A stretch of DNA of 64,000 nucleotides, taken from positions 1 through 64,000 of the forward strand of contig JAHYIV010000010.1 in assembly GCA_019429465.1 (NCBI GenBank), read 5' to 3'. Position numbers and translations under genes: made by a program. This DNA comes from Desulfoarculaceae bacterium (GTDB lineage Bacteria; Desulfobacterota; Desulfobulbia; Desulfobulbales; Desulfocapsaceae). This document shows positions 1 to 64,000 of the stretch, piece by piece; within the stretch, counting starts at the first letter, position 1, and every line of letters starts with the position of its first letter. The notes beneath the pieces were generated by a model. That model was given only the letters and a program-made list of their open reading frames with translations. It ran no database searches and was not told where the DNA came from.

Positions 1-300
1 AGCAGGGTAAATTTATTCGAGATTGCTATCCATTGACATAGAGCAGAGAGAGAGAGAGAGCATAAGGGACGCGGAAAATACTGATAGACCATCTTGCTTC
101 CCGTCTTCGGGACATCTTTGACCGCACCTCAATCGCAAGATTCTCGATGGTTCGCAAGCCCTGTTACGGGATGATTCCATTGCATCGAGGCTGATGTTAT
201 TACTGGAGGTGTATCCCGGATGCAGCGATGGCCCTGATAGAGCATCTACGGAAAAGCTGTGCCGTATCTGTTATTGCTCATGGGCCCGTCATTCAGTTTA
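1..300. other. Intergenic region, no supported gene
   Basis: No convincing gene. A short GA dinucleotide tract lies at about 43-60. Around 90-290 there are short open stretches in two frames of the plus strand that read like decayed coding sequence, but I cannot identify a family. Confidence 0.4.
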
Positions 301-382
301 GTGCCTTACAGATTTTTTTCTTGTTTTTTTTTGCAAGAAAATAATCTGCGAAAGGCACTTATCCTGTTCATCGGGGTTAGCA
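298..382. repeat. Long palindromic repeat, left copy flanking the Crp/Fnr gene
   Basis: An 85-bp repeat. Its first 59 bp (301-359) form a hairpin with GTGCCTTACAGAT and ATAATCTGCGAAAGGCAC arms around a T-rich loop. It continues with TTATCCTGTTCATCGGGG and TTAGCA. The reverse complement lies at 1319-1403, and a third copy at 16130-16210. The first two face each other around the regulator gene at 455-1126. Confidence 0.85.
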
Positions 383-454
383 CGTAATTATCTGTTTTTT
401 ATCAGTTATTTCCAAAGAATAGATGTATCCTTCAGAAGACAAGGATGGACAGAC

Positions 455-1126
455 ATGCATGGACCGGAATTTCAATTTTTACAATCAATCGGCATCCTCT
501 CTGGACTGGATGATCACTTGATCCACTTTCTTGCCTCCCGACTGCATAAAAAAAAATTCAGAAAAGGCGAGCATATCTTTTTCCAGGGAGACAAGGTTTC
601 CCATTTCTATTTTGTGGAAATGGGTCGGGTAGAAATTTACAAAAGCGATATGGACGGCAGAAAGCTGACCCTGTGGTTCATTGAACCCAAAGGCACATTC
701 TGCCTGGCAACCCTGCATACCCCGGGGGCCTTTGCCAACGCTCTGGTTATTGAAGATGCCATGCTGTATACCCTGAAAGAAAAAGATTTCGATGATTTTG
801 TCTCCCAATCGGGGGAGATCGCCACTCGACTGGTGCACTGCATGTCGCAGAAGATGGAGCTCTACTCCACCATGGTCAATGATATGGCATTTAAAGGGAT
901 ATTGGCCCGACTGGCCAAGATGCTGCTCACATACCAGCAGCTAGACGCCTCCGGGACGACCATCTGTAAACTGTCCCAAGGGGACCTTGCCTCCCTGGTC
1001 GGAACCTGCCGGGAGGTTGTGGCCCGGTCTTTGAAAAAACTGCGGGATGACAACATTGTTGCCACCTCGCCGTCTCGCCAGATCGTCATCATCCAACCGG
1101 ATAAACTGAAAAAACTTTGTAAATAA
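455..1126 (+). CDS. Crp/Fnr-family transcriptional regulator
   Basis: A 223-residue DNA-binding regulator. Residues about 10-125 form a cyclic-nucleotide-type beta-roll sensor. Residues about 150-210 form a winged helix-turn-helix with a recognition helix reading TCREVVARSLKKL. The start is supported by AAGGA nine bases upstream. The N-terminus lacks the FNR cysteine cluster, so it is more likely to bind a small ligand or haem than an iron-sulfur cluster; the effector cannot be told from sequence. The gene stands alone and is enclosed by inverted copies of an 85-bp repeat, so it may have moved or been trapped as a unit. Nearby targets might include the exported protein and porin downstream, but I see no proven operator. 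Confidence 0.9.
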   Translation: MHGPEFQFLQSIGILSGLDDHLIHFLASRLHKKKFRKGEHIFFQGDKVSHFYFVEMGRVEIYKSDMDGRKLTLWFIEPKGTFCLATLHTPGAFANALVIEDAMLYTLKEKDFDDFVSQSGEIATRLVHCMSQKMELYSTMVNDMAFKGILARLAKMLLTYQQLDASGTTICKLSQGDLASLVGTCREVVARSLKKLRDDNIVATSPSRQIVIIQPDKLKKLCK

Positions 1127-1318
1127 GTCAAAAATACGGGACAGTCAGCCATCATTTGCAGCCGACTGCCCCGCCCCACCACCCTCAAAATCGATTCACG
1201 CATAAAAACCGGAGAGAAGAGACGCCTGATTCGAACAAGAGGGAAATAAAGGGTTGCAGACACTTGATTCTGTTCAACCGCCTGCAACTTCAAAAAGTTC
1301 TCGGGAGAAATTCTTGCT

Positions 1319-1403
1319 GCTAACCCCGTTGAACAGGATAAGTGCCTTTCGCAGATTATTTTCTTGCAAAAAAAAAACAAGAAAACAATCTGTAAGGCAC
1401 TAA
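1319..1403. repeat. Long palindromic repeat, right copy flanking the Crp/Fnr gene
   Basis: Near-exact reverse complement of 298-382. The sequence is TAACCCCGTTGAACAGGATA followed by a 59-bp hairpin with a 10-A loop, ending in TAAGGCACTAA. It lies just beyond the 3' end of the small exported-protein gene (on the minus strand) and could act as a terminator for it. Confidence 0.85.
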
Positions 1404-1726
1404 TCTTCCGTTATAGGATCGGCCCACTTGAATCGGATCCCTGGCGCCTTATTGTTCACTTCTTTCTTTTTATCCTGCGGGATCACGGCCTGCTCCTTTC
1501 CGGAATCTTGCTGGTTGACAACCACTGCTGCTGCAGGACTTGTTGCCTGCGGCATGGAGACCCCGGCTATGGCATCGGTGGTCCCTTTGAGCGTTACGCC
1601 CTGGATGGACCCAGTATATTGGACCACCAATGCATTGCCGGATGTAAGATTCACGATCATCTCTTCGGCATAAGCGATATTGCCTGAAATCAAAACGAAA
1701 GGGACGAAGAGAATTATTTTTTTCAT
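1400..1726 (-). CDS. Small exported protein of unknown function
   Basis: A 108-residue protein with a clear Sec signal peptide (MKKIILFVPFVLISG, cleavage probably after AYA near residue 20). The mature part is about 88 residues. It has a beta-like stretch (MIVNLTSGNALVVQYTGSI) followed by a proline, alanine and lysine-rich tail. An upstream AGGAGAA sits seven bases before the ATG. I recognise no family. It follows the porin gene on the same strand after about 115 bp, so it may be co-expressed and periplasmic. The stop codon abuts the long palindrome at 1319-1403. Confidence 0.7.
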   Translation of the reverse strand: MKKIILFVPFVLISGNIAYAEEMIVNLTSGNALVVQYTGSIQGVTLKGTTDAIAGVSMPQATSPAAAVVVNQQDSGKEQAVIPQDKKKEVNNKAPGIRFKWADPITED

Positions 1727-1842
1727 ATTTTCTCCTGATGATTTGTTCCGCCATCTTATTTTGCGCCCAAAGTCAGCTTTGGGAAAGCAGGCCTTCCTGT
1801 CCGTCAGGGCTGGAAGGCCTGTAAAACATATGCTCTATTACC

Positions 1843-3234
1843 TTAAAATGAAACCATGAACATAGCGGTCATCGTGTCGTAACTGTCCGTTAAGTCGTGA
1901 GGCTGGGGAGCAGTTTGGTCTGTATAGTCAGCAAGATCCGTGGGTTTGTCATAATTGGTCCGAGAGTATTCCAGGGTAAATCGGATCCTGTCGTTGCCTT
2001 TTACATAGTAGTTCGCCCCGACGCCCCACTGTTCCACCGTCTGATTGCGGACCCCCAGGAGGCTGGCAATATCCCAGTTCTCGTAGCGGGCAAAGGGCTG
2101 GATTTTACCTTTTGCTCCCACGGTGAGAGGGAGAACGTAGCCGACCTTGCCATAGTAGCCGTCTCTCTGGCCGATGGCCCCGCCAACTATGGTGTTCAAA
2201 TCAGCAGGAGCGGAAGTGGTCAGGTAGGCATCGTCAAAATCAACATCAAGATAGAGGGCGGTGGCAGTGAGAACCCCGGTATTGGCAAAAGGGTATTCAA
2301 AGAAAACATCCGCGGTCCAGGCCGTGTAATCCACCGTTTCGTCACCGTTAACCTTACTCAGAAAAAAGCCGGGCGTGCCCGGAGCACCAGCAGGTGCCGT
2401 GTTCTTATAGGCGGCATCCGCCTCGTACGCCCCGGCAACACCCAGGGTCAGAACCTTGCCCTTTTTCCCCAGATAGAAGCCCTTGTAGCCGCCGGCGCTG
2501 GCACTGGTTTCAGGGTCGAGAAAGGAATAGTGGACTCGAGCCACATACTCCAGGTTGCTGCTGGGCTCAGCACTGGTGGTAAAGGTCTTGTCCACGAACG
2601 GATTATAAAAATTGGCCGCGCCTTCCCGTCCCTCCATGATTCCGGCGAAGTATTTCAAATGATTATCAACAAAAGCGCCGGTGGCTACAAGACCCATATC
2701 CCGGCTGTTCTTGGTAGCGTCGGTGCCATAGGGTGAATAGACAAAGGAGGAGCGCTCGTGGCTCAACGGCGCAAAGCACTCGTCAAGATTGGCACGGGTC
2801 AGAGGGATCTTGGTCAGACCGAGCTTGATATTAAGCATATCGTTAAACATCCCGATAAGATAGCCATCAGTCAGCCTGATCTGGGAATTGGTCTTGCTGT
2901 TGTTTTTGGCCAGTTCATAGCCGCCGCCCCCGAAGTTGCGGGTGGCGCTGGTGCCGGCGCAGGTCTGAAACTTGGCGCCCCAGGTTTCATCAAACATACC
3001 GGTGAAGACGAGTCTCGCCCGGCGCAGCGCGGCATCCCAGCGGCGTCCCTCACCATCCTGGCCGGATCCAAAATCCGTATAATCAAGGATGCCCTGGAAT
3101 TTCACATCGAGCTGCAGGTAACCATTTTCACCGAAATCAATCTGTGGCCCGGCGACAGCAGAACCTGCCAGCAGCAGCCCGCCTGTAAGAGTTGCACCCA
3201 ACGCCATCATTGTCTTGGAATACTTTTTTTTCAT
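1843..3234 (-). CDS. Outer-membrane porin (phosphate-selective OprP/OprO-like)
   Basis: A 463-residue beta-barrel protein. The start was chosen at the ATG preceded by GGAGGGAGGAAATC. A longer reading from 3255 would put this strong ribosome site inside the gene. The signal peptide starts MKKKYSKTMMALGATL and ends near AVAG. The rest alternates polar and aromatic residues in strand-sized blocks, with repeated Y-G-K and R-Y-E patterns, and ends MFMVSF. The terminal phenylalanine is the usual BAM-recognition signature of outer-membrane barrels. Length and the N-terminal GYLQLDVKFQG/DAALRRARL pattern fit the porin O/P family. The substrate is not certain; phosphate or another small anion is the family expectation. 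The phosphonate-type binding protein transcribed divergently at 3510 fits an anion-uptake or sensing role. Confidence 0.85.
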   Translation of the reverse strand: MKKKYSKTMMALGATLTGGLLLAGSAVAGPQIDFGENGYLQLDVKFQGILDYTDFGSGQDGEGRRWDAALRRARLVFTGMFDETWGAKFQTCAGTSATRNFGGGGYELAKNNSKTNSQIRLTDGYLIGMFNDMLNIKLGLTKIPLTRANLDECFAPLSHERSSFVYSPYGTDATKNSRDMGLVATGAFVDNHLKYFAGIMEGREGAANFYNPFVDKTFTTSAEPSSNLEYVARVHYSFLDPETSASAGGYKGFYLGKKGKVLTLGVAGAYEADAAYKNTAPAGAPGTPGFFLSKVNGDETVDYTAWTADVFFEYPFANTGVLTATALYLDVDFDDAYLTTSAPADLNTIVGGAIGQRDGYYGKVGYVLPLTVGAKGKIQPFARYENWDIASLLGVRNQTVEQWGVGANYYVKGNDRIRFTLEYSRTNYDKPTDLADYTDQTAPQPHDLTDSYDTMTAMFMVSF

Positions 3235-3509
3235 GATTTCCTCCCTCCTGTACAAAAAAAAATTAATAAAAAAAGACTTCTTGCTGCTTTCTTTATCATG
3301 AACGGAAAAAGGACAACAATGACCTGAGTTCCTTGTCGGTGTAACAAAAGCTACAGCAGTCTCTCAACACTGTTCGACACTGTTCAAAGTTGTTGCAAAA
3401 ACAGCCTTGACAACAGCGTCCTATACGGATAGACCAGACACAGAAAATAGACACCCTGCTTTGTCACCAATGCCATTCATCCATCTATTTTTATTTTGCC
3501 AGAATCACT

Positions 3510-4418
3510 ATGCTTAAAAATTGGTCCTGTATCCTCTGTCTCGCACTCCTGTTTCTCTTCCTCGGAACAAGCTGTAACCGCGAGCCGCCGAAGAACACTG
3601 CCGGCCAGCAGCCGCCGATCCGTCTGGACAGGCTCCAGCAGCTCCCTCCCAGCCCTGATCACCCTGGCCCGCAGACGTTGCGGGTCGGGGTAGGTGCCAT
3701 CCTTTCACAACAGGGCACGGCTCAATCTTACCAGTTGCTCATCGATACCCTGGGCCGCAGAATGGGCAAACCGGCAATCCTGGTACAGCGCAAAACCTAT
3801 CAGGAGCTCAATGACCTGCTGGCCAGAGACATGGTGGATATAGGCTTCATCTGCACCGGCGCCTACATTGAAGGACTCCATGAAAACACCATGTCACTGC
3901 TGGTGGTGCCACAGATCAATGGCCGAACCACCTACCAGTCCTTTATCATCGTTCCTGCAGCCTCCGGGATCACCCGTATTGACCAACTGCGCGGCCAGAC
4001 CTTTGCCTTCACCGATCCGCTCTCCAACACCGGTTACCACTACCCCCTGACCCTGCTGCAATCCATGGGGCAGCAGCCGGAAGATTTTTTTGGCCGAACA
4101 ATTTTCACCTACAGCCACGATCGTTCCATAGCCGCAGTCATGGACGGCATCGCCAATGGTGCCTCGATCGACAGTCAGGTCTATGAATTTACCGCCAAAC
4201 GCAATAGTCTCATTTCCCAACAAACCAGAATCATTCATGAATCCAAAGATTTCGGGATCCCGCCCGTCGTCATCCCGGTCTCTATTGACCCGGAAGAAAG
4301 AGAACAGCTCAAGCAGATCCTGCTGTCACTGCACCTGGACCCGGAAGGGGAAAAGGCCTTAGCCGAACTCGGCGTGGATCGCTTTATCGAACCCGACTCC
4401 CGGCTTTACGAACGGTAG
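3510..4418 (+). CDS. PhnD-type periplasmic binding lipoprotein
   Basis: A 302-residue protein with a lipoprotein signal: hydrophobic residues 8-19, then the lipobox LGTSC with the lipidated cysteine at residue 22. The mature part has the fold signature of PhnD/SsuA-type solute-binding proteins: LRVGVGAILSQQGTAQSYQLL near the start, then LLARDMVDIGFICTGAYIEG, and TFAFTDPLSNTGYHYPLTLL in the hinge region. It should bind an anion such as phosphite, phosphonate or another oxyanion in the periplasm. No permease or ATPase gene accompanies it. Instead it is followed after 28 bp by a membrane histidine kinase and then a response regulator. I infer that it works as the ligand-binding sensor of a three-component system rather than as a transporter part. 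Confidence 0.82.
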   Translation: MLKNWSCILCLALLFLFLGTSCNREPPKNTAGQQPPIRLDRLQQLPPSPDHPGPQTLRVGVGAILSQQGTAQSYQLLIDTLGRRMGKPAILVQRKTYQELNDLLARDMVDIGFICTGAYIEGLHENTMSLLVVPQINGRTTYQSFIIVPAASGITRIDQLRGQTFAFTDPLSNTGYHYPLTLLQSMGQQPEDFFGRTIFTYSHDRSIAAVMDGIANGASIDSQVYEFTAKRNSLISQQTRIIHESKDFGIPPVVIPVSIDPEEREQLKQILLSLHLDPEGEKALAELGVDRFIEPDSRLYER

Positions 4419-4446
4419 CTGGACCAAAAATAAAGGGAAAAGCCTC

Positions 4447-5916
4447 ATGCCCGGCACAGCGACAACACTACAGTCCGCCTTTCTCAGGCGCACAGGCCAC
4501 AAGGCCAGAACAATCCTGCTTGGCGTGCCTCTGCAGCTGAAGATCCTCGGGCTGGCCCTCACCCTCATCTTTTTGTGCGGCGCGATCACCATCTCCCAGG
4601 TCCGCGGGGCACTTAACGAAAATACCGAGATCTTTCTCCGGGAAGAGAGCCGCTTCGTGGCCAATGAGCTATCCTATCAGACCCACGATTATCTCCTGAT
4701 CAACGATATTTACGGACTGACCCAGATGCTCAGGAATACGGTCCAGAATCGCCCTGACCTGCGCTATGTCATCATCGTCAACAGTGCAGGTCAGGTCATG
4801 GCTCACACCTTTGATGGCGGCTTTCCCTCCGATCTTCTCGGTAAGAATGCAACCCTTGTCGCCCGCCCGGACGACTTGACTCTGCTGGAGACCACTGAAG
4901 GAAAGATCTGGGAGGCCCGGGCCGGAATCAATAACGGTAACGAAGGGTTGGTGATTACCGGAATCAAAGGTGACATCCTCCGGCATCAGGCAGAGGATGT
5001 TGTCTGGTCCCTCGCCCGGACAATCCTGCTGGTCGCTGTTCTGGGATCCCTGATTTCCCTGTGGTTGACCCGGGTAATCACCAGGCCGGTGAACAGGCTC
5101 CTGGCAGCCATGCAGATAGTACGTCGCGGAGACTATTCCGTCATCCTGACCCCCACTACCTGCAAGGATGAACTGGGAAAATTGATAGAGGGTTTCAATG
5201 AGATGACAGAGACGCTTGGCAAGGCAGACCGATTCAGGCAAGAAAGGGAACAGCTGCAAAAACATTTTCTCCAGCGGGTCATGGCCAGCCAGGAAGGTGA
5301 GCGAAAGCGGATTGCCCGAGAGCTGCACGACCAGACCGGTCAGGCCCTGGCCTCTTTCATGGTGGATCTCAAGGTTCTGGAAAACGCGAAACAGCCGGAT
5401 GAGATACGCCAGGGGATTATCCGTCTGAAAAATGCACTTTTCAAGGAGATGGAGGCCATCCATGATCTGGCGATGGCTCTGCGCCCCAGCGTGCTCGATG
5501 ATCTCGGGCTGGAACCGGCCTTAAAGATGCTGATCGCCAAGATGACTGCCCTGCAGGGCATGCACGTAAGCCTGACCCTGATCGGCTTTGACAACAAAAG
5601 GCCGGATTCCTGCCCAGAAACCTGCGTCTACCGGATTATCCAGGAGGCCCTTGTCAACGTCATAAAACATGCCGGGGCAACAGAGGTTACCGTACTTCTG
5701 GAATGGCGGGGAGATAAACTCCGTGGTGTCATTGAAGACAACGGCATTGGTTTTGAGCCGGATCAGGTGGATCATAAAACCAAACTCGGGGTTCTGGGCA
5801 TGCGGGAACGGGCCCAACTGCTCCAGGGCGCCTGCAACATCGAAAGCAGTCCGGACCATGGTTCCATGGTCTCTTTTGAAATCCCCTCTCATATCATGGT
5901 ATGTCATGAAAACTGA
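4447..5916 (+). CDS. NarX/DegS-type membrane histidine kinase with HAMP domain
   Basis: A 489-residue sensor kinase. Transmembrane helix 1 is at about residues 28-48. A periplasmic domain of roughly 130 residues follows, then transmembrane helix 2 at about 184-204, a HAMP domain (ITRPVNRLLAAMQIVRRGDY) and a coiled-coil linker. The HisKA_3 dimerisation domain carries the phospho-accepting histidine in RIARELHDQTGQAL. The HATPase domain has an N-box (IIQEALVNVIKHA) and a G-box (EDNGIGF). This architecture pairs with NarL-type regulators, and the next gene is one, overlapping it by 11 bp. The periplasmic domain probably senses a ligand directly or contacts the upstream binding lipoprotein. Confidence 0.92.
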   Translation: MPGTATTLQSAFLRRTGHKARTILLGVPLQLKILGLALTLIFLCGAITISQVRGALNENTEIFLREESRFVANELSYQTHDYLLINDIYGLTQMLRNTVQNRPDLRYVIIVNSAGQVMAHTFDGGFPSDLLGKNATLVARPDDLTLLETTEGKIWEARAGINNGNEGLVITGIKGDILRHQAEDVVWSLARTILLVAVLGSLISLWLTRVITRPVNRLLAAMQIVRRGDYSVILTPTTCKDELGKLIEGFNEMTETLGKADRFRQEREQLQKHFLQRVMASQEGERKRIARELHDQTGQALASFMVDLKVLENAKQPDEIRQGIIRLKNALFKEMEAIHDLAMALRPSVLDDLGLEPALKMLIAKMTALQGMHVSLTLIGFDNKRPDSCPETCVYRIIQEALVNVIKHAGATEVTVLLEWRGDKLRGVIEDNGIGFEPDQVDHKTKLGVLGMRERAQLLQGACNIESSPDHGSMVSFEIPSHIMVCHEN

Positions 5917-6565
5917 TCCTGTTATCCGACTCCTCATTGTTGACGATCATCCCCTGCTCCTGTCCGGACTGGGGATGCTGCTGAACGCCGAAGCGGATCT
6001 GGTAGTCGCCGGCATTGCTGACTCCGGAGAACAAGCCCTGAACCTTGCCAAGGAGCTGCAACCAGATGTCATCCTGCTTGATATCTCTCTGGGAGATACC
6101 AGCGGCATTCAGCTCTTGCCAGAGCTGCTCCGCCAGGCGCCACAAGCAAGAGTCCTCATGCTCACCATGCACGAGGACCAGCAATACCTCAAGGAGGCCA
6201 TGGCCGCCGGCGCCAGAGGATTTCTTCTCAAAAAATGCCTGGATGTGGATCTGCTCTATGCCATCCGGCTGGTGATGCGCGGACAGATCTATCTCCATCC
6301 ATCCATGATGCCGGAGATCATGGCCGGTTCGAAAAAAAAAACAACCTCTCCCGCAGAGATGCTCTGGCAGTCACTGAGCAAACGCGAGCAACAAGTCTCT
6401 CTTGCCGTGGCCTTGGGCCACACGAGCCGGGAGATAGGAGAACAATATTTTCTCAGTGAAAAAACCGTAGCCACCTATCGGGCCAGGGCCATGACCAAAC
6501 TGGGCATCGAAACCAGGGCCGAGCTGGTGAAATTTGTCGCCCATCAAAAACTGCCCATCCACTGA
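5906..6565 (+). CDS. NarL/FixJ-family response regulator
   Basis: A 219-residue regulator. The ATG at 5906 overlaps the kinase gene by 11 bp, which indicates translational coupling; a longer upstream reading would run inside the kinase. The receiver domain spans about residues 1-125, with acidic pocket VDDH, phospho-acceptor aspartate in LLDISLGD, and conserved lysine in FLLKKCL. The C-terminal LuxR-type helix-turn-helix reads LSKREQQVSLAVALGHTSR then EKTVATYRARAMTKL. It should be phosphorylated by the preceding kinase and control transcription. Targets are unknown; the divergent porin gene is a candidate. Confidence 0.93.
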   Translation: MKTDPVIRLLIVDDHPLLLSGLGMLLNAEADLVVAGIADSGEQALNLAKELQPDVILLDISLGDTSGIQLLPELLRQAPQARVLMLTMHEDQQYLKEAMAAGARGFLLKKCLDVDLLYAIRLVMRGQIYLHPSMMPEIMAGSKKKTTSPAEMLWQSLSKREQQVSLAVALGHTSREIGEQYFLSEKTVATYRARAMTKLGIETRAELVKFVAHQKLPIH

Positions 6566-7041
6566 TCCATTTCTGCTCATTCCTTTGAATAATCGCAGCC
6601 TGGATGGAGCGGCAGCACAATCCGGGGCAGTAGGGAGTTTGTGCCACGGCCTGCCCCGGATTCCACTCCATTGCATCCAGGCTACCTTGACGGGATGATG
6701 GGTTCTTACGTAGGGGCGACCCGATGGCGCCCGCTTGCGGGCGATACCTTGCTTTGGACACCAATGACATTGCTCCAGGGGCACCGCCGGCGAGCCAGCG
6801 GCTTCGCCCCTACGGGTATCGATCTGGTGGATTCATCCGGCCGGGCAAATAAAATTGAGTCGGGTGAGACGGCTGATCAAACTCGCCTCATCCCTCTCAC
6901 AGAACAGTACGTCCGGTCCTCGTATACGGCTCCTGTTTGTTTTCCTTCGTTTTCATACCGAAACAGAAATTCCGGTTTTTACAGCACCGAGGTCAAAGAG
7001 CCCTTGCAGCAGGCCGGATTTGCCCGCTACGCTGGGCAAAC
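6566..7041. other. Gene-free region made of palindromic repeats
   Basis: No gene seen. About 6597-6682 is an imperfect palindrome (AGCCTGGATGGAG and AATCCGGGGCAG facing CTGCCCCGGATT and ATCCAGGCT). About 6710-6813 is a second palindromic repeat related to 56634-56727. The remainder up to the tRNA shows nothing recognisable. Confidence 0.6.
6710..6813. repeat. Palindromic GTAGGGGCGA...TCGCCCCTAC repeat (copy 1)
   Basis: The ends are inverted (GTAGGGGCGA and TCGCCCCTAC), with inner GGCGCCCGCTTGCGGGCG. The middle, GATACCTTGC...CACCAATGACATTG, matches the reverse complement of 56634-56727. This makes it a dispersed palindromic element of about 100 bp. Confidence 0.75.
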
Positions 7042-7083
7042 AAAAAGGGAAACCAAGCATATATGCCTGATTTCCCTTATTTT
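7042..7083 (-). terminator. Intrinsic terminator of tRNA-Arg
   Basis: Read on the minus strand, AAGGGAAATCAGGCATATATG pairs with CTTGGTTTCCCTT and is followed by TTT. It lies 5 bp beyond the CCA end of the tRNA gene. Confidence 0.7.
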
Positions 7084-7087
7084 TTTT

Positions 7088-7164
7088 TGGTGGGCGAGGC
7101 GGGATTCGGACCCGCGACCTTCGGCTTCGGAGGCCGACACTCTATCCAGCTGAGCTACCCGCCC
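7088..7164 (-). tRNA. tRNA-Arg (anticodon CCG)
   Basis: A 77-base tRNA on the minus strand. The acceptor arm GGGCGGG pairs with CUCGCCC. The D arm is GCUC...GAGU. The anticodon stem UCGGC/GCCGA encloses the loop CUCCGAA, giving anticodon CCG (arginine CGG codons). The T arm is GCGGG-UCCGAAU-CCCGC. The terminal CCA is encoded. Confidence 0.95.
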
Positions 7165-7441
7165 ATATCACATTACATTCCCTGAAAGCAGGAATATTCT
7201 ATTTAAACTATTTATCAGACGCGTGCATTCTTTTTTCCACAAAAAACGTAACTATCAAGCCCAAAAGAGATCAAAAAAATAATTCTTTGATATGTTGCCT
7301 TTCTTTGACTATGAACTTTTTTTTAAGAACAGATCATTCAATCATCAATATTTCAGGAGAGCACAGAACACTCCAGGGATTCTCTCCGGTGCAGACCTCA
7401 CAAAAAGGCAACAGCCGGCGACCGGTTGGCACGACATCCCG

Positions 7442-7747
7442 TCACTTATCCAGATTCAGCGTCTCCAGATATTCTTCCCATTCCAGGGGCAGCATGTTCT
7501 TTTTCTGATTATTGCAGATCTTGCAGCAAGGGACCAGATTATTCCTGGTGCTGCGCCCGCCGCGGGTCAGAGGGATCAGGTGATCCATGGTCAGTTCCTT
7601 GAAGGATACCGTCTGCTGACAATAATAACATTTACCAGCGGCGGTCTTCTGCTGCCACCAGCGGCTCTTGCGCATTTCCCTGGCCTTAGCCCGCTCCGTC
7701 CGGATCTCGTCCTCGTCCATCCCGTCAAAACCGAAAGAGTCCATCAT
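7442..7747 (-). CDS. HNH endonuclease-domain protein
   Basis: A 101-residue protein. It has a zinc-ribbon type CYYCQQ and CCKICNN pair, and the HNH core TMDHLIPLTRGGRSTRNNL, which is the beta-beta-alpha metal nuclease motif. It starts immediately after the folC stop codon (TAG ATG), so it is translationally linked to folC and the helicase upstream. Freestanding HNH proteins of this size are common next to housekeeping genes. The biological substrate is unknown; a role in DNA processing with the upstream helicase is possible but unproven. Confidence 0.85.
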   Translation of the reverse strand: MMDSFGFDGMDEDEIRTERAKAREMRKSRWWQQKTAAGKCYYCQQTVSFKELTMDHLIPLTRGGRSTRNNLVPCCKICNNQKKNMLPLEWEEYLETLNLDK

Positions 7748-9094
7748 CTAAGGCACCAATTCTCCCAACAGGATCTTGCGTACAGCCCCGACCAGATATA
7801 AAGAGCCGGCCACCACAATCAGGTCTCCGGTCGCAGCCAGCGCCTCGGCTCTTACCAGGGCCTGCTCAACCATGGGGACACGCTCACAGCGGCTCTGCGT
7901 CACTTCATCGAGATGCTCCAGCAGCTGTTCCGGCGTCGCCGCACGTTCGCCCTCCGGCCTGGTCAGCAGCAGAACCCCTGCCAAGTCGGCAATCAGCGGC
8001 ATGGTCTTCCCCAGATCCTTATCCAGCATGGCGCCCCAGACCACGATCAGTCGGTTATACTCATATTCATGACGCAGGGTAAGCACCAGACTCTCCACCC
8101 CCGCCGGATTGTGGGCCCCGTCAAGGAGATAGCAGACATTTTCACTATCAGTTGCCTGGGCCTGTTCAGACACGGCCCGACTTTTCCGGTCCAGACAGAT
8201 ATGCTCGAGGCGACCTGGCCAGCGCACGGCCGCCAGTCCTGTGCGGATCAGTTCCGGCGAAAACAGAAAGCCATGTGGTCGCAGCAGGGCCAGCACGGCC
8301 AGGGCCAGGGAGGCATTCACCAGCTGATAGCTGCCGCGCATGGAACAGCGCAAGGCTTCAAGGCGCTCAGCAGACAGAGCTGCACCCACCGGCAGCCATG
8401 ACCAGAGACGATGTTCATCCTGTTCGGCGTGAAAGGCCTGACCATAAAGAAAAAGAGGGGCGTTACGCTCATAACAGATCCGCTGCACCACCTCCAGCCC
8501 CTCGCCCGCCGCCACTGCCGAAACCACCGGTACCGACTCTTTGATAATCCCGGCCTTTTCGGCTGCTACCGCTGCCACGGTGGTGCCGAGATAGGCCTCA
8601 TGATCCATGGTCACATTGGTGATCACCGAGATCAGGGGCACAACCACATTGGTGGCATCCAGGCGGCCGCCAAGCCCGGTCTCGAGGATTACCAGATCCA
8701 GTCCTGATTCGGCAAACCAGAGCAGGGCGAGCGCCGTGGTAAATTCAAAATAGGTAATTTTTTCGGCACCCAGCACGGTCTTGATCCGGCTGGCCAGTTC
8801 AGCAAATTTCTCCCTGCTGATAAATTCATCGTTGATCCGGAAGCGTTCCCTGACCGAACTGAGATGGGGCGAGGTATAGAGACCGACCCGATAGCCGGCC
8901 CCGGCCAGCAGAGTCAAAAGAGTGACACTCACCGAACCCTTGCCGTTGGTGCCGGCCACATGCACATAGCGCAACTGCCGCTCCGGATGGCCGACCCTGG
9001 CCAGAAACGAGCGCATGGAATCAAGGCCCAGCTTGATCTTATGAAACTGCAGCTCTTCAAGGTAGCTCTCTGCTTCCTGGTAGTTCATCACCAT
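7748..9094 (-). CDS. folC: Bifunctional folylpolyglutamate synthase/dihydrofolate synthase
   Basis: A 448-residue Mur-ligase-superfamily enzyme. It adds L-glutamate to dihydropteroate and extends the folate gamma-glutamate tail, using ATP, in the cytoplasm. The P-loop is HVAGTNGKGSVSVTLL near residue 50. A typical FolC motif is SPHLSSVRERFRIN, followed by LGGRLDATNVV and the metal-binding region TNVTMDHEAYLG. The C-terminal glutamate ligase domain contains LLDGAHNPAGVESL. Length is normal for the family. The start codon abuts the stop of the helicase gene upstream (TGA ATG), and the HNH gene follows directly, so the three probably form one transcript. Confidence 0.95.
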   Translation of the reverse strand: MVMNYQEAESYLEELQFHKIKLGLDSMRSFLARVGHPERQLRYVHVAGTNGKGSVSVTLLTLLAGAGYRVGLYTSPHLSSVRERFRINDEFISREKFAELASRIKTVLGAEKITYFEFTTALALLWFAESGLDLVILETGLGGRLDATNVVVPLISVITNVTMDHEAYLGTTVAAVAAEKAGIIKESVPVVSAVAAGEGLEVVQRICYERNAPLFLYGQAFHAEQDEHRLWSWLPVGAALSAERLEALRCSMRGSYQLVNASLALAVLALLRPHGFLFSPELIRTGLAAVRWPGRLEHICLDRKSRAVSEQAQATDSENVCYLLDGAHNPAGVESLVLTLRHEYEYNRLIVVWGAMLDKDLGKTMPLIADLAGVLLLTRPEGERAATPEQLLEHLDEVTQSRCERVPMVEQALVRAEALAATGDLIVVAGSLYLVGAVRKILLGELVP

Positions 9095-11281
9095 TCAATC
9101 CGTCACAATCGTTAATTTCGCATAGTCAAGATGCAGGGTCTTCAGGCCATGCCGATCAAAGAGGACATCAACGGTCCTGCCGCTGCCGACGAGCACCACA
9201 GATCCTGTGCCGAAAAAAGAGTGGCTGACCCGGGTGCCTTTGGCCAGATCGCCCACGGCAACCCTGCTCCTGCTTTTTTTCGCCGGGGCGAGCCCCTCGC
9301 CTCTGGAGAATGGTACTGAAGCAAATGATGGCTGCCGCTCCTCCGGGATTCGCTCAAGGAGTCCTCCCTGGAGTTCTGCCAGAAATGGTGACATCCCCAC
9401 CCGCCGGAACTGGCGGTCAGGGGTCATCAGCTCCTTGGGATAGCTCAGATAGAGGACCTTTTTGGCCCGGGTGGCAGCCACATAGAGCAGGCGCCTCTCC
9501 TCTTCCCATTGCTCGCCAGGTTCCGCCTTGGCATGGGGAAAACGGCCATCCGCCAGACCGATGACAAAGACCGCTTCCCACTCCAGCCCCTTGGCCGAAT
9601 GGATGGTGGACAGGACCATCCGGTCGGCGTCCTCTACCCGCTGCGAACTGGCCGAATCAGGAGGGTCAAGGGTGGTATCATCAACAAAGGTCTGCAGATC
9701 AGCATATTCACTGATAATGGTCTGCAACTGTTCGAGATCCTTCTGACGCTTGGGATGATCATCATGATAGAGGCGTTCAAAAATTGACTGATAGTAGACC
9801 ATGATCAGTTCATACATGGCCGCGGGCGACTCTTCCTGGAGCAGGTCAGCAAAGAGCTGAGCCAGGCGACGCAACCCCACCTCCCAGGCCTTTCCCGCGG
9901 GAAAATCTGCCAGGTGCTGAAAGGGTGCAGTCGACTGACCCAGCTGGGCAGCAATCTTCTGAGCGGTCTTGGGACCAACCTTATCGAGATGCAGCAGCAC
10001 CCGGTTCCAGGAAAGATGGTCCCGGGGATTGGCAAGGATACGTAAAAAAGAAAGCACATCCTTCATGTGCGCCGATTCCGTCAGTTTCAGTCCGCCCCGC
10101 TTCTCAAAATCGACGCCGCCGCCGGCAAGCTCAATCTCCAGTTTATAGGAATGAAAACCGGAACGAAACAGCACCGCAATATCCTGGAACCTGATCCCGC
10201 CAGCCACCAGTTCACTGATCTTGTCGGCCACAAACCTGGCCTCCTGCCGTTCATCAGTGGCTGCAAAGAGCAGGGGTTTTCGCGTCCCTTCCAGGCGGGT
10301 AAAGAGGGTCTTGCTATATTTTTCGGTGGCGTGACAGATAATATCGTTGGTCAGGGACAGGATCGGCTGGGTGGAGCGGTAATTTTCCTCCAGCTTGATG
10401 ATGTGGGTCTCAGGAAAGGTCTTGGGAAAGCGCATGATATTATAAAAATCAGCACCGCGAAAGGAGTAGATCGACTGAGAGTCATCGCCCACCACCATGA
10501 CGTTATCATGGCCGTGAGCCAGAAGACGGACAATATCCGCCTGCACCAGATTGGTATCCTGATACTCATCCACCATGATATGGGTGTAACGGGAGGCAAC
10601 AACCTGACGAGCCTCCGGCACCTCTGCCAGCAGGCGTTTCCAGTTAACAAGCAGATCATCATAATCCATCAGGGCATGGGTAAATTTGAAATCCCGGTAG
10701 TGTTTCCGCAGCCTGAGCAGATCATCCGTATGCTCACTGAGATGGGCGTACTGTTCAAAGAGCAGGTCTTCTAGCGGAATGGATTTATTCACTGCCCCGC
10801 TGATCATATTGATGATGACCCGCTTGGAAGGAAACTGCAGATCTCGTCCGGTGAGGCCCAGGGAGGATTTAAGAAGATTAATGATCCCTTCGGCATCGGA
10901 ACGGTCGATGATGGTAAAGTTCGAGCCGAAACCCAGATAGGAGCCATAGCGTCTGAGCAGCAGATTGGCCGTTCCGTGAAAGGTGCCGCCTACCACCCGA
11001 CTGCAGGAATCATTGAGGAGTCTGCCGGCCCGCCACAGCATCTCCTGGGCTGATTTTCGGGTAAAGGTCAGCAGGAGGATCTTTTCCGGGGGTACGCCCT
11101 TTTCCAGAAGATGGGCCACCCGGTAGATAAGGGTTCTGGTCTTGCCGCTGCCGGCCCCGGCGATAACAAGCACTGGCCCTTCGGTCCTGATTACCGCCTC
11201 ATGCTGGGCAGGATTGAGATCATCCAGATTGATGGCAGGAGCCAGGTAACTGCTTTGAGTGGTTGAGAGAGTGGTTTGCAT
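9095..11281 (-). CDS. UvrD/Rep/PcrA-type ATP-dependent DNA helicase
   Basis: A superfamily 1A 3'-5' DNA helicase of about 728 residues. Seen in order: the Q motif LNPAQHEAV, Walker A AGAGSGKT, motif Ia LTFTRKSAQEM, Walker B MVDEYQDTN, motif III VVGDDSQSIYSFRGA, motif IV LEENYRS, motif V LSTIHSAKGLEWEAVFV, and motif VI LLYVAATRAK. The C-terminal 80 residues form a short tail with a Tudor-like GDLAKGTRVSHSFFGTG element that contacts RNA polymerase in PcrA/UvrD. I prefer the ATG at 11281; a GTG/ATG at 11380 adds 33 poorly conserved residues and cannot be excluded. It probably acts in repair or in clearing replication conflicts. Confidence 0.93.
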   Translation of the reverse strand: MQTTLSTTQSSYLAPAINLDDLNPAQHEAVIRTEGPVLVIAGAGSGKTRTLIYRVAHLLEKGVPPEKILLLTFTRKSAQEMLWRAGRLLNDSCSRVVGGTFHGTANLLLRRYGSYLGFGSNFTIIDRSDAEGIINLLKSSLGLTGRDLQFPSKRVIINMISGAVNKSIPLEDLLFEQYAHLSEHTDDLLRLRKHYRDFKFTHALMDYDDLLVNWKRLLAEVPEARQVVASRYTHIMVDEYQDTNLVQADIVRLLAHGHDNVMVVGDDSQSIYSFRGADFYNIMRFPKTFPETHIIKLEENYRSTQPILSLTNDIICHATEKYSKTLFTRLEGTRKPLLFAATDERQEARFVADKISELVAGGIRFQDIAVLFRSGFHSYKLEIELAGGGVDFEKRGGLKLTESAHMKDVLSFLRILANPRDHLSWNRVLLHLDKVGPKTAQKIAAQLGQSTAPFQHLADFPAGKAWEVGLRRLAQLFADLLQEESPAAMYELIMVYYQSIFERLYHDDHPKRQKDLEQLQTIISEYADLQTFVDDTTLDPPDSASSQRVEDADRMVLSTIHSAKGLEWEAVFVIGLADGRFPHAKAEPGEQWEEERRLLYVAATRAKKVLYLSYPKELMTPDRQFRRVGMSPFLAELQGGLLERIPEERQPSFASVPFSRGEGLAPAKKSRSRVAVGDLAKGTRVSHSFFGTGSVVLVGSGRTVDVLFDRHGLKTLHLDYAKLTIVTD

Positions 11282-11439
11282 GGGGTCAGACTTTACCACA
11301 GTGGCGCTTTCGCCGCAACGTCGGTTGACAAAGAGGCAAGGCCGTTTATAATAAGGGACTCTTTGCAACATGACGCCCAAGGTGCCGGACTCAAGGGTCC
11401 CGAGACCTCTCCCTCAACTCTTAATAACAAACAAACATC

Positions 11440-11835
11440 ATGGACACCAAGACCATTGACGCCCTCTTTACCCCTGATACCCTGCAGCAGCTCTTCCCCA
11501 GAGAACGATCCGATGAGTTTTTTGAGGCCCTGTTCGGCGATGCCGGTGAAGGGGCCTATGACATTGAACTCGCCTATCACAACACTGATGACAAGAGTAT
11601 GAACCTGGAGTTACGCCTGCACGAACGACCTGGCTGCTGTCTGGTTTGCAACCTGACCCAAGGGCTGCCCCAGGTCTTTACGCGCCATCCGGTGATCAAT
11701 GTGGCAGGAGTAGTTGAGGCTGTAGAAGGCCTGCTGGCCGGACAGGCCCGGTGCCGGGAATGGTCACTGGGCCGCACCGAACAGAGGCGCAAGGAACTGC
11801 ACGTCATTCCTCTGACTATAAAACTGGACAGATAG
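11440..11835 (+). CDS. Small conserved-looking protein of unknown function
   Basis: A 131-residue soluble acidic protein. The opening reads MDTKTIDALFTPDTLQQLFP and then RSDEFFEALFGDAGEGAYDI, followed by a central beta-rich part with the pair CCLVCNL and a basic C-terminus (EQRRKELHVIPLTIKLD). No signal peptide or membrane segment. Codon use and reading length look real, and a perfect bidirectional terminator follows 35 bp after the stop. It is transcribed divergently from the helicase. I do not recognise the family. Confidence 0.75.
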   Translation: MDTKTIDALFTPDTLQQLFPRERSDEFFEALFGDAGEGAYDIELAYHNTDDKSMNLELRLHERPGCCLVCNLTQGLPQVFTRHPVINVAGVVEAVEGLLAGQARCREWSLGRTEQRRKELHVIPLTIKLDR

Positions 11836-11870
11836 GCAGTCAACATTCTGACACATGAACAGCTGCAGCC

Positions 11871-11922
11871 GTTACAATAAAGAAGGCCGACTCTTCTATG
11901 AGTCGGCCTTCTTTATTGTAAC
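11871..11922. terminator. Bidirectional intrinsic terminator
   Basis: A perfect 23-bp inverted repeat with a 6-base loop (arms GTTACAATAAAGAAGGCCGA+CTC), A-rich on one side and T-rich on the other. It separates two genes that converge here. Confidence 0.92.
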
Positions 11923-11942
11923 AGATTTAACAGAGTTCCCAA

Positions 11943-12542
11943 TCAGACAAAACTCACTCTGGCACGGCCATTGGCCTTGGCATGATAGAGGATATCATCT
12001 ACCCTTTCCATCCATGCGTCAAGTTCCTCATCTTTTGTCCACTGGGCAAGACCTATGGAGACCCCAAGTTTTGTTTCACTGTCAGCCCAGACCTCCAGTT
12101 TATCAATGGCCAGACACATTCTTTCTGCCAGGATCCTGGCGTTTTGCTGATCAGTATCATCCATAACCAGCAAGAATTCGTCCCCGCCCATCCTGACCAG
12201 GAGATCCGTTGAACGTATCGCCTCGGCCATCACCACTGCTACCTGCCGCAGCACCTGATCACCACGCTGATGGCCCAGGATATCATTAATCTGCTTAAAT
12301 CGATCCAGATCCATGGAGGCCATGGTCAATGGACGGCCAGATCGTCTGGCACTGTCCATCTTTAACTTGATCTGCTCATCAAAGACCCGACGGTTGGCAA
12401 TACCGGTCAAGGCATCGCGCCGCGCACTTGTAAAAAGTTCTTCATACTCAAGGGCTCGGTGAAGATACTCACCCAGGACGAACAGCGACTCATTGACCCA
12501 ACCAATCTCCCCGGAGTCCATGGCTCGTGCGCCTTTCAGCAC
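11943..12542 (-). CDS. GGDEF diguanylate cyclase domain (C-terminal part of an interrupted gene)
   Basis: A 199-codon reading containing a complete GGDEF domain: RRDALTGIANRRVFDEQI, DLDRFKQINDILGHQRGD, and the active-site loop MGGDEFLLV, normally making cyclic di-GMP from GTP. The first codon here is GTG, two codons after an in-frame amber codon (TAG, 12549-12551) that ends the reading frame at 12549-12950. The joined protein reads ETVDDGG-stop-LLVLKG, which looks like a beta-strand with the stop in place of tyrosine. I therefore regard this as the 3' half of a gene broken by one point mutation. Expression from the GTG would need an internal ribosome site, and I see none. Confidence 0.8.
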   Translation of the reverse strand: MLKGARAMDSGEIGWVNESLFVLGEYLHRALEYEELFTSARRDALTGIANRRVFDEQIKLKMDSARRSGRPLTMASMDLDRFKQINDILGHQRGDQVLRQVAVVMAEAIRSTDLLVRMGGDEFLLVMDDTDQQNARILAERMCLAIDKLEVWADSETKLGVSIGLAQWTKDEELDAWMERVDDILYHAKANGRARVSFV

Positions 12543-12548
12543 CAGTAG

Positions 12549-12950
12549 CTATCCCCCATCATCAACTGTTTCCATCAGCCATTTATGGGCATAATGACCA
12601 TCTTCACTGACTGCTGCATCGAGATCCTTATCGTCCATCAACTGCTCGGCGAAGGCGATCAAGTTGCGCCTCAATGGGCCATGACCTGAACAGAACAGAT
12701 GTTTTTTACTGCGAATCGTATTACTGTATCCTATAAGTTCATGCTCGACATGAGGCATCAACCAGACCGAGTAGGCCTCAATCATGCCGGCAAGATCAAG
12801 AACAGCGGCTAAACGAAGATGAAGTTTATTGATCAGGCCCAGTCGCTCTGTTTGCCGCCTCAGGTGATCAAGCTCAGCCATCACGGGATCAACCGCAGCC
12901 AGTGCCATATCGTTCAAGGTATCTGAGTCTATCGACATTGAAATGGTCAT
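12549..12950 (-). CDS. N-terminal sensor part of the interrupted GGDEF gene
   Basis: A 133-residue reading starting at the ATG at 12950 behind GAGGAAGTGATA; an upstream ATG at 13007 lacks a ribosome site. It is helical at first (residues 15-60, HLRRQTERLGLINKLHLRL), then a GAF-like sensor section with LFCSGHGPLRRNLIAF. It ends at TAG in the same frame as the GGDEF domain that follows. Together the two parts make a 334-residue sensor plus diguanylate cyclase. What the sensor binds is unknown. Confidence 0.7.
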   Translation of the reverse strand: MTISMSIDSDTLNDMALAAVDPVMAELDHLRRQTERLGLINKLHLRLAAVLDLAGMIEAYSVWLMPHVEHELIGYSNTIRSKKHLFCSGHGPLRRNLIAFAEQLMDDKDLDAAVSEDGHYAHKWLMETVDDGG

Positions 12951-13007
12951 TATCACTTCCTCATAAAAATTATCAAAACAAGTTAGGGCTTGAGAGTATA
13001 TCGACAA

Positions 13008-13335
13008 TCCGACGAATATCTTTATCCAGTTGTTGATATTTTCTAATGCAAAACCAATGCTAATCCAATTTCAAAGGCACGTTTATTTCATGGTTCCCCT
13101 GCAGGAATGCTCTCCGGCTACACCAGGAAGGTCAATCCCGCACCTCCATGAACAATGTAACAGACAACGACAACTAGCTGATTCAGTGTGTCTTTCAGAA
13201 GTTAGCCACGATCTCGATATTGCAGGTCCAAAACCTTGGATGAGGCTCTTCTGTTGCAATTAACAAACAAGAAGAGTAGAGAAAAATATCAGCAAGGGAT
13301 AAATTCCTTACCAATCATTAATCTTACAGACATCC
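13008..13335. other. Intergenic region, nothing recognised
   Basis: A 328-bp gap between two divergent genes. It is AT-rich at both ends and should hold the two promoters, but I see no clear -35/-10 pair, repeat or small gene. Confidence 0.4.
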
Positions 13336-14382
13336 ATGGACATCGAACAAAAAATCGGCCAGCTCTTTCTCCTCGGATTCCAGGGGGACCGCATTGATGC
13401 CACCCATCCCGTGGCTGCGGATATAAGCCTGAGAAACCTCGGCGGCGTTGTTCTCTTTGACCGCTTCGTGGCCGGAAAACAGGGCCACAACAACATCACG
13501 TCGGCCTCTCAGGTCAAGGCCCTCACCACTACCCTGCAGGGATTTGCCCGCACCCCCCTGTTTATAGGGGTGGATCAGGAAGGAGGAAGCGTTCGCAGAC
13601 TCAAACCGGAAATTGGATTTCCGGCAACTGCCAGTGCGGCCGAACTTGGTCAAAAAAATGACAGGACGCTGACCGCGATCCATGCCATGACCACTGCCGC
13701 CACCCTGCAAGCCCTGGGCATTAATTTCAATCTAGCCCCAGTCGTTGACATCAACACCTTTCCGGAGAACCCGGTAATCGGCAGACTTGAGCGCAGCTTT
13801 TCACCATCCCCCGCCATTGTCAGCGTTCATGCCGGTGAGTGGATCAAGGCGCACCATAAACTGGGTATCCTCACCTGCCTCAAACATTTCCCCGGGCATG
13901 GCAGCTCCCGAGTTGACTCTCATCTGGGGTTCGCTGACATTACCGGCAGCTGGAAGACAGCAGAGCTCCAGCCCTATAAGGAGCTGATTGCCAGTGGCCT
14001 GACCGAGGCGATTATGACCGGACATCTTTTCCATAAAGGACTGGATCCCATCCATCCGGCCACCCTCTCAGCCAGCATCATAGGCCGGCTCCTGCGCCAG
14101 GAACTGCAGTTTACCGGGCTTGTCATCTCTGATGACCTGCAGATGAAAGCCATCACCGACAAATATGACCTGGAAGAAGCCTCCTGCCTGGCCCTTGCGG
14201 CCGGCGTTGATCTGCTTATAATAGGAAACAATCTCGTCTACGATCCGGGTGCTCTGGCGCGGATCATTCCTGGCATTCTACGGGCGATAGAGAGCGGCAG
14301 GTTACCGAAAAAACGGATCCATGAAGCCTGGACCCGGGTACAGCAGTTGAAAAAAAAATGTTGCGGCCTTAGCGGATCTTAA
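13336..14382 (+). CDS. nagZ: Beta-N-acetylhexosaminidase, glycoside hydrolase family 3
   Basis: A 348-residue enzyme that removes N-acetylglucosamine from muropeptides in cell-wall recycling, acting in the cytoplasm or periplasm. Family signatures seen: IGQLFLLGFQGD at the start, IGVDQEGGSVRRL (substrate pocket), LNFNLAP-type INFNLAPVVDI, the NagZ catalytic His loop KHFPGHGSSRVDSHLG, and the nucleophile region VISDDLQMKAI. No signal peptide is evident. Length is typical of NagZ. It stands alone and is followed by a small membrane-protein gene on the same strand. Confidence 0.92.
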   Translation: MDIEQKIGQLFLLGFQGDRIDATHPVAADISLRNLGGVVLFDRFVAGKQGHNNITSASQVKALTTTLQGFARTPLFIGVDQEGGSVRRLKPEIGFPATASAAELGQKNDRTLTAIHAMTTAATLQALGINFNLAPVVDINTFPENPVIGRLERSFSPSPAIVSVHAGEWIKAHHKLGILTCLKHFPGHGSSRVDSHLGFADITGSWKTAELQPYKELIASGLTEAIMTGHLFHKGLDPIHPATLSASIIGRLLRQELQFTGLVISDDLQMKAITDKYDLEEASCLALAAGVDLLIIGNNLVYDPGALARIIPGILRAIESGRLPKKRIHEAWTRVQQLKKKCCGLSGS

Positions 14383-14532
14383 AAAAAAAGAGGGATGCAG
14401 TGCCCGGGAAGCCGTTAACGAGAAAGTCGCAAGAGTTCAAGGCTGGTAAAAAAAGTCAATTCCCCGTCAGTACTTATCCCTCTGAAGGCGCAGAAAAACG
14501 ATCAAAACACCATCGCGGAGGAGCCATAAGCA

Positions 14533-14940
14533 ATGATCCAATCACAACGACAAACCCACTTTCCGCTCATTGGCTATATCCTGTGGATCTTCGGCTTTCT
14601 CGGCGCCCATCGTTTTTATTATGGCAAGCCCATCTCCGGGACCATCTATTTTTTCACCCTGGGACTCTTGCTGATCGGCTGGCTGGTGGATCTCTTTCTC
14701 ATTCCATCGATGAACAGAGACGCCGATATCCGCTTTCATGAAGGGGCAATTGACTACAACCTGGCCTGGATGCTCCTCACCTTTCTGGGGCTGTTCGGCA
14801 TCCATCGCTTTTATATGGGAAAATGGATTTCAGGAATCATCTACCTCTTGACCGGAGGCATTATCGGGCTGGGGGTCGTCTATGATTTCTGGACGCTCAA
14901 TGACCAGATCAGCCTCTTAAACGGCAGCGACCGCAGCTGA
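14533..14940 (+). CDS. Small membrane protein with two TM2-like repeats
   Basis: A 135-residue protein with four predicted membrane helices arranged as two TM2 units. Each unit has the pattern G-hydrophobic-G-[AI]-HRFY then a second helix: FLGAHRFYYGKPISGTIYF and LFGIHRFYMGKWISGIIYL. The start is supported by GGAGGAGCC upstream. TM2 proteins sit in the inner membrane. The role is unknown in bacteria. The internal duplication is plain in the sequence. Confidence 0.85.
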   Translation: MIQSQRQTHFPLIGYILWIFGFLGAHRFYYGKPISGTIYFFTLGLLLIGWLVDLFLIPSMNRDADIRFHEGAIDYNLAWMLLTFLGLFGIHRFYMGKWISGIIYLLTGGIIGLGVVYDFWTLNDQISLLNGSDRS

Positions 14941-15050
14941 CACCCCTGCTGTTTTTCGGTCAAAGGGTCGACACACGACCCCGGGCCGGCCCCAGCAAGG
15001 TTACCAGCTTGCCGAGAAAAGCCTTCAACCACAAAGGAATACCATATACA

Positions 15051-15332
15051 ATGCAGACTGATATCAAAAACAGTGGCCACGGTGGTGCCAAAAAACCGAA
15101 GATCACCTACCCCTGCGTCTGGCTCTACAAGGTAATTGGCAAGGATGTCACCTCTCTGAGCAGAGCAATCACCGCCGTATGTCCGGCTCAACTCTCTATT
15201 ACCGCCTCAAGAACCAGTTCCGGCGGAAAATACTGCAGCCTGAACGTGGAGATCGAGGTTGCCGACGAGGCCTCCCGGCTTGCCATCTACCAGAACCTGA
15301 GGAACCATCTTGCCGTCAAGATGGTTCTCTAG
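15051..15332 (+). CDS. DUF493/YbeD-family protein
   Basis: A 93-residue protein with the YbeD ferredoxin-like fold pattern: ITYPCVWLYKVIGKD, then a helix, then SSGGKYCSLNVEIEVADEA and a final helix ending RNHLAVKMVL. This family has an ACT-like fold and is often next to lipoate genes, which are not seen here. The start at 15051 is chosen because upstream codons from 15009 are poorly conserved in character. The next gene begins 11 bp after the stop. Confidence 0.85.
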   Translation: MQTDIKNSGHGGAKKPKITYPCVWLYKVIGKDVTSLSRAITAVCPAQLSITASRTSSGGKYCSLNVEIEVADEASRLAIYQNLRNHLAVKMVL

Positions 15333-15343
15333 GAGAGCGACAG

Positions 15344-15859
15344 ATGGATACAACAAAAACAAAAATTCCGGGATCACGATTGATTCCTGTCTTGCGGGAA
15401 GGGATTTGCGTGGTGCAGATGGTCCTGTTCAAAGAGTTGCGGATCCTGCTTGGCAGAAAATACCCGGCCCGGGACCCGCTGCCGCTTGCCATGCTCACCG
15501 GCGCTATCACCAATGAACTGTTCGGCTCCCTGCACAGGGAAGAAAAATTTGAGGAATTCCGCCGACAGAACCGCGCTGATATTGAGCAGGAACTGCTCAG
15601 CCTTGCCCGGGACCTGCCGGACCTGGCCGCGCCGCTCACCGATGCCCTGCGGATACAGACCCTCTGTGACAACATGGAAGAAAAGGACAACGCCAGGATC
15701 CTGACCCAGGCCGCCGACATCGGGCTGCTGTTACCGAATCGAGAGTTGCCACTGCCATCCACCTTTATGACCATGGCGCGCACTCTTGGCGCCGCGCATC
15801 AACTGATTATCGCTCCAGCTGAGATACGTCAAGAGGATGACCAGGGCCTTGTCCACTGA
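15344..15859 (+). CDS. Hypothetical helical protein
   Basis: A 171-residue soluble protein, mostly alpha-helical, starting at the ATG preceded by AGGAGAGCGACAG, only 11 bp after the preceding gene, so co-transcribed with it. No motif that I recognise; the middle reads EEFRRQNRADIEQELLSLAR. No signal peptide or membrane segment. Reading length and codon use support a real gene. Confidence 0.75.
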   Translation: MDTTKTKIPGSRLIPVLREGICVVQMVLFKELRILLGRKYPARDPLPLAMLTGAITNELFGSLHREEKFEEFRRQNRADIEQELLSLARDLPDLAAPLTDALRIQTLCDNMEEKDNARILTQAADIGLLLPNRELPLPSTFMTMARTLGAAHQLIIAPAEIRQEDDQGLVH

Positions 15860-15963
15860 GCCATCGTTCAAAAACAACCATACCTTAGGAATGTCGCGAC
15901 CAACAGCCGCTTTTCCTCCACGCCCCAAACATACTTCGTTCGGGATCTCGCTCACACGGCGCC

Positions 15964-16127
15964 TACTAAGCCGCTGTAAAAAAATAACATGGCCACCTAA
16001 GTGACCGGTGCGGCATAAGGAGCCGGTCGCTCCTACGCCGTCCATGGCGCTCGCGACACTGGGGCCGTCCCTGGCCTGCGTAACGAAATAGATATAAATG
16101 GCCATGTTATTTCGTAACGGCTCCTAA
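15964..16127. repeat. Palindromic ATAACATGGCCA element, filled copy
   Basis: The outer arms read ACTAAGCCGCTG..ATAACATGGCC and GGCCATGTTATTTCGTAACG-GCTCC. It is related to 48743-48869 and 51028-51136, and to a partial copy at 26233-26322. It differs from the first two by an extra 55 bp at 16025-16079. Confidence 0.85.
16025..16079 (+). repeat. 54-bp family short repeat, intergenic copy (insertion in a MITE)
   Basis: Starts GGTCGCTCCTACGCCGTCCA and ends GTCCCTGGCCTGC. It is absent from the equivalent position of the two sister elements, where GGAGCC joins GTAACG or GCAACG directly. Same family as the copies inside murEF, murD, ftsQ, the CCA enzyme and the histidine kinase. Confidence 0.85.
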
Positions 16128-16129
16128 AT

Positions 16130-16210
16130 AACCCCGAGGAACGGGATAAGTGCCTTTCGCAGATTATTTTCTTGCAAAAAAAAAACAAGAAAATAATCTG
16201 TAAGGCACTA
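16130..16210. repeat. Third copy of the Crp-flanking long palindrome
   Basis: Same orientation as 1319-1403: TAACCCCGAGGAACGGGATA, then the 59-bp hairpin with a run of ten A, ending GTAAGGCACTAA. Confidence 0.85.
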
Positions 16211-16287
16211 AAATGCCCCTTACGCTCCCTGGAAGATGAGAACATAAAGGGCATTGTATCCCGCCTCCTCACTGAGGAACTCGGGAC

Positions 16288-18276
16288 TTATTTCACGCCA
16301 TGCTCACGCAGAAAAGAGGTGTATTTTTTATCTGTCCCCTGGATATGCTTGACCAGCCACTCCTTGAGAAAGGTCATGAGCTCCATGGAAAGCATGGCGT
16401 CCCCGGCCTTGAATTTTTTCTGAATATCCACCACCTGGGCCACCAGCTTCCGATGAAGTTCGGCATGGATCTTCTCCTCGGGATAGCCAAACTGGGCAAA
16501 GAGCTTTTCTTCGACGGCAAAATGACTGGCAGTATAGTCGACCAGCCGATCAAGGATCGTACCCATCGCACTGTTGCTCTTTTTTAATTTCATGGCCTTG
16601 TGCAGCTCATTGATCATCCCCACCAGCTTCTTGTGCTGGTCGTCAATCAGCTTGATATTCACGCTCAGGTTGGCACTCCAGGGCATGAGATCCGCGACCT
16701 GGGAGGAAGCGGTCGGAGTGGCGGACGCCATCGGTCTTGACACTGACGTTGCTGCCTTTCTGACCCCGGCCTCACCGCCAGCCGAACCCGGAGCCATTCT
16801 GAAATGGGCCACCAGGTTTTTAAGAGTCTCCGCCACATCGGCCAACTCCCGGGCACTTCCCTCTACATCCTGACCACTCTTGGAAAGGGAGCGGGAAACA
16901 TTACTGACCTCGGTAATATCGCCGGCGATCTGAGCTGCCACCATGGAACTCTGGGCCACATTTTCATTGACCTCACTGATCCCCTGAGCCGCCTGCAAAA
17001 CGCTTTCAGCAATCTCGGAAGTCGTGGCAGTCTGCTCCTCAACAGACTGGGCGATATCGGCCACAATCCCGTTCATCTGACTGATAACCCTGGTAATCTG
17101 CTCGATCTCACTGACCGTCTCGTTGGTTGACCCCTGAATAGACTCAATCCTGGCCTTGATCTCTCCGGTTGCCGCCGCCGTCTGCTTGGCGAGTTCCTTG
17201 ATCTCATTGGCCACTACAGCAAAACATTTGCCTGCCTCCCCGGCGCGGGCCGCCTCAATGGTGGCATTCAAGGCCAGCAGATTGGTCTGATCCGAGATCT
17301 CGGTAATGGCCTCGGTAACCTTGCTGATCTCATGGGCCGCCCGTCCCAGAGCCCCGACCTTTTCTGTAGAACTTTGGGCCAGGAGCAGGGCGCCATTGGT
17401 AATCTCTTTGGCCTGCTCTGTTTTGGCGGCAATCTGATGAATCGTTGAGCTGATCTCTTCGGCCGCCGAGGCCACGATATTGACATTGGTAGCGGCCTGT
17501 TCACTAGCTGCGGCCACCGAGTTCATATTGGCGCTCATCTCTTCTGTGGCCGCAGCCACTGAAGCCGACAGCTCCGCCGAGTCGCCGGCCCCAGCCGACA
17601 GACTATGCGAGGTCTCGGACAACTCATGGGAAGAGGAGGCAAGGGTTACCACCTCTGCCCCGATACCACCAATAATATGGCGCCACTGCTCAACCGTGAC
17701 TGTCAGAGCTCGGGCCAGGTCGCCAAGCTCATCCTGCTGACCGACATCAAGCCTGACATCGAGATCGCCCTGGGCAAGTTTTTCGGTAAAGGTCACCATC
17801 TTTTTCAGGCTGCCGGTGATCAAGCGGAAGATATTGAAACCGAAGGAAATACCAATCACCAGCGCCAGACCCGTCATCAGCATGATGATCCGAATGGCAT
17901 TACGTGCCTCCTCTCGGGTGTGTTCATTTACATCTTTCAACACCTGATCAAGATGTTCTCCCGCCTTATTCAATATCCCGGAGACCTGATGTAAGGCCAC
18001 TTCTGATTTCGTCTGAAAGACATCCTGCATGGCGGGCAAGGCCTGCTCTTTATCTCCCGCCTTGGCCTGAATCTGCTGCATTTCGGCCACCGAGGCATGC
18101 AACTGGGCATGGGGGGCTTCAAGCTCTCTCAGTATCTGGGCCAATTCCGGATAGTCATGTTCCACAACTTTGCGGTCTTCGCCATAAAGCCATTGGCCCA
18201 ATTTGCATTTATGGTCATCTGTCTCCAGCTCCAGGGTGGCAATGGAGGCATCCTGGAAAAAGGTACTGATCTTCAC
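16288..18276 (-). CDS. Methyl-accepting chemotaxis protein fused to bacteriohemerythrin (5' end broken)
   Basis: The open part encodes 662 residues. It begins with a zinc-binding-type CZB-like helical segment (DHKCKLGQWLYGE) and a membrane helix at about 126-148 (IRIIMLMTGLALVIGI). A HAMP domain (LITGSLKKMVTFTEKLAQGD) follows, then a long MCP signalling coiled coil with the hairpin tip EISDQTNLLALNATIEAARAG. At the C-terminus is a bacteriohemerythrin domain of about 130 residues carrying the di-iron ligands in DDQHKKLVGMIN, HFAVEEKLF, HAELHRKLV and HIQGTD. Such fusions sense oxygen and steer motility. Two in-frame stops lie upstream (18280-18282 and 18454-18456), so the natural first membrane helix is separated. 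A short protein could start at the GTG at 18276 but has no ribosome site. Confidence 0.88.
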   Translation of the reverse strand: MKISTFFQDASIATLELETDDHKCKLGQWLYGEDRKVVEHDYPELAQILRELEAPHAQLHASVAEMQQIQAKAGDKEQALPAMQDVFQTKSEVALHQVSGILNKAGEHLDQVLKDVNEHTREEARNAIRIIMLMTGLALVIGISFGFNIFRLITGSLKKMVTFTEKLAQGDLDVRLDVGQQDELGDLARALTVTVEQWRHIIGGIGAEVVTLASSSHELSETSHSLSAGAGDSAELSASVAAATEEMSANMNSVAAASEQAATNVNIVASAAEEISSTIHQIAAKTEQAKEITNGALLLAQSSTEKVGALGRAAHEISKVTEAITEISDQTNLLALNATIEAARAGEAGKCFAVVANEIKELAKQTAAATGEIKARIESIQGSTNETVSEIEQITRVISQMNGIVADIAQSVEEQTATTSEIAESVLQAAQGISEVNENVAQSSMVAAQIAGDITEVSNVSRSLSKSGQDVEGSARELADVAETLKNLVAHFRMAPGSAGGEAGVRKAATSVSRPMASATPTASSQVADLMPWSANLSVNIKLIDDQHKKLVGMINELHKAMKLKKSNSAMGTILDRLVDYTASHFAVEEKLFAQFGYPEEKIHAELHRKLVAQVVDIQKKFKAGDAMLSMELMTFLKEWLVKHIQGTDKKYTSFLREHGVK

Positions 18277-18471
18277 GGCTTAACGGAGATAATCGACCTC
18301 ACGCTTGGCTAGCGCGACATTGATTTCATTGGCGGACAGAACCTGGTCCATGTCGGAACCCATCTGGGATACCTTGAGGAGCCCGACACCACCGATCGCA
18401 GTTGTCAGCAGCAAGACAACACCACAGACCACACCTATTTTTATTCCAATCGGTCAATTCTTCCAGTTCAT
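18277..18471 (-). pseudogene. Detached N-terminus of the hemerythrin chemoreceptor
   Basis: In the same frame as the chemoreceptor. An ATG at 18471 has a strong AGGAGAAGGGA ribosome site. The reading is MNWKN, stop (TGA), PIGIKIGVVCGVVLLLTTAI (the missing first membrane helix), then about 30 residues, stop (TAA), and straight into AVKISTFFQD of the downstream frame. No frameshift is needed. Restored, the protein is 727 residues, normal for a receptor. The two stops need separate mutations. Confidence 0.82.
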
Positions 18472-18507
18472 TCCCTTCTCCTGACACCTGATTCAATTCA
18501 CTTCTGA

Positions 18508-20481
18508 TTAAAAGTCCCTCTTCCCAGCTACCTGAACAACCCCCCGCACCGAATTACAGAGAAAAAGAGCCTCCGCATCCTGCAGATCAACAGGCGTCAG
18601 CACCTCTTCCCGCAGGGGAATCTGTGCATCCGTCAGGAGAAATTTCCTCATGATACCTGCCAATAATCCACATTGCAAGGACGGGGTTACGTATTCACCC
18701 TGCCGCCACAAAATGATATTGGAGATACACCCCTCGGTCAGCTCTGCCCGCTCATTCAAAAAACAGCAGTCAAACAGTCCGTTTGCCCTGGCCCGTTGCA
18801 GCTCACGGTCATAGAGCTCCCGCCTGGTAGTTTTATGAAAATACCAGGGCACAGATGAGTCTGTGCGCACAGGGGAGAGCTCGATCCGCGGCAGATCAGT
18901 GCGCCCGGGATCAGGCCTGCGAGGCAGCTGGCGAGCCACGGGCAGAAAACAGGGATGCGAGCTGATCGTCACCGCTCCATCCTTGGCCATGGTCAGACGG
19001 ACCCGCATGGGAACCGCGGCAAACAGACGGCACTCTCGCATCAATCCCTGTTCAACGGATAACAGATCACAGTAAAAAAGAAAATAATCCGCAGAGGCCT
19101 GCAGGCGCTCAAGATGGTCGGCCAGGAGCCAGTAGCCTGCCCCCGGCTCCCACAAGAGGGTCTCTATAAGTTGAAACGCGGGGGTGGAAGAAGTCAGGAA
19201 GCTGCCCTTGAGCAGACACTCCTGCCATTCCTGTTCCGGGTCCGAGTCAGCGACAATTGCGGAGCCCACCCCCATCTCCCCGCGTTTGCCGCACAGGGAG
19301 ACGGTGCGAATCGGCACATTAAAGAGGGCCGCACCCGAAGGTGCCAGGTAGCCGATGGCCCCGGTATAGACTCCGCGGCGAAACGGCTCCAGCTCCGCGA
19401 TGATCTCCATGGTCCGAATCTTGGGGGCGCCGGTCACCGAGCCACAGGGGAAGAGGGCCTGGAACAGTTGCCGAAGAGAAAGGGAGACAAGACTATCCCG
19501 GCCGGAGCCCCGAACGCCGGTAGCGACAATAGTAGAGGTCATCTGGAGCAGGGTCTCATAGCGCGCCACATCAAAGAGCGAAGAGGTGCGCACCGGGCCA
19601 TCTCCCAGCTCATGCATCAATCGTCCCAGATCATTGCGCAGAAGATCAACGATCATCACATTTTCACTGCGATTTTTCTGGTCACTCCTGAGATGACGCG
19701 CCTGTTCGCGGTCCTCTTCCGGGAAGCGGCCCCTTTTCATGGTGCCTTTCATCGGCCGCACCATAATGTTCTCTGCATCTTTTCTAAAAAAAAGTTCGGG
19801 GGAAAAAGAAAGCAGCCGGGACTCCCCAAGGCGAAGATAGGCCCCATAGGCCACCGATTGATTGCGTCTGAGCGTTTTATAGAGAGTCTCCGGCGTCCCG
19901 TAAAAATCAAAAAGCAGCTTCAGAGTATAATTAACCTGATAGGTGTCACCAGCCTGGATATATTGCTGAATGGCTTTAATAGCCTGGAGATAGGCATCAT
20001 GCCCCTGACTGGGCCGGACATTTTCCAGCGCCGGGGCTGGCTGCGGTTCGGGATTCATCCCGCCAACCGCAGGGATCGCCAGAGCGACTGCTGGGCCACA
20101 AGAGACAACAGGAAAATCAGTCTTACCTGAGCAATGATCAAAGACCAGGGGGTCCGGAAAGACACCAAGATCAGCCAGCAGGAGCGAGCCATCACCTTCC
20201 CGGCAAAAAAGCCCCTGCAGCTTTTCCTCTAAAAGATAGCCGAACTCATAACTGAACCAGCCGGCCACATAGTATCCAGCGGCCAGGGCTGACTCAATCC
20301 TGGCCATAAACAAGCGGCTGTCATCACCACTCCAACATTGCAGACGGCTGACGGGATCCAGAAAGAGAAGAGATGTCGAATTGTCCGGGTCTGGCTTTGC
20401 CGTATCTAGAAAGACAAACTGCTCTTTATCGGCCAGGAACATGAGCAATTGTTCCAGATCAAGATCAGAGAGAATATTCAT
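18508..20481 (-). CDS. pabB-pabC: Aminodeoxychorismate synthase component I / aminodeoxychorismate lyase fusion
   Basis: A protein of about 657 residues. The first two-thirds is a PabB/TrpE-type chorismate-binding domain: QAIKAIQQYIQAGDTYQVNY, LSFSPELFF, VRPMKGTMKRG and the region ALFPCGSVTGAPKIRTMEII. The last third is a PLP-dependent class IV aminotransferase-like domain with the catalytic lysine region WYFHKTTRRELYDREL and DCCFLNERAELTEGCISNI, as in PabC. The fusion makes p-aminobenzoate from chorismate for folate synthesis, supplementing folC elsewhere in the window. The partner glutamine amidotransferase PabA is not in the window. The ATG at 20481 is preferred to a GTG three codons upstream. 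Confidence 0.9.
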   Translation of the reverse strand: MNILSDLDLEQLLMFLADKEQFVFLDTAKPDPDNSTSLLFLDPVSRLQCWSGDDSRLFMARIESALAAGYYVAGWFSYEFGYLLEEKLQGLFCREGDGSLLLADLGVFPDPLVFDHCSGKTDFPVVSCGPAVALAIPAVGGMNPEPQPAPALENVRPSQGHDAYLQAIKAIQQYIQAGDTYQVNYTLKLLFDFYGTPETLYKTLRRNQSVAYGAYLRLGESRLLSFSPELFFRKDAENIMVRPMKGTMKRGRFPEEDREQARHLRSDQKNRSENVMIVDLLRNDLGRLMHELGDGPVRTSSLFDVARYETLLQMTSTIVATGVRGSGRDSLVSLSLRQLFQALFPCGSVTGAPKIRTMEIIAELEPFRRGVYTGAIGYLAPSGAALFNVPIRTVSLCGKRGEMGVGSAIVADSDPEQEWQECLLKGSFLTSSTPAFQLIETLLWEPGAGYWLLADHLERLQASADYFLFYCDLLSVEQGLMRECRLFAAVPMRVRLTMAKDGAVTISSHPCFLPVARQLPRRPDPGRTDLPRIELSPVRTDSSVPWYFHKTTRRELYDRELQRARANGLFDCCFLNERAELTEGCISNIILWRQGEYVTPSLQCGLLAGIMRKFLLTDAQIPLREEVLTPVDLQDAEALFLCNSVRGVVQVAGKRDF

Positions 20482-20698
20482 GGGCAGCACATATCAATTT
20501 CATTCATACCTTGCATCAATATTTAAAATATTCTATATTCGCTATTTGTTTTTATTAAATTCAAATTCAACTATATATAGTTCCCAGTCATGGAGCATCT
20601 TTCTATGACTAGCGCCAGACACGCTCATTCAAAAGGATATTCATTATTCCATTTTCTATGATTTCCGCAACCCTTTACGCAACCCGGAGGAGGCATTT

Positions 20699-21430
20699 AT
20701 GCTAATAAAAGACTGGATGGCAACCACTATTCTGACAGTGGACGCCAACACCTCGGTCATGCGGGCCACCCGAACGATGAAAGAGAACAATATCAGACGA
20801 CTGCCAGTCCTGTCCCATGGCAAGCTCGCCGGGATCATCACCGACCGCGACCTGAAAGATGCATCACCTTCCAGCAAGGCTGATATGGACATCCACGAGA
20901 TGTACTACCTGCTCTCCGAGATGAAGGTCAAGGATGTCATGACCGGCAGTCCCGTCTGCCTGAAGAAGGATGACACCCTGGAAAAAGCGGCGCTCGTTAT
21001 GCTGGGAGAGAAGATCTCGGGGCTGCTGATCGTTGACGACAACGACAATCTGGTGGGCCTGCTCTCAGAATCTGATGTCCTCCGGGGCTTCATCCACGCC
21101 ACCGGGATCCAGGACGGCGCCTACCAGTTCGTAATTGACATGTCTGACGCCGGTGGCTCTGTCTCGCTCCTGGTTGACATTCTGCGTCAGCACCATGCTC
21201 GCATCCTCTCCATCCTCACCTCGTTTAACGATGCCCCTCCCGGATTTAAGCGGGTATCGGTACGCATTCTTTCCGGGCTCTCTTCATCCCGCCCTGGAGC
21301 GAGCGACACCGAGCCACCCCTGGCTGATGAACTGGACATTAATGCCATTGCCGGTGAGATCGCGGCGATGGATGGATATAATATCGTCAGCCAGAGTCTG
21401 GATGACCTCAGTAATCTGCCAAAAAAATAA
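20699..21430 (+). CDS. CBS-domain pair protein (AcuB-like)
   Basis: A 243-residue protein with two CBS motifs. The first is MLIKDWMATTILTVDANTSV...IRRLPVLSHGKLAGIITDRDL, the second MKVKDVMTGSPVCLKKDDTL...LLIVDDNDNLVGLLSESDVL. An ACT-like C-terminal region of about 90 residues follows. CBS pairs bind adenine nucleotides and regulate. The start follows CCGGAGGAGGCATTT. Residues about 193-210 (LSSSRPGASDTEPPLADE) come from a short mobile repeat shared with MurE and others (21276-21325). The PFOR gene follows 67 bp later on the same strand. Confidence 0.9.
   Translation: MLIKDWMATTILTVDANTSVMRATRTMKENNIRRLPVLSHGKLAGIITDRDLKDASPSSKADMDIHEMYYLLSEMKVKDVMTGSPVCLKKDDTLEKAALVMLGEKISGLLIVDDNDNLVGLLSESDVLRGFIHATGIQDGAYQFVIDMSDAGGSVSLLVDILRQHHARILSILTSFNDAPPGFKRVSVRILSGLSSSRPGASDTEPPLADELDINAIAGEIAAMDGYNIVSQSLDDLSNLPKK
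21276..21325 (+). repeat. 54-bp family short repeat inside the CBS protein gene
   Basis: Encodes SSSRPGASDTEPPLA, in the same frame and orientation as the MurE repeat SSSIPGASDTGPSMA. It lies in the linker after the second CBS domain and before the C-terminal helix. Confidence 0.75.
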
Positions 21431-21497
21431 GCAACTTATAGAGTTCATAAAGAGCTAGAAACTTATTATTATCAAAGCAATGAAGGAGATTCGTTCC

Positions 21498-24400
21498 ATG
21501 TCACGAAAAATGGTTACCATCGACGGCAATCAGGCCTGTACCCATGTTGCCTATGCCACCACCGAAATCATCACCATCTATCCCATTACCCCATCCACGC
21601 CGATGGCGGCTGAGTCCGACACCAAATCAGCAGCCCTGCAGGAAAACATCTGGAACTCCGTCCCTGTTGTCACCCAGATGCAGTCCGAGGCAGGAGTTGC
21701 CGGCTCCCTGCATGGCTCGCTGGCCACAGGCGCCCTGTGCACCACCTTTACCGCCTCCCAGGGGCTGTTGCTGATGATCCCTGACATGTACAAGATAGCC
21801 GGCGAGCTGACTCCCACTGTTTTTCATGTGACCGCCCGCTCCATCGCCTGTCAGGGGCTCTCCATCTTCGGTGACCATAGCGACATCAACGCCGTGCGCC
21901 AGACCGGCTGGGGAATGCTTGCCTCCCAGAATGTCCAGGAGTGCATGGATATGGCCCTGATTGTCACCCAGGCCGCGCTCGCCTCCCGGATCCCTTTTGT
22001 CCATTTCTTTGACGGCTTCCGCACCTCGCACGAGATCCAGAAAATAGAGGAACTGACCCGTGAAGATATGACCGCCATGATCGATGAGGATCTGATAACG
22101 GCCCACCGTCAGCGCGCCCTCACTCCTGACCGTCCCACCATCCGCGGCACCGCCCAGAACCCGGATGTCTATTTTACCGGCCGGGAGACTGTCAACAAAT
22201 ATTACAACGCCCTGCCCGGTATCGTCCAGGACACCATGGACAAGTTCGCCACCATCACCGGCCGCCAGTACAACCTCTTCGATTATTACGGAGATCCTGA
22301 CGCCGAAGATGTCATTGTCATGATGGCCTCCGGCTGCGAAACCGTATCGGCCACCATCGACTACCTGATGGCCCAGGACAAGCGGGTGGGCATGGTCATT
22401 GTCCGCCTGTACCGGCCTTTTGACTGCAAGGCCATGGTCAACGCCCTGCCGCCAACGGTCGAGCGCATCACGGTCCTCGACCGCACCAAAGAGCCAGGCG
22501 GCGCCGGCGAGCCGCTCTACCTGGACGTCCGCACTGCAGTCGGCGAGGCTATAGAGAGTAATATCGCCGCCTACCAGCCTTTGATCCTCTCCGGCCGCTA
22601 CGGGCTTGGTTCCGCCGAATTTACCCCGACCATGGCCAAGGCGGTCTTTGACAATATGGCCTCCATGGCCCCCAAGAACCACTTCTGCGTTGGTCCCAAC
22701 GATGACGTGACCGGCTCCAGCCTGGACTACGACAAGGAGTTCAGCATCGAGGGCAAGGACGTTGTCCGCGCCCTGTTCTACGGCCTTGGTTCCGACGGCA
22801 CCGTCGGCGCCAACAAGAACAGCATCAAGATCATCGGCACCGAGACCGACAATTCAGCGCAAGGGTACTTTGTCTACGACTCCAAGAAATCAGGCTCGAT
22901 CACCACCTCCCATCTCCGTTTCGGCAAAAATCCTATTGCGGCCCCCTATCTCATTAACAAGGCCAATTTCATCGCCTGCCACAATTCCAACTTTCTCGAC
23001 CAGTATGACATGCTTCGCAACCTGGAAGAAGGCGGCACCTTCCTCCTGACCACCCATTTCAACGCCAAAGAGATCTGGGGCGAGCTGCCAAACAAGGTGC
23101 AGAAGGCCCTGATCCAGAAAAAGGCCAAATTCTTCATCATTGACGCCATCTCCCTCGGCCAGGCCCTGGGTCTTGGCGCCCGCATCAATATGATCATGCA
23201 GACCGCCTTCTTCCTGATCTCGGGCATCATCCCCGAGAAAGAGGCCGTCGCCGCCATCAAGAACGCCATCAAAAAGACCTATGGCAAAAAGGGCGACAAG
23301 GTCGTGGAAATGAACTACGGCGCAGTCGATGCCGCCATGAAAAACATCGTCGAGGTGAAGCTGGGCAAATCGACCGGCGGTCACGCCGTGCCGCCGACTG
23401 TTCCCGAGCACGCGCCTGACTTTGTCAGGGAAGTAACCGCCATCATGATTGAAGGGAGAGGCGACGAGGTCAAGGTCTCCCAGATGCCGGACGACGGCAC
23501 CTGGCCCACCGGAACCTCCCAGTACGAGAAACGGAACATTGGGGTTCAGGTCGCCGAATGGATCCCTGAAAACTGTATCCAGTGCGGCAGATGTTCTCTC
23601 GTCTGCCCCCATGCCGCCATCCGCATGAAGGTCGCAACTGATCTGAAAAAAGCACCCAAGGCCTTTAAATCCGCGGATGCCGTGGGCAAACAGTTCACCG
23701 GCCGGAAGCTTGTAGTCCAGGTCTTCACCGAAGACTGCTGCGCCTGCACCCAGTGCGTTTCTGTCTGCCCGGCCAAGACCAAGGCCTTGCAGATGGTTGC
23801 CAACACCGACGCAATCCGCAAAACCGAGGCCAAGAATGTGGAGTTTTTCCTCACTCTACCCGAAGTCGATTCCACCGAGATTGATCCATCCACCATCAAG
23901 GGCAGTCAGTTATGTCGTCCCCTTTTCGAGTTCTCGGGTGCCTGTGCCGGATGTGGCGAGACCCCCTATATCAAACTGGTCACCCAGATGTTCGGCGACC
24001 GGATGCTGGTGGCCAATGCCACCGGCTGTTCCTCCATCTACGGCGGCAACCTGCCCACCACCCCTTACTGTAAACGCGCCGACGGACGCGGACCTGCCTG
24101 GGCCAATTCACTGTTTGAGGATAATGCCGAGTTTGGTCTGGGCATGCGCGCCTCCGTCAACAAGCTTGGCGCTCAGGCGGCGGAGCTTGTCAATCAGGCC
24201 GTTACCGCAAAACTGATCACCAAGAAGATGGCCGACGGAATAGTAGGTGCCGATCAGAAATCGCAGACTGCCATTGAACAGCAACGGGAGCGCGTGGCCC
24301 AGTTGAAGGCCAAACTGGCAGGCAGCAAGGATGTCATCGCCAAGCGCCTTTTGCCTGTGGCTGACTACCTGGTGAAAAAATCAGTGTGGATCTTCGGCGG

Positions 24401-25034
24401 AGACGGTTGGGCCTATGACATCGGCTACGGCGGTCTTGATCATGTCCTGGCCTCCGGCGAGAATGTGAATATCATGATCCTGGATACCGAGGTCTATTCC
24501 AACACCGGCGGCCAGATGTCTAAATCGACTCCTCGTGCCGCGACCGCCCAGTTCGCGTCCAGCGGCAAGAAGATGCCGAAGAAGGATATCGGCATGATTT
24601 TCTCGACCTATGGCAATGTCTATATTGCCAAGGTGAATATGGGCGCCAATCCCGGCCAGGTTGCCAAGGCCATCGCCGAGGCCGAGGCCTATGATGGTCC
24701 ATCGCTCATCATCGCCTATGCCCACTGCATCAACCATGGCATCAACATGACCAAGGGTCTGGATCAGCAGAAGAAGGCGGTTGATTGCGGTCACTGGCCG
24801 TTGTACCGCTACAACCCTGAGCTGGAGGACGCGGGCAAGAATCCCCTGACCATCGACTCCAAGGAACCCACCATCACCTTTGAGGAATACGCCATGGCTG
24901 AGAACCGCTACCGTATGCTGAAGATGATGAATCCAGCCCATGCCGAGGAGCTCATGGCCCTGTCCCAGAAAGATGTGACCAAATCCTGGAAATTTCTGGT
25001 GGCACGGGCAGCGGCCCTGGAACCAGAGAAATAA
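21498..25034 (+). CDS. nifJ: Pyruvate:ferredoxin (flavodoxin) oxidoreductase, single-chain
   Basis: A 1178-residue homodimeric-type enzyme that oxidises pyruvate to acetyl-CoA and CO2 and reduces ferredoxin; it is central in sulfate reducers and other anaerobes. Domains in order: the pyruvate/PFOR domain I with the AYATTEIITIYPITPSTPMA motif; the gamma domain EPGGAGEPLYLDVRTAV; a 4Fe-4S ferredoxin pair (CIQCGRCSLVCP and CCACTQCVSVCP); a proximal cluster CAGCGETPYI; and a C-terminal thiamine-diphosphate domain with GDGWAYDIGYGGLDHVLA and DTEVYSNTGGQMSKSTP. The start at 21498 is preceded by AAGGAG at nine bases. A strong terminator follows. Nearby CBS protein may regulate it. Confidence 0.97.
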   Translation: MSRKMVTIDGNQACTHVAYATTEIITIYPITPSTPMAAESDTKSAALQENIWNSVPVVTQMQSEAGVAGSLHGSLATGALCTTFTASQGLLLMIPDMYKIAGELTPTVFHVTARSIACQGLSIFGDHSDINAVRQTGWGMLASQNVQECMDMALIVTQAALASRIPFVHFFDGFRTSHEIQKIEELTREDMTAMIDEDLITAHRQRALTPDRPTIRGTAQNPDVYFTGRETVNKYYNALPGIVQDTMDKFATITGRQYNLFDYYGDPDAEDVIVMMASGCETVSATIDYLMAQDKRVGMVIVRLYRPFDCKAMVNALPPTVERITVLDRTKEPGGAGEPLYLDVRTAVGEAIESNIAAYQPLILSGRYGLGSAEFTPTMAKAVFDNMASMAPKNHFCVGPNDDVTGSSLDYDKEFSIEGKDVVRALFYGLGSDGTVGANKNSIKIIGTETDNSAQGYFVYDSKKSGSITTSHLRFGKNPIAAPYLINKANFIACHNSNFLDQYDMLRNLEEGGTFLLTTHFNAKEIWGELPNKVQKALIQKKAKFFIIDAISLGQALGLGARINMIMQTAFFLISGIIPEKEAVAAIKNAIKKTYGKKGDKVVEMNYGAVDAAMKNIVEVKLGKSTGGHAVPPTVPEHAPDFVREVTAIMIEGRGDEVKVSQMPDDGTWPTGTSQYEKRNIGVQVAEWIPENCIQCGRCSLVCPHAAIRMKVATDLKKAPKAFKSADAVGKQFTGRKLVVQVFTEDCCACTQCVSVCPAKTKALQMVANTDAIRKTEAKNVEFFLTLPEVDSTEIDPSTIKGSQLCRPLFEFSGACAGCGETPYIKLVTQMFGDRMLVANATGCSSIYGGNLPTTPYCKRADGRGPAWANSLFEDNAEFGLGMRASVNKLGAQAAELVNQAVTAKLITKKMADGIVGADQKSQTAIEQQRERVAQLKAKLAGSKDVIAKRLLPVADYLVKKSVWIFGGDGWAYDIGYGGLDHVLASGENVNIMILDTEVYSNTGGQMSKSTPRAATAQFASSGKKMPKKDIGMIFSTYGNVYIAKVNMGANPGQVAKAIAEAEAYDGPSLIIAYAHCINHGINMTKGLDQQKKAVDCGHWPLYRYNPELEDAGKNPLTIDSKEPTITFEEYAMAENRYRMLKMMNPAHAEELMALSQKDVTKSWKFLVARAAALEPEK

Positions 25035-25080
25035 TATCTCCATCGAGCCTGCTCTTTTTGAGAGCAGGCATTACTCATAA

Positions 25081-25126
25081 AACAAAAGGGGTTCCGGAAA
25101 GTACTTTCCGGAACCCCTTTTGTTTT
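25081..25126. terminator. Bidirectional intrinsic terminator after PFOR
   Basis: Perfect inverted repeat AACAAAAGGGGTTCCGGAAA+G around TA, with A-rich and T-rich flanks. It separates the convergent nifJ and YkgJ-type genes. Confidence 0.9.
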
Positions 25127-25127
25127 A

Positions 25128-25215
25128 ATTACGAATTACGAATTTGGAATTACGAATTCAAGTCAGACAAATCGTTATTCCAAATTCATCATTTGTAATT
25201 CGTCATTCGTAATTG
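25128..25215. repeat. AATTACGAATT palindromic repeat
   Basis: Tandem AATTACGAATTACGAATTTG faces, after a loop, the inverse (ATTCCAAATTCATC...ATTCGTCATTCGTAATT). It is an imperfect AT-rich palindrome just after the nifJ terminator. No second copy in this window. Confidence 0.7.
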
Positions 25216-25220
25216 GTCCT

Positions 25221-26162
25221 TCATTTTCCTTCCATCTCCCGCTCCTGCTTGATCCTCTCATAATCCTGCACCGACTCAAGAACAGACTCATCCTGACGCT
25301 GTTTGATCTCCTCGACCTTGGTCTGGATCTTATCCTCTCGTATCTTCATGCTCTGGGCCCCAAACAGGGTGGAGGCAAGATATTTGAAAGAGAAGAGCAT
25401 GAGCTCCACATCATCTTCTTTAATCTTGGCCACCGTCTCATCATCAATGATAAAGGTGTCGAGAAAGGAACTCTCAAAGACAAAGGAGCGGAAATGGTCA
25501 AGGTCGGTCGAGGCCATGAAGAACATGCGTTTGGCCTGCTCCGAGAGGGTGGCCTGATGGCCGAATGATTTGCGCCGCATGACCAGGCGCAGCCATTCCT
25601 TGTTCATCTCGTCCCGCACATCAACGCCCTGGTCGGCACGCCATTCACGGACCGTCCACTCCTTGTCTTCTTCAAAGCCCTTGCAGTGCTCCTCCTTGAC
25701 GATAAAGAAAAATTTCTCTTCATCGTTCTGATCCCCATCCTTGCTCTTGTTCTCACCACCCTCATGAAAATCAGCCATACCCACGGGATAATAACGACAG
25801 GCAGAAGGCCGGTCACTGTAGACCGTGCACCCCTCCGGGGTCACAAATGGACATTTCTGGTCATCTTCCCGCAGCTTGATGGCCACACCGGGCATATCGG
25901 TCTGCTCTAAATAGACAGGGGTCGCATACTGCTGGATAAACTCATGGGCAGGCATATCGAGCCGCTTTCTCAACTGCAGGATATCATAAGGTGTCAGAAT
26001 AATCTTGATCCCTCCGCAACAGGCGGTAAAGCATTTCACTCCCGGATGACAGCGAAATTTGATTTTACTGTCCAGGGTCAATTTCTGGGGAAGAATATTG
26101 GATGGGTTTATTGCTTTCCCAAAGAGGACCTTCTCCTTGCCCGACATAATTTTCTCACTCAC
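25221..26162 (-). CDS. YkgJ-family cysteine-cluster protein
   Basis: A 313-residue soluble protein. The cysteine signature of the YkgJ family is complete: CHPGVKCFTACCGG near the N-terminus, then CPFVTPEGCTVYSDRPSAC RYYPVG. These cysteines probably bind a metal or iron-sulfur cluster. The C-terminal half is helical with a charged tail (KEEIKQRQDESVLESVQDYE). It starts with GTG behind AAGGTGATAAT; an ATG five codons later is the alternative. The function of the family is not known. It is long for the group (many are about 130-250 residues). Confidence 0.88.
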   Translation of the reverse strand: MSEKIMSGKEKVLFGKAINPSNILPQKLTLDSKIKFRCHPGVKCFTACCGGIKIILTPYDILQLRKRLDMPAHEFIQQYATPVYLEQTDMPGVAIKLREDDQKCPFVTPEGCTVYSDRPSACRYYPVGMADFHEGGENKSKDGDQNDEEKFFFIVKEEHCKGFEEDKEWTVREWRADQGVDVRDEMNKEWLRLVMRRKSFGHQATLSEQAKRMFFMASTDLDHFRSFVFESSFLDTFIIDDETVAKIKEDDVELMLFSFKYLASTLFGAQSMKIREDKIQTKVEEIKQRQDESVLESVQDYERIKQEREMEGK

Positions 26163-26608
26163 ATTATCACCTTGTCAAATATTAATTAAGTACCGTTACC
26201 GAAAGAACGGTTACATTTCCTGGACCATGTACGGCCAGTGTCGCGAGCGCCATGGACGGCGTAGGAGCGACACCGGCTCCTTATGCCGCTCCGGGCACTT
26301 GGATGGCCATGTTATTTTTTTACATTAAAATGGTTCAGAGCCATGAAAACAGTTCTCCTAAAGAGTTTTTTATAGTAAGCATCGCCTCTTTCACTGTCAA
26401 ACCCATTTCATTGCAGTCCGACAATGAAATAAGCAGCCCCGAACAACTACGAAGCAGGGAGATCTGAAATGCGGCCGAGATGCACCTTTTGCTCATAACT
26501 CCTTGCAGTTTACTAAAAAAATCCTTATGGTTGTTACCATAATTATCTGACTTTCTTCAGGTAGACTCAACGAGTCCTTACAAAAACTTAGCAACACAGG
26601 TATATTCC
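26163..26608. other. Intergenic region with a repeat
   Basis: Holds an inverted copy of the ATAACATGGCCA element, truncated at one end, at about 26233-26322. This includes a copy of the short 54-bp repeat (26233-26274). The rest, to 26608, has short open stretches with no supported gene. Confidence 0.6.
26233..26322. repeat. Partial ATAACATGGCCA element containing the short repeat
   Basis: Reverse orientation to 15964-16127. The 5' part GGCCAGTGTCGCGAGCGCCA is the short mobile repeat, followed by GGCTCCTTATGCCGCTCCGG and GGCCATGTTATT. The other arm of the element is missing or decayed. Confidence 0.75.
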
Positions 26609-26803
26609 ATGATTTATTTTGTCCGTCCCATTAATTATGCCCAGGTCCAGACCCTGATCTACCATCTGCCGGATGGCCCGGCCCTGTCCTTGGACATCGG
26701 CGGCATCGGCGAGTTTCTTGATCTGGAGATGAACATGGGCCATGTCTGTGACACCTCAGACATTGACGGTGTTCTCCATTTTTTCCCCAAGGGAAATGCC
26801 TGA
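26609..26803 (+). CDS. Small protein of unknown function, coupled to the PHP gene
   Basis: A 64-residue reading frame: MIYFVRPINYAQVQTLIYHL to HFFPKGNA. Its stop overlaps the start of the PHP gene by 8 bp (ATGCCTGA), the sort of overlap seen in translationally coupled genes. The content (few charged residues, IGGIGEFLDLEMNMG) looks like protein rather than random sequence. I recognise no family. Confidence is moderate because of the small size. Confidence 0.5.
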   Translation: MIYFVRPINYAQVQTLIYHLPDGPALSLDIGGIGEFLDLEMNMGHVCDTSDIDGVLHFFPKGNA

Positions 26804-27623
26804 AAACTTCTCTGTAACGACCTTGATGTCATCCCATTCCCTGATTAATCTCAAATTTGATGGTCATATGCACACCCGCTGGTGCCACCATGCCTCCGGC
26901 ACCATGGAGGAGTATGCGCTATCGGCAGTCAAAAACGGTCTGGAACATATTGTTTTTCTTGAGCATATGGAAGCAGGTGTAAACTATTTCGAGACCACAT
27001 GGCTGACTGACAGAGACTTTGACGACTACTTTCAGGAAGGACAGAGACTGCAGGACAAGTACAGTGGCCGGCTGACCATCGGCCTCGGGGTAGAGGTAGG
27101 CTATAGTGTCACACACTGGCAGGAACTGCAGGACCGCCTGGGCAAACGTGCCTGGGATCAGATAGGAATTTCCTACCACTTTATGCCTGACCCTGAGCAC
27201 TCTTTTGACTTGAACCTGGTCAGCAGACAGGCGAGAAACGTCCAGGCTATTGCCGAAGCGGGCTGTGAGAGGGTCCTTGACAACTATTTCAGCACCCTCA
27301 CCCAGGCAGTACGCGTCCTCCCCGGCACGGTCCTCTGCCATCTGGACGCCGCCCTCCGTTTTCAGCCGGAACTTCACCTCACCGAGGGCCACTGGCAGCA
27401 GATCAGTGAACTGCTCGACACAGTCAGGGCCAGAGAAATGGCCCTTGAGATCAATACCTCTGGATTTCCTATCCGCGGAACCCCTTTTCCTGTCCCGGCT
27501 ATTATCCAGATGGCCATCGACAGAGACATCCCTCTGCTGGCCGGGTCTGATGCCCACAGACCAGAGGACGTGGGCAGAGACTTTTACAAACTTCCAGCTC
27601 TCCTGGCACCGCTCCCTGTATGA
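26796..27623 (+). CDS. PHP-superfamily histidinol-phosphatase-like protein
   Basis: A 275-residue metal-dependent phosphoesterase. PHP motifs seen: DGHMHTRWCHHASGTMEEY (metal-binding HxH), FLEHMEAG, HWQELQDRL, and the C-terminal metal motif GSDAHRPEDVG. Family members hydrolyse histidinol phosphate, or act as other phosphatases or polymerase-associated nucleases. The ATG at 26796 follows AAGGGAA and overlaps the small gene upstream; ATG at 26826 is an alternative. No his genes are nearby, so the substrate is uncertain. Confidence 0.85.
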   Translation: MPENFSVTTLMSSHSLINLKFDGHMHTRWCHHASGTMEEYALSAVKNGLEHIVFLEHMEAGVNYFETTWLTDRDFDDYFQEGQRLQDKYSGRLTIGLGVEVGYSVTHWQELQDRLGKRAWDQIGISYHFMPDPEHSFDLNLVSRQARNVQAIAEAGCERVLDNYFSTLTQAVRVLPGTVLCHLDAALRFQPELHLTEGHWQQISELLDTVRAREMALEINTSGFPIRGTPFPVPAIIQMAIDRDIPLLAGSDAHRPEDVGRDFYKLPALLAPLPV

Positions 27624-27713
27624 TTCAGGACTGGTAATACCTGCCAGGTGCCGCTTATCAGCCAGACGCCACGAGAATCCAGACGGAAAAGATTGCTGTC
27701 CTCTTGGAGGCAC

Positions 27714-28013
27714 CTAAATAAATTCTGCCATTGCCTCTTTCAATGAGGCCGCGTAAAAAGGCTTCTGAATAATCTTGTTTACTCCGGCGGCATATTCTGC
27801 CTTGTTATCCTGGGCCTCATTCTGGGTGGTAACCATAATCACCGGCAAATCCGCGGCAGAATATTTTTTCCGTATCCTTTCCGTCAAACCTACCCCGGTA
27901 ATTTCAGGCATATTCAGATCAGTCAAGACCATGGCGGGTTTCTCTTTCTCAAGCCACTCAAGGGCCGATGCCGGAAATTCAAACAGGACCGGTTCATACC
28001 CCAGTTCATGCAA
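27714..28013 (-). pseudogene. C-terminal receiver fragment of the HEAT-repeat/receiver gene
   Basis: A 99-codon reading containing most of a response-regulator receiver domain: MHELGYEPVLFEFPASAL, VLTDLNMPEITGVGLTERI (phospho-acceptor D), VIMVTTQ, and the lysine region KIIQKPFYAAS. It continues in another frame the receiver that starts VVAVDDSRMILNI at the end of 27923-29194. The two frames join if one TC of a TCTC run near 28030 is removed, giving VDDSRMILNIYKATLHELGY. This indicates a dinucleotide duplication that broke the gene. Confidence 0.85.
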
Positions 28014-29194
28014 GGTAGCCTTGTAGAGATATTGAGAATCATCCGAGAATCATCTACCGCCACCACTTTTCGTTTAACGGATACCTCTTCCGTACCCACC
28101 AGAAGTCTGGCAAAATCATCCATCCCGCTATTTTTCAACAATTCTTGGTAATGTTTCCTGATATCCTGATGGGCATGAGGAAGATAGACCATGGCCATTT
28201 CCTGAAAATAGGGTTCGCCGGCCAGACTCATAAAAATCTTATCAACTTGACCATTGACGATGATCTTAGTGATATTGTGGGCATCGTCATCTTTTTCCAT
28301 CAACAGATTCTTAACACCTGCCACCATGATCTCTGAATAATTACGTTCTATAGCCCTGGCAGCGGCAATACAGACATGATCTTCCTTATCCGTCAGCCCA
28401 ACGGTCAGGGTATAGGCCCCTTTTCGCAAGGGCAGGAGGGCAAGCGTCTCATACGCCGCAAAACGAACGTTGGCACTCTTTTGATCACGCCCCAACATCT
28501 TTCTGATCGGCATAATTGCCGACTCATCGCCGATATCACCCAGGACATTCAAGGTATGAATCTGGAAATCCGGATCATCAACCAAAAGATTCTCCATAAG
28601 AATGGGAACCGCCTTGGCGCCGATACGGATAATCTCCTGCTTGGCATAGGTACGAATATGGGCATAATGGGAACGCAGGGTTTCATTCAATTTTTCCAGG
28701 GAGACCTGATCCTGCACATCGGCAAAGATGGAGAGAATCATGAAATCACGCTCATTATCCGTTCCCATCCGTTCAGCCAGTCTATGCATGGCAGTCGGCG
28801 TCCCAACCTGGCCAAGTGCCTGCACTGCCGCGATAATCAGATCCTGGTTGGCGGCATAAAGATAATCAGTCAGGACATTAATGGTCTCAGGATCTCCAAT
28901 CAAACCAAGAGTCTCAAGAACAAGTTTGATCTCCGCTTCATCCTGGGAGCCGGCAACCAGATTCATCAAGGCCTGAGTTGAATCATCAGAACGAAGCTCT
29001 CCTGCCAGCTGAATCAGATACTGTTTCCCCTTGATTTTCGGCAGTTCAGCGGCCAGCTCGGGTTGATCAGCAAGCAGATAAAGGAGCAAAGGGATAGAGA
29101 ATGACACTTCACCCCTGGTAAGCTCATAGAGCAAACGATTCTGTGTCTTTTTATCCACCTCACCTAAATGAGAAAGGACCAGTTGCGCCTTCAT
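27923..29194 (-). CDS. HEAT-repeat protein with (frameshifted) receiver domain
   Basis: A 423-codon frame, minus strand. Residues about 1-360 are HEAT-like alpha-helical repeats with the usual two-helix pattern (EIKLVLETLGLIGDPETINV, IIAAVQALGQVGTPTAMHRL, FQIHTLNVLGDIGDESAIMP, and VRFAAYETLALLPLRKGAYT). Residues about 378-391 begin a receiver (KRKVVAVDDSRMIL) that runs out of frame at about residue 393; the true remainder is at 27714-28013. Upstream too the frame is broken: the natural start is probably ATG 29261 (MVELRTQHMIEEIRDNIK), rejoined to AMKAQLVLSHL by removing one T of the six at 29206-29211. So the gene carries two frameshifts and is probably inactive or phase-variable. Confidence 0.75.
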   Translation of the reverse strand: MKAQLVLSHLGEVDKKTQNRLLYELTRGEVSFSIPLLLYLLADQPELAAELPKIKGKQYLIQLAGELRSDDSTQALMNLVAGSQDEAEIKLVLETLGLIGDPETINVLTDYLYAANQDLIIAAVQALGQVGTPTAMHRLAERMGTDNERDFMILSIFADVQDQVSLEKLNETLRSHYAHIRTYAKQEIIRIGAKAVPILMENLLVDDPDFQIHTLNVLGDIGDESAIMPIRKMLGRDQKSANVRFAAYETLALLPLRKGAYTLTVGLTDKEDHVCIAAARAIERNYSEIMVAGVKNLLMEKDDDAHNITKIIVNGQVDKIFMSLAGEPYFQEMAMVYLPHAHQDIRKHYQELLKNSGMDDFARLLVGTEEVSVKRKVVAVDDSRMILNISTRLPCMNWGMNRSCLNFRHRPLSGLRKRNPPWS

Positions 29195-29358
29195 GGCATC
29201 GCCGGTTTTTTATATTATCCCGAATCTCTTCAATCATGTGCTGGGTTCTTAATTCAACCATATCATCCCGTCCAATGTTTTTTTTATTACCTGAATCCTG
29301 CAATCATCCAGCATTCGGGTATTAATCAATAACGTTACAGAGCTGTTTACCAAGAAAT

Positions 29359-29397
29359 GATTCCGGGCAAGGGTCTCTCAGACCCTTGCCCGGAATC
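29359..29397 (-). terminator. Strong hairpin, probable terminator downstream of the flavoprotein gene
   Basis: Perfect 18-bp inverted repeat GATTCCGGGCAAGGGTCT with a 3-base loop, lying about 70 bp downstream of the flavoprotein gene (minus strand). A second smaller hairpin GCCTGCT/AGCAGGC lies at 29431-29462. Confidence 0.7.
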
Positions 29398-29465
29398 ACA
29401 CGGATTGTTCATAAGGCCGGAAAAAAACTGGCCTGCTCTGCATCCCTGCTTTAACAGCAGGCCCA

Positions 29466-31202
29466 TTATTGAGGATACCAGTCAACCCCGATCTTCCGAA
29501 CCACATTAAAACCACCACTCAGGACCAGACTGTTTTTCAGGCCCACACTGTCAAGAAAACTCTGGGTCTCAAAGGAACGGGTTCCGGCATCACAAAGCAG
29601 AATCATGGTCTTATCGGCAGGCAGCTCCTGGTACCTGGCCCGCACTTCGTTATAGGGGATTCCCAGCCATCGTTCTCCCCCAAATTTATCAACAAAAGGC
29701 CCGACCTCTTTCGGATGTCTGATATCGAGGGCAACCCAGTCCGGTTGTATGGTAAAATCCTCCATCCACTGCAGAAAAGAGGCCATGGGGATCTTCCGCA
29801 GGCGGCCTTCGCAGATATTATCGGCCACATAGGCCGCAGCATTAATGGAATCAATGGCTGCGGAAAAGGGTGGCGCGTAAGCCATTTCCAGGGTGCCGAA
29901 ATCGTCAATAGTGGCCCCCGTGCTGATCAGGGCCGCGGCCGCATCAATGCGCACCAAAATGCCATCGCCCATGGGACCAAAGCCCTGGAGCCCCAGTACC
30001 CGTCGAGTCCGCCGGTCAAAGACCATCTGAAAGACCACCTGGCCGACAGTAGGAAAGAAATGGGCCCGGTCAGACGGGGCGGTCAGGGACACATCCGCAT
30101 CATACCCCTCAGCCAGGGCTACATCATGACTCAGACCGGTGGCACCGATACAGACGTCAAAGGCCTTCATAATAAAACTGCCCACCGCACCCTTGAAGAC
30201 GGAAGGAATGCCGGCCATGTTATCGCCGGCCACCCTCCCCTCTCTGTTGGCAAGGGAGCCAAGAGGAGCGTAGAATTTCTTGCCGGAGACCAGATGACGG
30301 ACCTCGATACAATCGCCGGCAGCATAGATTGACGGATCCGAGGTCTGCATCCGCTCATTAACCACGATCGCACCCATGGCTGAGACCTGAAGTCCGCTCT
30401 CGCGCGCCAGCTCTGAACGGGGCCGGACACCTGCTGCCATGATCACCAGATCGGCATCAAGGGTGCGGCGCGCGGTACGCACTCCTGTCACCTTGCCTCC
30501 ATTTCCCAGAATCTCGGCGGCCCCCTCGCCCAGATGCAGCGTCACCCCTTTATCACGCAGGTGAGTGGCAAGCATGGCCGCCATGGGAAAATCCACTATT
30601 CTAGGCAGGAGTTGATCCATGAACTCAATCAGGGTGGTGTCCACCTGCCAAAGATCAGTCAGGGCCTCCGCCATCTCCACCCCGATGGCGCCGCCGCCAA
30701 TAACCACCGCCCGCGTCACCTTGCCGCCGGCAATCCTTTTCTTGATCTCAATGGCCTTATGCAGATTACTGACAGTAAAGACACCATCAAGATCCGCTCC
30801 CGGAATCGGCAGGACAAAAGGACGGCTGCCCGTGGCCAGCATCAGTTTATTATAGGCAATGGTCTGCTGGACACCGGTATCCACATGCTCAATCAGTACC
30901 ACCTTCTTCTTGCGGTCAATGGACAGGGCCCGGGTCCGGGTCAGGGCTTCCACCCCTTTGGCATCCTGAAAAAAGGTCTCATTGCGCACCATATGAAAGC
31001 TGGTCGACCGGAGCTCGGACTCATCGGAGACATCCCCTGAAACATAATAGGGAATACCGCATCCGCCATAGGAGATAAGGCTGTCCTCATCAATAATGGT
31101 CACCTCCGCATCCTGCATCAGACGCTTGACCCGACATGCGGCCTTAGGGCCTGCGGCCACCCCGCCGATAATGACAATTTTCTCACCTTTTATGTTGCTC
31201 AT
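29466..31202 (-). CDS. CoA-disulfide-reductase-type flavoprotein with rhodanese domain
   Basis: A 578-residue enzyme of the pyridine-nucleotide disulfide oxidoreductase family. The FAD-binding motif is IVIIGGVAAGPKAACRVKRL, and the single redox-active cysteine lies in SYGGCGIPYYVSG, as in CoA-disulfide reductase. The NAD(P)H motif is AVVIGGGAIGVEMAEAL, and the second FAD contact is IYAAGDCIEV. The dimerisation domain has FAPPFS-like YAPPFSAAID. A C-terminal rhodanese domain (about residues 460-578) ends around LLCDAGTRSFETQSFL with a candidate sulfur-carrying cysteine. Relatives reduce CoA-disulfide or CoA-polysulfide, which suits a sulfur-metabolising anaerobe. Start ATG 31202 has GGAGAAACAGG; a longer frame from 31244 is unsupported. 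Confidence 0.9.
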   Translation of the reverse strand: MSNIKGEKIVIIGGVAAGPKAACRVKRLMQDAEVTIIDEDSLISYGGCGIPYYVSGDVSDESELRSTSFHMVRNETFFQDAKGVEALTRTRALSIDRKKKVVLIEHVDTGVQQTIAYNKLMLATGSRPFVLPIPGADLDGVFTVSNLHKAIEIKKRIAGGKVTRAVVIGGGAIGVEMAEALTDLWQVDTTLIEFMDQLLPRIVDFPMAAMLATHLRDKGVTLHLGEGAAEILGNGGKVTGVRTARRTLDADLVIMAAGVRPRSELARESGLQVSAMGAIVVNERMQTSDPSIYAAGDCIEVRHLVSGKKFYAPLGSLANREGRVAGDNMAGIPSVFKGAVGSFIMKAFDVCIGATGLSHDVALAEGYDADVSLTAPSDRAHFFPTVGQVVFQMVFDRRTRRVLGLQGFGPMGDGILVRIDAAAALISTGATIDDFGTLEMAYAPPFSAAIDSINAAAYVADNICEGRLRKIPMASFLQWMEDFTIQPDWVALDIRHPKEVGPFVDKFGGERWLGIPYNEVRARYQELPADKTMILLCDAGTRSFETQSFLDSVGLKNSLVLSGGFNVVRKIGVDWYPQ

Positions 31203-31424
31203 CCTGTTTCTCCATTTTTCGTAGCTATCTAAAATAAAAACCAATTTATAACTTCATCCCCCTGCCCGTTCACTCCCACAAAGATACGGAGACCCCAAGC
31301 CAAGGATGGCATGGGTCTCAGTATGCTCCGGACATGGATGACGCATGACCAGAAAGAAAAAAATCAGGATCATTGCCTGCTCATCCCTGCTTTTTCAAGG
31401 TGCGCTCCATACAGGCAACAGCAA

Positions 31425-33107
31425 TCAAACCCCGGGCAAAACGATGGTAAAGGTTGTCCCCTCTCCCTCTTTACTCTCAACAGCAATTGTTCCGTGATGC
31501 TGTTCAATAATATTACGACTTATGGCAAGGCCAAGCCCTGTCCCTCTATTTTTATCGGTAAAGAAGGGTCTGAAAATCTGCTCTATCTTTTCGGCAGACA
31601 TCCCCTTGCCGTTATCCCGAATCATAATTGTCACCGCACCCGCCGGTCGCTCCTGCGCCGTCCTTGGCGTCCGCGACACTGGGCCATCCATGGCCTGCGT
31701 CCCTGGTGGCTCGCGCGGAATCAGACCATCCGGGGCCGTCAGCACGGATGGAGCAAAAGCTTCACCAGTGGTGGTCACCTGCAGCACCCCCTGATCCTCC
31801 ATGGCCTGCAGCCCATTTACCAGGATGTTCAGCAGGGCCCGGTAGAACATCTCCTGATCAAGATCGATTGGAGCAAGACCAGGCTTGAGCTCGGCCCGTA
31901 ACTCAATATTTTTTTCTCTGGCGCTGGGTTCAATAAACTCCAAGGCCCGACGGACAACGCTGTTGACATCGACCTTTGACAGTTTTGGTTCCTGGGGTTT
32001 GGCAAAATCAAGAAACTCAACGACGATAGTATTAAGCCGTGCGGTCTCGTCGACAATAATTCTGGCCAACTGTTCATTCCCTGGCGCAATCTTTTTAATC
32101 CTCTTCTCCAGGAGCTCGGCAGTGCTCCTGATGATCCCCAACGGACTTTTGATCTCATGGGACACCGTGGCCACCATGGTGCCCAGATGAGCAAGCCGTT
32201 CGGACTGATTCAACTTCTCTTCCAGTCGAAGCCTTTCAGTAGCCCGAAGCTCCATGATCCTGTCACCACGACTGACGATGGTACGAAGGACCAGAAAGAG
32301 CACCGCCATAATAATGCTGGAAACGAGAATAATCCTTCCCTGTAATTCGATGATGGCACCATACTCCTTGGACAGATCCTGCGTAATCTCTATAACACCC
32401 ATTACCTGCGGACTTGAAGTGGTGCTGCTGCTGACTTGACGAAAGGGGATATAGGTCTTGAGCTGACATTGAACCGAGGGAGATCCGGGCATCAGATTCC
32501 AGATGGAACCACTGAAAACAATCTGGGAATTGGGATTGTTTTTCAAGGCCTTCTGATACTCCACCCCCCCCACATCTTTCTTACCCACCAGTTCCGGACG
32601 GGTCGAATAGGAGATAATATTGATACCGGAATCATAGATGGTGACCGATTCAGTTTTTAACCCCTGAGTCGCATTTTTTACAATGCGATCCAGCATCTGA
32701 AACTGTTCAGGATGACTGAGGGCGATTTTCCCGAAACGGACAACAGTTGGCAGGACAAAACTACGAAAAACCTGCTGATTCAGATTTTCCGCCAGTAACA
32801 GTGAATAATCTTCACTCTGTTCAAGCATGATCTTCCGGGCGTGATTGGAAATAACCCAGGAGAGAATCAGGGTAAAAACGAGGATGGCCCCAAGACTGGT
32901 AAAGGAAAAATATTTAACCAGCTGAAAGGGACGTGTTCCAGCTTGAACATCCTCCTTACGCAAGGGTTTTTCCAATGTCAGCGAGATCATGTTCCCGGGG
33001 GACATATCCTTATCAGCCATGATGAGCCGCCAGACAAGAGCGCTGATGCAAGCCACAATCCGGCGAACCCGGAGTCTCTCCAGTTCGCCAGCCACCGGCA
33101 ACACCAT
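31425..33107 (-). CDS. Membrane histidine kinase, NtrB/ZraS-like
   Basis: A sensor kinase of about 560 residues. The first membrane helix is at about 74-92 (TSLGAILVFTLILSWVIS), then a periplasmic Cache-like domain (YSLLLAENLNQQVF, SYSTRPELVGKKDV), and a second helix at about 270-287. There is no HAMP domain or PAS domain. HisKA has the phospho-histidine in MVATVSHEIKSPLGIIRSTA, and HATPase has N-box LLNILVNGLQAM, G1 MIRDNGKGM and G2 GTGLGLAI. Between N-box and G1 is an inserted stretch (TAPDGLIPREPPGTQAMDGP) derived from two short mobile repeats, in a normally short loop. The TTG/ATG start at 33107 overlaps the radical SAM stop (TGATG); a shorter start at 33020 (MADKDM) is possible. Confidence 0.9.
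   Translation of the reverse strand: MVLPVAGELERLRVRRIVACISALVWRLIMADKDMSPGNMISLTLEKPLRKEDVQAGTRPFQLVKYFSFTSLGAILVFTLILSWVISNHARKIMLEQSEDYSLLLAENLNQQVFRSFVLPTVVRFGKIALSHPEQFQMLDRIVKNATQGLKTESVTIYDSGINIISYSTRPELVGKKDVGGVEYQKALKNNPNSQIVFSGSIWNLMPGSPSVQCQLKTYIPFRQVSSSTTSSPQVMGVIEITQDLSKEYGAIIELQGRIILVSSIIMAVLFLVLRTIVSRGDRIMELRATERLRLEEKLNQSERLAHLGTMVATVSHEIKSPLGIIRSTAELLEKRIKKIAPGNEQLARIIVDETARLNTIVVEFLDFAKPQEPKLSKVDVNSVVRRALEFIEPSAREKNIELRAELKPGLAPIDLDQEMFYRALLNILVNGLQAMEDQGVLQVTTTGEAFAPSVLTAPDGLIPREPPGTQAMDGPVSRTPRTAQERPAGAVTIMIRDNGKGMSAEKIEQIFRPFFTDKNRGTGLGLAISRNIIEQHHGTIAVESKEGEGTTFTIVLPGV
31644..31740 (+). repeat. 54-bp family short repeat, two tandem diverged units in a histidine kinase gene
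   Basis: Unit one is GGTCGCTCCTGCGCCGTCCT...ATGGCCTGC (31644-31698); unit two, more diverged, runs to GGGGCCGTC (31699-31740). The protein reads, on the opposite strand, AMDGPVSRTPRTAQERPAG and TAPDGLIPREPPG. The latter matches TARDGLNPREPG of the CCA enzyme. Confidence 0.8.
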
Positions 33108-34879
33108 CAATCATTACACACCCCGCAACGCCGACAAACCTTTGTATCACAGGCCGTGGTCGGTTTTTCGGCAAAGGCCTTCGTGTATTCATCCCACAGA
33201 AACTGCTGTTTAATCCCGTGATCGACGATATTCCAGGGTAACGGCTCATTACAGCCGTAGCCGCGGACGGCAAACTGTTCAGCCAAAAGCCCGTTCTTGC
33301 GCATGGCCTGTTTCCACGAGAGATTCCGGGACGCCATATCAAAGAGAACCGGGGCCAGCCTGCGATCGCCCCGGGACAGTACTGCCTGAAAGAGGACATG
33401 CTCCGGCTTATCACAGGTCATCCGGACATTGGCCTCTTTCTTCACGCCCTGTTGTAAAAATTTAATCTTGCCCTTAAGGGTCCGCACCGCACTCGCCGCA
33501 TCAGCCGATTCTCCTGGCGCCAGCCGCTCACTTACTCCGAAGGGATGAAACTGAAACGGGGTCCAGGGCTTGGGGGTAAAACTGTTCACCGACAGGGTAA
33601 TTTCACAGAGCCGTCCTTGACTGCGGCCAATGGGCTGGATCCGCCCTTTGATCCTGCTGATAAGTTCCAGCATCTCCTCAAGATCGTCCACGGTTTCGGT
33701 AGGCAGGCCAATCATCAGATACAGCTTCAGCTTATAAAGACCGGCCCGTGCCAGACCCTCTGCCGCGGTCAGGAGGTCATCAGCGGTCAAGCCCTTATTG
33801 ATCACCCGGCGTAATCTTTCCGAGGCGCCATCAGGGGCAATGGCCACGCTCTTGAGCCGGCTTTGTTGCAAAAGGCTCAGCAGCGGCCCGGATATCCTGT
33901 CGGCACGGAGAGAAGAAAAGGCCAGCGAACAGCCACTGTCGAGGAGGTAGCTGGAGAGAAAATCCAGGGAATCATGGTCAGCCATTTCCATCCCCAGCAG
34001 CCCGATACGTTCTACGGAATCGGGACGTTCGGCCAGACCGCTGAGTATGGCGTCGACATCCCAGAGTCGTGGCGGTCGATAGATAAATCCAGCGGCACAG
34101 AATCGACAGCCCCTGGAACAGCCCCGGCCAAGCTCGGTTAGATACAGATTTGAGAACTCCGCATTCGGGGTCAACATTTGGGAGTGGGCTGCCCGGTCGC
34201 AGGTCAGGACAGTTGTCTTCCGGATACGATCAGGGAGGCCGGGAGCAGGGATATGTCCGCGAAACGATCCGTTCTGATCATAGGCCGGGGTATAGAGCGA
34301 CGGGGCATAGCAACCGGAGAAGCCAAGACTGATCTCTTTTAACAGGTCAGGACGTCGTCCGCCTCCCCCCCCTTCAATATGGGCGGCAAGAAAGGCCACC
34401 AGGGGAGCCAGAACAGGTTCTGCCTCGCCGAGGACAAACAGATCGACAAAAGGGGCAAGGGGCTCAGGGTTCATAAAGGTGGCGACACCTCCACAAACAA
34501 CCAATGGTTGCCCGGCACGCACCCTGTCTTCCCGATTTTCAGCAAAGGGCGGGAGGGATCCGGCAAGAAGGAGACGGACAATGTTCAGATAGTCATGCTC
34601 AAAATTGATGGAGACAAAAACCAGGGGGAAGCTGTCAAGGGTTCGGCCAGACTCCAGGGATCGCAAGGGAAGGTCTGGTCCGGAATAAAAAAAACGCTCA
34701 CAGACAATTCCTTCCATTTCACCCAGCAGGGCATACACCAGCTGAAATCCGAGGCTGGACATCCCTACCGCATAGGAATTGGGATAGATCAAGGCAATGG
34801 GTAGCTGCCCTGTCCATTTTTTGAGATAACTCCCTCTTTCCTGCTCAAGGAGGGAGCGGCGATCCATATCAGAGGACAT
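33107..34879 (-). CDS. Radical SAM protein with B12-binding-like N-terminus
   Basis: A 590-residue protein. An N-terminal Rossmann-type domain (IALIYPNSYAVGMSSLGFQL; VFVSINFEHDYLNIVRLL) resembles cobalamin-binding modules. Then comes the radical SAM cluster motif RGCSRGCRFCAAGFIYRPPR (CxxxCxxC) at about residues 256-264, followed by the TIM-barrel part with GLPTETVDDLEEMLELI. At the C-terminus are KFLQQGVKKEANVRM and three or four final cysteines (ACDTKVCRRCGVC). The family resembles TIGR03960/YgiQ-type radical SAM proteins, whose substrate is unknown. It lies between ftsZ and the histidine kinase. Start and stop are typical; the stop overlaps the next gene. Confidence 0.88.
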   Translation of the reverse strand: MSSDMDRRSLLEQERGSYLKKWTGQLPIALIYPNSYAVGMSSLGFQLVYALLGEMEGIVCERFFYSGPDLPLRSLESGRTLDSFPLVFVSINFEHDYLNIVRLLLAGSLPPFAENREDRVRAGQPLVVCGGVATFMNPEPLAPFVDLFVLGEAEPVLAPLVAFLAAHIEGGGGGRRPDLLKEISLGFSGCYAPSLYTPAYDQNGSFRGHIPAPGLPDRIRKTTVLTCDRAAHSQMLTPNAEFSNLYLTELGRGCSRGCRFCAAGFIYRPPRLWDVDAILSGLAERPDSVERIGLLGMEMADHDSLDFLSSYLLDSGCSLAFSSLRADRISGPLLSLLQQSRLKSVAIAPDGASERLRRVINKGLTADDLLTAAEGLARAGLYKLKLYLMIGLPTETVDDLEEMLELISRIKGRIQPIGRSQGRLCEITLSVNSFTPKPWTPFQFHPFGVSERLAPGESADAASAVRTLKGKIKFLQQGVKKEANVRMTCDKPEHVLFQAVLSRGDRRLAPVLFDMASRNLSWKQAMRKNGLLAEQFAVRGYGCNEPLPWNIVDHGIKQQFLWDEYTKAFAEKPTTACDTKVCRRCGVCND

Positions 34880-34883
34880 ATCT

Positions 34884-34946
34884 CAGCAGCTGGAAGTCAG
34901 AAGACAGGGATGCAAGACACCTGGATATTCTGACTTCCAGCTGCTG
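34884..34946. repeat. Palindrome between the radical SAM gene and ftsZ
   Basis: CAGCAGCTGGAAGTCAGA faces TCTGACTTCCAGCTGCTG across a 27-base loop. It could form a transcription or RNA-processing hairpin at the end of the dcw cluster. Confidence 0.6.
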
Positions 34947-34977
34947 GATTTTTCTTTCTGATTCCTCGCTTCCACCA

Positions 34978-36204
34978 TCAGTTTGCCTTTTTACGAAGAT
35001 AGGTCGGAGTCTCAAGGTAATCTTCATTCCAGGATCGGGCCTCCTTCTGATTGCGCGCGGCCTCTTTACGGCCTCCGGAGACACCGAGATCATCAAAACC
35101 TTCAAAGTTCGATTGCAGCAGCGGGGTCACAAAGGCGGGACGCGGATTCGTCGGAGCCGGCGCTGCCGGGGCCTCCTGGGTGCTTGTCATTTTTACTGAC
35201 TTGCGCGATTCCTCAAGCAAACCGATCGGTTCATTTTTTTTGACCACATTGCCTATTCCCGTTGCAATAACAGTGACACGCAGCTCATCGCCAAGCGTTT
35301 CATCATAGAGGACACCAAGGACAATTTTTGCGTCCTCATCCACCTTGCTTTGAATAAGGGCTGAAACCTCCATATACTCAGCCAGGGTCAAGCTCTCTTC
35401 CGTTCCCGAGATATTGATAATGAGACCACGAGCCCCATCGATCCCCGTATCTTCCAGGAGTTGATTATCAATGGCCCGCTTGGCTGCCTCTGTCGCCCTG
35501 GTTTCACCAACGGCCGCACCAGAGCCCATGATGGCTGGCCCCACTTCCTTCATCACCGCCCGCAGATCAGCAAAATCAGCATTGATCATCCCGGGAACAT
35601 TGATCAGGTCCGTAAGTCCCTTGACCGCCTGCAGCAGGACGAGATCGGCCATGACGAACATGTCGGCGAGCCTGTTGTTTTTCTGCATCAACGAGAGAAG
35701 CCGGTCATTGGGAACGGTAATGATGGCATCCACATATTTCCGCAGCTCATCCCAACCGGCTTCCGCCGTGCGCATTCGCGCCTTGCCTTCAAAATGAAAC
35801 GGCTTGGTCACCACTGCCACAGTGAGGGCACCCAGCTCTTTAGCCACCTTGGCGACAACAGGGGCGGCGCCTGTTCCGGTTCCGCCGCCAAGCCCTGCCG
35901 CGACAAAGACCATGTCGCTCCCCTTGAGGGCCTTCTTGAGCTCCTCCAAGGACTCATGAGCGGCCTGGGCTCCGATATCAGGATCCATGCCAGCGCCCAG
36001 GCCCTTGGTGATACTGGGACCAATCTGCAGGCAGAAATCCGCACGAGACTTTTGCAGATCCTGCTTATCCGTATTGGCCACAATAAACTCAACGCCCTGC
36101 AGCTTATTGTGCACCATGGTGTTTACGGCATTGCCGCCGCCACCACCGACACCAATAACCTTTACTATCGCCACACCTTCTGTCTCCGCCATTCTAAACG
36201 GCAT
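34978..36204 (-). CDS. ftsZ: Cell-division protein FtsZ
   Basis: A 408-residue tubulin-like GTPase forming the cytokinetic ring. Signatures seen: [17 protein letters not shown] at the N-terminus, the tubulin motif [13 protein letters not shown], the T7 loop [11 protein letters not shown], and a conserved C-terminal peptide [13 protein letters not shown] that binds FtsA. The C-terminal linker is short. The ATG at 36204 follows AGGGGTGAGATT. Last gene of the dcw cluster. Length is typical. Confidence 0.98.
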
Positions 36205-36319
36205 AATCTCACCCCTGGGTACCTTTGGCCAAAGCCCCTGTTTGAAGGCCTGTTAACGCAATATCAGCAAATAGAATATAGCACCTGCTGATATTCGCTT
36301 AAACAAAAAAACATCAGAA

Positions 36320-37582
36320 TTACATGATTTTTTTCATCAACATCTTCAACCGCCCAACCATGGAAGAATCATTGTTTAACTTCCGAGCCCGAGTCTCACG
36401 GCCATACTGAACCAGACCGACAGCCGTCGTGCAACGCGGAGTATGGACATCCTCTACGCGTCCTCTAATATTGACCGGATAGCCGATTCGTACCGGCAGA
36501 TCAAAGATCTGTTCAGCCAGATCCACCAGGTTAGCCAGCAAGGCCGTTCCTCCGGTAATCACCACCCCGCCATGGATTTTATTTTTCTTGCCGGAATGGA
36601 TCAGTTCCTGATTGACCATCTCCAGGATCTCGACAATACGGGCCTGCAGGATATCGACCAGAAGTTTCTGGTTCAGTTTACGCGGCTCCCGATCACCGAC
36701 GGTCGGCACATCAACCATATAATTCGGTTTAATCATTGCCGCAATGGCGCTGCCATAATCTTCTTTTAACCGTTCTGCCTCCTGCAGGGGTGTCCGCAAC
36801 CCCACCGACAGATCATTAGTCAGATTGTGGCCGCCAAGACCTATCTGACTGGTATGCCTGATGGTTCCGTCACAGAAGACGGCAAGATCAGTGGTCCCGC
36901 CGCCAATATCAAGCAAGGCCACCCCCAGTTCCATCTCATCGGCACTGAGAACGGCGTGGGCCGAGGCAATAGATTCCAGAACCATATCCAGCACCTCCAG
37001 ACCCGCTTTCCGGCAACAGGTATAGAGATTATGCACGGCGCCCATATCAGCGGTGACGATATGGACATTGGTGACAAGACGAACACCAGTCATCCCCAGC
37101 GGGTTCTGGATTCCGGTATGATCATCGACCATATACTCCTGAGGCAGGACATGGATAATCTGCTGATTTTCAGAGATCTTCACCGTCTTGGCGGCGACAA
37201 TCACATCTTCGACATCAGATTCCGAGATCTCCTTGCCATTAATGGCCAGGATTCCAGGACTGTTAAACCCTTTGATATGATTACCGGTAATCCCGACATA
37301 GACACTATGCAGTTCGCATCCGGCGACGTCTTCCGCCTGTTCCACGGCCTGCCGTATAGATTTGACAGTGGACTCGATATTGACCACAACCCCTTTTTTC
37401 ATACCCACTGACGGGGCGGCGCCGACACCGATAATATCCACCCCGTCATCGAAGACCTCTCCGACGACACAGCATATTTTTGTGGTTCCTATATCAAGGC
37501 CAACAATAACTTCACCCGACGCCCGCTTCTCGCTGCGCTGCTCCAGTTCGACCTCTGCCCCTGTGTCATTTATTTCATCCAT
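36320..37582 (-). CDS. ftsA: Cell-division protein FtsA
   Basis: A 420-residue actin-like membrane tether of FtsZ. The N-terminus has GEVIVGLDIGTTKICCVVGEV; SHSVYVGITGNHIKGFNSPG marks the SHS2 (1C) domain; the ATP-binding motif is LLDIGGGTTDLAVF and the later glycine motif GGVVITGGTALLANL. The C-terminal membrane-targeting helix is RLKMLMKKIM. Six bases separate it from ftsQ upstream. Confidence 0.97.
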   Translation of the reverse strand: MDEINDTGAEVELEQRSEKRASGEVIVGLDIGTTKICCVVGEVFDDGVDIIGVGAAPSVGMKKGVVVNIESTVKSIRQAVEQAEDVAGCELHSVYVGITGNHIKGFNSPGILAINGKEISESDVEDVIVAAKTVKISENQQIIHVLPQEYMVDDHTGIQNPLGMTGVRLVTNVHIVTADMGAVHNLYTCCRKAGLEVLDMVLESIASAHAVLSADEMELGVALLDIGGGTTDLAVFCDGTIRHTSQIGLGGHNLTNDLSVGLRTPLQEAERLKEDYGSAIAAMIKPNYMVDVPTVGDREPRKLNQKLLVDILQARIVEILEMVNQELIHSGKKNKIHGGVVITGGTALLANLVDLAEQIFDLPVRIGYPVNIRGRVEDVHTPRCTTAVGLVQYGRETRARKLNNDSSMVGRLKMLMKKIM

Positions 37583-37588
37583 GATTTC

Positions 37589-38683
37589 TCAACCCGATCC
37601 ACTGTGTGCCACCAGCACCTTATTTTCCAGATAATCCATACGAATATACGCGACATCCGCGATAGTCATTCCCTGAGCTGTATCCTTATATAAAATTTCC
37701 AGTACCCTTTTCAAACGACTATATTTTGTTCTGACCTCTCCCTTACCAAAATAAACAGGGAAGGGATGATCAGCCAGATAGAGAGTCATTCCAGCATCCC
37801 GGTCAACATGAATCTCAGAAAGATTCTGGATCGGCAGGTTAGGATTATTCTGCCTGATAAGCTTAAGAAAGGCCAGAGGTTCATGGAGCATCTCCTGCAT
37901 AGGCACTGCATTGCTCCCGTCATCCCTGCCTCGCACGGGCACAGGCCGTCCCGGGCCGTCGCCGCCTTTTACCTCAAGGCCGGTTATGACCGGAAAATCC
38001 ATATCCTGCCCCGGTTCAACCGGGGCAAACACCACCCCGTCCTTATCCAGATAAAAAAACTTCTGGCTGCCGGAAACCTCTTGAAGGATCAAGGCCTCAG
38101 CCACATGCTCCTTAATCGAGATCACAAGCACATCGGGCCAATCACGTTTGACCTCAGCCGCTGATATCCTGGGGTGAGCCCTGACAATCGCCTCAATATG
38201 TGCAGGATTCAAGGTCACCAGGCTGCTCTGATACCTTATCCCGGCAAGTTCACGAATCAGGGAGGGCGTGGTTATCCGACAACCGGTAATGGTGATTTCC
38301 CGGATTTTGAAAAGATTCAGCCCAGAGACAACATTCACCAACGGGCCCTGTACCGCAAAGACTAAAGAGGCGGCGAAAGCCAGAAGCCCTGCCGGAACCA
38401 GCAGGGCCCTGGTCCTGTTTTTTGGCGGCAATGGAGTTCGCGTCCACTCCTGACGCCGACCGAGGGCACCCTGGTGTCGCTCACGAAAGAGTGAGCGCCT
38501 GGCAGAGCTCTGAAACCAGGAGCCTATCCTGCTGAGCAGCCCGACCCGTTTCTCTCTCTGAGCGGCAGACCTGGAAGTAAACACAGGTTGACTCCCACGA
38601 CCAGCAACGCTGGCACGCTCACTTCTCTTTTTTTTCTTTTTCAGAAGAAAAAAAGAGCTAATTTTCTTTAGAGCGTTCAACAC
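37589..38683 (-). CDS. ftsQ: Cell-division protein FtsQ
   Basis: A 364-residue bitopic protein. A long basic cytoplasmic N-terminus of about 90 residues (KKKKKRSERA) precedes one membrane helix at about 94-114 (LLVPAGLLAFAASLVFAVQG). Then comes a POTRA domain (FKIREITITGCRITTPSLIR) and the FtsQ beta domain (KRDWPDVLVISIKEHVAEAL). Start is GTG. A stretch near residues 225-250 (GGDGPGRPVPVRGRDDGSN) comes from the short mobile repeat at 37915-37960 and lengthens a loop before the C-terminal half. Confidence 0.9.
   Translation of the reverse strand: MLNALKKISSFFLLKKKKKRSERASVAGRGSQPVFTSRSAAQREKRVGLLSRIGSWFQSSARRSLFRERHQGALGRRQEWTRTPLPPKNRTRALLVPAGLLAFAASLVFAVQGPLVNVVSGLNLFKIREITITGCRITTPSLIRELAGIRYQSSLVTLNPAHIEAIVRAHPRISAAEVKRDWPDVLVISIKEHVAEALILQEVSGSQKFFYLDKDGVVFAPVEPGQDMDFPVITGLEVKGGDGPGRPVPVRGRDDGSNAVPMQEMLHEPLAFLKLIRQNNPNLPIQNLSEIHVDRDAGMTLYLADHPFPVYFGKGEVRTKYSRLKRVLEILYKDTAQGMTIADVAYIRMDYLENKVLVAHSGSG
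37915..37960 (+). repeat. 54-bp family short repeat inside ftsQ
   Basis: TCCCGTCATCCCTGCCTCGC followed by ACAGGCCGTCCCGGGCCGTC. It is similar to the CCA-enzyme copies and is read in the opposite strand as GDGPGRPVPVRGRDDGS. Confidence 0.65.
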
Positions 38684-38784
38684 TCAACCAACTCCAAATC
38701 CTTTATGAGACATCATTGAACCTTCAGAAGTTGTTCCGCAAAAACCATTATCTTCCCAACCGTTTCGCCAGGATTCACGATGAC

Positions 38785-39732
38785 TCAGAGAAGGTGAACT
38801 TCCGGTTCGAGCAGAATTCCACTATCCTCATGTACCTTTCCCCGTACCTTTACCATAAGCTCCAGGACATCTGCCGCTGTAGCCCCACCGCTATTCACCA
38901 GAAAATTCGCATGAACTGGTGACACCATGGCGCCTCCGACCCTGAGTCCTTTCAAACCACTGGCCTCGATAAGGCGGCCCGCGGCATCACCAGCCGGATT
39001 TTTAAAAAAGGAACCGGCATTAGGCTCTCCCTTGGGTTGCTTCTCCTGGCGTTTCTGACGATACGACTGACAGAGGGTCCGTATCTGTCCCTGATCCGCC
39101 GCCACACATTGCAACCCGACAGCCACAACCACCCACTCCGTCCCTGCACCGACCCCCTGACTACGATAAGGATCGTGCCATATCCGGTAGCCGAAATCCA
39201 GCTCTGTCCGCGGCAGGGTGCAGATTTGTCCCGATGAGGTCACAACCGTCACGGAAACCAGCACCTCTGATAATTCATGCCCCCAGGCCCCGGCATTCAT
39301 AATAACAGCGCCACCAATCGTCCCCGGAATTCCAGCGACAAATTCCAGGCCGGAAAGTCCCTGATCCAAGCACCAACTGACAAGACGGGTAAGGCTGCAG
39401 CCGGCTCCGGCCTGAACTACAGGACCGTCATTCTCTCCTCCATTTACCCGGCAAAGGTCGCCAAGCCCTTTGCCGAGCAGGAGAATAACCCCGTCAAACC
39501 CGGCATCGCTGACCAGCAGATTCGTTCCTCTGCCAATGATACGCCACTTAATCTTGTGTTCAACAAAGAACAAGAGCAGGCCTTGCAACTCCGCCAGATC
39601 CTGGACCGTAATCAAGGCCACAGCCGGACCACCTATGGCAAAGGAGGTATAATCACGTAAAGGACAATCCCAAGACACAGGGCTGCCGGCAAGCGCTGCC
39701 AGCCCCTCCTTTAATCCGGCATCCATACCCAT
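38785..39732 (-). CDS. murB: UDP-N-acetylmuramate dehydrogenase
   Basis: A 315-residue FAD enzyme that reduces UDP-GlcNAc-enolpyruvate to UDP-MurNAc in the cytoplasm. Seen: YTSFAIGGPAVALITV, the FAD-pyrophosphate region GRGTNLLVSDAGFDGVILLL, GLEFVAGIPGTIGGAVIMNA, and the active-site motif GSFFKNPAGDAAGRLIEASG with the conserved serine of the SxFKNP type. The ending HEDSGILLEPEVHLL carries the catalytic glutamate. The start is two bases from the murC stop. Confidence 0.96.
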   Translation of the reverse strand: MGMDAGLKEGLAALAGSPVSWDCPLRDYTSFAIGGPAVALITVQDLAELQGLLLFFVEHKIKWRIIGRGTNLLVSDAGFDGVILLLGKGLGDLCRVNGGENDGPVVQAGAGCSLTRLVSWCLDQGLSGLEFVAGIPGTIGGAVIMNAGAWGHELSEVLVSVTVVTSSGQICTLPRTELDFGYRIWHDPYRSQGVGAGTEWVVVAVGLQCVAADQGQIRTLCQSYRQKRQEKQPKGEPNAGSFFKNPAGDAAGRLIEASGLKGLRVGGAMVSPVHANFLVNSGGATAADVLELMVKVRGKVHEDSGILLEPEVHLL

Positions 39733-39733
39733 C

Positions 39734-41119
39734 TCAACCCTTCCGGCTCCTGAGCAGGTCCAGTAAATCCTCTCCTGCCCTCACAATATTTCCGGCACCC
39801 AGAGTCAGAACCAGATCATCCGCAACCAGCAGGGGCAACAGCGCTTCCGCCAACTCCTCCACTGCCGGAATGAAATGGGTGTGTCGCTGCCCATGCTGTT
39901 TGACATCCAGCAGCAGGGTCTCACTGCTGACCCCGGCAATCGGGGTTTCACTGGCAGCATAAATCTCGGTCATCACCAGAAAATCCGCCTGATGAAAGGA
40001 TGTCAGAAACTCCTTGTACAGGGCCTCGGTCCGGCTGTAGCGATGGGGCTGGAACAGGACCACGAGCCGCTTGTTCGGCCAGGCCTCCTTGATGGCGCCA
40101 AGGGTTGCCCTGATCTCGGTGGGATGATGACCATAATCATCCATGATCGTAATTCCCCGGACTTCCCCTTTCAGCTGCATCCGCCGCTGCACCCCCTCAA
40201 AACTGCCAAGCGCCTCGGCAATAACCGGAAAAGGGATCTCCAGCTCAAGCCCGACACAGACGACCGCCAGTGCATTATAAACATTATGACGGCCCGGCAG
40301 GGCAAGATCGATCTCACCGAGTTGGGCGTCACCCTGCCTGACCATAAAACGGGTCCTGCCACCTGTTGCCACCAGCTGCTCGGCATGCACATCAGCCTGA
40401 GCGGTGAGTCCATAGGTGATCTTTCTTTTCCTGATCTCAGGGAGAAGATCGGCAATATTGGCATCATCCAGACAGAGGATAACTGCGCCATAAAAGGGGA
40501 TCTTGTCAATAAACTCCATGAACACCGACTTGATATGCTCAATGTCGCGATAATAATCAAGATGCTCCAGATCAATATTGGTGACCACCTCAAGCACGGG
40601 CGAGAGCTTCAAAAAAGAGCCATCACTTTCATCGGCCTCAGCCACCAGAAATTCGCCTTCTCCGAGCTTGGCATTACCGCCCAGACTGTCAACCTTGCCG
40701 CCAACGACAATGGTTGGATCAAGGCCGGCCTGACTCAACACCCAACTGACCATGGAGGTGGTCGATGTCTTGCCATGACTACCGGCAATGGCAATCCCGT
40801 ACTTCTTCAGACGCATCAACTCGGCCAGCATCTCCGCCCGCTGAATCACCGGGATATTGGCCTCAAGGGCTGCCACCACCTCCGGATTATCCACACCAAT
40901 GGCCGATGATGTCACCACCACATCGGCGCCGCTCACCCACTGCCCCTGGTGGCCAGCATAAATCACTCCGCCGAGGGCGGTCAGATTGACGGTGATGGCC
41001 GATCCGTAGAGATCGGACCCCGACACCTTGTAGCCGAGGTTCAGCAGCAGTTCGGCAATACCGCTCATGCCGATGCCGCCGATACCGACAAAATGGATAT
41101 GTTTGGTTTTTCTATACAT
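39734..41119 (-). CDS. murC: UDP-N-acetylmuramate--L-alanine ligase
   Basis: A 461-residue Mur ligase. Seen: the Rossmann start IHFVGIGGIGMSGIAELLL, the ATP loop GIAIAGSHGKTSTTSMVSWV, EADESDGSF, NIDLEHLDYY, and the C-terminal ATP/amino-acid site VLFQPHRYSRTEAL. Adds L-alanine to UDP-MurNAc in the cytoplasm. Typical length. A repeat element separates it from murG upstream. Confidence 0.97.
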   Translation of the reverse strand: MYRKTKHIHFVGIGGIGMSGIAELLLNLGYKVSGSDLYGSAITVNLTALGGVIYAGHQGQWVSGADVVVTSSAIGVDNPEVVAALEANIPVIQRAEMLAELMRLKKYGIAIAGSHGKTSTTSMVSWVLSQAGLDPTIVVGGKVDSLGGNAKLGEGEFLVAEADESDGSFLKLSPVLEVVTNIDLEHLDYYRDIEHIKSVFMEFIDKIPFYGAVILCLDDANIADLLPEIRKRKITYGLTAQADVHAEQLVATGGRTRFMVRQGDAQLGEIDLALPGRHNVYNALAVVCVGLELEIPFPVIAEALGSFEGVQRRMQLKGEVRGITIMDDYGHHPTEIRATLGAIKEAWPNKRLVVLFQPHRYSRTEALYKEFLTSFHQADFLVMTEIYAASETPIAGVSSETLLLDVKQHGQRHTHFIPAVEELAEALLPLLVADDLVLTLGAGNIVRAGEDLLDLLRSRKG

Positions 41120-41140
41120 GATAATTCATCAATTATTTAT

Positions 41141-41321
41141 TGATGGCGTCGTAAAAAGTCGCCAACTGCTTCGTTGCTGCAGGTAAACGAGGCCACGAGA
41201 CTCCGAATTATCTCGTCACTGCGGCGTACTCAAGTACGCCTCATTCCTCGAAATTTGCGCGCCTCGCATTTGACGCTTTTTACTTAGCCATCCCAGAAAT
41301 TGAGTTTTTACGAAACCATCA
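41141..41321. repeat. 181-bp MITE-like element, copy 1
   Basis: Inverted ends TGATGGCGTCGTAAAAA and, as reverse complement, TGATGGTTTCGTAAAAA. Flanked by a 9-bp direct repeat ATTATTTAT (41132-41140 and 41322-41330), as made by transposition. It differs at only two positions from 51535-51715. It falls between murC and murG; the murG stop at 41323 lies just outside, so it may have replaced the original end of murG. Confidence 0.9.
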
Positions 41322-41322
41322 A

Positions 41323-42435
41323 TTATTTATTGCTTCCGTTCATTATTTCCAGACAGCTATCGACGATCCTGTCCGCGGCATCAGGACGACCCAGAGTCCG
41401 CATGGCCACAGCCATCTCCGCCATCCTTCCTCGATCCCCGGCAAGACCGGCCAGGGTTTCAGCCAGTTTCCCAGCCGTCAGTTCCCGCTCCACCAGGACC
41501 ACAGCCCCGCCACTATCGGCATAATAACAACCGTTCCTGTATTGATGATCATCAGCGGCAAAGGGATAAGGGATCAGCACAGCAGGTTTCCCAAGGACTG
41601 CCAGCTCGGCGAGGGTTGTGGCACCTGCCCTTGAAACCAGCAAATCGCATTTCCCATAGACCTCTGCCATGTCGGTAAAAAAAGCGGCCACCGTCGCATG
41701 AACCCCGGCCTGCTCATAGGCCACCTTCACCATCTCCTCATCGGCAGCACCGGTCTGATGGATAACCTCTATTCCAGGTGGCAGCAAGCTCCCATAACGG
41801 GTCAAGGCCTCTATCACCATTTCATTGACCCGGTGCGCACCCAGGCTGCCTCCGAGTACCAGAATCGTCAGCTTTTCATCTCTTTTCTCAGGTGATACCT
41901 TGGCCAGTTCCAGGATCTGGCGACGCACAGGATTACCGGTCAGCACCGTTTTTCCTACCGGAAAAAAGACCTCACTGCCCGGCAGAGAAAGACAAATTCT
42001 GGTGGCCAATTGCCCTAATTTTCTATTGGCCAGCCCCGGCACGGAATTCTGTTCATGAATCAGCGTCGGCCGCCCCAGGATCCTGGCCGCAGCCACCACC
42101 GGTCCGGTCACATAACCGCCAACCCCCACCACCAGATGCGGCCGGAAGCGGATGATATGCCAGAGGGCCTCGACAAAGGAAACAGGAAGGAGAAGAAGGG
42201 CCTGAGCCAGAGCCAACACCCCCTTGCCTTTTAACCCCTGACAATGGATCCCCCTGGTACTGAAACCATAGTGAGCAAGGCTGACCTTATCCATCTTCCG
42301 CCTGGTCCCCACAAAGAGGACCTGGGTCCCGGGAAAACGCCGACAAAAGGCCTCGGCCGTGGCGATGGCCGGAAAGAGATGCCCACCTGTCCCGCCGCCG
42401 GTAAGCAACAGCCGCAGGGGTTGCCTCTTGCCCAT
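41323..42435 (-). CDS. murG: UDP-GlcNAc:MurNAc-pentapeptide-undecaprenol GlcNAc transferase
   Basis: A 370-residue GT-B glycosyltransferase, peripheral on the inner membrane, that makes lipid II from lipid I. The N-terminal motif RLLLTGGGTGGHLFPAIATA is a classic MurG G-loop, followed by GVGGYVTGPVV and LIHEQNSVPGLANR. The donor site has LGGSLGAHRVNEMV, and SRAGATTLAELAVLGKPAVLIPYPFA is the C-terminal signature. The start overlaps the murD stop by TGATG, leaving no room for ftsW. Confidence 0.97.
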   Translation of the reverse strand: MGKRQPLRLLLTGGGTGGHLFPAIATAEAFCRRFPGTQVLFVGTRRKMDKVSLAHYGFSTRGIHCQGLKGKGVLALAQALLLLPVSFVEALWHIIRFRPHLVVGVGGYVTGPVVAAARILGRPTLIHEQNSVPGLANRKLGQLATRICLSLPGSEVFFPVGKTVLTGNPVRRQILELAKVSPEKRDEKLTILVLGGSLGAHRVNEMVIEALTRYGSLLPPGIEVIHQTGAADEEMVKVAYEQAGVHATVAAFFTDMAEVYGKCDLLVSRAGATTLAELAVLGKPAVLIPYPFAADDHQYRNGCYYADSGGAVVLVERELTAGKLAETLAGLAGDRGRMAEMAVAMRTLGRPDAADRIVDSCLEIMNGSNK

Positions 42436-43952
42436 CAGACACTACCACCCTTGCCACCGGCGGCAACGGCAACGGCCAGGGACGCTCTGATCACCTTCTG
42501 CGCGGCAGCGGCAAAGACATTGCCCCGATGACCATAGTTGTCGAACATATCAAAACTGGAGCAGGCTGGCGAGAGCAGGACCGTATCCCCTGCCCGGGCC
42601 AGCTCAGATGCCAGCATGACCGCCTCCTCCATTGACTCTGCCCGGTGCATCTCGGTCATCCCGGCCAGGGCCTGGGCAATCAGCTCCGTGGCCTCACCAA
42701 TCAGGATAAGACAGCGCACCTTTCCAGCCACACTCTCTTTAAGCAGGGTATAATCATCTCCCTTGTCCCGCCCCCCGGCAATAAGAATCACATTGCCGCT
42801 AAAACTGGCAAGGGCGCTGAGAACAGCCCCGGTATTGGTAGCCTTGGAATCATCATAATAGGAGACCCCGTCACCCTCTCCAACCCACGCCATTCGATGC
42901 GGTGCCACCTGAAAAGCGGCCAGACCCTGCACTATCGCCTCCCGGGCACACCCAAGGCTGCGGGCGGCAAGGATGGCCGAGGCGCCGTTCAAGAGACCGG
43001 TGGCATTGTCCAGCATAGACCCCGCCAGGTCATACACCTCTTCTTTGCCCTGCCACGCAAGGACAACACCATATCCATCAATCCGCGCCTGACAGTCCGC
43101 TCCATGTCCAAAAAGACGCCACCGCTGACATCGCTCTGCCACCATCCCAGGCTCCAGCGTCACCGGCCCATCCATGGCCCGCACCCCGAGTTCTGCCGAC
43201 AAGGCTCGACAGAGCTGGTCGTCACCACCGAGGATCGCCGTATCATTCTGCCCCTGGCCGGAAAAGATCTTCATCTTGGCTGCGACATAACCCGCCATGC
43301 TGCCATGGCGATCCAGATGATCCGGGGTCACATTGAGCAGGATCGCCACATCTGCCTTAAAGGCCCCTGCCGCTTCCAGCTGAAAACTTGAAAGTTCAAG
43401 CACCAGCACATCCACATCTTCAGGATTACTCAGATAATCAAAGAGCGAAGTGCCGATATTGCCGCCGACAAAGACCTTTTTCCCGGCCTGCTGCAGCAAC
43501 TTGCCGATCAGGGCGGTCACCGTGGTCTTGCCATTGGTGCCCGTGATCGCCACTACTGGTTTAGACAGCAGCGGCGCCGCCATGGCCAATTCACCCAGCA
43601 CCGGGATGCCGAGGGCGCGAAGCTCCTGCAGGATCTCCAGATCCTGGCTGATTCCGGGGCTGACCAGGACCTGATCGGCTCGCCTGAGAAATGCCAGGGT
43701 ATGGCCCCCGCATTCATACTCTACTCCCTGCTCTGCCAGAAAGTCCAGATCTGCGACGGCCAGGGACGGCCTGAGGCCATGGGAGCCAGGGCTGGCGGAA
43801 GCAGCCGCCGGCAGGTGCGGACTGTCCCTGGTATCAGAAACCAGCACTCTCATTCCCTGCGACAGCAGATAACGCACAGCCGCCCGACCGGAGACCCCCA
43901 GTCCCATCACTGCCACGCAGCCATCAGCTGTTATTTTATTATGAGCTCTCAT
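42435..43952 (-). CDS. murD: UDP-N-acetylmuramoyl-L-alanine--D-glutamate ligase
   Basis: A 505-residue Mur ligase, longer than the usual about 440-460. It starts VMGLGVSGRAAVRYLL, with P-loop VVAITGTNGKTTVTALIGKL, then LNVTPDHLDRHGSM, YYDDSKATNTGAV and LIAGGRDKG; LLSPACSSFDMFDNYGHRG is typical. Two stretches come from the short mobile repeat: SPGSHGLRPSLAVAD in the N-terminal domain and AMDGPVTLEPGM in the middle. Both lie in loops. Adds D-glutamate to UDP-MurNAc-L-Ala. Confidence 0.95.
   Translation of the reverse strand: MRAHNKITADGCVAVMGLGVSGRAAVRYLLSQGMRVLVSDTRDSPHLPAAASASPGSHGLRPSLAVADLDFLAEQGVEYECGGHTLAFLRRADQVLVSPGISQDLEILQELRALGIPVLGELAMAAPLLSKPVVAITGTNGKTTVTALIGKLLQQAGKKVFVGGNIGTSLFDYLSNPEDVDVLVLELSSFQLEAAGAFKADVAILLNVTPDHLDRHGSMAGYVAAKMKIFSGQGQNDTAILGGDDQLCRALSAELGVRAMDGPVTLEPGMVAERCQRWRLFGHGADCQARIDGYGVVLAWQGKEEVYDLAGSMLDNATGLLNGASAILAARSLGCAREAIVQGLAAFQVAPHRMAWVGEGDGVSYYDDSKATNTGAVLSALASFSGNVILIAGGRDKGDDYTLLKESVAGKVRCLILIGEATELIAQALAGMTEMHRAESMEEAVMLASELARAGDTVLLSPACSSFDMFDNYGHRGNVFAAAAQKVIRASLAVAVAAGGKGGSV
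43133..43182 (+). repeat. 54-bp family short repeat inside murD (central site)
   Basis: CTGCCACCATCCCAGGCTCC...GGCCCATCCATGGCCCGC. Translated on the minus strand it gives AMDGPVTLEPGMVAER, like AMDGPVSRTPRTAQER of the histidine kinase. Confidence 0.7.
43755..43803 (-). repeat. 54-bp family short repeat inside murD (N-terminal site)
   Basis: Reads ASASPGSHGLRPSLAVAD on the coding strand. The nucleotide pattern CCTGGCTCCCATGG...AGGCCGTCCCTGGCCGTC is nearly that of the CCA-enzyme copies. Confidence 0.8.
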
Positions 43953-45031
43953 TAACGCAGTTTCAAGGTGGCAATGGCAACAAGGCCGAGGATAACAGAG
44001 ACGATCCAGAACCTGACCACCACCTTTGGCTCATGCCAGCCTTTTTTCTCAAAATGATGGTGAAAAGGGGCCATGAGGAAGATCCTCCGGCCATTGGTCA
44101 TTTTAAAATAGCCCACCTGCAGGATGACTGATAATGCCTCCATGACAAAAATTCCGCCAACGATGGCCAGCAGTATTTCCTGTTTAATAATAATGGCTAC
44201 CGCCCCCAGGGCCCCGCCGAGAGCCAGGGAACCCACATCACCCATGAAGACCTGGGCCGGATAGGCATTAAACCACAAAAATCCAAGGCAGGCCCCGACC
44301 ATGGCCCCGCAGAAGATGGCCAGCTCGCCGGCCCCTGGCACAAAGGTAATCTGCAGATAATCCGCCAGCACGACATGTCCGGCCAGATAGGAAAAAATAA
44401 GGTAGACAGCCCCTGAGATAACCGTCGGCCCTGTGGCCAGACCATCAAGGCCGTCAGTGAGGTTGACGGCATTGGAGGATCCGACAATCACCAGTACGGC
44501 AAAGACAATATAGAACCAGCCAAGATCCGGCCTGATATTTTTAAAAAAAGGGACACTCAAATGCCCATCAAATGCTGGATGCAGCAGCACAAACAGGCCG
44601 ACCACGGAGGCGCCTGCAACCTGGAGGATCAGTTTGCCTCTGGCGCTCAGGCCCTTTGTGGTTTTCTTACGAACCTTTTTCAGGTCATCAATGCCGCCAA
44701 TCATGCCAAAAAAAAGGGTGACAAAGAGCAGCAGCCAGACGAGCGGATTATCCAGCCGGGCCCACAGCAATGTGGAACAGGTAATGGCAGACAGGATCAA
44801 CACCCCGCCCATGGTGGGCACCCCCTGCTTTGCCAGATGAGTCTCCGGCCCGTCATCCCGCACAACCTGTCCAATCTGGAAACGCTGCAAGGCCCTGATA
44901 AACATCGGACCCAGAATAACCACAACGAGAAAGGCCGTCACCGCCCCGCCGATGGAACGTACGGTGATATAGCGAAAGATATTAAAACTGCTGAAGCTCG
45001 TATGCAGTGGATAGAGTAGGTGGTAGAACAT
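43952..45031 (-). CDS. mraY: Phospho-N-acetylmuramoyl-pentapeptide transferase
   Basis: A 359-residue integral membrane enzyme with about ten helices that makes lipid I. Seen: [36 protein letters not shown] (catalytic aspartates), [33 protein letters not shown], and [20 protein letters not shown]. All expected blocks are present, with the normal length. It overlaps murD by one base. Confidence 0.97.
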
Positions 45032-45309
45032 AAATAAAGTATTTAAATTATTATTTTTTAAGCATTACTCGAAAGCTGTCATCTGGATACGTGGTTTATC
45101 TGGTTCCCATGCGGCGCATGAGATCCAGATATAATGTCCTGCTTATCGACACTTTCCCGTCAATATTGGCTTTCGCATATGTTTGATTCACGAGATCCAG
45201 ATTCCAGCGGTACACCTTCATTTTTTAAGGGACTCAATTAAAATCACTGTACCATTTATATGGCAGGAACGACAGAGGAACCGTAACCAGACAGACAGCA
45301 ATTAAATAG
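45032..45309. other. Intergenic gap inside the dcw cluster
   Basis: 278 bp without a gene between murEF and mraY. AT-rich; no palindrome or promoter I would commit to. A gap this wide inside a usually compact cluster is odd. Confidence 0.4.
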
Positions 45310-48300
45310 TTACTCAGCCAAACTTTCTAACTGTTCGACCACAACCTCAAGACGCATCCCCCTTGAACCTTTGACCAGCAGCCAGTCGCCAGCCTGCAAC
45401 TGACTACCGGCCAGGAGGTCTTCGATCCAATCCACAACACCCTTCTTTTCCAAGAAGATTTTGATCCGCCGGCTATCCATACCGGCCATCCTCGCCCCGG
45501 CGGCCGTCTCAGCTGCAAAACTCCCGACCAGGGCCAGATAGTCAATTCCCTGACCCGCCGCAAACCTTCCCACTTCCCGGTGGGCCTCGGCGCTGCCTGG
45601 GCCCATCTCCAGCATATCTCCCAGAATGGCCACCCGCCTGCCCATTTGCTGCTGGCGAAGGGTCTGCAAGGCTGCCTGCATTGAGGCCGGATTGGCGTTA
45701 TAAGTATCGTTTAAAATAGACACCCCACCCTTCCCCTTGACAATCTGCATCCGCTTGTCAGCAGACCTGAAGGCGCCAAGGCCGGCACCGATCTGACGTA
45801 ATCCAAGACCTGCGGCATGAGCAATAGCAGCTGCGGCCACTGCATCGAAGATATTATGAACGCCCGGGACGTGCAGGGTAACACCAATTGTCTCCCCTGC
45901 GAGATGAAGGACAAAACTCTGAGTGGAAGTCCCCTCACTCGAAATGTCAGAGGCCCAGACTCGTGGCTGTTGCGACAGACTCAGGCCCTCTTCACTTGCG
46001 GCATAAAAAACCTTTTTCTGCTGATACTTCTCAGCGCAGGCCCGCACGCGGGCATCATCCAGATTAACAACCAGAGTAGTGGTCTCGCCGCACCCGGCAA
46101 ACAGCTCCTCCTTGGCCCTCGCAACCCCTTCTATGGAATGCAGCCCCTCCAGATGCACGGCATGGACATTGATAATGCAGGCGATATCAGGTTCAGCAAT
46201 ATCAGTTAATCTGGCAATCTCACCTGGTCGGTTCATACCCATCTCCAGGATAACAGCCTTGTGGCCTGGATCAATGGGGAGCAGAGAGAGGGGCAGGCCT
46301 ATAAGATTATTGAAATTCCCTCTGGTCTTCAGCACCCGCTCTGGAGGCGCCTGGACATCCATCTCCCGGGCCCGCCAATGATGTTCAAAGATTGCCGCCG
46401 TCATCTCCTTGACCGTGGTCTTGCCACAGCTGCCGGTAATGGCCACCACCAGCGGTCGATTGACCGCCTTCATCACCTGCCGCCGATATGCAGCCAGGTC
46501 GCCCAGGGCCTGCAGCGTATTCTCCACCAGCAGACAGGAAATAACGGGAAGGCTCTCTCGGGGTGTTTCCTGACGAACCACAAGACAGCCTGCTCCAGCG
46601 GCCGCTACCTGGTGCAGAAAGTCATGACCGTCAAACCTCTCTCCTTCAAGGGCCACAAAGATGTCGCCCTCTGCCACTTGCCGGCTGTCGGTCACCACTT
46701 TTCCAAGGTCTGCTCGGCCCTGAAGGTCCCCGACCAGCTCACCTCCAACCGCCAGTCCGACACTGTCAAGTCTCCAACTCGTCAATGCTTTTTGGACCTC
46801 AAGAGTATCATCAAAAAAACGTTTGCCATCCTGCCCGTGCTGATACAGTTCATGACCTTTGCCGGCGATGAGCACGACATCCTCCGCTGTTGCCGCCCCA
46901 ATGGCCAAGGCAATGGCGGCGGCCCGGCTATGTAGAACAAGAAAACCCTTATTGTCACCTGCCGAGGCCGTGAGCCAGGAAGATGACCGCTTTGGCATAC
47001 CGCTCAACCGGGCTCCGGAGACGATCTGGGCCACTATCTCCCGGGGCGATTCACTGCGGGGATTATCATCGGTGATGAGCACCACATCGCAGCACTGACC
47101 GGCAATCTCACCCATAAGGGCCCGTTTTCCTTTGTCCCGGTCACCACCACAGCCAAAGACACAGATCAATCTCCGATGCGGAAGACGGGAGAGGGTCGCC
47201 AGCACCTTTTCCAGGGCATCCGGGGTATGGGCATAATCGACAAAAACCGCAGGCCGGAAGTGCGCTTCCTGTCCTGCCGGCCTCACCCGCTGCAGACGAC
47301 CAGGGGCACCGGGCGCATGAGCAATCCCGGAGGATAACACCTCCGCCTCAACTCCCAGGGCCAGTCCAATCCCTATTACGGTCTGCAGATTTTCGACATT
47401 AAAGTCACCCACCAGGGGGGAGGTGAACTGAACTTCTTTCCCCGGCAGATGCAGGGTCATGGTGGTGGAATCGAGAGACGAATCGATGTTCAAAGGATAG
47501 ATGTCGCTCTGGTCGGCCCGGCCACACTGCCACACCTTAACGCCCTGCGATGCACACAGCTCAACCAGCAGCCGGGCCCTGTTCTCTTCTTCGGGATCAT
47601 GATCTTCCCTGCGGCAGATAACACCCCTGCCGCCCATCTTCAGATGCTCACGAAAGAGGAGGGCCTTGGCCGCGAAATAGTCATCCATATCCTGATGATA
47701 ATCCAGATGGTCACGGGAGAGGTTAGTAAAGGCAGCAACATCAAATTGCAGATCACCAAGGCGGCGCTGGCTCAGGGCATGGGAGGAGACCTCCATGATC
47801 ACATGGGTCACGCCCGCATCTGCCATCTGCCTGAGGAGTCTCTGCAGCAGGAGCGGCTCCGGTGTCGTGAAAGGGGCCGGGAACTCTTCATCCTGCCCCT
47901 TGGCATCACGGTAACGATAATTAACCGTACCGATCACCCCGACCGCCAAGCCCTGCAGCCTCAAGACACTGTCAAGGAGATAGCTGACCGTGGTCTTACC
48001 GTTGGTGCCGGTAACGCCAATCAGGGTCAACCCCTGGGCTGGACTCCCATACAGATTAGCCGCAATCTGCGCATAGGCCAGATGGCTGTCTTCAACCACA
48101 ATCACACTCTGGGCACAATGGACAAACTGTTCCGGTCTCACCCTGCCTCTCTCCACCACAATTGCCGTGCAGGCGCAGGCCATGGATGGCCCAGTGTCGC
48201 TCGCTCCAGGGATGGATGAAGAGCAACCGCAGGCCATGGATGGCCCAGTGTCGCTCGCTCCAGGGATGGATGAAGAGCGACCGCAGGCCATCACCTGCTC

Positions 48301-48519
48301 CAGATAGGAATGACCATCGACCCTTGTCCCGGCCAGGGCCACAAACAGAGACCCAGCCGTCACCTTCCGGGAATCAACCGTCACCCCGGAGATCTTCATA
48401 CCGGGGGATAGACTTTTACCAAGAACCGAATACTCCACAGAATCAAGGAGTTCCTGAAGAGAATATTCTCTACTGACCTCCTCTTCAGAAACATGCATTG
48501 CCGGTCTTGTATTATTCAT
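45310..48519 (-). CDS. murE-murF: Bifunctional MurE-MurF fusion
   Basis: A 1069-residue protein. Residues about 1-560 are MurE (adds meso-diaminopimelate): P-loop LIGVTGTNGKTTVSYLLDSV, TNLSRDHLDYHQ, and the DAP-specific DDNPRSESPREIV. Residues about 600-1069 are MurF (adds D-Ala-D-Ala): VVAITGSCGKTTVKEMTAAI, LEMGMNRPGEIARLTDI, LNDTYNANPASMQAAL, and ILGDMLEMG. Such fusions are seen in a few lineages. MurE carries a 36-residue insertion near residue 85-120, two tandem 18-residue units (SSSIPGASDTGPSMACG) encoded by a mobile repeat, before CACTAIVVERG. All catalytic motifs remain. Confidence 0.96.
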   Translation of the reverse strand: MNNTRPAMHVSEEEVSREYSLQELLDSVEYSVLGKSLSPGMKISGVTVDSRKVTAGSLFVALAGTRVDGHSYLEQVMACGRSSSIPGASDTGPSMACGCSSSIPGASDTGPSMACACTAIVVERGRVRPEQFVHCAQSVIVVEDSHLAYAQIAANLYGSPAQGLTLIGVTGTNGKTTVSYLLDSVLRLQGLAVGVIGTVNYRYRDAKGQDEEFPAPFTTPEPLLLQRLLRQMADAGVTHVIMEVSSHALSQRRLGDLQFDVAAFTNLSRDHLDYHQDMDDYFAAKALLFREHLKMGGRGVICRREDHDPEEENRARLLVELCASQGVKVWQCGRADQSDIYPLNIDSSLDSTTMTLHLPGKEVQFTSPLVGDFNVENLQTVIGIGLALGVEAEVLSSGIAHAPGAPGRLQRVRPAGQEAHFRPAVFVDYAHTPDALEKVLATLSRLPHRRLICVFGCGGDRDKGKRALMGEIAGQCCDVVLITDDNPRSESPREIVAQIVSGARLSGMPKRSSSWLTASAGDNKGFLVLHSRAAAIALAIGAATAEDVVLIAGKGHELYQHGQDGKRFFDDTLEVQKALTSWRLDSVGLAVGGELVGDLQGRADLGKVVTDSRQVAEGDIFVALEGERFDGHDFLHQVAAAGAGCLVVRQETPRESLPVISCLLVENTLQALGDLAAYRRQVMKAVNRPLVVAITGSCGKTTVKEMTAAIFEHHWRAREMDVQAPPERVLKTRGNFNNLIGLPLSLLPIDPGHKAVILEMGMNRPGEIARLTDIAEPDIACIINVHAVHLEGLHSIEGVARAKEELFAGCGETTTLVVNLDDARVRACAEKYQQKKVFYAASEEGLSLSQQPRVWASDISSEGTSTQSFVLHLAGETIGVTLHVPGVHNIFDAVAAAAIAHAAGLGLRQIGAGLGAFRSADKRMQIVKGKGGVSILNDTYNANPASMQAALQTLRQQQMGRRVAILGDMLEMGPGSAEAHREVGRFAAGQGIDYLALVGSFAAETAAGARMAGMDSRRIKIFLEKKGVVDWIEDLLAGSQLQAGDWLLVKGSRGMRLEVVVEQLESLAE
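48175..48282 (-). repeat. Two tandem 54-bp units of the short repeat inside murE
   Basis: Units 48175-48228 and 48229-48282 are identical apart from two bases (AAGAGCAACC versus AAGAGCGACC). They encode 18 residues each, in frame. The unit starts GCAGGCCATGGATGGCCCAG on the plus strand. Not a CRISPR: no spacers. Confidence 0.95.
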
Positions 48520-48874
48520 AATAGAGAATGGTGGAGAGATAAAAATTGAAAGTTAAAGATCGAGCAAGAGTCTTAAAAACTGTACCGCTGCCATCTCGAT
48601 CAAGGAGCAACGGTCGTGGCAGGAATATCAAGAGAATCAATAGAGTGAGAGAGGGCCTTACCTCGCCTGCAATACCCAGAAAGGTCTGCTGGGGCCAGAG
48701 GAACAGGAGAAGAGGACACTTTTAATCAGTCCCAAAGTGATTCACTAAGCCGCTGTAAAAAAATAACATGGCTATCTTAGTGCCCGGAGCGGCATAAGCG
48801 GCATAAGCGGCATAAGGAGCCGTAACGAAATAGATATAAATGGCCATGTTATTTCGTAACGGCTCCTAAGCCTT
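48520..48874. other. Intergenic gap in the dcw cluster containing a repeat
   Basis: 355 bp without a gene between ftsI and murEF. It holds the palindromic element at 48743-48869; the remainder has no recognised feature. Confidence 0.6.
48743..48869. repeat. Palindromic ATAACATGGCCA element, empty copy with triplicated 9-mer
   Basis: Same ends as 15964-16127 but without the 55-bp insert. GGAGCC joins GTAACG directly. It also has GCGGCATAA three times in tandem (about 48800-48827). It lies just after the ftsI stop. Confidence 0.85.
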
Positions 48875-50836
48875 TCACCTTGTCCTTTCAATGGCATTCT
48901 TCGGTTTTTCTTCAGTCACACTACGGTGTTTAGCTGGTGGCTCTTTATCATCTTTTTCGTCTTTTTTCAAGATGAGCAAGCACTCTTTCACCCCGGCAAG
49001 CGGAGTTCCTGCGACTGGATTCTGTGCCACGACGCGTCCAGATCCCTGAATCCGCACCTTCACTTTTTTATCCTGCAACAAACGCAAAGCCCGCCTCAGA
49101 CTCAAGCCGGAGAGGTCAGGCATATGATGATTATGCTGTTTAAGGATGGTCTTTTGTTCAACGAGGGATTTTATCTCTTGCTCCTGCTGATAATTACCCT
49201 CCTCTTTTTCAGACAGACGCATCATGTCAGAGACATTTTTATGCACCTGATGCAGGGCCACCATTGACGGCAGTATCTTGGCAGCCGGCCCTGCAAGGTC
49301 CAGCCTGTTTTTGGCAGAGGCCACAGATGGCTCGAGGTATGGCTGACGCACCATCACCATCAGAATCAGTTCCGGCTTATCTTCCGGCAGCAGGACAAAC
49401 ATCATTCTGGTCCGGAGATATTCAGCCGGAGAAAAGGAGAGATCCTGGATATCAACAAAAACTGAATTCAATACCTCTTTATGTCCCTGGGCCTTAAACA
49501 ATTTCCAGGTTTCTACCAAGACAGGATGCGAAAGCTGTTGACGCTGTTCGCCACGCCCACCGCTTATGGTTTCCAAGGCATCAGAAGGTCCCTGCCCGTC
49601 TCCTGCGACCGAAGCCCTGAAAAAATACTCACGTTCGCCGTTGCGCTCCAGCACACGATCAAGCACATGCGGCAAGACCTGACGACCACCATTTAACAGA
49701 GAGTTCATCCCCAGAAGTATCTGCATTGGCGTTGCCATTACCGGCATGCCTGCAGCCTCACTTCCTAATACTGCAGGCACCTTTCCTGGCCCGTCGACAT
49801 TGCCACTGCCATCCTGCACTGAAAAATCCAGATCCGGCACCGCACTCAAGCCCAACTGCTCCCATAGATGAGATTCAAGCCCTCTGTCCACAGGCCCAGC
49901 CGCAATACTCCAGGGATAGATCTGCCCATATCTGGCCCAATCCGCCTGCAGCAAGGCCACATCCTGAAAAAAACCCCGTATTTTCTCTGGAATAACAACA
50001 GGTTGAAGCAGGAGATTGGCAAGAGATTCTTTCTTGTACTGATAGAAGAGATTCGGGTCGAAGGAGGGAAAATTGGCACTGGCAACGACAGCGCCCGTTT
50101 CTGTTTCCATGAGCAGTGTTACAATCTCCACACCCTCATGCAACAGCGCCAGCGCTTCCACATATTTTTCAAGAAATTCCTGTATCTTCAGGTCGATGGT
50201 CAAGACAAGATGTTGGCCACTAATACCAGTCTTGGCGCAACCATCCAGATTGACATGGGGAAAATCATCCTGACTGATGCTGGCCTGATTCAGAAGACGA
50301 TTATAATAATACTCGGTCCCGGCCAGTCCCATATTATGATCGGCAAAGCCAATCATATGAGCGGCAGTACCCTTATAGGGATAATAGCGAACCTGCTCCT
50401 GGTGCAGAAAGACACCCGGCAATTGCAGATCTGTTACCGCCTTTTCTTCTTCCAGACTGATATCTTTTGCCAACCAGACGCGCTGAGAATCCTTGTCCAA
50501 ACGTCCCGTCAGCTCTTGCTCATTCATGCCCAGAACTGTGGCCAGCTGCCCGGCGCTCTCATGAATATCTTCCAGCTCTCTTGGTCTTACATAAACAGAG
50601 ACCCGGTCAAGAGAAACAGCTACCTCTTTGAACTTTCTGTCATAAATCGTCCCGCGTATATTCTTTTTTTTCTCTGTCGCCTTCCCCAGCTCAAGAGACA
50701 CCATGCGCGCCAGCCCTACTATTTCCTTTTTATACACGACGGCAAGTCCCGCGACAACAATAGTCAGGGCCATACACAGAAGCACCAACCTGCCTCGCCC
50801 GCTTTTCCTTACCATCCGACGCGACTGTTTGACCAT
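48875..50836 (-). CDS. FtsI-position penicillin-binding-protein homologue with PASTA domain; active site not seen
   Basis: A 653-residue bitopic protein at the ftsI place. Membrane helix at about 16-36. The PBP dimerisation domain follows (RGTIYDRKFKEVAVSLDRVS, then NMGLAGTEYYYNRLLNQ), then the start of the transpeptidase domain (VLTIDLKIQEFLEKY, ETETGAVVASANFPSFDPN). Where the catalytic SxxK should come (about 280-290) it reads VVIPEKIRGFF, with no serine. The SxN and KTG motifs are also not seen, and the part between them is shortened. The C-terminal half still aligns (ATPMQILLGMNSLLNGG). A PASTA domain is at about 571-624. I infer a catalytically dead scaffold of divisome assembly; a badly diverged active enzyme is unlikely. 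ftsW is absent nearby. Confidence 0.85.
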   Translation of the reverse strand: MVKQSRRMVRKSGRGRLVLLCMALTIVVAGLAVVYKKEIVGLARMVSLELGKATEKKKNIRGTIYDRKFKEVAVSLDRVSVYVRPRELEDIHESAGQLATVLGMNEQELTGRLDKDSQRVWLAKDISLEEEKAVTDLQLPGVFLHQEQVRYYPYKGTAAHMIGFADHNMGLAGTEYYYNRLLNQASISQDDFPHVNLDGCAKTGISGQHLVLTIDLKIQEFLEKYVEALALLHEGVEIVTLLMETETGAVVASANFPSFDPNLFYQYKKESLANLLLQPVVIPEKIRGFFQDVALLQADWARYGQIYPWSIAAGPVDRGLESHLWEQLGLSAVPDLDFSVQDGSGNVDGPGKVPAVLGSEAAGMPVMATPMQILLGMNSLLNGGRQVLPHVLDRVLERNGEREYFFRASVAGDGQGPSDALETISGGRGEQRQQLSHPVLVETWKLFKAQGHKEVLNSVFVDIQDLSFSPAEYLRTRMMFVLLPEDKPELILMVMVRQPYLEPSVASAKNRLDLAGPAAKILPSMVALHQVHKNVSDMMRLSEKEEGNYQQEQEIKSLVEQKTILKQHNHHMPDLSGLSLRRALRLLQDKKVKVRIQGSGRVVAQNPVAGTPLAGVKECLLILKKDEKDDKEPPAKHRSVTEEKPKNAIERTR

Positions 50837-51027
50837 CTTATTTCATTTCTCAATTATGCCTTTCCGTCGCCACTTGCCCGCCCTCGACCTTCCTTCTTGA
50901 TCGAGAAACGAAATGAGTTCTGCCTGTGAACCCTTGGTCCTCGAGAATCCTGACCTTATCGTGGCAGGCAATGACAGACGAGACGGCACCGGAAGAAGCA
51001 GAGAGGTGTGGGCATTCCTCAACAATC

Positions 51028-51136
51028 ACTAAGCCGCTGTCAAAAAAATAACATGGCCACCTGAGTGCCCGGAGCGGCATAAGGAGCCGCAACGAAATAG
51101 ATATAAATGGCCATGTTATTTCGTAACGGCTCCTAA
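51028..51136. repeat. Palindromic ATAACATGGCCA element, empty copy
   Basis: Same ends as 15964-16127, without the 55-bp insert (GGAGCCG joins CAACG). It overlaps the last residues of the ftsL reading frame. Confidence 0.85.
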
Positions 51137-51501
51137 AGCCGGGTAACCTGATTTTTTTCAGGAACATAGAGGGCCAGCTGGCTGGCAGCAACCTCATTAA
51201 GATAGCCGGGGGAATAAAGACGGGCCCGTTCCGCCCTGAGTTTGATATGCTCGTCCATCATGAGGTAACGGCCCTCCTCGGCAGCCAGAATTTCCACTGC
51301 TATCCGGTCTGCCGAGGAAGAGAGCCAGAAGTTAACCAGAAGCAACAAGGGGCAGAGCAGAAGAAATACCTTGCCGGCGACTCGCCACAAACCTTTGGGA
51401 AAAATCAGACCAACGTTTTTTTGACGTAATTTCTGTCGCATCATAGAAGTCATTATAGAATGAGGACGAATAGATATTTGGGCGGATTGACTGATAAACA
51501 T
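51133..51501 (-). CDS. ftsL: FtsL-like small division protein
   Basis: A 122-residue bitopic protein in the ftsL position between rsmH and the FtsI homologue. A basic cytoplasmic N-terminus of about 40 residues, one membrane helix at about 43-61 (VAGKVFLLLCPLLLLVNFWL), then a periplasmic coiled-coil segment (MMDEHIKLRAERARLYSPGY) and the end VPEKNQVTRL. Start follows AGAGGAGCGCACT. Sequence identity among FtsL proteins is low, so position and topology carry most of the call. The repeat at 51028-51136 begins right at the stop. Confidence 0.8.
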   Translation of the reverse strand: MFISQSAQISIRPHSIMTSMMRQKLRQKNVGLIFPKGLWRVAGKVFLLLCPLLLLVNFWLSSSADRIAVEILAAEEGRYLMMDEHIKLRAERARLYSPGYLNEVAASQLALYVPEKNQVTRL

Positions 51502-51534
51502 AGTGCGCTCCTCTGTTAAATTGTCAATAAATCT

Positions 51535-51715
51535 TGATGGCGTCGTAAAAAGTCGTCAACTGCTTCGTTGCTGCAGGTAAGCGAGGCCACGAGACTCCGA
51601 ATTATCTCGTCACTGCGGCGTACTCAAGTACGCCTCATTCCTCGAAATTTGCGCGCCTCGCATTTGACGCTTTTTACTTAGCCATCCCAGAAATTGAGTT
51701 TTTACGAAACCATCA
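51535..51715. repeat. 181-bp MITE-like element, copy 2
   Basis: Same 181 bp and inverted ends as 41141-41321 with two differences. It sits between rsmH and ftsL. Target duplication is not as clean as for copy 1 (only ATCT shared). Confidence 0.88.
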
Positions 51716-51737
51716 ATCTTCGATCAGACTCAGACGG

Positions 51738-52637
51738 TCACTTTCTGACCGCTACTCTCAATCGTGCACTGCGCGACCGGTAATTCGCCGCAATCTCAGC
51801 AGCTGTCGGCATAATGGGTTTGGGGGTCAGGATCTCCATATCAGCCTGTTCCCTGAACTTTCGCTTCACCATCCGGTCTTCCAGGGAGTGAAAGGAGATC
51901 ACACAAAATCTGGCCCCGGATCGCAGCAGCGGCGGCGCATCCTCAAGGATTCGGGCCAGATTTTCCAGCTCGCTATTGACGGCGATACGCAGTGCCTGAA
52001 AAACCTTGGTCGCCACATGAATCTTCTCAGGATGAAAACGCCGCGGTATGGCACGCGCCACAACGGCAGCCAGCTGCCCGGATGTCAGGATCTTCTCGGC
52101 AAATCGGGAGAGTACGATCTCACGGGCAATCGGCCGGGCCTGTTTTTCATCCCCATAATAAAAAAAAATGTCTGCCAGCTCGGACTCGCTGCAGGTGGCA
52201 AGGAGCGAAGCCGCCGTCATTTCCCGTCTGGTATCCATGCGCATGTCAAGAGGTTCATCCCGCTTAAAGCTGAAACCACGGCCGCCCAGATCCAGCTGCA
52301 GGGACGAAAGTCCGATATCAATGAGGATGCCATCCACCTGCTCTACTCCGAGCTCTGCCAGCCCGGCACCAATCTCGGCAAAATTACGTCTGACGATGGT
52401 CAAACGATTTCCAAAGGGCTGCAACCTGACCCGGCTTCGAGCAATGGCCTCCTCGTCCCATTCAAAGGCAATGACCCGGCCATCCGGCGAGGAGCGGCGT
52501 AAAATCTCCTCGGTGTGCCCGCCAAGACCCAGGGTGCCATCCACATACAAACCACCCGGGCGGGGAGCGAGATAATGCAGAACCTCTTCGGGCAGCACCG
52601 AGCAATGGACTGTTTCTTCCTGCTGCCGGGGCTTCAT
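51738..52637 (-). CDS. rsmH: 16S rRNA (cytosine-1402-N4)-methyltransferase
   Basis: A 299-residue SAM-dependent methyltransferase. Seen: HCSVLPEEVLHYLAPRPGG, the SAM motif VDGTLGLGGHTEEILRR, GILIDIGLSSLQLD, RGFSFKRDEPLDMRMD (family signature), and CVISFHSLEDRMVKRKFRE. It methylates C1402 of 16S rRNA. It overlaps mraZ (TGATG). Confidence 0.97.
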   Translation of the reverse strand: MKPRQQEETVHCSVLPEEVLHYLAPRPGGLYVDGTLGLGGHTEEILRRSSPDGRVIAFEWDEEAIARSRVRLQPFGNRLTIVRRNFAEIGAGLAELGVEQVDGILIDIGLSSLQLDLGGRGFSFKRDEPLDMRMDTRREMTAASLLATCSESELADIFFYYGDEKQARPIAREIVLSRFAEKILTSGQLAAVVARAIPRRFHPEKIHVATKVFQALRIAVNSELENLARILEDAPPLLRSGARFCVISFHSLEDRMVKRKFREQADMEILTPKPIMPTAAEIAANYRSRSARLRVAVRK

Positions 52638-53107
52638 CAGAAGATCCCCAATCTGGCCAGACTCTCCTGGTAGTTTCCAAAGTTATCACGGGTGGCCTGA
52701 TTCTCGAGACTCCAGGCCTCTTTGTCCCAGATCTCTACATAATCCAGCATCCCGGTCAGAACCACATCCTTGACAATTCCCGTCTCGCTGCGCAGTGAGG
52801 GAGGAAGCAGCACTCGACCCTGCTTATCAGGAAGACAGGGCGTGACCCCGGAGACCACCAGCCGGATAAAACTGGTCAGCCCCGGTTGGTCACGACCATT
52901 GGTCAACAACTTATTTTCCAGAATCTCCCATTGAGACACAGGGAAGGCGCGAAGATGGTTACCCCAGCTGGTCAGCATCAGCTCTTCAGAATCATAGCGA
53001 GCGAGGACATCCCTGAACCTGCTAGGGATATTCAATCGTCCTTTGATATCGAGCGCGTGTTCCGACCGGCCGCGAAATCTTCTGCCTGTTACATTGCTGT
53101 TTTCCAT
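52637..53107 (-). CDS. mraZ: Transcriptional regulator MraZ
   Basis: A 156-residue protein with two SpoVT/AbrB-type swapped-hairpin domains. The first has FRGRSEHALDIKGRLNIPSRFRD; the second VTPCLPDKQGRVLLPPSLRSE. The DxK/RGR motif is present in both. It is a repressor of the dcw operon that binds tandem boxes, which lie just upstream (53117-53160). First gene of the cluster. Confidence 0.96.
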   Translation of the reverse strand: MENSNVTGRRFRGRSEHALDIKGRLNIPSRFRDVLARYDSEELMLTSWGNHLRAFPVSQWEILENKLLTNGRDQPGLTSFIRLVVSGVTPCLPDKQGRVLLPPSLRSETGIVKDVVLTGMLDYVEIWDKEAWSLENQATRDNFGNYQESLARLGIF

Positions 53108-53110
53108 GAC

Positions 53111-53160
53111 CTCCCGCCACCATCTTCCACTACGCGCCCCTCTTCACCACTTTACGCCAC
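53111..53160 (-). promoter_or_regulatory. MraZ operator: five GTGG boxes spaced exactly 10 bp
   Basis: On the minus strand, AGTGGCGTAA, AGTGGTGAAG, AGGGGCGCGT, AGTGGAAGAT and GGTGGCGGGA follow one another without gap. The conserved G-rich core lies at plus-strand 53117-53120, 53127-53130, 53137-53140, 53147-53150 and 53157-53160. It sits between the promoter and the mraZ start, as expected for MraZ autoregulation; known cases have three or four boxes. Confidence 0.88.
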
Positions 53161-53170
53161 TACTTATCCT

Positions 53171-53198
53171 TTTATAGCAGGTCGAACTCACTTGTCAA
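53171..53198 (-). promoter_or_regulatory. Sigma-70-type promoter of the dcw operon
   Basis: On the minus strand TTGACA (53193-53198), 16-base spacer, TATAAA (53171-53176). Perfect -35. It lies about 10 bases upstream of the MraZ boxes. Confidence 0.85.
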
Positions 53199-53505
53199 GA
53201 TCTTTCCCCCGTTTTATCCAAAAAATTCATTCCAACCAGCGGACAACAAAAAAAACGCTACATGAAGTATAAATACAACGGAGAAAACACAACATAAAGG
53301 ACATCAGGAAGGGAACGTCAAAGATTGGACAGAGAATGGCCTTGCGCGCAGAACAAGCATCCAACTGAAATAACAGACTAATTATCACGGATATTATTTT
53401 TGAGGGGAAAGGCAGGACAGAAGGGGGGAAAAAAGTGGGGCAAAAAACCGCAGACGGATATCAGAGGGATGATCCGGTACGTTAAGGAGAGGGATCAGGT
53501 GTTGA
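53199..53505. other. Intergenic region between dcw promoter and panB
   Basis: No gene or strong hairpin seen. It is upstream of the dcw promoter and downstream of panB. Confidence 0.4.
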
Positions 53506-54345
53506 TCATTTCGGCGCCAGAAGTTCATCCAGATCGACCTGGCTGGTAAAGCTGTGCGCCGCATCGGGGAACGAACCCTTGCGCACTTCCTCGGCATAGC
53601 GCGTCACATTTTCTTTGATCAAAGGAGAAAGGCTGGTGTAGGTCTTGACAAAACTAGGGACAAATTTCTCGAACATCCCCAGGAGGTCATGGGTGACCAG
53701 CACCTGGCCGTCACAATGAACACCGGCGCCAATGCCGATGGTGGGGATGAAGAGGTCTTCAGATATGATCCTGGCCAGTTGATCAGGGACACACTCCAGG
53801 ACCAGACCAAAGACTCCGGCCTGCTGCAACTCCTTGGCTGCGGCAGCCATCTTTCTGGCCGACACCAGGTCCCGGCCCTGAACCTTATAGCCGCCAAGCT
53901 GGGAAGCCGTTTGCGGCGTCAGCCCGATATGGCCCATCACCGAGATGCCAGCCGCGACCATGGCGGCCACCGTCGTGCACACCTCAAGCCCGCCTTCAAG
54001 CTTCACTGCATCACAGCCTGCCTCCTTGAGAAACCTGGTGCCATTGACAATGGCATCACGAGGACTGCCCTGATAGGAACCAAAGGGCATGTCGCCAATA
54101 ATAAAGGCGCCGGGCGCCCCACGCCTGACTGCAGCCGCATGGTGGATCATCTCGTCCATGGTCACCGGCACCGTCGAATCATAGCCAAGTACCACCATGC
54201 CGAGCGAATCACCCACCAGCAGGGCATCCACACCGCATCCGGCAAGCAGGGACGCCATGGAGGCATCATAGGCGGTCAGCATAGTGATCTTTGCACCTGC
54301 TGCCTTCATGGCCATGATCTCAGCTACGGTCTTTCTTTTGGCCAT
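53506..54345 (-). CDS. panB: 3-methyl-2-oxobutanoate hydroxymethyltransferase
   Basis: A 279-residue enzyme of pantothenate synthesis that adds a hydroxymethyl group from methylene-tetrahydrofolate to ketoisovalerate. Seen: ITMLTAYDASMASLLAGCGV (metal region), LLVGDSLGMVVLGYDSTVPV, FGSYQGSPRDAIVNGTRF and IGIGAGVHCDGQVLVTHDLL. Full length. Gene follows ruvB by 3 bases on the same strand, so it belongs to the ruv operon. Confidence 0.96.
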   Translation of the reverse strand: MAKRKTVAEIMAMKAAGAKITMLTAYDASMASLLAGCGVDALLVGDSLGMVVLGYDSTVPVTMDEMIHHAAAVRRGAPGAFIIGDMPFGSYQGSPRDAIVNGTRFLKEAGCDAVKLEGGLEVCTTVAAMVAAGISVMGHIGLTPQTASQLGGYKVQGRDLVSARKMAAAAKELQQAGVFGLVLECVPDQLARIISEDLFIPTIGIGAGVHCDGQVLVTHDLLGMFEKFVPSFVKTYTSLSPLIKENVTRYAEEVRKGSFPDAAHSFTSQVDLDELLAPK

Positions 54346-54348
54346 GGA

Positions 54349-55410
54349 TTATTCTCCAATATCAAAGAGTGAAGTCTGACGGTTTTCCTGTTGGGGGAAT
54401 GTGCGGTCAAAATGGTGATAGGCCTTCATGGTGGCCATCCGTCCCCGGGGAGTCCTGGCCAGAAATCCGGACTGGATCAGAAAGGGTTCATAGACATCTT
54501 CCAGCGTATTTTTTTCTTCGCACACCACCGTGGCCAGGGTATCGAGCCCTATGGGACCGCCCTGAAATGTATCAATGATGGTCAGCATGATCCGCCGATC
54601 CATCTCGTCGAGGCCAAAACCATCGACATTCAACAGATTCAGGGCCGCATCGGCAACCACGGCATCAATGATGGGATGGTTCCCGACCTCGGCAAAATCG
54701 CGCACCCGCCGCAGCAGTCGATTGGCAATCCTGGGAGTGCCTCTGGACCTCCGTCCCAGCTCAAGGGCCCCGCCGGCATCGATCCGCATCCCCAGGATAA
54801 GTGCCGACCGCTGGACGATCACGACCAGTTCTTCCGGGGCATACAGTTCAAGGCGGAGAATCACCCCAAAACGATCCCGCAGGGGTGGTGTGAGCAGACC
54901 AGTGCGCGTGGTGGCCCCCACCAGGGTAAAACGGGGCAGATCCATGCGCACTGACCTGGCGCCAGGGCCCTGACCGATAATCAGATCAAGCTGGAAATCC
55001 TCCATGGCTGGATAGAGGATCTCCTCAACCGCATGGTTCAAGCGGTGGATCTCATCAATAAAGAGGACATCCCCTTCCTGCAGGCTGGTGAGGATGGCGG
55101 CCAGATCACCCTGCCGCTCAATGACCGGGCCGGAGGTCACCTTGATCCCGGCATCCATCTCATTGGCGATGATATGAGAGAGGGTGGTCTTGCCCAGGCC
55201 CGGAAAGCCATGAAAGAGGACATGATCCAGGGGTTCGCCGCGCCCTTTGGCCGCGCGGATAAAGATATCCAGACTCTTGCGCAGCCCTTCCTGACCGATA
55301 TAGTCCGCCAGTCTCTTGGGGCGCAGATCATACTCATTCAAGGGTTCACGACTGGCAGCCCTGGGGGTGACCAACCGCTCGCCAACGCCTATTTCTTCCT
55401 CAATATTCAT
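54349..55410 (-). CDS. ruvB: Holliday-junction branch-migration ATPase RuvB
   Basis: A 353-residue AAA+ motor. Seen: [20 protein letters not shown], Walker [18 protein letters not shown], Walker [21 protein letters not shown], sensor 1 [20 protein letters not shown], and the arginine-finger region. The winged helix follows. Normal length. Overlaps ruvA by ATGA. Confidence 0.98.
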
Positions 55411-56039
55411 GCCAGCATCCGCAAGGTTTCCCGGATAAGTTCTTCAACCGGCATGGCAGTAAAAGATTCGACTCCTACCCGTTTTTTGACCGCCGTCAGG
55501 GCCTGCCTGGCCACAGGGTCGGGATAGCCGAGATTGACCAGCGCCGACAGGGTATCGGCAACAGCGCTGCCGGCCGCCGGAAACAGGGTGGCTGCCTTTG
55601 CCGCCACGCCTTCACGCCCCTCAAGCGCGCCGTGAAGATGGCCAACCTTGTCCTTCAACTCCACACAGAGCCGCTCTGCCGTCCTCTTGCCCACGCCCTG
55701 CAGGGTGGTGAGACGACTGATATCTTCGCCGGCAATGGCCTGACACAGATCCGCCACCTTCATCCCTGAGAGGATGGCCAAACCGAGCTTCGGACCAACA
55801 CCGGAGACGGTCTTGAGAATAAGAAAGAGCTCCTTCTCCTCCACCTCCAGAAAGCCATAGAGGATAATGGCATCCTCCCGGACATGGGTATGGATATGGA
55901 GAAAGACCTGACTGTTCTTTTCGGGCAGACGGGACACCCCGTCCGTTGAAAGAAAGACCTCATACCCCACCCCGCCCACATCAATCACGGCCCGATCCAG
56001 GCCTGTCAGCAGCACATTTCCTGTCAGTGTAGCTATCAT
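55407..56039 (-). CDS. ruvA: Holliday-junction binding protein RuvA
   Basis: A 210-residue protein. The N-terminal OB domain ([20 protein letters not shown]) and HhH repeats ([36 protein letters not shown]) bind the four-way junction. The C-terminal domain III ([20 protein letters not shown]) contacts RuvB. Lies between ruvC and ruvB in the same operon. Confidence 0.97.
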
Positions 56040-56045
56040 TTTTTT

Positions 56046-56534
56046 TTACAGGGAAGAAGGAAAAGTGAAGAGAGAATGGGCATGACACACCGCCACCGCC
56101 AGGGCGTCGGCAGCATCGGTACTGGGCAAGGCGGAAAGGCTCAGCAGGACCCGGATCATATGCTGCACCTGGCCTTTTTCCGCCTGTCCGTAACCCACCA
56201 CGGACCGTTTAACTTTTTTGGCGCTGTAATCATGGACCCCAAGACCGTTCTGCATGGCCGCTACCACCGCCGCCCCCCTGGCCTGGCCAAGCTTCAGGGC
56301 AGAGCTGGCATTGTTGGCCATGAACACATCCTCCACCGCCGCGACCTCAGGGGCGTGGAGCTGAATCACCTCATTGATGCCATCAAAGATCTCATTGAGA
56401 CGATGGGCCAAAGAAAACTGCGGCGTCGTTTTCACCACCCCGCAGGCAACAAAATCTATCCTGCCGCGCACAACCTCGATCACTCCGTAACCGGTAATCC
56501 GGGAACCAGGATCAATACCAAGGATACGGATCAT
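56046..56534 (-). CDS. ruvC: Holliday-junction resolvase RuvC
   Basis: A 162-residue endonuclease. The N-terminal catalytic motif IRILGIDPGSRITGYGVIE has the first aspartate; the second acidic block is AAVEDVFMANNASSALKLGQ, and DAADALAVAVCHAH carries the final pair. The ATG at 56534 is preferred; a GTG four codons earlier is possible. First gene of ruvCAB-panB. Confidence 0.95.
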   Translation of the reverse strand: MIRILGIDPGSRITGYGVIEVVRGRIDFVACGVVKTTPQFSLAHRLNEIFDGINEVIQLHAPEVAAVEDVFMANNASSALKLGQARGAAVVAAMQNGLGVHDYSAKKVKRSVVGYGQAEKGQVQHMIRVLLSLSALPSTDAADALAVAVCHAHSLFTFPSSL

Positions 56535-56633
56535 GAAAAAAGGCACCGCAAAAAGGTTGTGGGAGGAAGGCTGACAAATTGCCCGCAGAAACCTGAGACG
56601 CGGTAAAAAAATAACATGACCATTGAACTAACC

Positions 56634-56727
56634 CCTAGGGGCGACGACGTCGGCGTCACCCGTGATGCCCTGAAACAATGCCATCGGTATCAACGTAAGG
56701 TATCGATTACAAGCGGGCGCCCCTACT
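56634..56727. repeat. Palindromic GTAGGGGCG element (copy 2, inverted)
   Basis: From GCCCCTAGGGG-type ends: TAGGGGCGACGACGTCGGCG...GCGGGCGCCCCTACTAA. Reverse complement matches 6710-6813, including GATACCTTACGTTGATACCG. It abuts the yebC stop. Just upstream, at 56604-56623, AAAAAAATAACATGACCATT is a fragment of the ATAACATGGCCA family. Confidence 0.75.
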
Positions 56728-57475
56728 AAGATAACTTCTCCATCAGATCGTCATCAATATCAAAATTGGCGTGCACATTCTGGACATCATCATGGTCCTC
56801 AAGATTTTCGAGCAGCTTGAGCAGAGAAATGGCGATCTTCTCGTCGGTCACTTCTATGCTGTTCTGGGGGATCATGGTAATGGAGGCGTCAATAAACCGC
56901 ACCTTGTTGGCCTCCAGGGCATCATGAACAGCATCAAAGGCTTCCGGGGCGGTGATCACCTGAAACTCGTCGTCTTCCTCGAGCACATCCTCGGCCCCGG
57001 CCTCAAGGGCCATCTCCATTAACTGTTCTTCCGAGACCCCCTCCTTTTCGACCTGCAACAGGCCTTTTTTGTCAAACATCCAGCCAACACAGCCAGACTC
57101 CCCCAGGTTGCCGTTACTCTTGGCGAAGAAATGGCGGACATCGGCAACTGTCCGATTACGATTGTCGGTCATACACTCGACGAGGACCGCCACCCCGCCC
57201 GGTCCATAACCTTCGTAAAGAATCTCATCGTAAACAGCCCCTTCCAACTCGCCAGTGCCCTTTTTGATGGCCCGGACGATATTATCTTTCGGCATATTCT
57301 CTGTTTTGGCAGAGGCGATAGCAGAGCGCAGCCGGGGATTGCCGTCGGGATCACCGCCACCCATCCTGGCCGCCACCGTGATCTCTTTGATCAACCGGGT
57401 AAAGATTTTACCACGTTTGGCATCGGTCGCGCCTTTCTTGTGCTTGATTGTTGACCACTTAGAATGTCCTGACAT
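56726..57475 (-). CDS. YebC/PmpR-family regulatory protein
   Basis: A 249-residue protein, full length for the family. It starts [20 protein letters not shown], with [19 protein letters not shown] and [20 protein letters not shown] as conserved blocks. The acidic C-terminal domain ends [17 protein letters not shown]. Family members act in transcription regulation (PmpR) or as ribosome-associated factors (the YebC class helps translation of proline-rich stretches). Separate promoter, own start after TAAGAAAGAC-type weak ribosome site. Confidence 0.94.
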
Positions 57476-57545
57476 AATGTCTTCCTAAAAAAATAATGAG
57501 GAGTTATTTCGATAGTGAGTGGTAGATTGTGAGGAGTGAAAAAAA

Positions 57546-57588
57546 AGATTCCAGATGAGATGCCTTGTTACATCTCATCTGGAATCTT
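57546..57588 (-). terminator. Intrinsic terminator overlapping the 3' end of rlmE
   Basis: On the minus strand, AGATTCCAGATGAGATG is inverse to CATCTCATCTGGAATCT, with the rlmE stop TAA in the loop, followed by a run of eight T. The last codons of rlmE form one arm. Confidence 0.92.
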
Positions 57589-58230
57589 TACTTTCTCCTC
57601 ACCAGCTTCACCGCTTACCACCCTTTCAATTTTCGACTTCTTGAAGCCCAGTCCCAGGACAAAGACCTCTCTACTCTCAGTTCGGGAACTCTTGGGTTTA
57701 ATTACCTTGACCTGCTCAAAGCGGGCCTGGACCTCCTGCACAAAAGCAGGAAAGTCCTCGCCCTGAAAGGCCTTACAGAAAAAATTCCCCTTCTCATGCA
57801 GCAGGGTTTCGGCCAGAACCAGGGTCTGGCGCGCCAGATTCAACGACTGCTGATGATCAGCCCAGCGATTCCCGGTCGTTTTCGGGGCAAGGTCGGAGAT
57901 CAGGCTCTTAAAGGCCGGCCTGATCTTCCGTACCTGCAGCACCAGTTCGGGAGCCATGATATCAGCGGTGATCCAGTGAATATGGGCGCCTCCAGGCCGC
58001 GGGGCCAGTGCAGTCTCCTGCAGGTCGACACCCACCACAATTCCTGTTTCCCCGACAATCTCAGAGGCATAGAGAGACCAGCTTCCAGGACAGCAGCCGA
58101 GATCCAGCACAGAATCGCCCCGACGCAGAAAGTGATATTTCTTCTGTGCCTCTTCCAGCTTATAGACAGAGCGGGCCGGATACTTGTCCTGCTTGGCCTT
58201 CTTATAATAAAAATCTTTTACCTTACGCAT
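57568..58230 (-). CDS. rlmE: 23S rRNA (uridine-2552-2'-O)-methyltransferase
   Basis: A 220-residue SAM-dependent FtsJ/RrmJ-type methyltransferase. Seen: the K-rich start DFYYKKAKQDKYPARSVYKL (catalytic lysine), SAM motif VLDLGCCPGSWSLYASEIVG, ISDLAPKTTGNRWADHQQSL with the catalytic aspartate, and the FFCKAFQGEDF lysine and VIKPKSSRTESREVFVLGLG end. It methylates U2552 in the 50S A loop. The stop codon lies inside its own terminator. Confidence 0.95.
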   Translation of the reverse strand: MRKVKDFYYKKAKQDKYPARSVYKLEEAQKKYHFLRRGDSVLDLGCCPGSWSLYASEIVGETGIVVGVDLQETALAPRPGGAHIHWITADIMAPELVLQVRKIRPAFKSLISDLAPKTTGNRWADHQQSLNLARQTLVLAETLLHEKGNFFCKAFQGEDFPAFVQEVQARFEQVKVIKPKSSRTESREVFVLGLGFKKSKIERVVSGEAGEEKVKIPDEM

Positions 58231-58634
58231 ATGAGGTACCGTTTTGAAATAAGCAGTGTTTTTCCGCTTATTTTATTACTGTACCTTATGCCACTTCCAA
58301 GATACAGCTCGAAAAGAGGGCTGTTTCCTGGAAGTGGCGCTTGGCAGATAACAAACAAAGCAGCCGTCACGAAACAAGCAGTTCTTTTCTACTGATTTCA
58401 TGACGGCACTTTATTCCATTTATATTTCTTTGACAAGACGGAATTCAACAGATAGGTGTCTTGAAAAATGAGGATTTTCGTTCAAGATCAAGACATGCGA
58501 AAAATTTTACCGCAGGCATCTAACTGATATTCCTATAATAAAATCTTTAGCATAACCCTGAACTTGGGCCATAAGACCATTTTTCAAGGCACCCAGATAT
58601 CCTTGAGCCGGCTGGTGAAGATCCCGGCCATGCC
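58231..58634. other. Intergenic region with hairpins
   Basis: 404 bp without a gene. A hairpin at 58290-58338 (GCCACTTCCAAGATACAGC facing GGCTGTTTCCTGGAAGTGGC) and a weaker pair around 58366-58406 (CGTCACGAAA/TTTCATGACG) may be terminators or repeats. The rest is AT-rich. Confidence 0.55.
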
Positions 58635-60293
58635 CTAGGTCTCACCGCCCCCATCTTTCTCCTCTCGCTCCAGATAGTGCCTCACCCATCTTTGCGCATC
58701 CTGCCTGCAGGATACCTCACCTTCGACCTGCGCCACCTCAAGGGCGTCGAGAATCTTTGCAAAGAGAGGACCTGGCTGCAAAGAGAAGATGGTAATAAGA
58801 TCCTGGCCACTCAATAGACGCGGTCCTTTCAGGGCAGGCTTAATATACTGTTCATAGATCTGCAGCACCTCCTCAAGCAGCCCGGCCAGTTCAGCCTCCA
58901 TGGCCGGCGGTTTGTTCTCTCCCTTACCCGCCAAGCTGTCGGACATGGCCACGAGAAACAGACCCAGCAGATCATTTCCCGCCTTCCGGCAGAGGTTCAG
59001 ACAGGCCTTGCGGCTCAGCGGCTGTTTTCGCCGCACATTGCAGAGATGAAAGGGCTGCATATGCATCCCGACGAGCGCCGCAATCCCCTCCCGCTTTTCA
59101 TTACTCCACTTCAGCTCCCGGCCCAGCTGCAATACCAGCTCCTTGCCGGCCTGATCATGACCATAAAAGGTGATCCGGTCATCCTGGCCATCCTTGGCTC
59201 TCGCGCCATCAGACTGTCGCTGACCGTCCCGAACGACCATGGTCACGGGCTTGCCCAGGTCATGAAGCAGGGCCGCCCACTTCAACCGCGCCTTCATCCC
59301 CGACTGGCCGATATACTCTTTCATCCTTACCGCGCACTCTGGATAAAACCGCTCTGGTGCCGCCAGTATCTCCTCCATACAGCCGAGGGCCGTCAGGCTG
59401 TGATCAAAGACATCCAGATGGTGGGAACCCGGCTGCTCCATACCAACGCCCCGGACAAGCTCCGGGATGAGCTGTCGGAGCAGTCCGGTCTGTGCCATCT
59501 CCCCCATAAACACATGGGCACGACCTGAGGCCATCATCAGATCCAGTTCATGGCTGATCCGCTCAACTGAAACCTGGCGAATCAACCCTGCATGCTGACG
59601 AATCTCCGCTTTCGTTGCCTCCTCCAGGCTGAAACCCAGAGTGGCGCTCAACCGGTAGCCACGCAGCATACGCAGCGGATCGGCAAGAAAGGCATGGGGG
59701 CAGGCACGCAGGATCTTCTTTTCCAGATCAGGATAACCGAGCAGAGGATCGATCAAGGGCGGAGCCGCTGATCGATCCACCAGTGAGGCAAGGGAGATGC
59801 CCATGGCATTGACCGTATAATCCCGGAGGCTCAGATCCGCTTCAATGGTTCTCGCCCCCAGGCGAAAACTGGAAAAATCAATAGTCACCGCTCCCGCCAT
59901 CCCTGGCTCCCGCGGATTTAGGCCGTCCCTGGCCGTCACCGCTCCCGCTATCCCTGGCTCCCACGGATTCAGGCCGTCCCTGGCCGTCAGCCCCTGCCAT
60001 GCCACCCGCCCGGCATCCTCCTCGGCACGACCAAGGGGGACAAAAGTCCCGCCACCCAGTTCAGCAATCAAGGACCGGCAGCAGGCCACGGCGTCATAGG
60101 CCACTGTGATATCCAGATCGCCTGGCGTCCGGCCCAGCAGCCAGTCACGGACGGTGCCGCCAATAACAAAAAATTCCAGCCCACGTGCCTCTGCCACCCG
60201 TAAAAGGGCAGTAATCAGCCGCGGTGGATAGCTCTCCAGCCTCTCAGACAACAATGCCGGATCAAGGAGTTTATTGCTTCTTTCTTCTTTCAT
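58635..60293 (-). CDS. CCA tRNA nucleotidyltransferase/poly(A) polymerase-family protein with HD domain
   Basis: A 552-residue class II nucleotidyltransferase. Seen: FFVIGGTVRDWLLGRTPGDL with the catalytic DLDI after it, RDYTVNAMGISL, and LRMLRGYRLSATLGFSLEEA, as in CCA-adding enzymes; then a C-terminal HD domain with LHDLGKPVTM. The HD block and length fit the type that adds CCA or tails RNA. Two tandem 17-residue units (ARDGLNPREPGMAGAVT) lie between WQGL and TIDFSSF of the nucleotidyltransferase fold, and a third site (RDGQRQSDGARAKDGQ) in the HD domain; all come from the short mobile repeat. The ATG at 60293 is the first with conserved sequence after it. Confidence 0.9.
   Translation of the reverse strand: MKEERSNKLLDPALLSERLESYPPRLITALLRVAEARGLEFFVIGGTVRDWLLGRTPGDLDITVAYDAVACCRSLIAELGGGTFVPLGRAEEDAGRVAWQGLTARDGLNPWEPGIAGAVTARDGLNPREPGMAGAVTIDFSSFRLGARTIEADLSLRDYTVNAMGISLASLVDRSAAPPLIDPLLGYPDLEKKILRACPHAFLADPLRMLRGYRLSATLGFSLEEATKAEIRQHAGLIRQVSVERISHELDLMMASGRAHVFMGEMAQTGLLRQLIPELVRGVGMEQPGSHHLDVFDHSLTALGCMEEILAAPERFYPECAVRMKEYIGQSGMKARLKWAALLHDLGKPVTMVVRDGQRQSDGARAKDGQDDRITFYGHDQAGKELVLQLGRELKWSNEKREGIAALVGMHMQPFHLCNVRRKQPLSRKACLNLCRKAGNDLLGLFLVAMSDSLAGKGENKPPAMEAELAGLLEEVLQIYEQYIKPALKGPRLLSGQDLITIFSLQPGPLFAKILDALEVAQVEGEVSCRQDAQRWVRHYLEREEKDGGGET
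59176..59227 (+). repeat. 54-bp family short repeat in the HD domain of the CCA-enzyme gene
   Basis: CCGGTCATCCTGGCCATCCT...GTCGCTGACCGTC. More diverged than the tandem pair at 59886-59987 but with the same pattern. Encodes RDGQRQSDGARAKDGQDD. Confidence 0.6.
59886..59987 (+). repeat. Two tandem 51-bp units of the short repeat in the CCA-enzyme gene
   Basis: Units 59886-59936 and 59937-59987 differ at four positions. Start CACCGCTCCCGCCATCCCTG, end AGGCCGTCCCTGGCCGT. Encode TARDGLNPWEPGIAGAV and TARDGLNPREPGMAGAV in frame. Confidence 0.93.
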
Positions 60294-60392
60294 CTGCCAG
60301 CACTTTGGTTTATCGTATGACCCAAAGAAAAAAAAAACGTAACTTTCCAGCATAATGCCGGGAAAATGCCAAAACACATGTCACGTAACTAT

Positions 60393-60695
60393 TCAGCAGC
60401 GCCTCATATGCGAGAAAGAGGCCTGCGTTTTGTTGACATTGGCCAGAGTATTGCGAGAAATGGACGCGCGGATACCCATGTGGCAGAGCTTGTTTTTCTG
60501 GGCATGAAGACATGCCTCGATATCTCGCTGGCTTTCGCGATAGGTGAGTTGAGCAAGGGCCATGCACAGATACTGGTCGAGACAGGTAAATTTCTTGACT
60601 TTGAAATTGCCGTGATAATGATCGATGCATTGAGGAAAGACATGAAGCGGAAGATGCTTCATCACTTGAGAGAAAATAAGTTTTCCAGTGTACAT
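60393..60695 (-). pseudogene. IS4-family transposase, N-terminal remnant (DUF4372-like)
   Basis: 100 codons matching the start of IS4-type transposases with the DUF4372 domain: KLIFSQVMKHLPLHVFPQCI, the conserved HGNFKVKKFTCLDQYLCMAL, AQLTYRESQRDIEACLHAQK and RASISRNTLANVN. It then stops just where the catalytic DDE domain should begin. The rest of the transposase is not in the window, so this is a decayed insertion sequence, on the minus strand, upstream of the CCA-enzyme gene. Confidence 0.85.
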
Positions 60696-60844
60696 AGTTC
60701 AGCCCTCCTCGCATGGTTGCGCGAAGATGACTGAACTTTGGAAAAATTTTCAAGTCGTTAAATGACATTTTGTCTTGTTTTGTTTAAATTTACGACAAGT
60801 TATATAATGTTCTACTTCAAACGTTGAGACACCAGTGTTTCAAC

Positions 60845-61396
60845 ATGCCAAATTACCACATCAGAGCAGATATGGATAGTCCCACTGGACGAATGATCAG
60901 GATCGGCAAGAGCGCCATCGGCCTGATCGGAGTCGACATTGCCTTAAACAAGGCCCTGGCCGCAGAGATGCCTGTCAATCAGGCGGTTGAGTTTATTTTC
61001 CAGGCCGTCAAAGCCCAAAACTACATTCCGCCCGCCATGGTCGAGAAATACCGGGAAGCCATCGGCCGGGAATACCGCAAACTGACAGGCCAGAATGATG
61101 ACCAGGAGCAGGGGCTGGCCATCCGCATCCTCGGGACCGGCTGTGTCAGCTGCAACGGTCTGTATACCATGGTCATCGATGCCATGGAGCGGGCTTGCAT
61201 CGCCGCCGATATCGAGCAGATCCATGACCCTGATGAGATCTCACGCCTGGGAGTCACCATCACCCCGGCCCTGATGATCAACGGCCGGGTCAAGATCGCC
61301 GGTATCAAACCCACACTGGCCCAGGTGGAAGCATGGATACGGGAGGTCGCTCCTGCGCCGTCCATAGCGCCCGCAGTCTCATCTGACCATGAGTAA
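60845..61396 (+). CDS. Thioredoxin-fold redox protein with DUF-like N-terminus
   Basis: A 183-residue protein. The N-terminal 90 residues are a short helical-beta domain (MPNYHIRADMDSPTGRMIRI). The C-terminal part is a thioredoxin-like fold of the small redox-active disulfide type: IRILGTGCVSCNGLYTMVID, with active site CVSC, then DEISRLGVTITPALMINGRV, whose cis-proline (TP) is typical. The last residues (APAPSIAPAVSS) come from the short mobile repeat (61345-61382). ATG at 60845 is preferred over 60824. Stop overlaps the next gene. Confidence 0.82.
   Translation: MPNYHIRADMDSPTGRMIRIGKSAIGLIGVDIALNKALAAEMPVNQAVEFIFQAVKAQNYIPPAMVEKYREAIGREYRKLTGQNDDQEQGLAIRILGTGCVSCNGLYTMVIDAMERACIAADIEQIHDPDEISRLGVTITPALMINGRVKIAGIKPTLAQVEAWIREVAPAPSIAPAVSSDHE
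61345..61382 (+). repeat. 54-bp family short repeat forming a protein tail
   Basis: GGTCGCTCCTGCGCCGTCCATAGCGCCCGCAGTC, truncated relative to the full unit. It encodes VAPAPSIAPAV at the C-terminus of the thioredoxin-like protein, so it probably replaced the natural end. Confidence 0.75.
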
Positions 61397-62366
61397 CCAA
61401 CCCTTCCTTTATCTGGCGCCCATTCGCGGGATTACCGACTGCCTGTTTCGCAACCTCTTTCAGCACCACTTTGGCGGCTTTGACCAGGCGGTTGCCCCCT
61501 TTATCAATCCCCAGCCCCACTCACCTTTCGACTCCAGGCAGCTTCGTGACCTTCAACCCGAAGCAAACAAGAACCTGCCCGTTGTGCCGCAGTTCCTCCA
61601 TAGCGAGCCCGCGGGTCTCCTCTCGCTCGCCCAGCGACTGCATGATCTTGGCTACACGCACATCAACTGGAACCTTGGCTGTCCGGCCCCCATGGTCACT
61701 CGTAAACGGCGGGGATCCGGCCTGCTGCCCTATCCCGACGCCATCATCTCCCTGCTCGACCAGATCCTGCCCAAACTACCCATGCAGCTCTCCATCAAGA
61801 CGCGGCTGGGCCTCAACCACCCGGATGAACTGGCAACACTTCTGCCACGGCTCAATGACTACCCCCTCAAAGAGATCATCATCCATAGCCGCCTGGGAAA
61901 GCAGCTCTACAGAGGAACAACCGATCCGGAGAGTTTCAGCCACTGTCTGGAATTGAGCCGTCATCCTCTGGTCTATAACGGTGACATTACCGACAGCGAA
62001 ACATGGATTCGCCTGCAGGGGCAATTCCCCACGGTGCAACGCTGGATGATCGGCCGTGGGGTCCTGGCCGACCCTTTTCTGGCCAGGACCATCAAAGGCA
62101 AACTGTTTGGCGACGAACAGCGCGCCGCCATGCTGCTGGCCTTCCACCGGGATCTTTATGCCGGCTACCGGAAAAGCCTCGCCGGCCCCAGCCACCTGCT
62201 CGGTCGGATGAAGCAGATATGGTTTTATCTTGCTGCTTCTTTTCCTGGGCAGCAAAAAATGTGGAAAAAAATAAAAAAAGCCACTACCGAGGAACAATAC
62301 CTGGCAGCCGTTGACACACTCTTTCACACTTCTTCTGCCACGACGGCAAAGAGGTCACCGGAATAA
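61389..62366 (+). CDS. tRNA-dihydrouridine synthase family protein
   Basis: A 325-residue FMN flavoenzyme of the Dus family that reduces uridines in tRNA. Family signatures: FLYLAPIRGITDCLFRNLFQ at the start, the active-site block INWNLGCPAPMVTRKRRGSG with the catalytic cysteine, SIKTRLGLNHPDEL, IIIHSRLGKQLYRG, LVYNGDITDSETW, and the FMN-phosphate site WMIGRGVLADPFLA. It overlaps the preceding gene by eight bases, so the pair are co-translated. Which uridine it reduces cannot be told. Confidence 0.92.
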   Translation: MSNQPFLYLAPIRGITDCLFRNLFQHHFGGFDQAVAPFINPQPHSPFDSRQLRDLQPEANKNLPVVPQFLHSEPAGLLSLAQRLHDLGYTHINWNLGCPAPMVTRKRRGSGLLPYPDAIISLLDQILPKLPMQLSIKTRLGLNHPDELATLLPRLNDYPLKEIIIHSRLGKQLYRGTTDPESFSHCLELSRHPLVYNGDITDSETWIRLQGQFPTVQRWMIGRGVLADPFLARTIKGKLFGDEQRAAMLLAFHRDLYAGYRKSLAGPSHLLGRMKQIWFYLAASFPGQQKMWKKIKKATTEEQYLAAVDTLFHTSSATTAKRSPE

Positions 62367-62492
62367 AAAAAATCCTCTTTCCTTGACAAGCACTACAAAA
62401 TATCGATAATGACCTAACATTTCAATCCTGCACTCTCTGACCTTCGAGGCTGCCTGAAGAGTTCATTCACCCTCTACCGACTCGGAGCCCCC

Positions 62493-64000
62493 ATGCCTCT
62501 CTCTGAAACAGGTTCTTCACAAAACAAAACGTTTTCATTATTTGGCGCTACCTGCTCTTCAAAGACACTGCCGGGAGCCTTCCTCAAAAAATGTCTGGAC
62601 ACCGGAATCACCGGAAAATTGATAGGCATGCTGGCGGTCTCCCTCCTAGGTTTCGCCCTGCTGATCGTCTTCAATATGATCGCCCTGCAAAGGATCGCCG
62701 AGCGAAATCATATCATTAAAGATATCGCCATCCCTCAATACAAGGTAAGCCAGTACATGTTACGCAACATCAATGGCTTCAAGATATCGCTGATCTACAC
62801 CCTCAGCACCCCGCAGCTCCAGGAAGGCAATCGCAACATCCTGGCCAATGAGCGGCGGCTGATCGATTTGAAGAACATGATCAACGCCCTGCAAAACGGG
62901 GGGCCAGTGCTGGACGTGGCCAAGGTTGCCAACAAGACCCTTGATGTGTTCACCGTCCAAAAAGCAGACAGTCCGCAGGTGAACACGCTGGTATCCTCTC
63001 TGGCCCAGGAGTCACTTCTCCTCGACCAGGCATTTCACGCCCTGACCGAATGCCTGATCGCTCAGTGCCCGGCAGAGGATAGAGAAACACTGACGACGGA
63101 GTTGACCGGTTCTCTCGACCAACTGTACAATCTGGTTATCACCATGGCCGTTACCAGTAATTCCGAGCATACGGAGCAATTTAAAGAACTGGAAGATATC
63201 ATCGCGGGCGCCACCTCCCGCTCTCTTTTTATCGGCAGCAGTATTGCCGCGGTCCTGACTATAGCCACCCTGCTCTACATCTTTCTTATCGCCACCCCCC
63301 TGCAGGATATCCTTAAAAAAATCAGCTGGATTGCCAAAGATGACAGCGAGCGTTTCCAGAAGATCACGGTCAAAAGTAATGACGAGGTCGGACAGCTGGC
63401 CCATCAGTTAAATATCATGGTGGATAACACCTTCAGCCTCAACACCTTCAAGGCCATTATCGAGGAGGAAGAATCCACCACCGAAGTCATTCAACGCCTG
63501 GCCCACCTTCTGCGCGATCGCTACCATCTGGACAATATTTACATTTACGAAATTACCGGCACCAAAAACAACATGTCTGTGGCCTATGCCTCGAATTTCG
63601 AGAATGTGTGCAGCGCTGACATCTTTGATGACGCCAATTTCTGCCGGGCGAAACGCACTGGTCACGCCATCTCCTCCCTTGAGTTTCCCCATATCTGCAA
63701 GAAATTCCCCCATCAGGACATCTTTGAACATCACTGTATCCCCATGATGGCCAACGGCAAGGTGGTCGGCGTTGTGCAGATTCTCCACAAGGCAGGGAGC
63801 AGCACCGAAGAGCAGGAAGAGTTTGAACATCTGGTCAAAAGGGGAGCGCGCTACATCAAGGAGTCGACACCGGTTATCGAGGCCAAACGTTTTGCCTCGG
63901 CCCTGCAGGAGACTACCCTGCGTGACCCGATGACCGATCTCTACAACAGACGATTTCTGGAGACCTACTCCGATACCCTGGTCGCCAGCACCATGCGCCG
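62493..64000 (+). CDS. Membrane sensor with HAMP, GAF-like and GGDEF domains, cut at the window end
   Basis: Open to the end of the window (502 codons seen). Helix 1 at about residues 52-70 (IGMLAVSLLGFALLIVFNMI), a periplasmic helical sensor domain (4-helix-bundle type, to about 250), helix 2 at about 252-270, a HAMP domain (ILKKISWIAKDDSERFQKIT), then a GAF-like domain (VIQRLAHLLRDRYHLDN to GKVVGVVQILHKAG). The start of a GGDEF domain reads ETTLRDPMTDLYNRRFLETY. The GGDEF active loop lies beyond the window, so cyclase activity cannot be judged. Ribosome site is weak; the ATG is preceded by GGAGCCCCC. Confidence 0.88.
   Translation, partial: MPLSETGSSQNKTFSLFGATCSSKTLPGAFLKKCLDTGITGKLIGMLAVSLLGFALLIVFNMIALQRIAERNHIIKDIAIPQYKVSQYMLRNINGFKISLIYTLSTPQLQEGNRNILANERRLIDLKNMINALQNGGPVLDVAKVANKTLDVFTVQKADSPQVNTLVSSLAQESLLLDQAFHALTECLIAQCPAEDRETLTTELTGSLDQLYNLVITMAVTSNSEHTEQFKELEDIIAGATSRSLFIGSSIAAVLTIATLLYIFLIATPLQDILKKISWIAKDDSERFQKITVKSNDEVGQLAHQLNIMVDNTFSLNTFKAIIEEEESTTEVIQRLAHLLRDRYHLDNIYIYEITGTKNNMSVAYASNFENVCSADIFDDANFCRAKRTGHAISSLEFPHICKKFPHQDIFEHHCIPMMANGKVVGVVQILHKAGSSTEEQEEFEHLVKRGARYIKESTPVIEAKRFASALQETTLRDPMTDLYNRRFLETYSDTLVASTMR

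Follow-up and report, generated by a model that had tools for sequence, protein, structure and literature searches.

Did a short repeat enter a larger one at a single exact point, and if so, how many times did it do so and where else has it settled? The movement of very small bacterial repeats is an old open question, since their ends and targets can rarely be defined. We addressed it in a 64,000-nucleotide stretch of a Desulfoarculaceae bacterium genome (contig JAHYIV010000010.1, positions 1 to 64,000; hereafter, the window), in which a palindromic element occurs with and without a short extra block. The host is a sulfur-cycling bacterium represented by a 2.84-Mb draft genome in 72 contigs, and the MraY protein encoded in the window is 91–92% identical to that of three Desulfocapsa-like Desulfobulbales genomes.

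The palindromic element (TAAGCCGCTGTAAAAAAATAACATGGCCA...TGGCCATGTTATTTCGTAACGGCTCCTAA) measures 106 bp when empty. Its filled copy in the window (TAAGCC...CTCCTAA, 15967–16127, plus strand) spans 161 bp with TA at both ends: GGAGCC at 16019–16024 is followed by 55 extra base pairs at 16025–16079 (plus strand), which form two hairpins with RTCCMT tips, and then by GTAACG at 16080–16085. In two empty sister copies on the same strand (48746–48869 and 51030–51136), GGAGCC abuts GTAACG or GCAACG directly, the joints beginning at 48816 (GGAGCCGTAACG) and 51083 (GGAGCCGCAACG). These joint coordinates bear out the initial annotation, which had described two empty copies and a filled one with 55 bp exactly at the joint. 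The interval it proposed, 16021–16084, contains the insert along with a few flanking bases, and its 55-bp length is correct for this copy, which carries one G more than the 54 bp usual in the family. All three copies it named are real, but the window holds a fourth, degenerate and likewise unit-bearing (26222–26324, minus strand), consisting of a left half, a GGAGCC joint (26275–26280, minus strand), a degraded unit after it and a diverged right half. A 9-bp GCGGCATAA run is present in triplicate in the copy at 48746–48869; it occurs one to three times in filled and empty copies alike (also L022, L023, L040, L046, L058 and L059). At the place of the filled window copy itself, the element was absent from the orthologous site in nine of nine relatives, as read by eye.

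We then took the comparison to the whole genome. The 67-bp filled junction had at least 42 matches, of which 33 spanned the full 67 bases; the scoring covered 40 of 80 candidates. A right-half element pattern hit 85 sites, whereas the pattern in reverse hit none; the filled junction is therefore not due to chance. Parsing of the 85 copies yielded 43 filled and 29 empty ones that could be compared, and 13 were set aside: eight without a recognisable left end, three with a second MITE inside (L263, L266 and L212), L052, which holds three units in tandem inside one element, and L049, where the left joint is followed by unrelated DNA at the right joint. Point changes aside, the joints of filled copies read GGAGCC^GGTCGCTC...GGCCTGC^GTAACG. 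Gathering and aligning the copies was the check that the initial annotation had called for, with the proviso that graded intermediate lengths would suggest deletion rather than insertion. No such gradation emerged: the ends are alike in nearly every copy, and only four of the 43 inserts have fewer than 54 columns (28, 28, 49 and 53). Since both joints are intact in all four, these are internal deletions, and gradual erosion of the insert, which we considered as a candidate, is ruled out. Insert lengths vary because a discrete block, gained or lost exactly at fixed joints, has been shortened internally or has grown in tandem, and not through gradual loss.

The element itself has several hallmarks of a MITE, with terminal inverted repeats (arms 15964–15995 and 16099–16130, 75% complementary), no coding capacity and many dispersed copies (85). 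Its ends read TAAGCC/GGCTCCTAA, and TA stands on either side of most copies; the element-free orthologous sites were too distant to be aligned with these ends. Other repeats were observed in its surroundings. The second MITE (GTGCCTTACAG...AAGGCACT) lies at 1321–1403 and at 16129–16211, the latter adjoining the filled copy, and where it is nested in first-element copies it has TA on both sides in L263 and L266. A 184-bp repeat (99% identical, 41140–41323 and 51534–51717, starting with GATGGCGTCGTAAAAAGTCG and ending with TTTTTACGAAACCATC) looks like a third MITE, and a perfect 25-bp inverted repeat without spacer (25078–25127) follows an open reading frame that ends at 25034. The leuS-lptE-like intergenic space, assigned from reading frames, carries different MITE types in different species (L421, L423, L428 and others) and is an apparent hot spot.

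What is the inserted block? At 54 bp, it has the length of one period of an independent repeat, which occurs elsewhere both singly and in tandem, and a related 51-bp class exists beside the 54-bp one. With a loose context rule separating units in the element from units outside it, this genome contains 41 distinct units inside and 53 distinct units outside, the latter mostly in open reading frames, and the fetched relatives contribute 19 and 29, respectively. The core pattern of the unit matched 100 sites, 55 on one strand and 45 on the other, against 0 and 1 for a control pattern. In the window, further units lie antisense in a histidine-kinase gene (31645–31697, plus strand) and, in diverged form and sense orientation, in a CBS-domain gene (21275–21326, plus strand). 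A poly(A) polymerase/CCA-transferase-like gene contains two tandem units of the 51-bp class, likewise antisense (59884–59985, plus strand).

The units fold as two hairpins tipped with RTCCMT. Among 123 distinct units (138 of 142 retained by similarity and then made unique), 89.5% of cells were paired, compared with 84.7% (maximum 86.1%) in 500 shuffles, and 80 cells had compensatory changes on both sides, compared with at most 42 in the shuffles. Versions of the fold slid along the unit paired in just 25–40% of cells, although 80 two-sided cells were likewise reached with the +3 slide (37% of cells paired), which counts against the fold test. Rfam, searched over the whole window at gathering score, matched a tRNA alone. 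In the single register that we chose for the alignment, the units read YG^GTCGC...CTGCG^, with CG in the element and murE and TG in murG. The earlier proposal that insertion leaves no target duplication could not be upheld: CG stands at both unit ends, within tandem arrays just as within the element, which makes a 2-bp duplication look the same as none, and the joints would fit zero or up to 2 bp duplicated.

How many insertions do the 43 filled copies represent? Throughout the 106 outer columns, the consensus of the filled copies matches that of the empty ones, and in none of these columns are the frequencies of the two classes more than 0.2 apart. Nearest neighbours are not sorted by class (0.48 vs 0.51 ± 0.05 in shuffled data, p 0.71). 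The outer copies lie 3–4% from one consensus, so that tree and neighbour tests are low-powered in this genome, and the neighbour and consensus comparison does not strictly exclude many insertions into identical young copies. Divergence is 2.7% for the inserts and 3.3% for their own outer parts (p 0.29); insert and host element are about the same age. The element inserts of this genome are 94.5% alike, compared with 75.4% for its units outside the element, and TACG occupies unit columns 10–13 in 36 of 41 inserts versus none of 53 outside units. Because the inserts are clonal and the outer consensus is identical to that of the empty class, the filled copies here are best read as one insertion multiplied together with the element. 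The initial view that the short unit inserts precisely stands in so far as the block is discrete, has constant ends and is one repeat period long, but the filled copies of this genome probably do not record many insertions.

Beyond this genome, the element was present in 29 of 58 sampled genomes: the 17 of the genus without exception, and 12 others. Among the matches listed, both filled joints occurred only within the genus, and the contiguous empty joint was also found outside it (for example, in G029, G035, G038, G042, G048 and G051). This distribution argues against the view that the filled form is ancestral and gave rise to empty copies by losing the unit exactly. Unit numbers at fixed murE and murG codons vary among close species, which fits loss as well as gain, and the short class of Correia elements has been called an internal deletion. 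Yet the flanking repeat of 0–2 bp is too short for frequent exact deletion, and the shortened inserts described above retain both joints; we regard such loss as highly improbable.

A second element type, with another left hairpin, was found in 17 of 17 genus genomes and was mostly empty among the matches listed. In eight relatives (G001, G004, G006, G009, G010, G012, G015 and G016), units are found at the homologous joint not just in types 1 and 2 but in further types as well, and the subtypes at this joint include A (CTGCRCC...GGYGC) and B (CTTCATCC...GGAGCGAGC). G009 alone holds four to five combinations of type and subtype, with A and B, which are paired stem changes apart, both in the type 2 element (L170 and L301). 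A tree of 111 units, in which 15 of the 41 inserts of the window's genome were sampled, required 13 context changes, and the units of L299, L170 and L172 are nearest to units outside elements. Placing all element-borne units in one clade lowered the lnL by 61.7 and was rejected with an AU p of 0.018, a moderate value on 54 columns and for an element-borne group set by the loose context rule. Because other subtypes sit at the same spot and a single clade is rejected, the sequences make re-insertion at a fixed site across the genus likely; gene conversion among units is a possible process that could mimic it.

The competing reading invokes a single insertion in the common ancestor of the genus's element types, with filled and empty lines inherited ever since and the subtypes generated by divergence and gene conversion. 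It would explain why the joint is alike in all element types and why the inserts of this genome are clonal, and the two stable size classes that PMC2649163 gives for Correia elements of Neisseria offer a precedent. It is also in keeping with the L173 locus, where a filled element is common to four species (G016, G012, G006 and G002), the other genomes having none or another element. The rejection of a single clade, the presence of A and B in one element type of G009 and the units nearest to outside units all speak against it, and we consider it unlikely. The L173 locus suggests that filling can be stable, and it bears on stability rather than turnover; at the two loci checked, we found no element that one species has in filled form and another, at the orthologous position, in empty form. 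Repeated filling, the reading we prefer for the genus, may extend to the window's own genome. There, L289 is a different element type carrying a B-type unit, and L273 and L280 are unit arrays with a variant left joint (AACGGC^unit), which counts against our overall account; on account of these loci, this genome probably saw more than one insertion event.

Units also reside inside genes. In the window, two of them lie in frame in the murE part of a MurE-MurF fusion (48229–48282 and 48175–48228, minus strand). The fusion is one 1069-aa open reading frame (45310–48519), and many relatives appear to share this arrangement, judging from tblastn matches of similar length. A 51-bp block of the related class in murD (43755–43805, minus strand) is absent from 13 of 13 other genus genomes parsed, and a diverged unit antisense in murD (43131–43180, plus strand) is absent from eight of eight relatives aligned. 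Across 14 genomes, murG has 0, 1 or 2 unit copies in 9, 3 and 2 genomes, always at one codon; murE has 0, 1, 2 or 3 copies in 10, 2, 1 and 1 of 14 genomes (G005 was not parsed and is left out), again at one codon, the double being that of the window. Gene-borne blocks are normally 18 or 17 codons long (54 or 51 bp), with exact gain or loss in murE, murG and murD; the exceptions are a unit lacking three codons in the murG array of L394 and a degenerate single murE unit in L366. A plasmid collection searched with the murE array gave no match.

Units read open in several frames. Outside the element, 46 of the 53 units of this genome fall within stretches that stay open for 200 aa or more; since this resembles random 54-mers of the same loci (84%), the units do not avoid genes. 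Within the element, the corresponding count is 5 of 41. We modelled the first 400 residues of the window MurE from 15 sequences, obtaining a mean pLDDT of 84, with 262 of the 400 residues at 90 or above. The unit-coded residues 81–114 fell below 50, as did residues 1–15, and the model predicts the unit stretch to be a floppy loop, with a helix on one side and a strand on the other.

These arrays raise the alternative of a plain minisatellite, shaped by slippage and unequal exchange alone, with the unit in the element being a chance capture. Tandem arrays of two to three units in genes and in one element (L052) are what it would lead one to expect, but single units with the same ends are found at many unrelated places on both strands (55 + 45 sites), and slippage cannot explain how murE, murG or the element acquired its first copy. 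We therefore judge it very unlikely.

Does such a unit belong to a known class? Like the RPEs of Rickettsia, it is a palindromic repeat found in frame in unrelated genes, here murE, murG and murD. RPEs are described in PMC10969869 as about 150 bp long and tolerated by the proteins that contain them; compared by description, the present units differ in their size of 54 or 51 bp, in forming tandem arrays and in being nested at a fixed point of a MITE. The filled and empty element resembles the Correia/nemis repeats of Neisseria, being a TA-ended palindrome in two size classes. The longer Correia core carries an IHF site. Correia elements target TA and form two classes some 50 bp apart, 153–157 and 104–108 bp, according to PMC2649163; as far as descriptions from a different bacterial class can be compared, the extra 54 bp here differ in being a dispersed family also present in genes.

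In its manner of insertion, the unit also resembles SDR5 of cyanobacteria, a very small repeat that enters another repeat, HIP1, precisely between its nucleotides 3 and 4 (cited in PMC4390886). SDRs measure some 20 bp (PMC2884548). A very small repeat with exact joints inside a larger one is also what we observe, in 43 filled against 29 empty copies and in relatives, but SDRs are shorter and SDR5 targets HIP1, whereas the present unit targets the base of a hairpin in a MITE as well as gene codons. Longer ERICs with internal insertions exist. ERIC and YPAL are MITE-like palindromes, some of them in genes, and the YPAL (RU-2) sequence printed in PMC2759123 has tips resembling CAAGGATG and CATGGATG; they differ in sequence and hosts, and that source shows no fixed 54-bp nested unit. 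By these comparisons, the unit resembles SDR5, RPE and Correia elements, and we have not filed it as a formal member of any of them. We found no literature on such units in Desulfobulbales, in a search that left most subscription journals outside its scope, so novelty is unproven.

REP/REPIN repeats with RAYT offer another likeness, being short hairpin repeats, and Y1 transposases were found in all 17 genus genomes. In contrast to REP/REPIN, the units are mostly in open reading frames and not intergenic, and the 20 Y1 loci fetched held no unit and no element of these types, with one other MITE near one locus; in eight of the 20, a script found no hairpins with a tetranucleotide foot. A Y1/RAYT transposase, which we considered as the mover, thus finds no support at these 20 loci, though it may act in trans.

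Our overall account, which we consider probable, runs as follows. The TA-bounded, MITE-like element exists in an empty form of 106 bp and in a filled form 54 bp longer, the extra DNA being one unit of an independent 51/54-bp two-hairpin repeat family. In what appears to have been a single event, one unit would have slotted into one element between GGAGCC and GTAACG, and this filled form would then have multiplied alongside the empty one in this genome. In other genomes of the genus, other units have probably filled this spot more than once, in several element types, as the mixing of subtypes and the rejected clade suggest. Units also enter genes as exact multiples of three bases and grow to tandem arrays. 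The unit most likely moves as a hairpin in single-stranded DNA that is joined to the foot of a second hairpin, at CG/YG or close to it, with 0–2 bp duplicated; the driver could be a trans-acting enzyme or template switching at the replication fork. A bolder version would count the 52–54-bp unit among the smallest mobile elements known, self-contained and site-specific: moved in trans, it would re-enter one hairpin-foot position in several MITE types, enter fixed codons of cell-wall genes, always in exact multiples of three, and use MITE amplification as its vehicle. This version we put forward only tentatively, as possible but doubtful.

For the question of how such small repeats move, dozens of natural filled and empty copies, at one MITE position, one murE codon and one murG codon, fix the ends of the unit and its target within 2 bp, and the 17 genomes of one genus permit comparison. 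Mur enzymes are essential in most bacteria. That they can carry 18-residue blocks in varying number bears on the origin of new protein loops.

Follow-up and report, generated by a model that had tools for sequence, protein, structure and literature searches.

The window, by which we mean the whole stretch of 64,000 nucleotides that was analysed, carries on its minus strand a chemoreceptor frame that opens with an ATG at 18471 (18469-18471) and spans 16288-18471. A preliminary description had delimited the segment 18277-18471 exactly but left the strand unstated. Decoded from 18471 to 18277, this segment gives five residues up to a first stop, then 57 residues up to a second stop, and one residue more. 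The first stop is a TGA at codon 6 (18454-18456) and the second a TAA at codon 64 (18280-18282); past the TAA the same frame enters, without a shift, a 662-codon open reading frame (ORF) whose listed start is a GTG at 18276 (18274-18276). The well-placed ribosome-binding site that had been proposed for the original start is an AGGAG at 18482-18478, 6 bases ahead of the ATG. Between both stops lies a hydrophobic stretch (codons 9-32, 18376-18447) that probably forms the first transmembrane helix (TM1), and reading through the stops would indeed restore it.

This interrupted frame is not a product of chance, since 22 to 47 of its 63 sense codons match the ortholog in each of ten congeners and the DNA upstream of the ATG, ribosome site included, is very similar to that of one ortholog (genome G001). 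In an alignment with the congeneric orthologs we found no indel within 18277-18471. The host assembly (94.8% complete, 0.27% contamination, 72 contigs) was compared with 16 congeneric species, and 10 of these possess a receptor ortholog including the N-terminus, with 63-81% identity (77% over residues 1-570 in G001). In all ten the ATG aligns with an ATG, the position of the first stop is TGG (Trp), and that of the second is TTT in nine and CTT in one. The comparison with intact relatives that had been called for thus places sense codons at both sites in 10/10 congeners, and disabling lesions that orthologs lack are a mark of a pseudogene. Four family-level relatives that could be aligned as well, giving 14 aligned relatives altogether, have I, I, L and M at the site of the first stop and W at that of the second. 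The best ten named records with a receptor ortholog are all metagenome assemblies, nine of them labelled Desulfobulbaceae, Desulfocapsaceae or Desulfocapsa and one only Proteobacteria. The G001 receptor (L054 3363-5045) stops at 560 residues with no hemerythrin domain, of which its 9-kb contig yielded no credible remnant.

Read through both stops, the receptor would comprise 727 residues. Domain profiles place a CZB domain at residues 62-130 (18082-18288; Pfam PF13682), a HAMP domain at 216-260 (17692-17826; PF00672), an MCP signalling domain at 370-510 (16942-17364; PF00015) and a C-terminal hemerythrin domain at 606-717 (16321-16656; PF01814 and NCBIfam NF033749); a second membrane helix (TM2) is predicted between CZB and HAMP. 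The signalling domain scores 106.5 bits against a cut-off of 34.6, with one invariant Gly lost, and both hemerythrin profiles exceed their cut-offs. The intact open frame including TM1 that a hemerythrin-MCP requires is missing here owing to the TGA at codon 6 and the TAA at codon 64. As far as the available text of PMC9388753 describes it, DcrH of Desulfovibrio vulgaris is built alike, with a periplasmic part between two membrane helices, HAMP, an MCP domain and a C-terminal hemerythrin, whereas the receptor analysed here carries a CZB domain between the helices and is broken.

Besides the stops, two further changes affect the domains themselves. Codon 416, in the AGKGFAVVA motif, reads TGT (Cys, 17224-17226) in place of a Gly that is invariant in 14/14 aligned relatives; we take this position to be the hairpin tip of the MCP signalling domain. 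Codon 61 reads TAT (Tyr, 18289-18291) in place of a His that is likewise invariant in all 14 and that aligns with position 1 of the CZB profile, as mapped on the G001 copy. CZB domains hold a zinc core of three His and one Cys, according to the available text of PMC8262984, and by this comparison His61 would be a zinc ligand. The core is incomplete in our receptor, in which the first His is Tyr and Cys89 and the later His are kept, if the ligands are assigned by position. In the retained Cys and later His it resembles CZB chemoreceptors and diguanylate cyclases of the TlpD/DgcZ type, but it differs from these, as far as they are described there, in the lost first His and in the location of the CZB domain between two predicted membrane helices (PMC8262984). 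Altogether, nine columns that do not vary among the other congeners carry a private change here; these include the first stop and the substitutions His61 to Tyr and Gly416 to Cys. The other ten congeners have 1-10 such changes (10 in G014, 9 in G001), so that those of our receptor stand out by kind alone and not by number. A rise in rate over the whole gene was not observed either, as pairwise pN/pS was 0.22-0.29 with this genome and 0.22-0.35 in the other tested pairs. We therefore dropped rate as evidence of relaxation, because neither measure singles out the receptor; the evidence consists of the lesions and the company of other broken genes. The lack of a rate rise implies that relaxation and decay are recent.

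As a control, we compared the window beyond its first 7.7 kb with a contig of G014, 38 of whose reference ORFs (37 genes) had matches of at least 50% identity, from 7754 to 62357. Three of the 37 genes are broken, namely the receptor, a GGDEF gene and a gene for a HEAT-repeat and receiver protein (HEAT-receiver), all of them signalling genes. The remaining 34, including POR and MurG, have no stop or frame change inside the gene, counting as open three genes that align over just 86-90% of the reference. Comparison with relatives located an in-frame TAG at 12551-12549 in the GGDEF gene (11946-12950, minus strand). The HEAT-receiver gene (27717-29261, minus strand) has frame changes near 29208 and 28030, one of which sits at a run of A, as well as an in-frame 24-residue gap relative to both G014 and G016. 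Apparent stops in MurG (41326-42450), in an FtsQ-like gene (37592-38695) and in a gene at 52640-53191 were rejected, as they resulted from over-long N-termini of the references. A two-piece match of POR was also discarded as a lesion, since the split belongs to the reference; in G014 the POR gene lies in two frames (L142 8621-12150; G014:C2 48621-52150), perhaps through a sequence error there.

The partner system of the receptor is encoded elsewhere in the genome and is damaged too, which is a further feature of a pseudogene. All four matches to the CheW domain lie in one cluster on contig C50, and the single H-kinase_dim match of the genome is the CheA of the same cluster; no other CheA was found in the assembly by either domain. 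This CheA aligns as three pieces in changing frames and the alignment contains six stops, the first at codon 2 and part of the remaining ones in a stretch read out of frame. All 12 congeners that have this CheA encode it in a single open frame of 945-973 aa. The adjoining CheW, CheB and CheR genes are open. Another gene beside this cluster aligned in two pieces, in one frame and with 74% coverage, and we did not score it as broken.

On the flagellar contig C59 we matched 25 of 30 listed G014 reference ORFs, the other five falling beyond the contig end. Seven flagellar genes are clearly broken. Frame changes disrupt fliK, fliR and flhB, a single stop interrupts each of fliP and the sigma-28 gene, and flgE has a stop together with an internal deletion. 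Only about 50 N-terminal residues of flgF are left, in two frames, beside a group II intron on the opposite strand. The intron (RF02003; C59, L132 12600-14251) carries a reverse transcriptase. The flgA gene is probably broken as well, though its proximity to the contig end kept us from treating this as certain. The G014 counterparts of these genes are open, except flgA, which aligned in two frames. Many other flagellar genes of the host are still open, for instance those of FliM and FlhA. Only two MCP-domain matches were found, compared with 6-16 in the eight flagellated congeners that are at least 90% complete; the second host MCP, of 771 aa, is open. Flagellin had no match in the host assembly, a result that is uninformative and was not taken as a loss because C59 ends at 36169, before the flagellin site of relatives. 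Likewise, flags on FliN-like and FlhG-like genes of G010 were rejected as lesions, as they lie in variable or over-long N-termini.

We then related these genes to the presence of flagella in the genus. FliM and flagellin are both matched in 12/16 congeners, and neither is matched in G007 (63% complete), G008, G011 (55% complete) and G015. The receptor ortholog occurs in 10/12 flagellated congeners, being missing in G013 (59% complete) and G005, and in 0/4 non-flagellated ones. G005 is flagellated and 96% complete, and consequently the receptor is not needed for the flagellum. Orthologs of the GGDEF gene and of the HEAT-receiver gene were each found in 11/12 flagellated congeners (all but G013, and counting a HEAT-receiver copy that G004 carries in two parts at two contig ends) and in 0/4 non-flagellated ones. 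For the association with flagella Fisher's test gave p = 0.003, or 0.02 when restricted to the ten congeners with a completeness of 90% or more, values that are rough because the genomes are related. When the corresponding block of G015 was compared with 22 reference genes of G016, a count that drops rows unmatched in any of the three genomes, three genes and no others lacked a match, namely those of the receptor, the GGDEF protein and the HEAT-receiver protein. The neighbours of the HEAT-receiver gene are retained in G008, with the gene itself absent between them; the receptor site could not be compared there, as the match ends beyond pabB. A 678-aa gene of G016 (L147/L146; G016:C26, 37856-39892 of the stretch starting at 100001) is present in G015, and no good match to it was found in the window (26% identity). 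A FastTree tree of a single gene (the C-terminal 726 residues of POR from 15 of 17 genomes, with G007 and G013 excluded and G004 partial) groups our genome with the flagellated G002, G016 and G006 (support 0.95) and G008 with the flagellated G004 (support 1.00), whereas the placement of G015 was not resolved. As this genome and G008 each stand beside flagellated congeners, their two losses appear to be separate.

One might argue that translation restarts at the GTG at 18276 or at another internal start and that a shortened receptor without TM1 is in use. The 662 downstream codons are open and include the CZB, HAMP, MCP and hemerythrin domains, and the gene overall still looks constrained. Nevertheless, inspection of the bases immediately preceding the GTG revealed no clear ribosome site. 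Moreover, a product starting there would have the beginning of its CZB domain cut off, the first CZB His is changed, the signalling domain has lost its Gly, and the only CheA found is broken. We therefore regard a functional restart as improbable; it would in any case be compatible with decay of the remaining pathway.

It is still less probable that the stops were introduced into an intact gene by an error in sequencing, assembly or binning. The genome is a 72-contig assembly, and the frame change of the HEAT-receiver gene at the run of A could be seen as a sign of such errors. On the other hand, the lesions of the receptor are substitutions and not indels, the breakage is concentrated in signalling and flagellar genes while 34/37 compared window genes are open, and the same three genes of the window are unmatched in the G015 block. 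In addition, the ending of flgF after about 50 residues beside an intron of the opposite strand is not a type of error. Relaxed selection, which the preliminary description had preferred to sequencing error, hence remains the best reading, given the two lost invariant residues and the breakage of CheA and at least seven flagellar genes. Recoding of the stops, with TGA read as selenocysteine or tryptophan and TAA read through, has a negligible probability even though congeners have tryptophan at the TGA site, because TGA ends 14 and TAA 10 of 27 checked conserved window genes and both therefore work as stops, Cys is found at the TGA site in 0/14 aligned relatives, and the TAA at codon 64 would require a second mechanism.

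The locus is thus very probably a chemoreceptor pseudogene that decays as its lineage loses flagellar chemotaxis. This reading builds on the lesions, the open frames in relatives and the same genes being broken or absent in non-flagellated relatives. Translation from the original start would end after five residues, and a full receptor with both membrane helices would consequently not be made. In a lineage that is losing flagellar chemotaxis, with breakage also in the only CheA found, in flagellar genes for the sigma factor, the hook and export, and in two other signalling genes, little selection for the receptor would be left. The cause of relaxed selection lies outside the window. We infer that the cell is non-motile and that motility was lost before or together with the appearance of the receptor lesions. 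In kind the case is ordinary; it is one piece of a recent and unfinished loss of flagellar chemotaxis.

Going further, we lean slightly towards the view that this genome marks a halfway point in the loss of flagellar chemotaxis and that the GGDEF and HEAT-receiver proteins belong, so far unrecognised, to the motility system of the genus. As a pointer to a place of both genes in the motility system, the co-decay is a modest lead, and it provides a testable prediction of function for the two unassigned signalling genes. Furthermore, the genome, which comes from an uncultured group, appears to stand at an intermediate stage on the way to losing motility. As its relatives are either intact or have finished the loss, the order of gene decay should be readable.

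A literature search turned up nothing on this locus or on decaying motility genes in the group, which is not to say that nothing has been published. A loss of motility functions has been described for evolved Campylobacter jejuni in the available text of PMC7677240. Our case resembles it in that respect but differs, as far as that text goes, in that the genes are broken by stops, frame changes, a deletion and an intron and in that it concerns an uncultured lineage related to Desulfocapsa.

Follow-up and report, generated by a model that had tools for sequence, protein, structure and literature searches.

FtsI homologues without transpeptidase motifs accompany the absence of FtsW in the class Desulfobulbia and further lineages of its phylum

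Introduction

Septal wall synthesis in walled bacteria has been described as depending universally on the FtsW-FtsI pair, C. difficile being the recent exception. This species has no functional FtsW/FtsI pair for vegetative division, and the septum is made by the class A PBP1 (PMC10693644, PMC12539705). A structural role for FtsI is indicated by B. subtilis, in which the S309A variant of PBP2B still supports division (PMC5656894). The genes ftsW, ftsN and zipA have been reported missing from two cable bacteria and from two species of Desulfobulbus, and the accessible text of that report takes FtsI as present and as the source of septal synthesis (PMC7873302).

Here we describe a division locus of the same class, Desulfobulbia, contained in a stretch of 64,000 nucleotides (the window, meaning the whole stretch analysed). 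The protein in its ftsI slot shares with canonical FtsI/PBP3 the locus, the transmembrane (TM) helix, the pedestal, the transpeptidase fold and the PASTA domain (E 1e-76 in profile comparison, Z about 30 in structural comparison), but differs in having no SxxK, SxN or KTG motif and no FtsW partner gene. As in C. difficile, there is no functional FtsW-FtsI division pair and there is one RodA-PBP2 growth pair, here as read from genomes; a class A PBP is the septal synthase there and would be the leading candidate here. The dcw pair of C. difficile (SpoVD/SpoVE) is, however, intact and serves sporulation, whereas in our case ftsW is deleted and FtsI is apparently kept dead, in Gram-negative cells and across a whole class. 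The S309A variant of PBP2B likewise illustrates that a catalytically dead division PBP can do a structural job, but it was made in the laboratory, in a background that has FtsW and in which PBP3 supplies transpeptidation, while the dead state described here would occur in nature, throughout a clade and together with the loss of FtsW. The report on cable bacteria concerns the same class and the same ftsW absence, but in its accessible text neither the lost FtsI active site nor the wider extent is mentioned. FtsW absence was already known in four Desulfobulbaceae. In the open-access literature we found no report of a naturally dead FtsI or FtsI pseudoenzyme and nothing relevant on FtsW-less Thermodesulfobacteria.

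Results

The cluster in the window runs in the order mraZ, rsmH, ftsL, ftsI*, murE-murF (fused), mraY, murD, murG, murC, murB, ftsQ, ftsA, ftsZ, where ftsI* stands for the gene in the ftsI slot (Table 1). Its position between ftsL and murE, as proposed in an earlier note made from the window, is borne out by the dcw context and by the same placement in relatives. A small ORF is syntenic with the ftsL-slot gene in relatives, and the intact ftsZ indicates that division is still FtsZ-based. FtsW is absent from the dcw cluster and from the genome, in which the single SEDS protein is RodA, adjoining a PBP2 with intact SxxK, SCD and KTGT motifs.

Table 1. Features of the dcw cluster and of the ftsI-slot product, in window coordinates
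Feature	Coordinates	Strand	Basis
ftsI-slot gene, predicted catalytically dead FtsI, 653 aa	48875..50836	-	ORF, Pfam, profile alignment
Predicted N-terminal transmembrane helix, residues 15-34	50735..50794	-	AlphaFold2 secondary structure and hydrophobicity
PBP dimerisation/pedestal domain, residues 60-235	50132..50659	-	PF03717, 49 bits over 60-164; dN/dS 0.14
Transpeptidase-like domain without active site, residues 236-500	49337..50131	-	PF00905 over 240-281 only; model Z ~30
Site of lost SxxK, K285-I-R-G288	49973..49984	-	hhalign A3 vs A4, column counts
Site of lost SxN, G319-L-E321	49874..49882	-	hhalign A3 vs A4, column counts
Site of lost KTGT, Q464-D-L-S467	49436..49447	-	hhalign A3 vs A4, column counts
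PASTA domain, residues 569-628	48953..49132	-	PF03793, 36.8 bits; dN/dS 0.134
ftsL-slot gene, 122 aa, one TM segment	51133..51501	-	Position and topology; no Pfam match
rsmH (mraW)	51738..52637	-	PF01795, 338 bits
murE-murF fusion, 1069 aa	45310..48519	-	
mraY	43952..45031	-	
murD	42435..43952	-	End coordinate 42435 is the murG start; ftsW slot empty
murG	41323..42435	-	
ftsQ	37589..38683	-	Homologues similarly placed in relatives
ftsA	36320..37582	-	Sequence and position
ftsZ, intact	34978..36204	-	Sequence and position

Several local features of the cluster were recorded in passing. Between ftsI* and murE-murF lies a gap of 355 bases, which carries a 9-bp repeat, AGCGGCATA, in 3.2 copies (window 48788-48816). 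Within murE there are 2.2 in-frame copies of a 54-bp unit (window 48174-48291) encoding the 18-aa repeat SSIPGASDTGPSMACG...; the unit is part of a dispersed repeat that has 42 matches across the genome, and its copy number differs within the genus (three in L199). Some lineages of the class have murE and murF fused, as here, and others have them as separate genes. At four loci from two FtsW-less families (L079, L082, L083, L089), the gap between murD and murG, i.e. the ftsW slot, holds a polytopic membrane ORF of about 267-270 aa, which we do not regard as an FtsW remnant, since hhalign detected no similarity to FtsW.

The earlier note described ftsI* as a full-length, maintained frame retaining the PBP dimerisation domain, the fold and the PASTA domain, and all of this stands: the 653-aa ORF is under purifying selection, PF03717 (PBP_dimer) scores 49 bits against a cut-off of 24.4 bits, PF03793 scores 37 bits, and the structural model gives Z of 30-33. 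The transpeptidase model PF00905, in turn, matches with 23 bits over the first 40 of its 299 positions only (residues 240-281), and in a search of the whole genome it detected PBP2 and three class A PBPs, with the ftsI-slot ORF left undetected. An AlphaFold2 model built from the alignment of relatives (A3, see below) has pLDDT 76.8 and pTM 0.67; its top solved match is SpoVD (7rcz, Z 33.3), S. aureus PBP1 is also among the best, and PBP3/FtsI structures, including FtsI of the FtsWIQBL complex 8bh1, are matched with Z about 30. As modelled, the protein keeps the penicilloyl-transferase fold; its active site is gone by the alignments described below. Among 14 ftsI* sequences compared within the genus, median dN/dS was 0.14 in the pedestal, 0.17-0.25 in the transpeptidase-like part, 0.14 in the segment that follows it, 0.13 in PASTA and 0.27 in the N-terminal segment; judging from these rates, which stay within 0.13-0.25 except in the N-terminal segment, purifying selection acts on the gene, which is functional rather than decaying. 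In one single-contig genome (G030, locus L038), two ORFs of 240 and 438 aa together make up the dead ftsI; a frameshift may be the cause, or decay may have gone one step further.

To locate the catalytic positions, the ftsI-slot protein and 57 named relatives (alignment A3, 58 rows) were compared with 21 catalytic controls, namely 20 FtsIs of the same phylum and that of E. coli (alignment A4). The named relatives belong to the Desulfobulbaceae/Desulfocapsaceae, and comprise Desulfocapsa, Desulfofustis, Desulfoprunum benzoelyticum DSM 28570, Desulfobulbus sp. Tol-SR, Desulfopila and Desulforhopalus; from these names we take the class to be Desulfobulbia. The two profiles were joined by hhalign over residues 14-626 (probability 100, E 1e-76), placing E. 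coli S307 at K285 and K310 at G288, S359 at G319 and N361 at E321, and K494-T-G-T at Q464-D-L-S; this assignment of catalytic residues is one of sequence and profile alignment, as distinct from residue-level superposition. It agrees with the earlier note, which had picked out VVIPEKIRGFF (residues 280-290) as the SxxK site, with K285 now seen in place of the serine, had reported SxN and KTG as missing (G319-L-E321 and Q464-D-L at the aligned sites), and had described contracted spacing (34 residues from SxxK to SxN vs 52 in E. coli). The eight columns S/K/S/N/K/T/G/T are invariant in the 21 controls; in A3 the first four hold K/E/G..., R/G/K..., G/S... and Q/E..., and the last four E/D/Q..., T/S/I..., L/V... 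and S/V..., the SxN position reading mostly GxQ or GxE in orthologues. A regular expression for the ordered motif set matched 21/21 controls and 0/58 rows of A3, and looser matches in L036, L080 and L091 were dismissed as coincidental, lying in the N-terminal half. A conserved serine and lysine in the pocket, the finding that would speak for an active enzyme, were sought in the sequence and profile alignments and neither was found. The conserved element of this region is a ‘PWS’ motif (W309 invariant, S310 in more than 90% of A3), whose W309 aligns with the Trp of the canonical ‘YGWL’, a residue with a structural role that precedes the SxN helix. By these alignments, the ftsI-slot protein is an FtsI homologue that has almost certainly lost catalysis. 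An assembly gap or decay in a single genome was rejected, because the state is common to the class, including single-contig genomes, and dN/dS is low.

We then consider how far this condition extends. In a survey of 145 Desulfobulbia genomes from 55 genera, single-contig genomes included, 142 gave a SEDS match and three gave none, and none of the 145 had two intact SEDS genes, the 58 relatives likewise having at most one; where present, this protein is RodA, beside a PBP2 with intact motifs. Of the apparent double matches, that in G047 comes from a single gene read in two pieces, and that in G146 includes a 129-base fragment at a contig edge as its second member. A relocated ftsW is rejected by these counts. 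Two class genomes, G059 (99% complete) and G100 (90%), have no SEDS protein at all, RodA included. PBP_dimer proteins number exactly two (PBP2 and the ftsI-slot protein) in 52 of the 58 relatives, the six with fewer being incomplete genomes or ones in which the locus falls at a contig end or was not recovered. None has more than two, and a second class B PBP elsewhere in the genome, for which the earlier note had proposed a search, is rejected by these numbers.

Elsewhere in the phylum, most families have two SEDS proteins. In a table of 58 dcw loci, ftsW and a catalytic ftsI occur together in 20/20 phylum controls, with ftsW also present in E. coli; at the 37 other loci, ftsW was found in 0/37 and a catalytic ftsI in 0/37. 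The genomes G173 and G169 have one SEDS protein and one class B PBP, yet have kept ftsW and a catalytic ftsI, and the remaining one-SEDS lineages have kept RodA-PBP2 and are missing FtsW. Outside the class, a slot gene between ftsL and murE was found at every locus read, and the motifs are absent from the nine members aligned. The products in these FtsW-less lineages shrink in steps, measuring 643 aa in G168, 538-569 aa in G241, G264, G286 and G326, 453-457 aa in G285 and G325, 412-440 aa in G180 and G306, 334-340 aa in G179, G214 and G263, 299-356 aa in G237, G260, G322 and G340, and 248-267 aa in G175 and G211. The shortest match the FtsI profile weakly and mainly through PASTA (E 1e-8 to 1e-11), their FtsI homology being suggested by these weak scores and by position, and for the products of G179, G214 and G263, with E from 2e-4 to 0.15, it is position that suggests it. 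Overall, FtsW loss and loss of the FtsI motifs are common to the whole class Desulfobulbia and to further lineages of the phylum.

On a five-gene tree (rsmH, mraY, murG, murC, murD), Desulfobulbia form one clade (100) and 30 FtsW-less rows form one clade (99). Unconstrained parsimony requires three changes on this tree; a constrained single clade of 31 has the higher likelihood and is not rejected (p-AU 0.525), nor is a constrained single clade of all 37 (p-AU 0.247). These gene-tree results are compatible with one to three losses of FtsW.

Class A PBPs combine glycosyltransferase and transpeptidase activities in one protein, and at least one is present in 61/61 genomes tested. Exactly one was found in eleven FtsW-less genomes (G168, G204, G175, G180, G306, G215, G326, G285, G325, G241, G286), all of which also hold RodA-PBP2. 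L,D-transpeptidases were not found in the FtsW-less genomes G175, G211, G180 and G168, and are therefore rejected as a universal substitute; in these four genomes, a class A PBP, PBP2 or both are left as the septal cross-linker. A class A PBP of about 1,100 aa, with a very long insert between SxxK/SEN and KTGT, is present in 21/21 Desulfobulbia genomes checked; in the nine of these proteins inspected from the class, the glycosyltransferase and transpeptidase motifs are intact and SxxK and KTG lie about 440-480 residues apart. The enzyme scores 359 bits against the 509-bit cut-off of the curated PBP1A family. In the genome of the window it is encoded at L201:127-3624 on the minus strand and is adjoined by an ORF for a LysM/SLT lytic transglycosylase. 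The same genome also encodes PBP1A-family and PBP1B proteins, both above their own cut-offs. Among the 21 genomes, G053 and G039 showed no PBP1B-like enzyme and G009 and G010 no PBP1A-like one, which leaves the enzyme of about 1,100 aa as the sole class A PBP common to all. Its distribution makes it, as a lead, the best single candidate for the septal synthase in Desulfobulbia.

Discussion

The earlier note had reasoned that a dead FtsI would mean either that another PBP supplies the activity or that septation works differently. The data support both alternatives and give no second septal class B PBP, and the co-loss of FtsW, which was not part of that note, strengthens and widens the case. 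The reading that we favour, and consider reasonably probable, is that FtsI survives as a non-catalytic divisome scaffold while a class A PBP makes septal peptidoglycan. The dead FtsI would be a structural subunit of the divisome, anchored via its TM helix; its pedestal domain may bind FtsL/FtsQ/FtsB and its PASTA domain the septal wall or lipid II, and it may position or activate another synthase. That synthase would be a class A PBP, with RodA-PBP2 staying the elongation pair. We know of no divisome link for the class A PBPs of these organisms. It should also be kept in mind that FtsQLB is dispensable in C. difficile vegetative division, so that retention of FtsQ and FtsL is no proof of a scaffold role. 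A more specific version, which we put forward tentatively, has an obligate FtsI pseudoenzyme scaffold recruiting or activating a dedicated class A PBP (that of about 1,100 aa in Desulfobulbia) in a class-wide Gram-negative divisome, the stepwise-eroded relatives representing a natural deletion series for the structural function of FtsI.

The main rival would have RodA-PBP2 perform both elongation and septation: the pair would be passed on to the Z-ring when the cell divides, and the dead FtsI would act as its adaptor or activator. Although this pair comprises the one SEDS protein and the one catalytic class B PBP left, both intact and single-copy, PBP2 has a dimerisation domain of its own and RodA an elongasome partnership, no sign of dual use was found in the sequences, and in C. 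difficile it is a class A PBP that makes septa, the only RodA-PBP2 pair, which is essential, serving elongation (PMC10693644); we consider such dual use unlikely. It is more doubtful still that the ftsI-slot protein has left division altogether to serve as a PASTA wall sensor or a dcw-linked regulator, with other PBPs building the septum. In some lineages the product is down to 248-356 aa and consists mainly of a TM segment and a PASTA-like end, which would fit such a role, as would the rank of PASTA among the most constrained domains, but the pedestal is equally constrained, G241, G180 and G306 have lost PASTA and kept the pedestal/transpeptidase-like part, and the place of the gene between ftsL and murE is constant. 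Hardly credible at all is a transpeptidase working through an unrecognised nucleophile: the fold is retained and ‘PWS’ is conserved, but S, K, S, N, K, T and G are all swapped for non-conserved residues, W309 occupies the site of a structural Trp rather than of a nucleophile, and the cognate FtsW is missing.

If the ftsI-slot protein is indeed dead, its automatic annotation as a transpeptidase is functionally wrong in these lineages, and the structural and catalytic roles of FtsI would have been separated in nature. The question of the minimal septal synthase becomes testable in genomes that have a single class A PBP beside a single RodA-PBP2 pair. FtsW is gone and FtsI is apparently present only in dead form throughout a class whose members include cable bacteria and common sulfate reducers, as well as in several further lineages, and such cells have to make their division wall without an enzyme pair that was long deemed universal.
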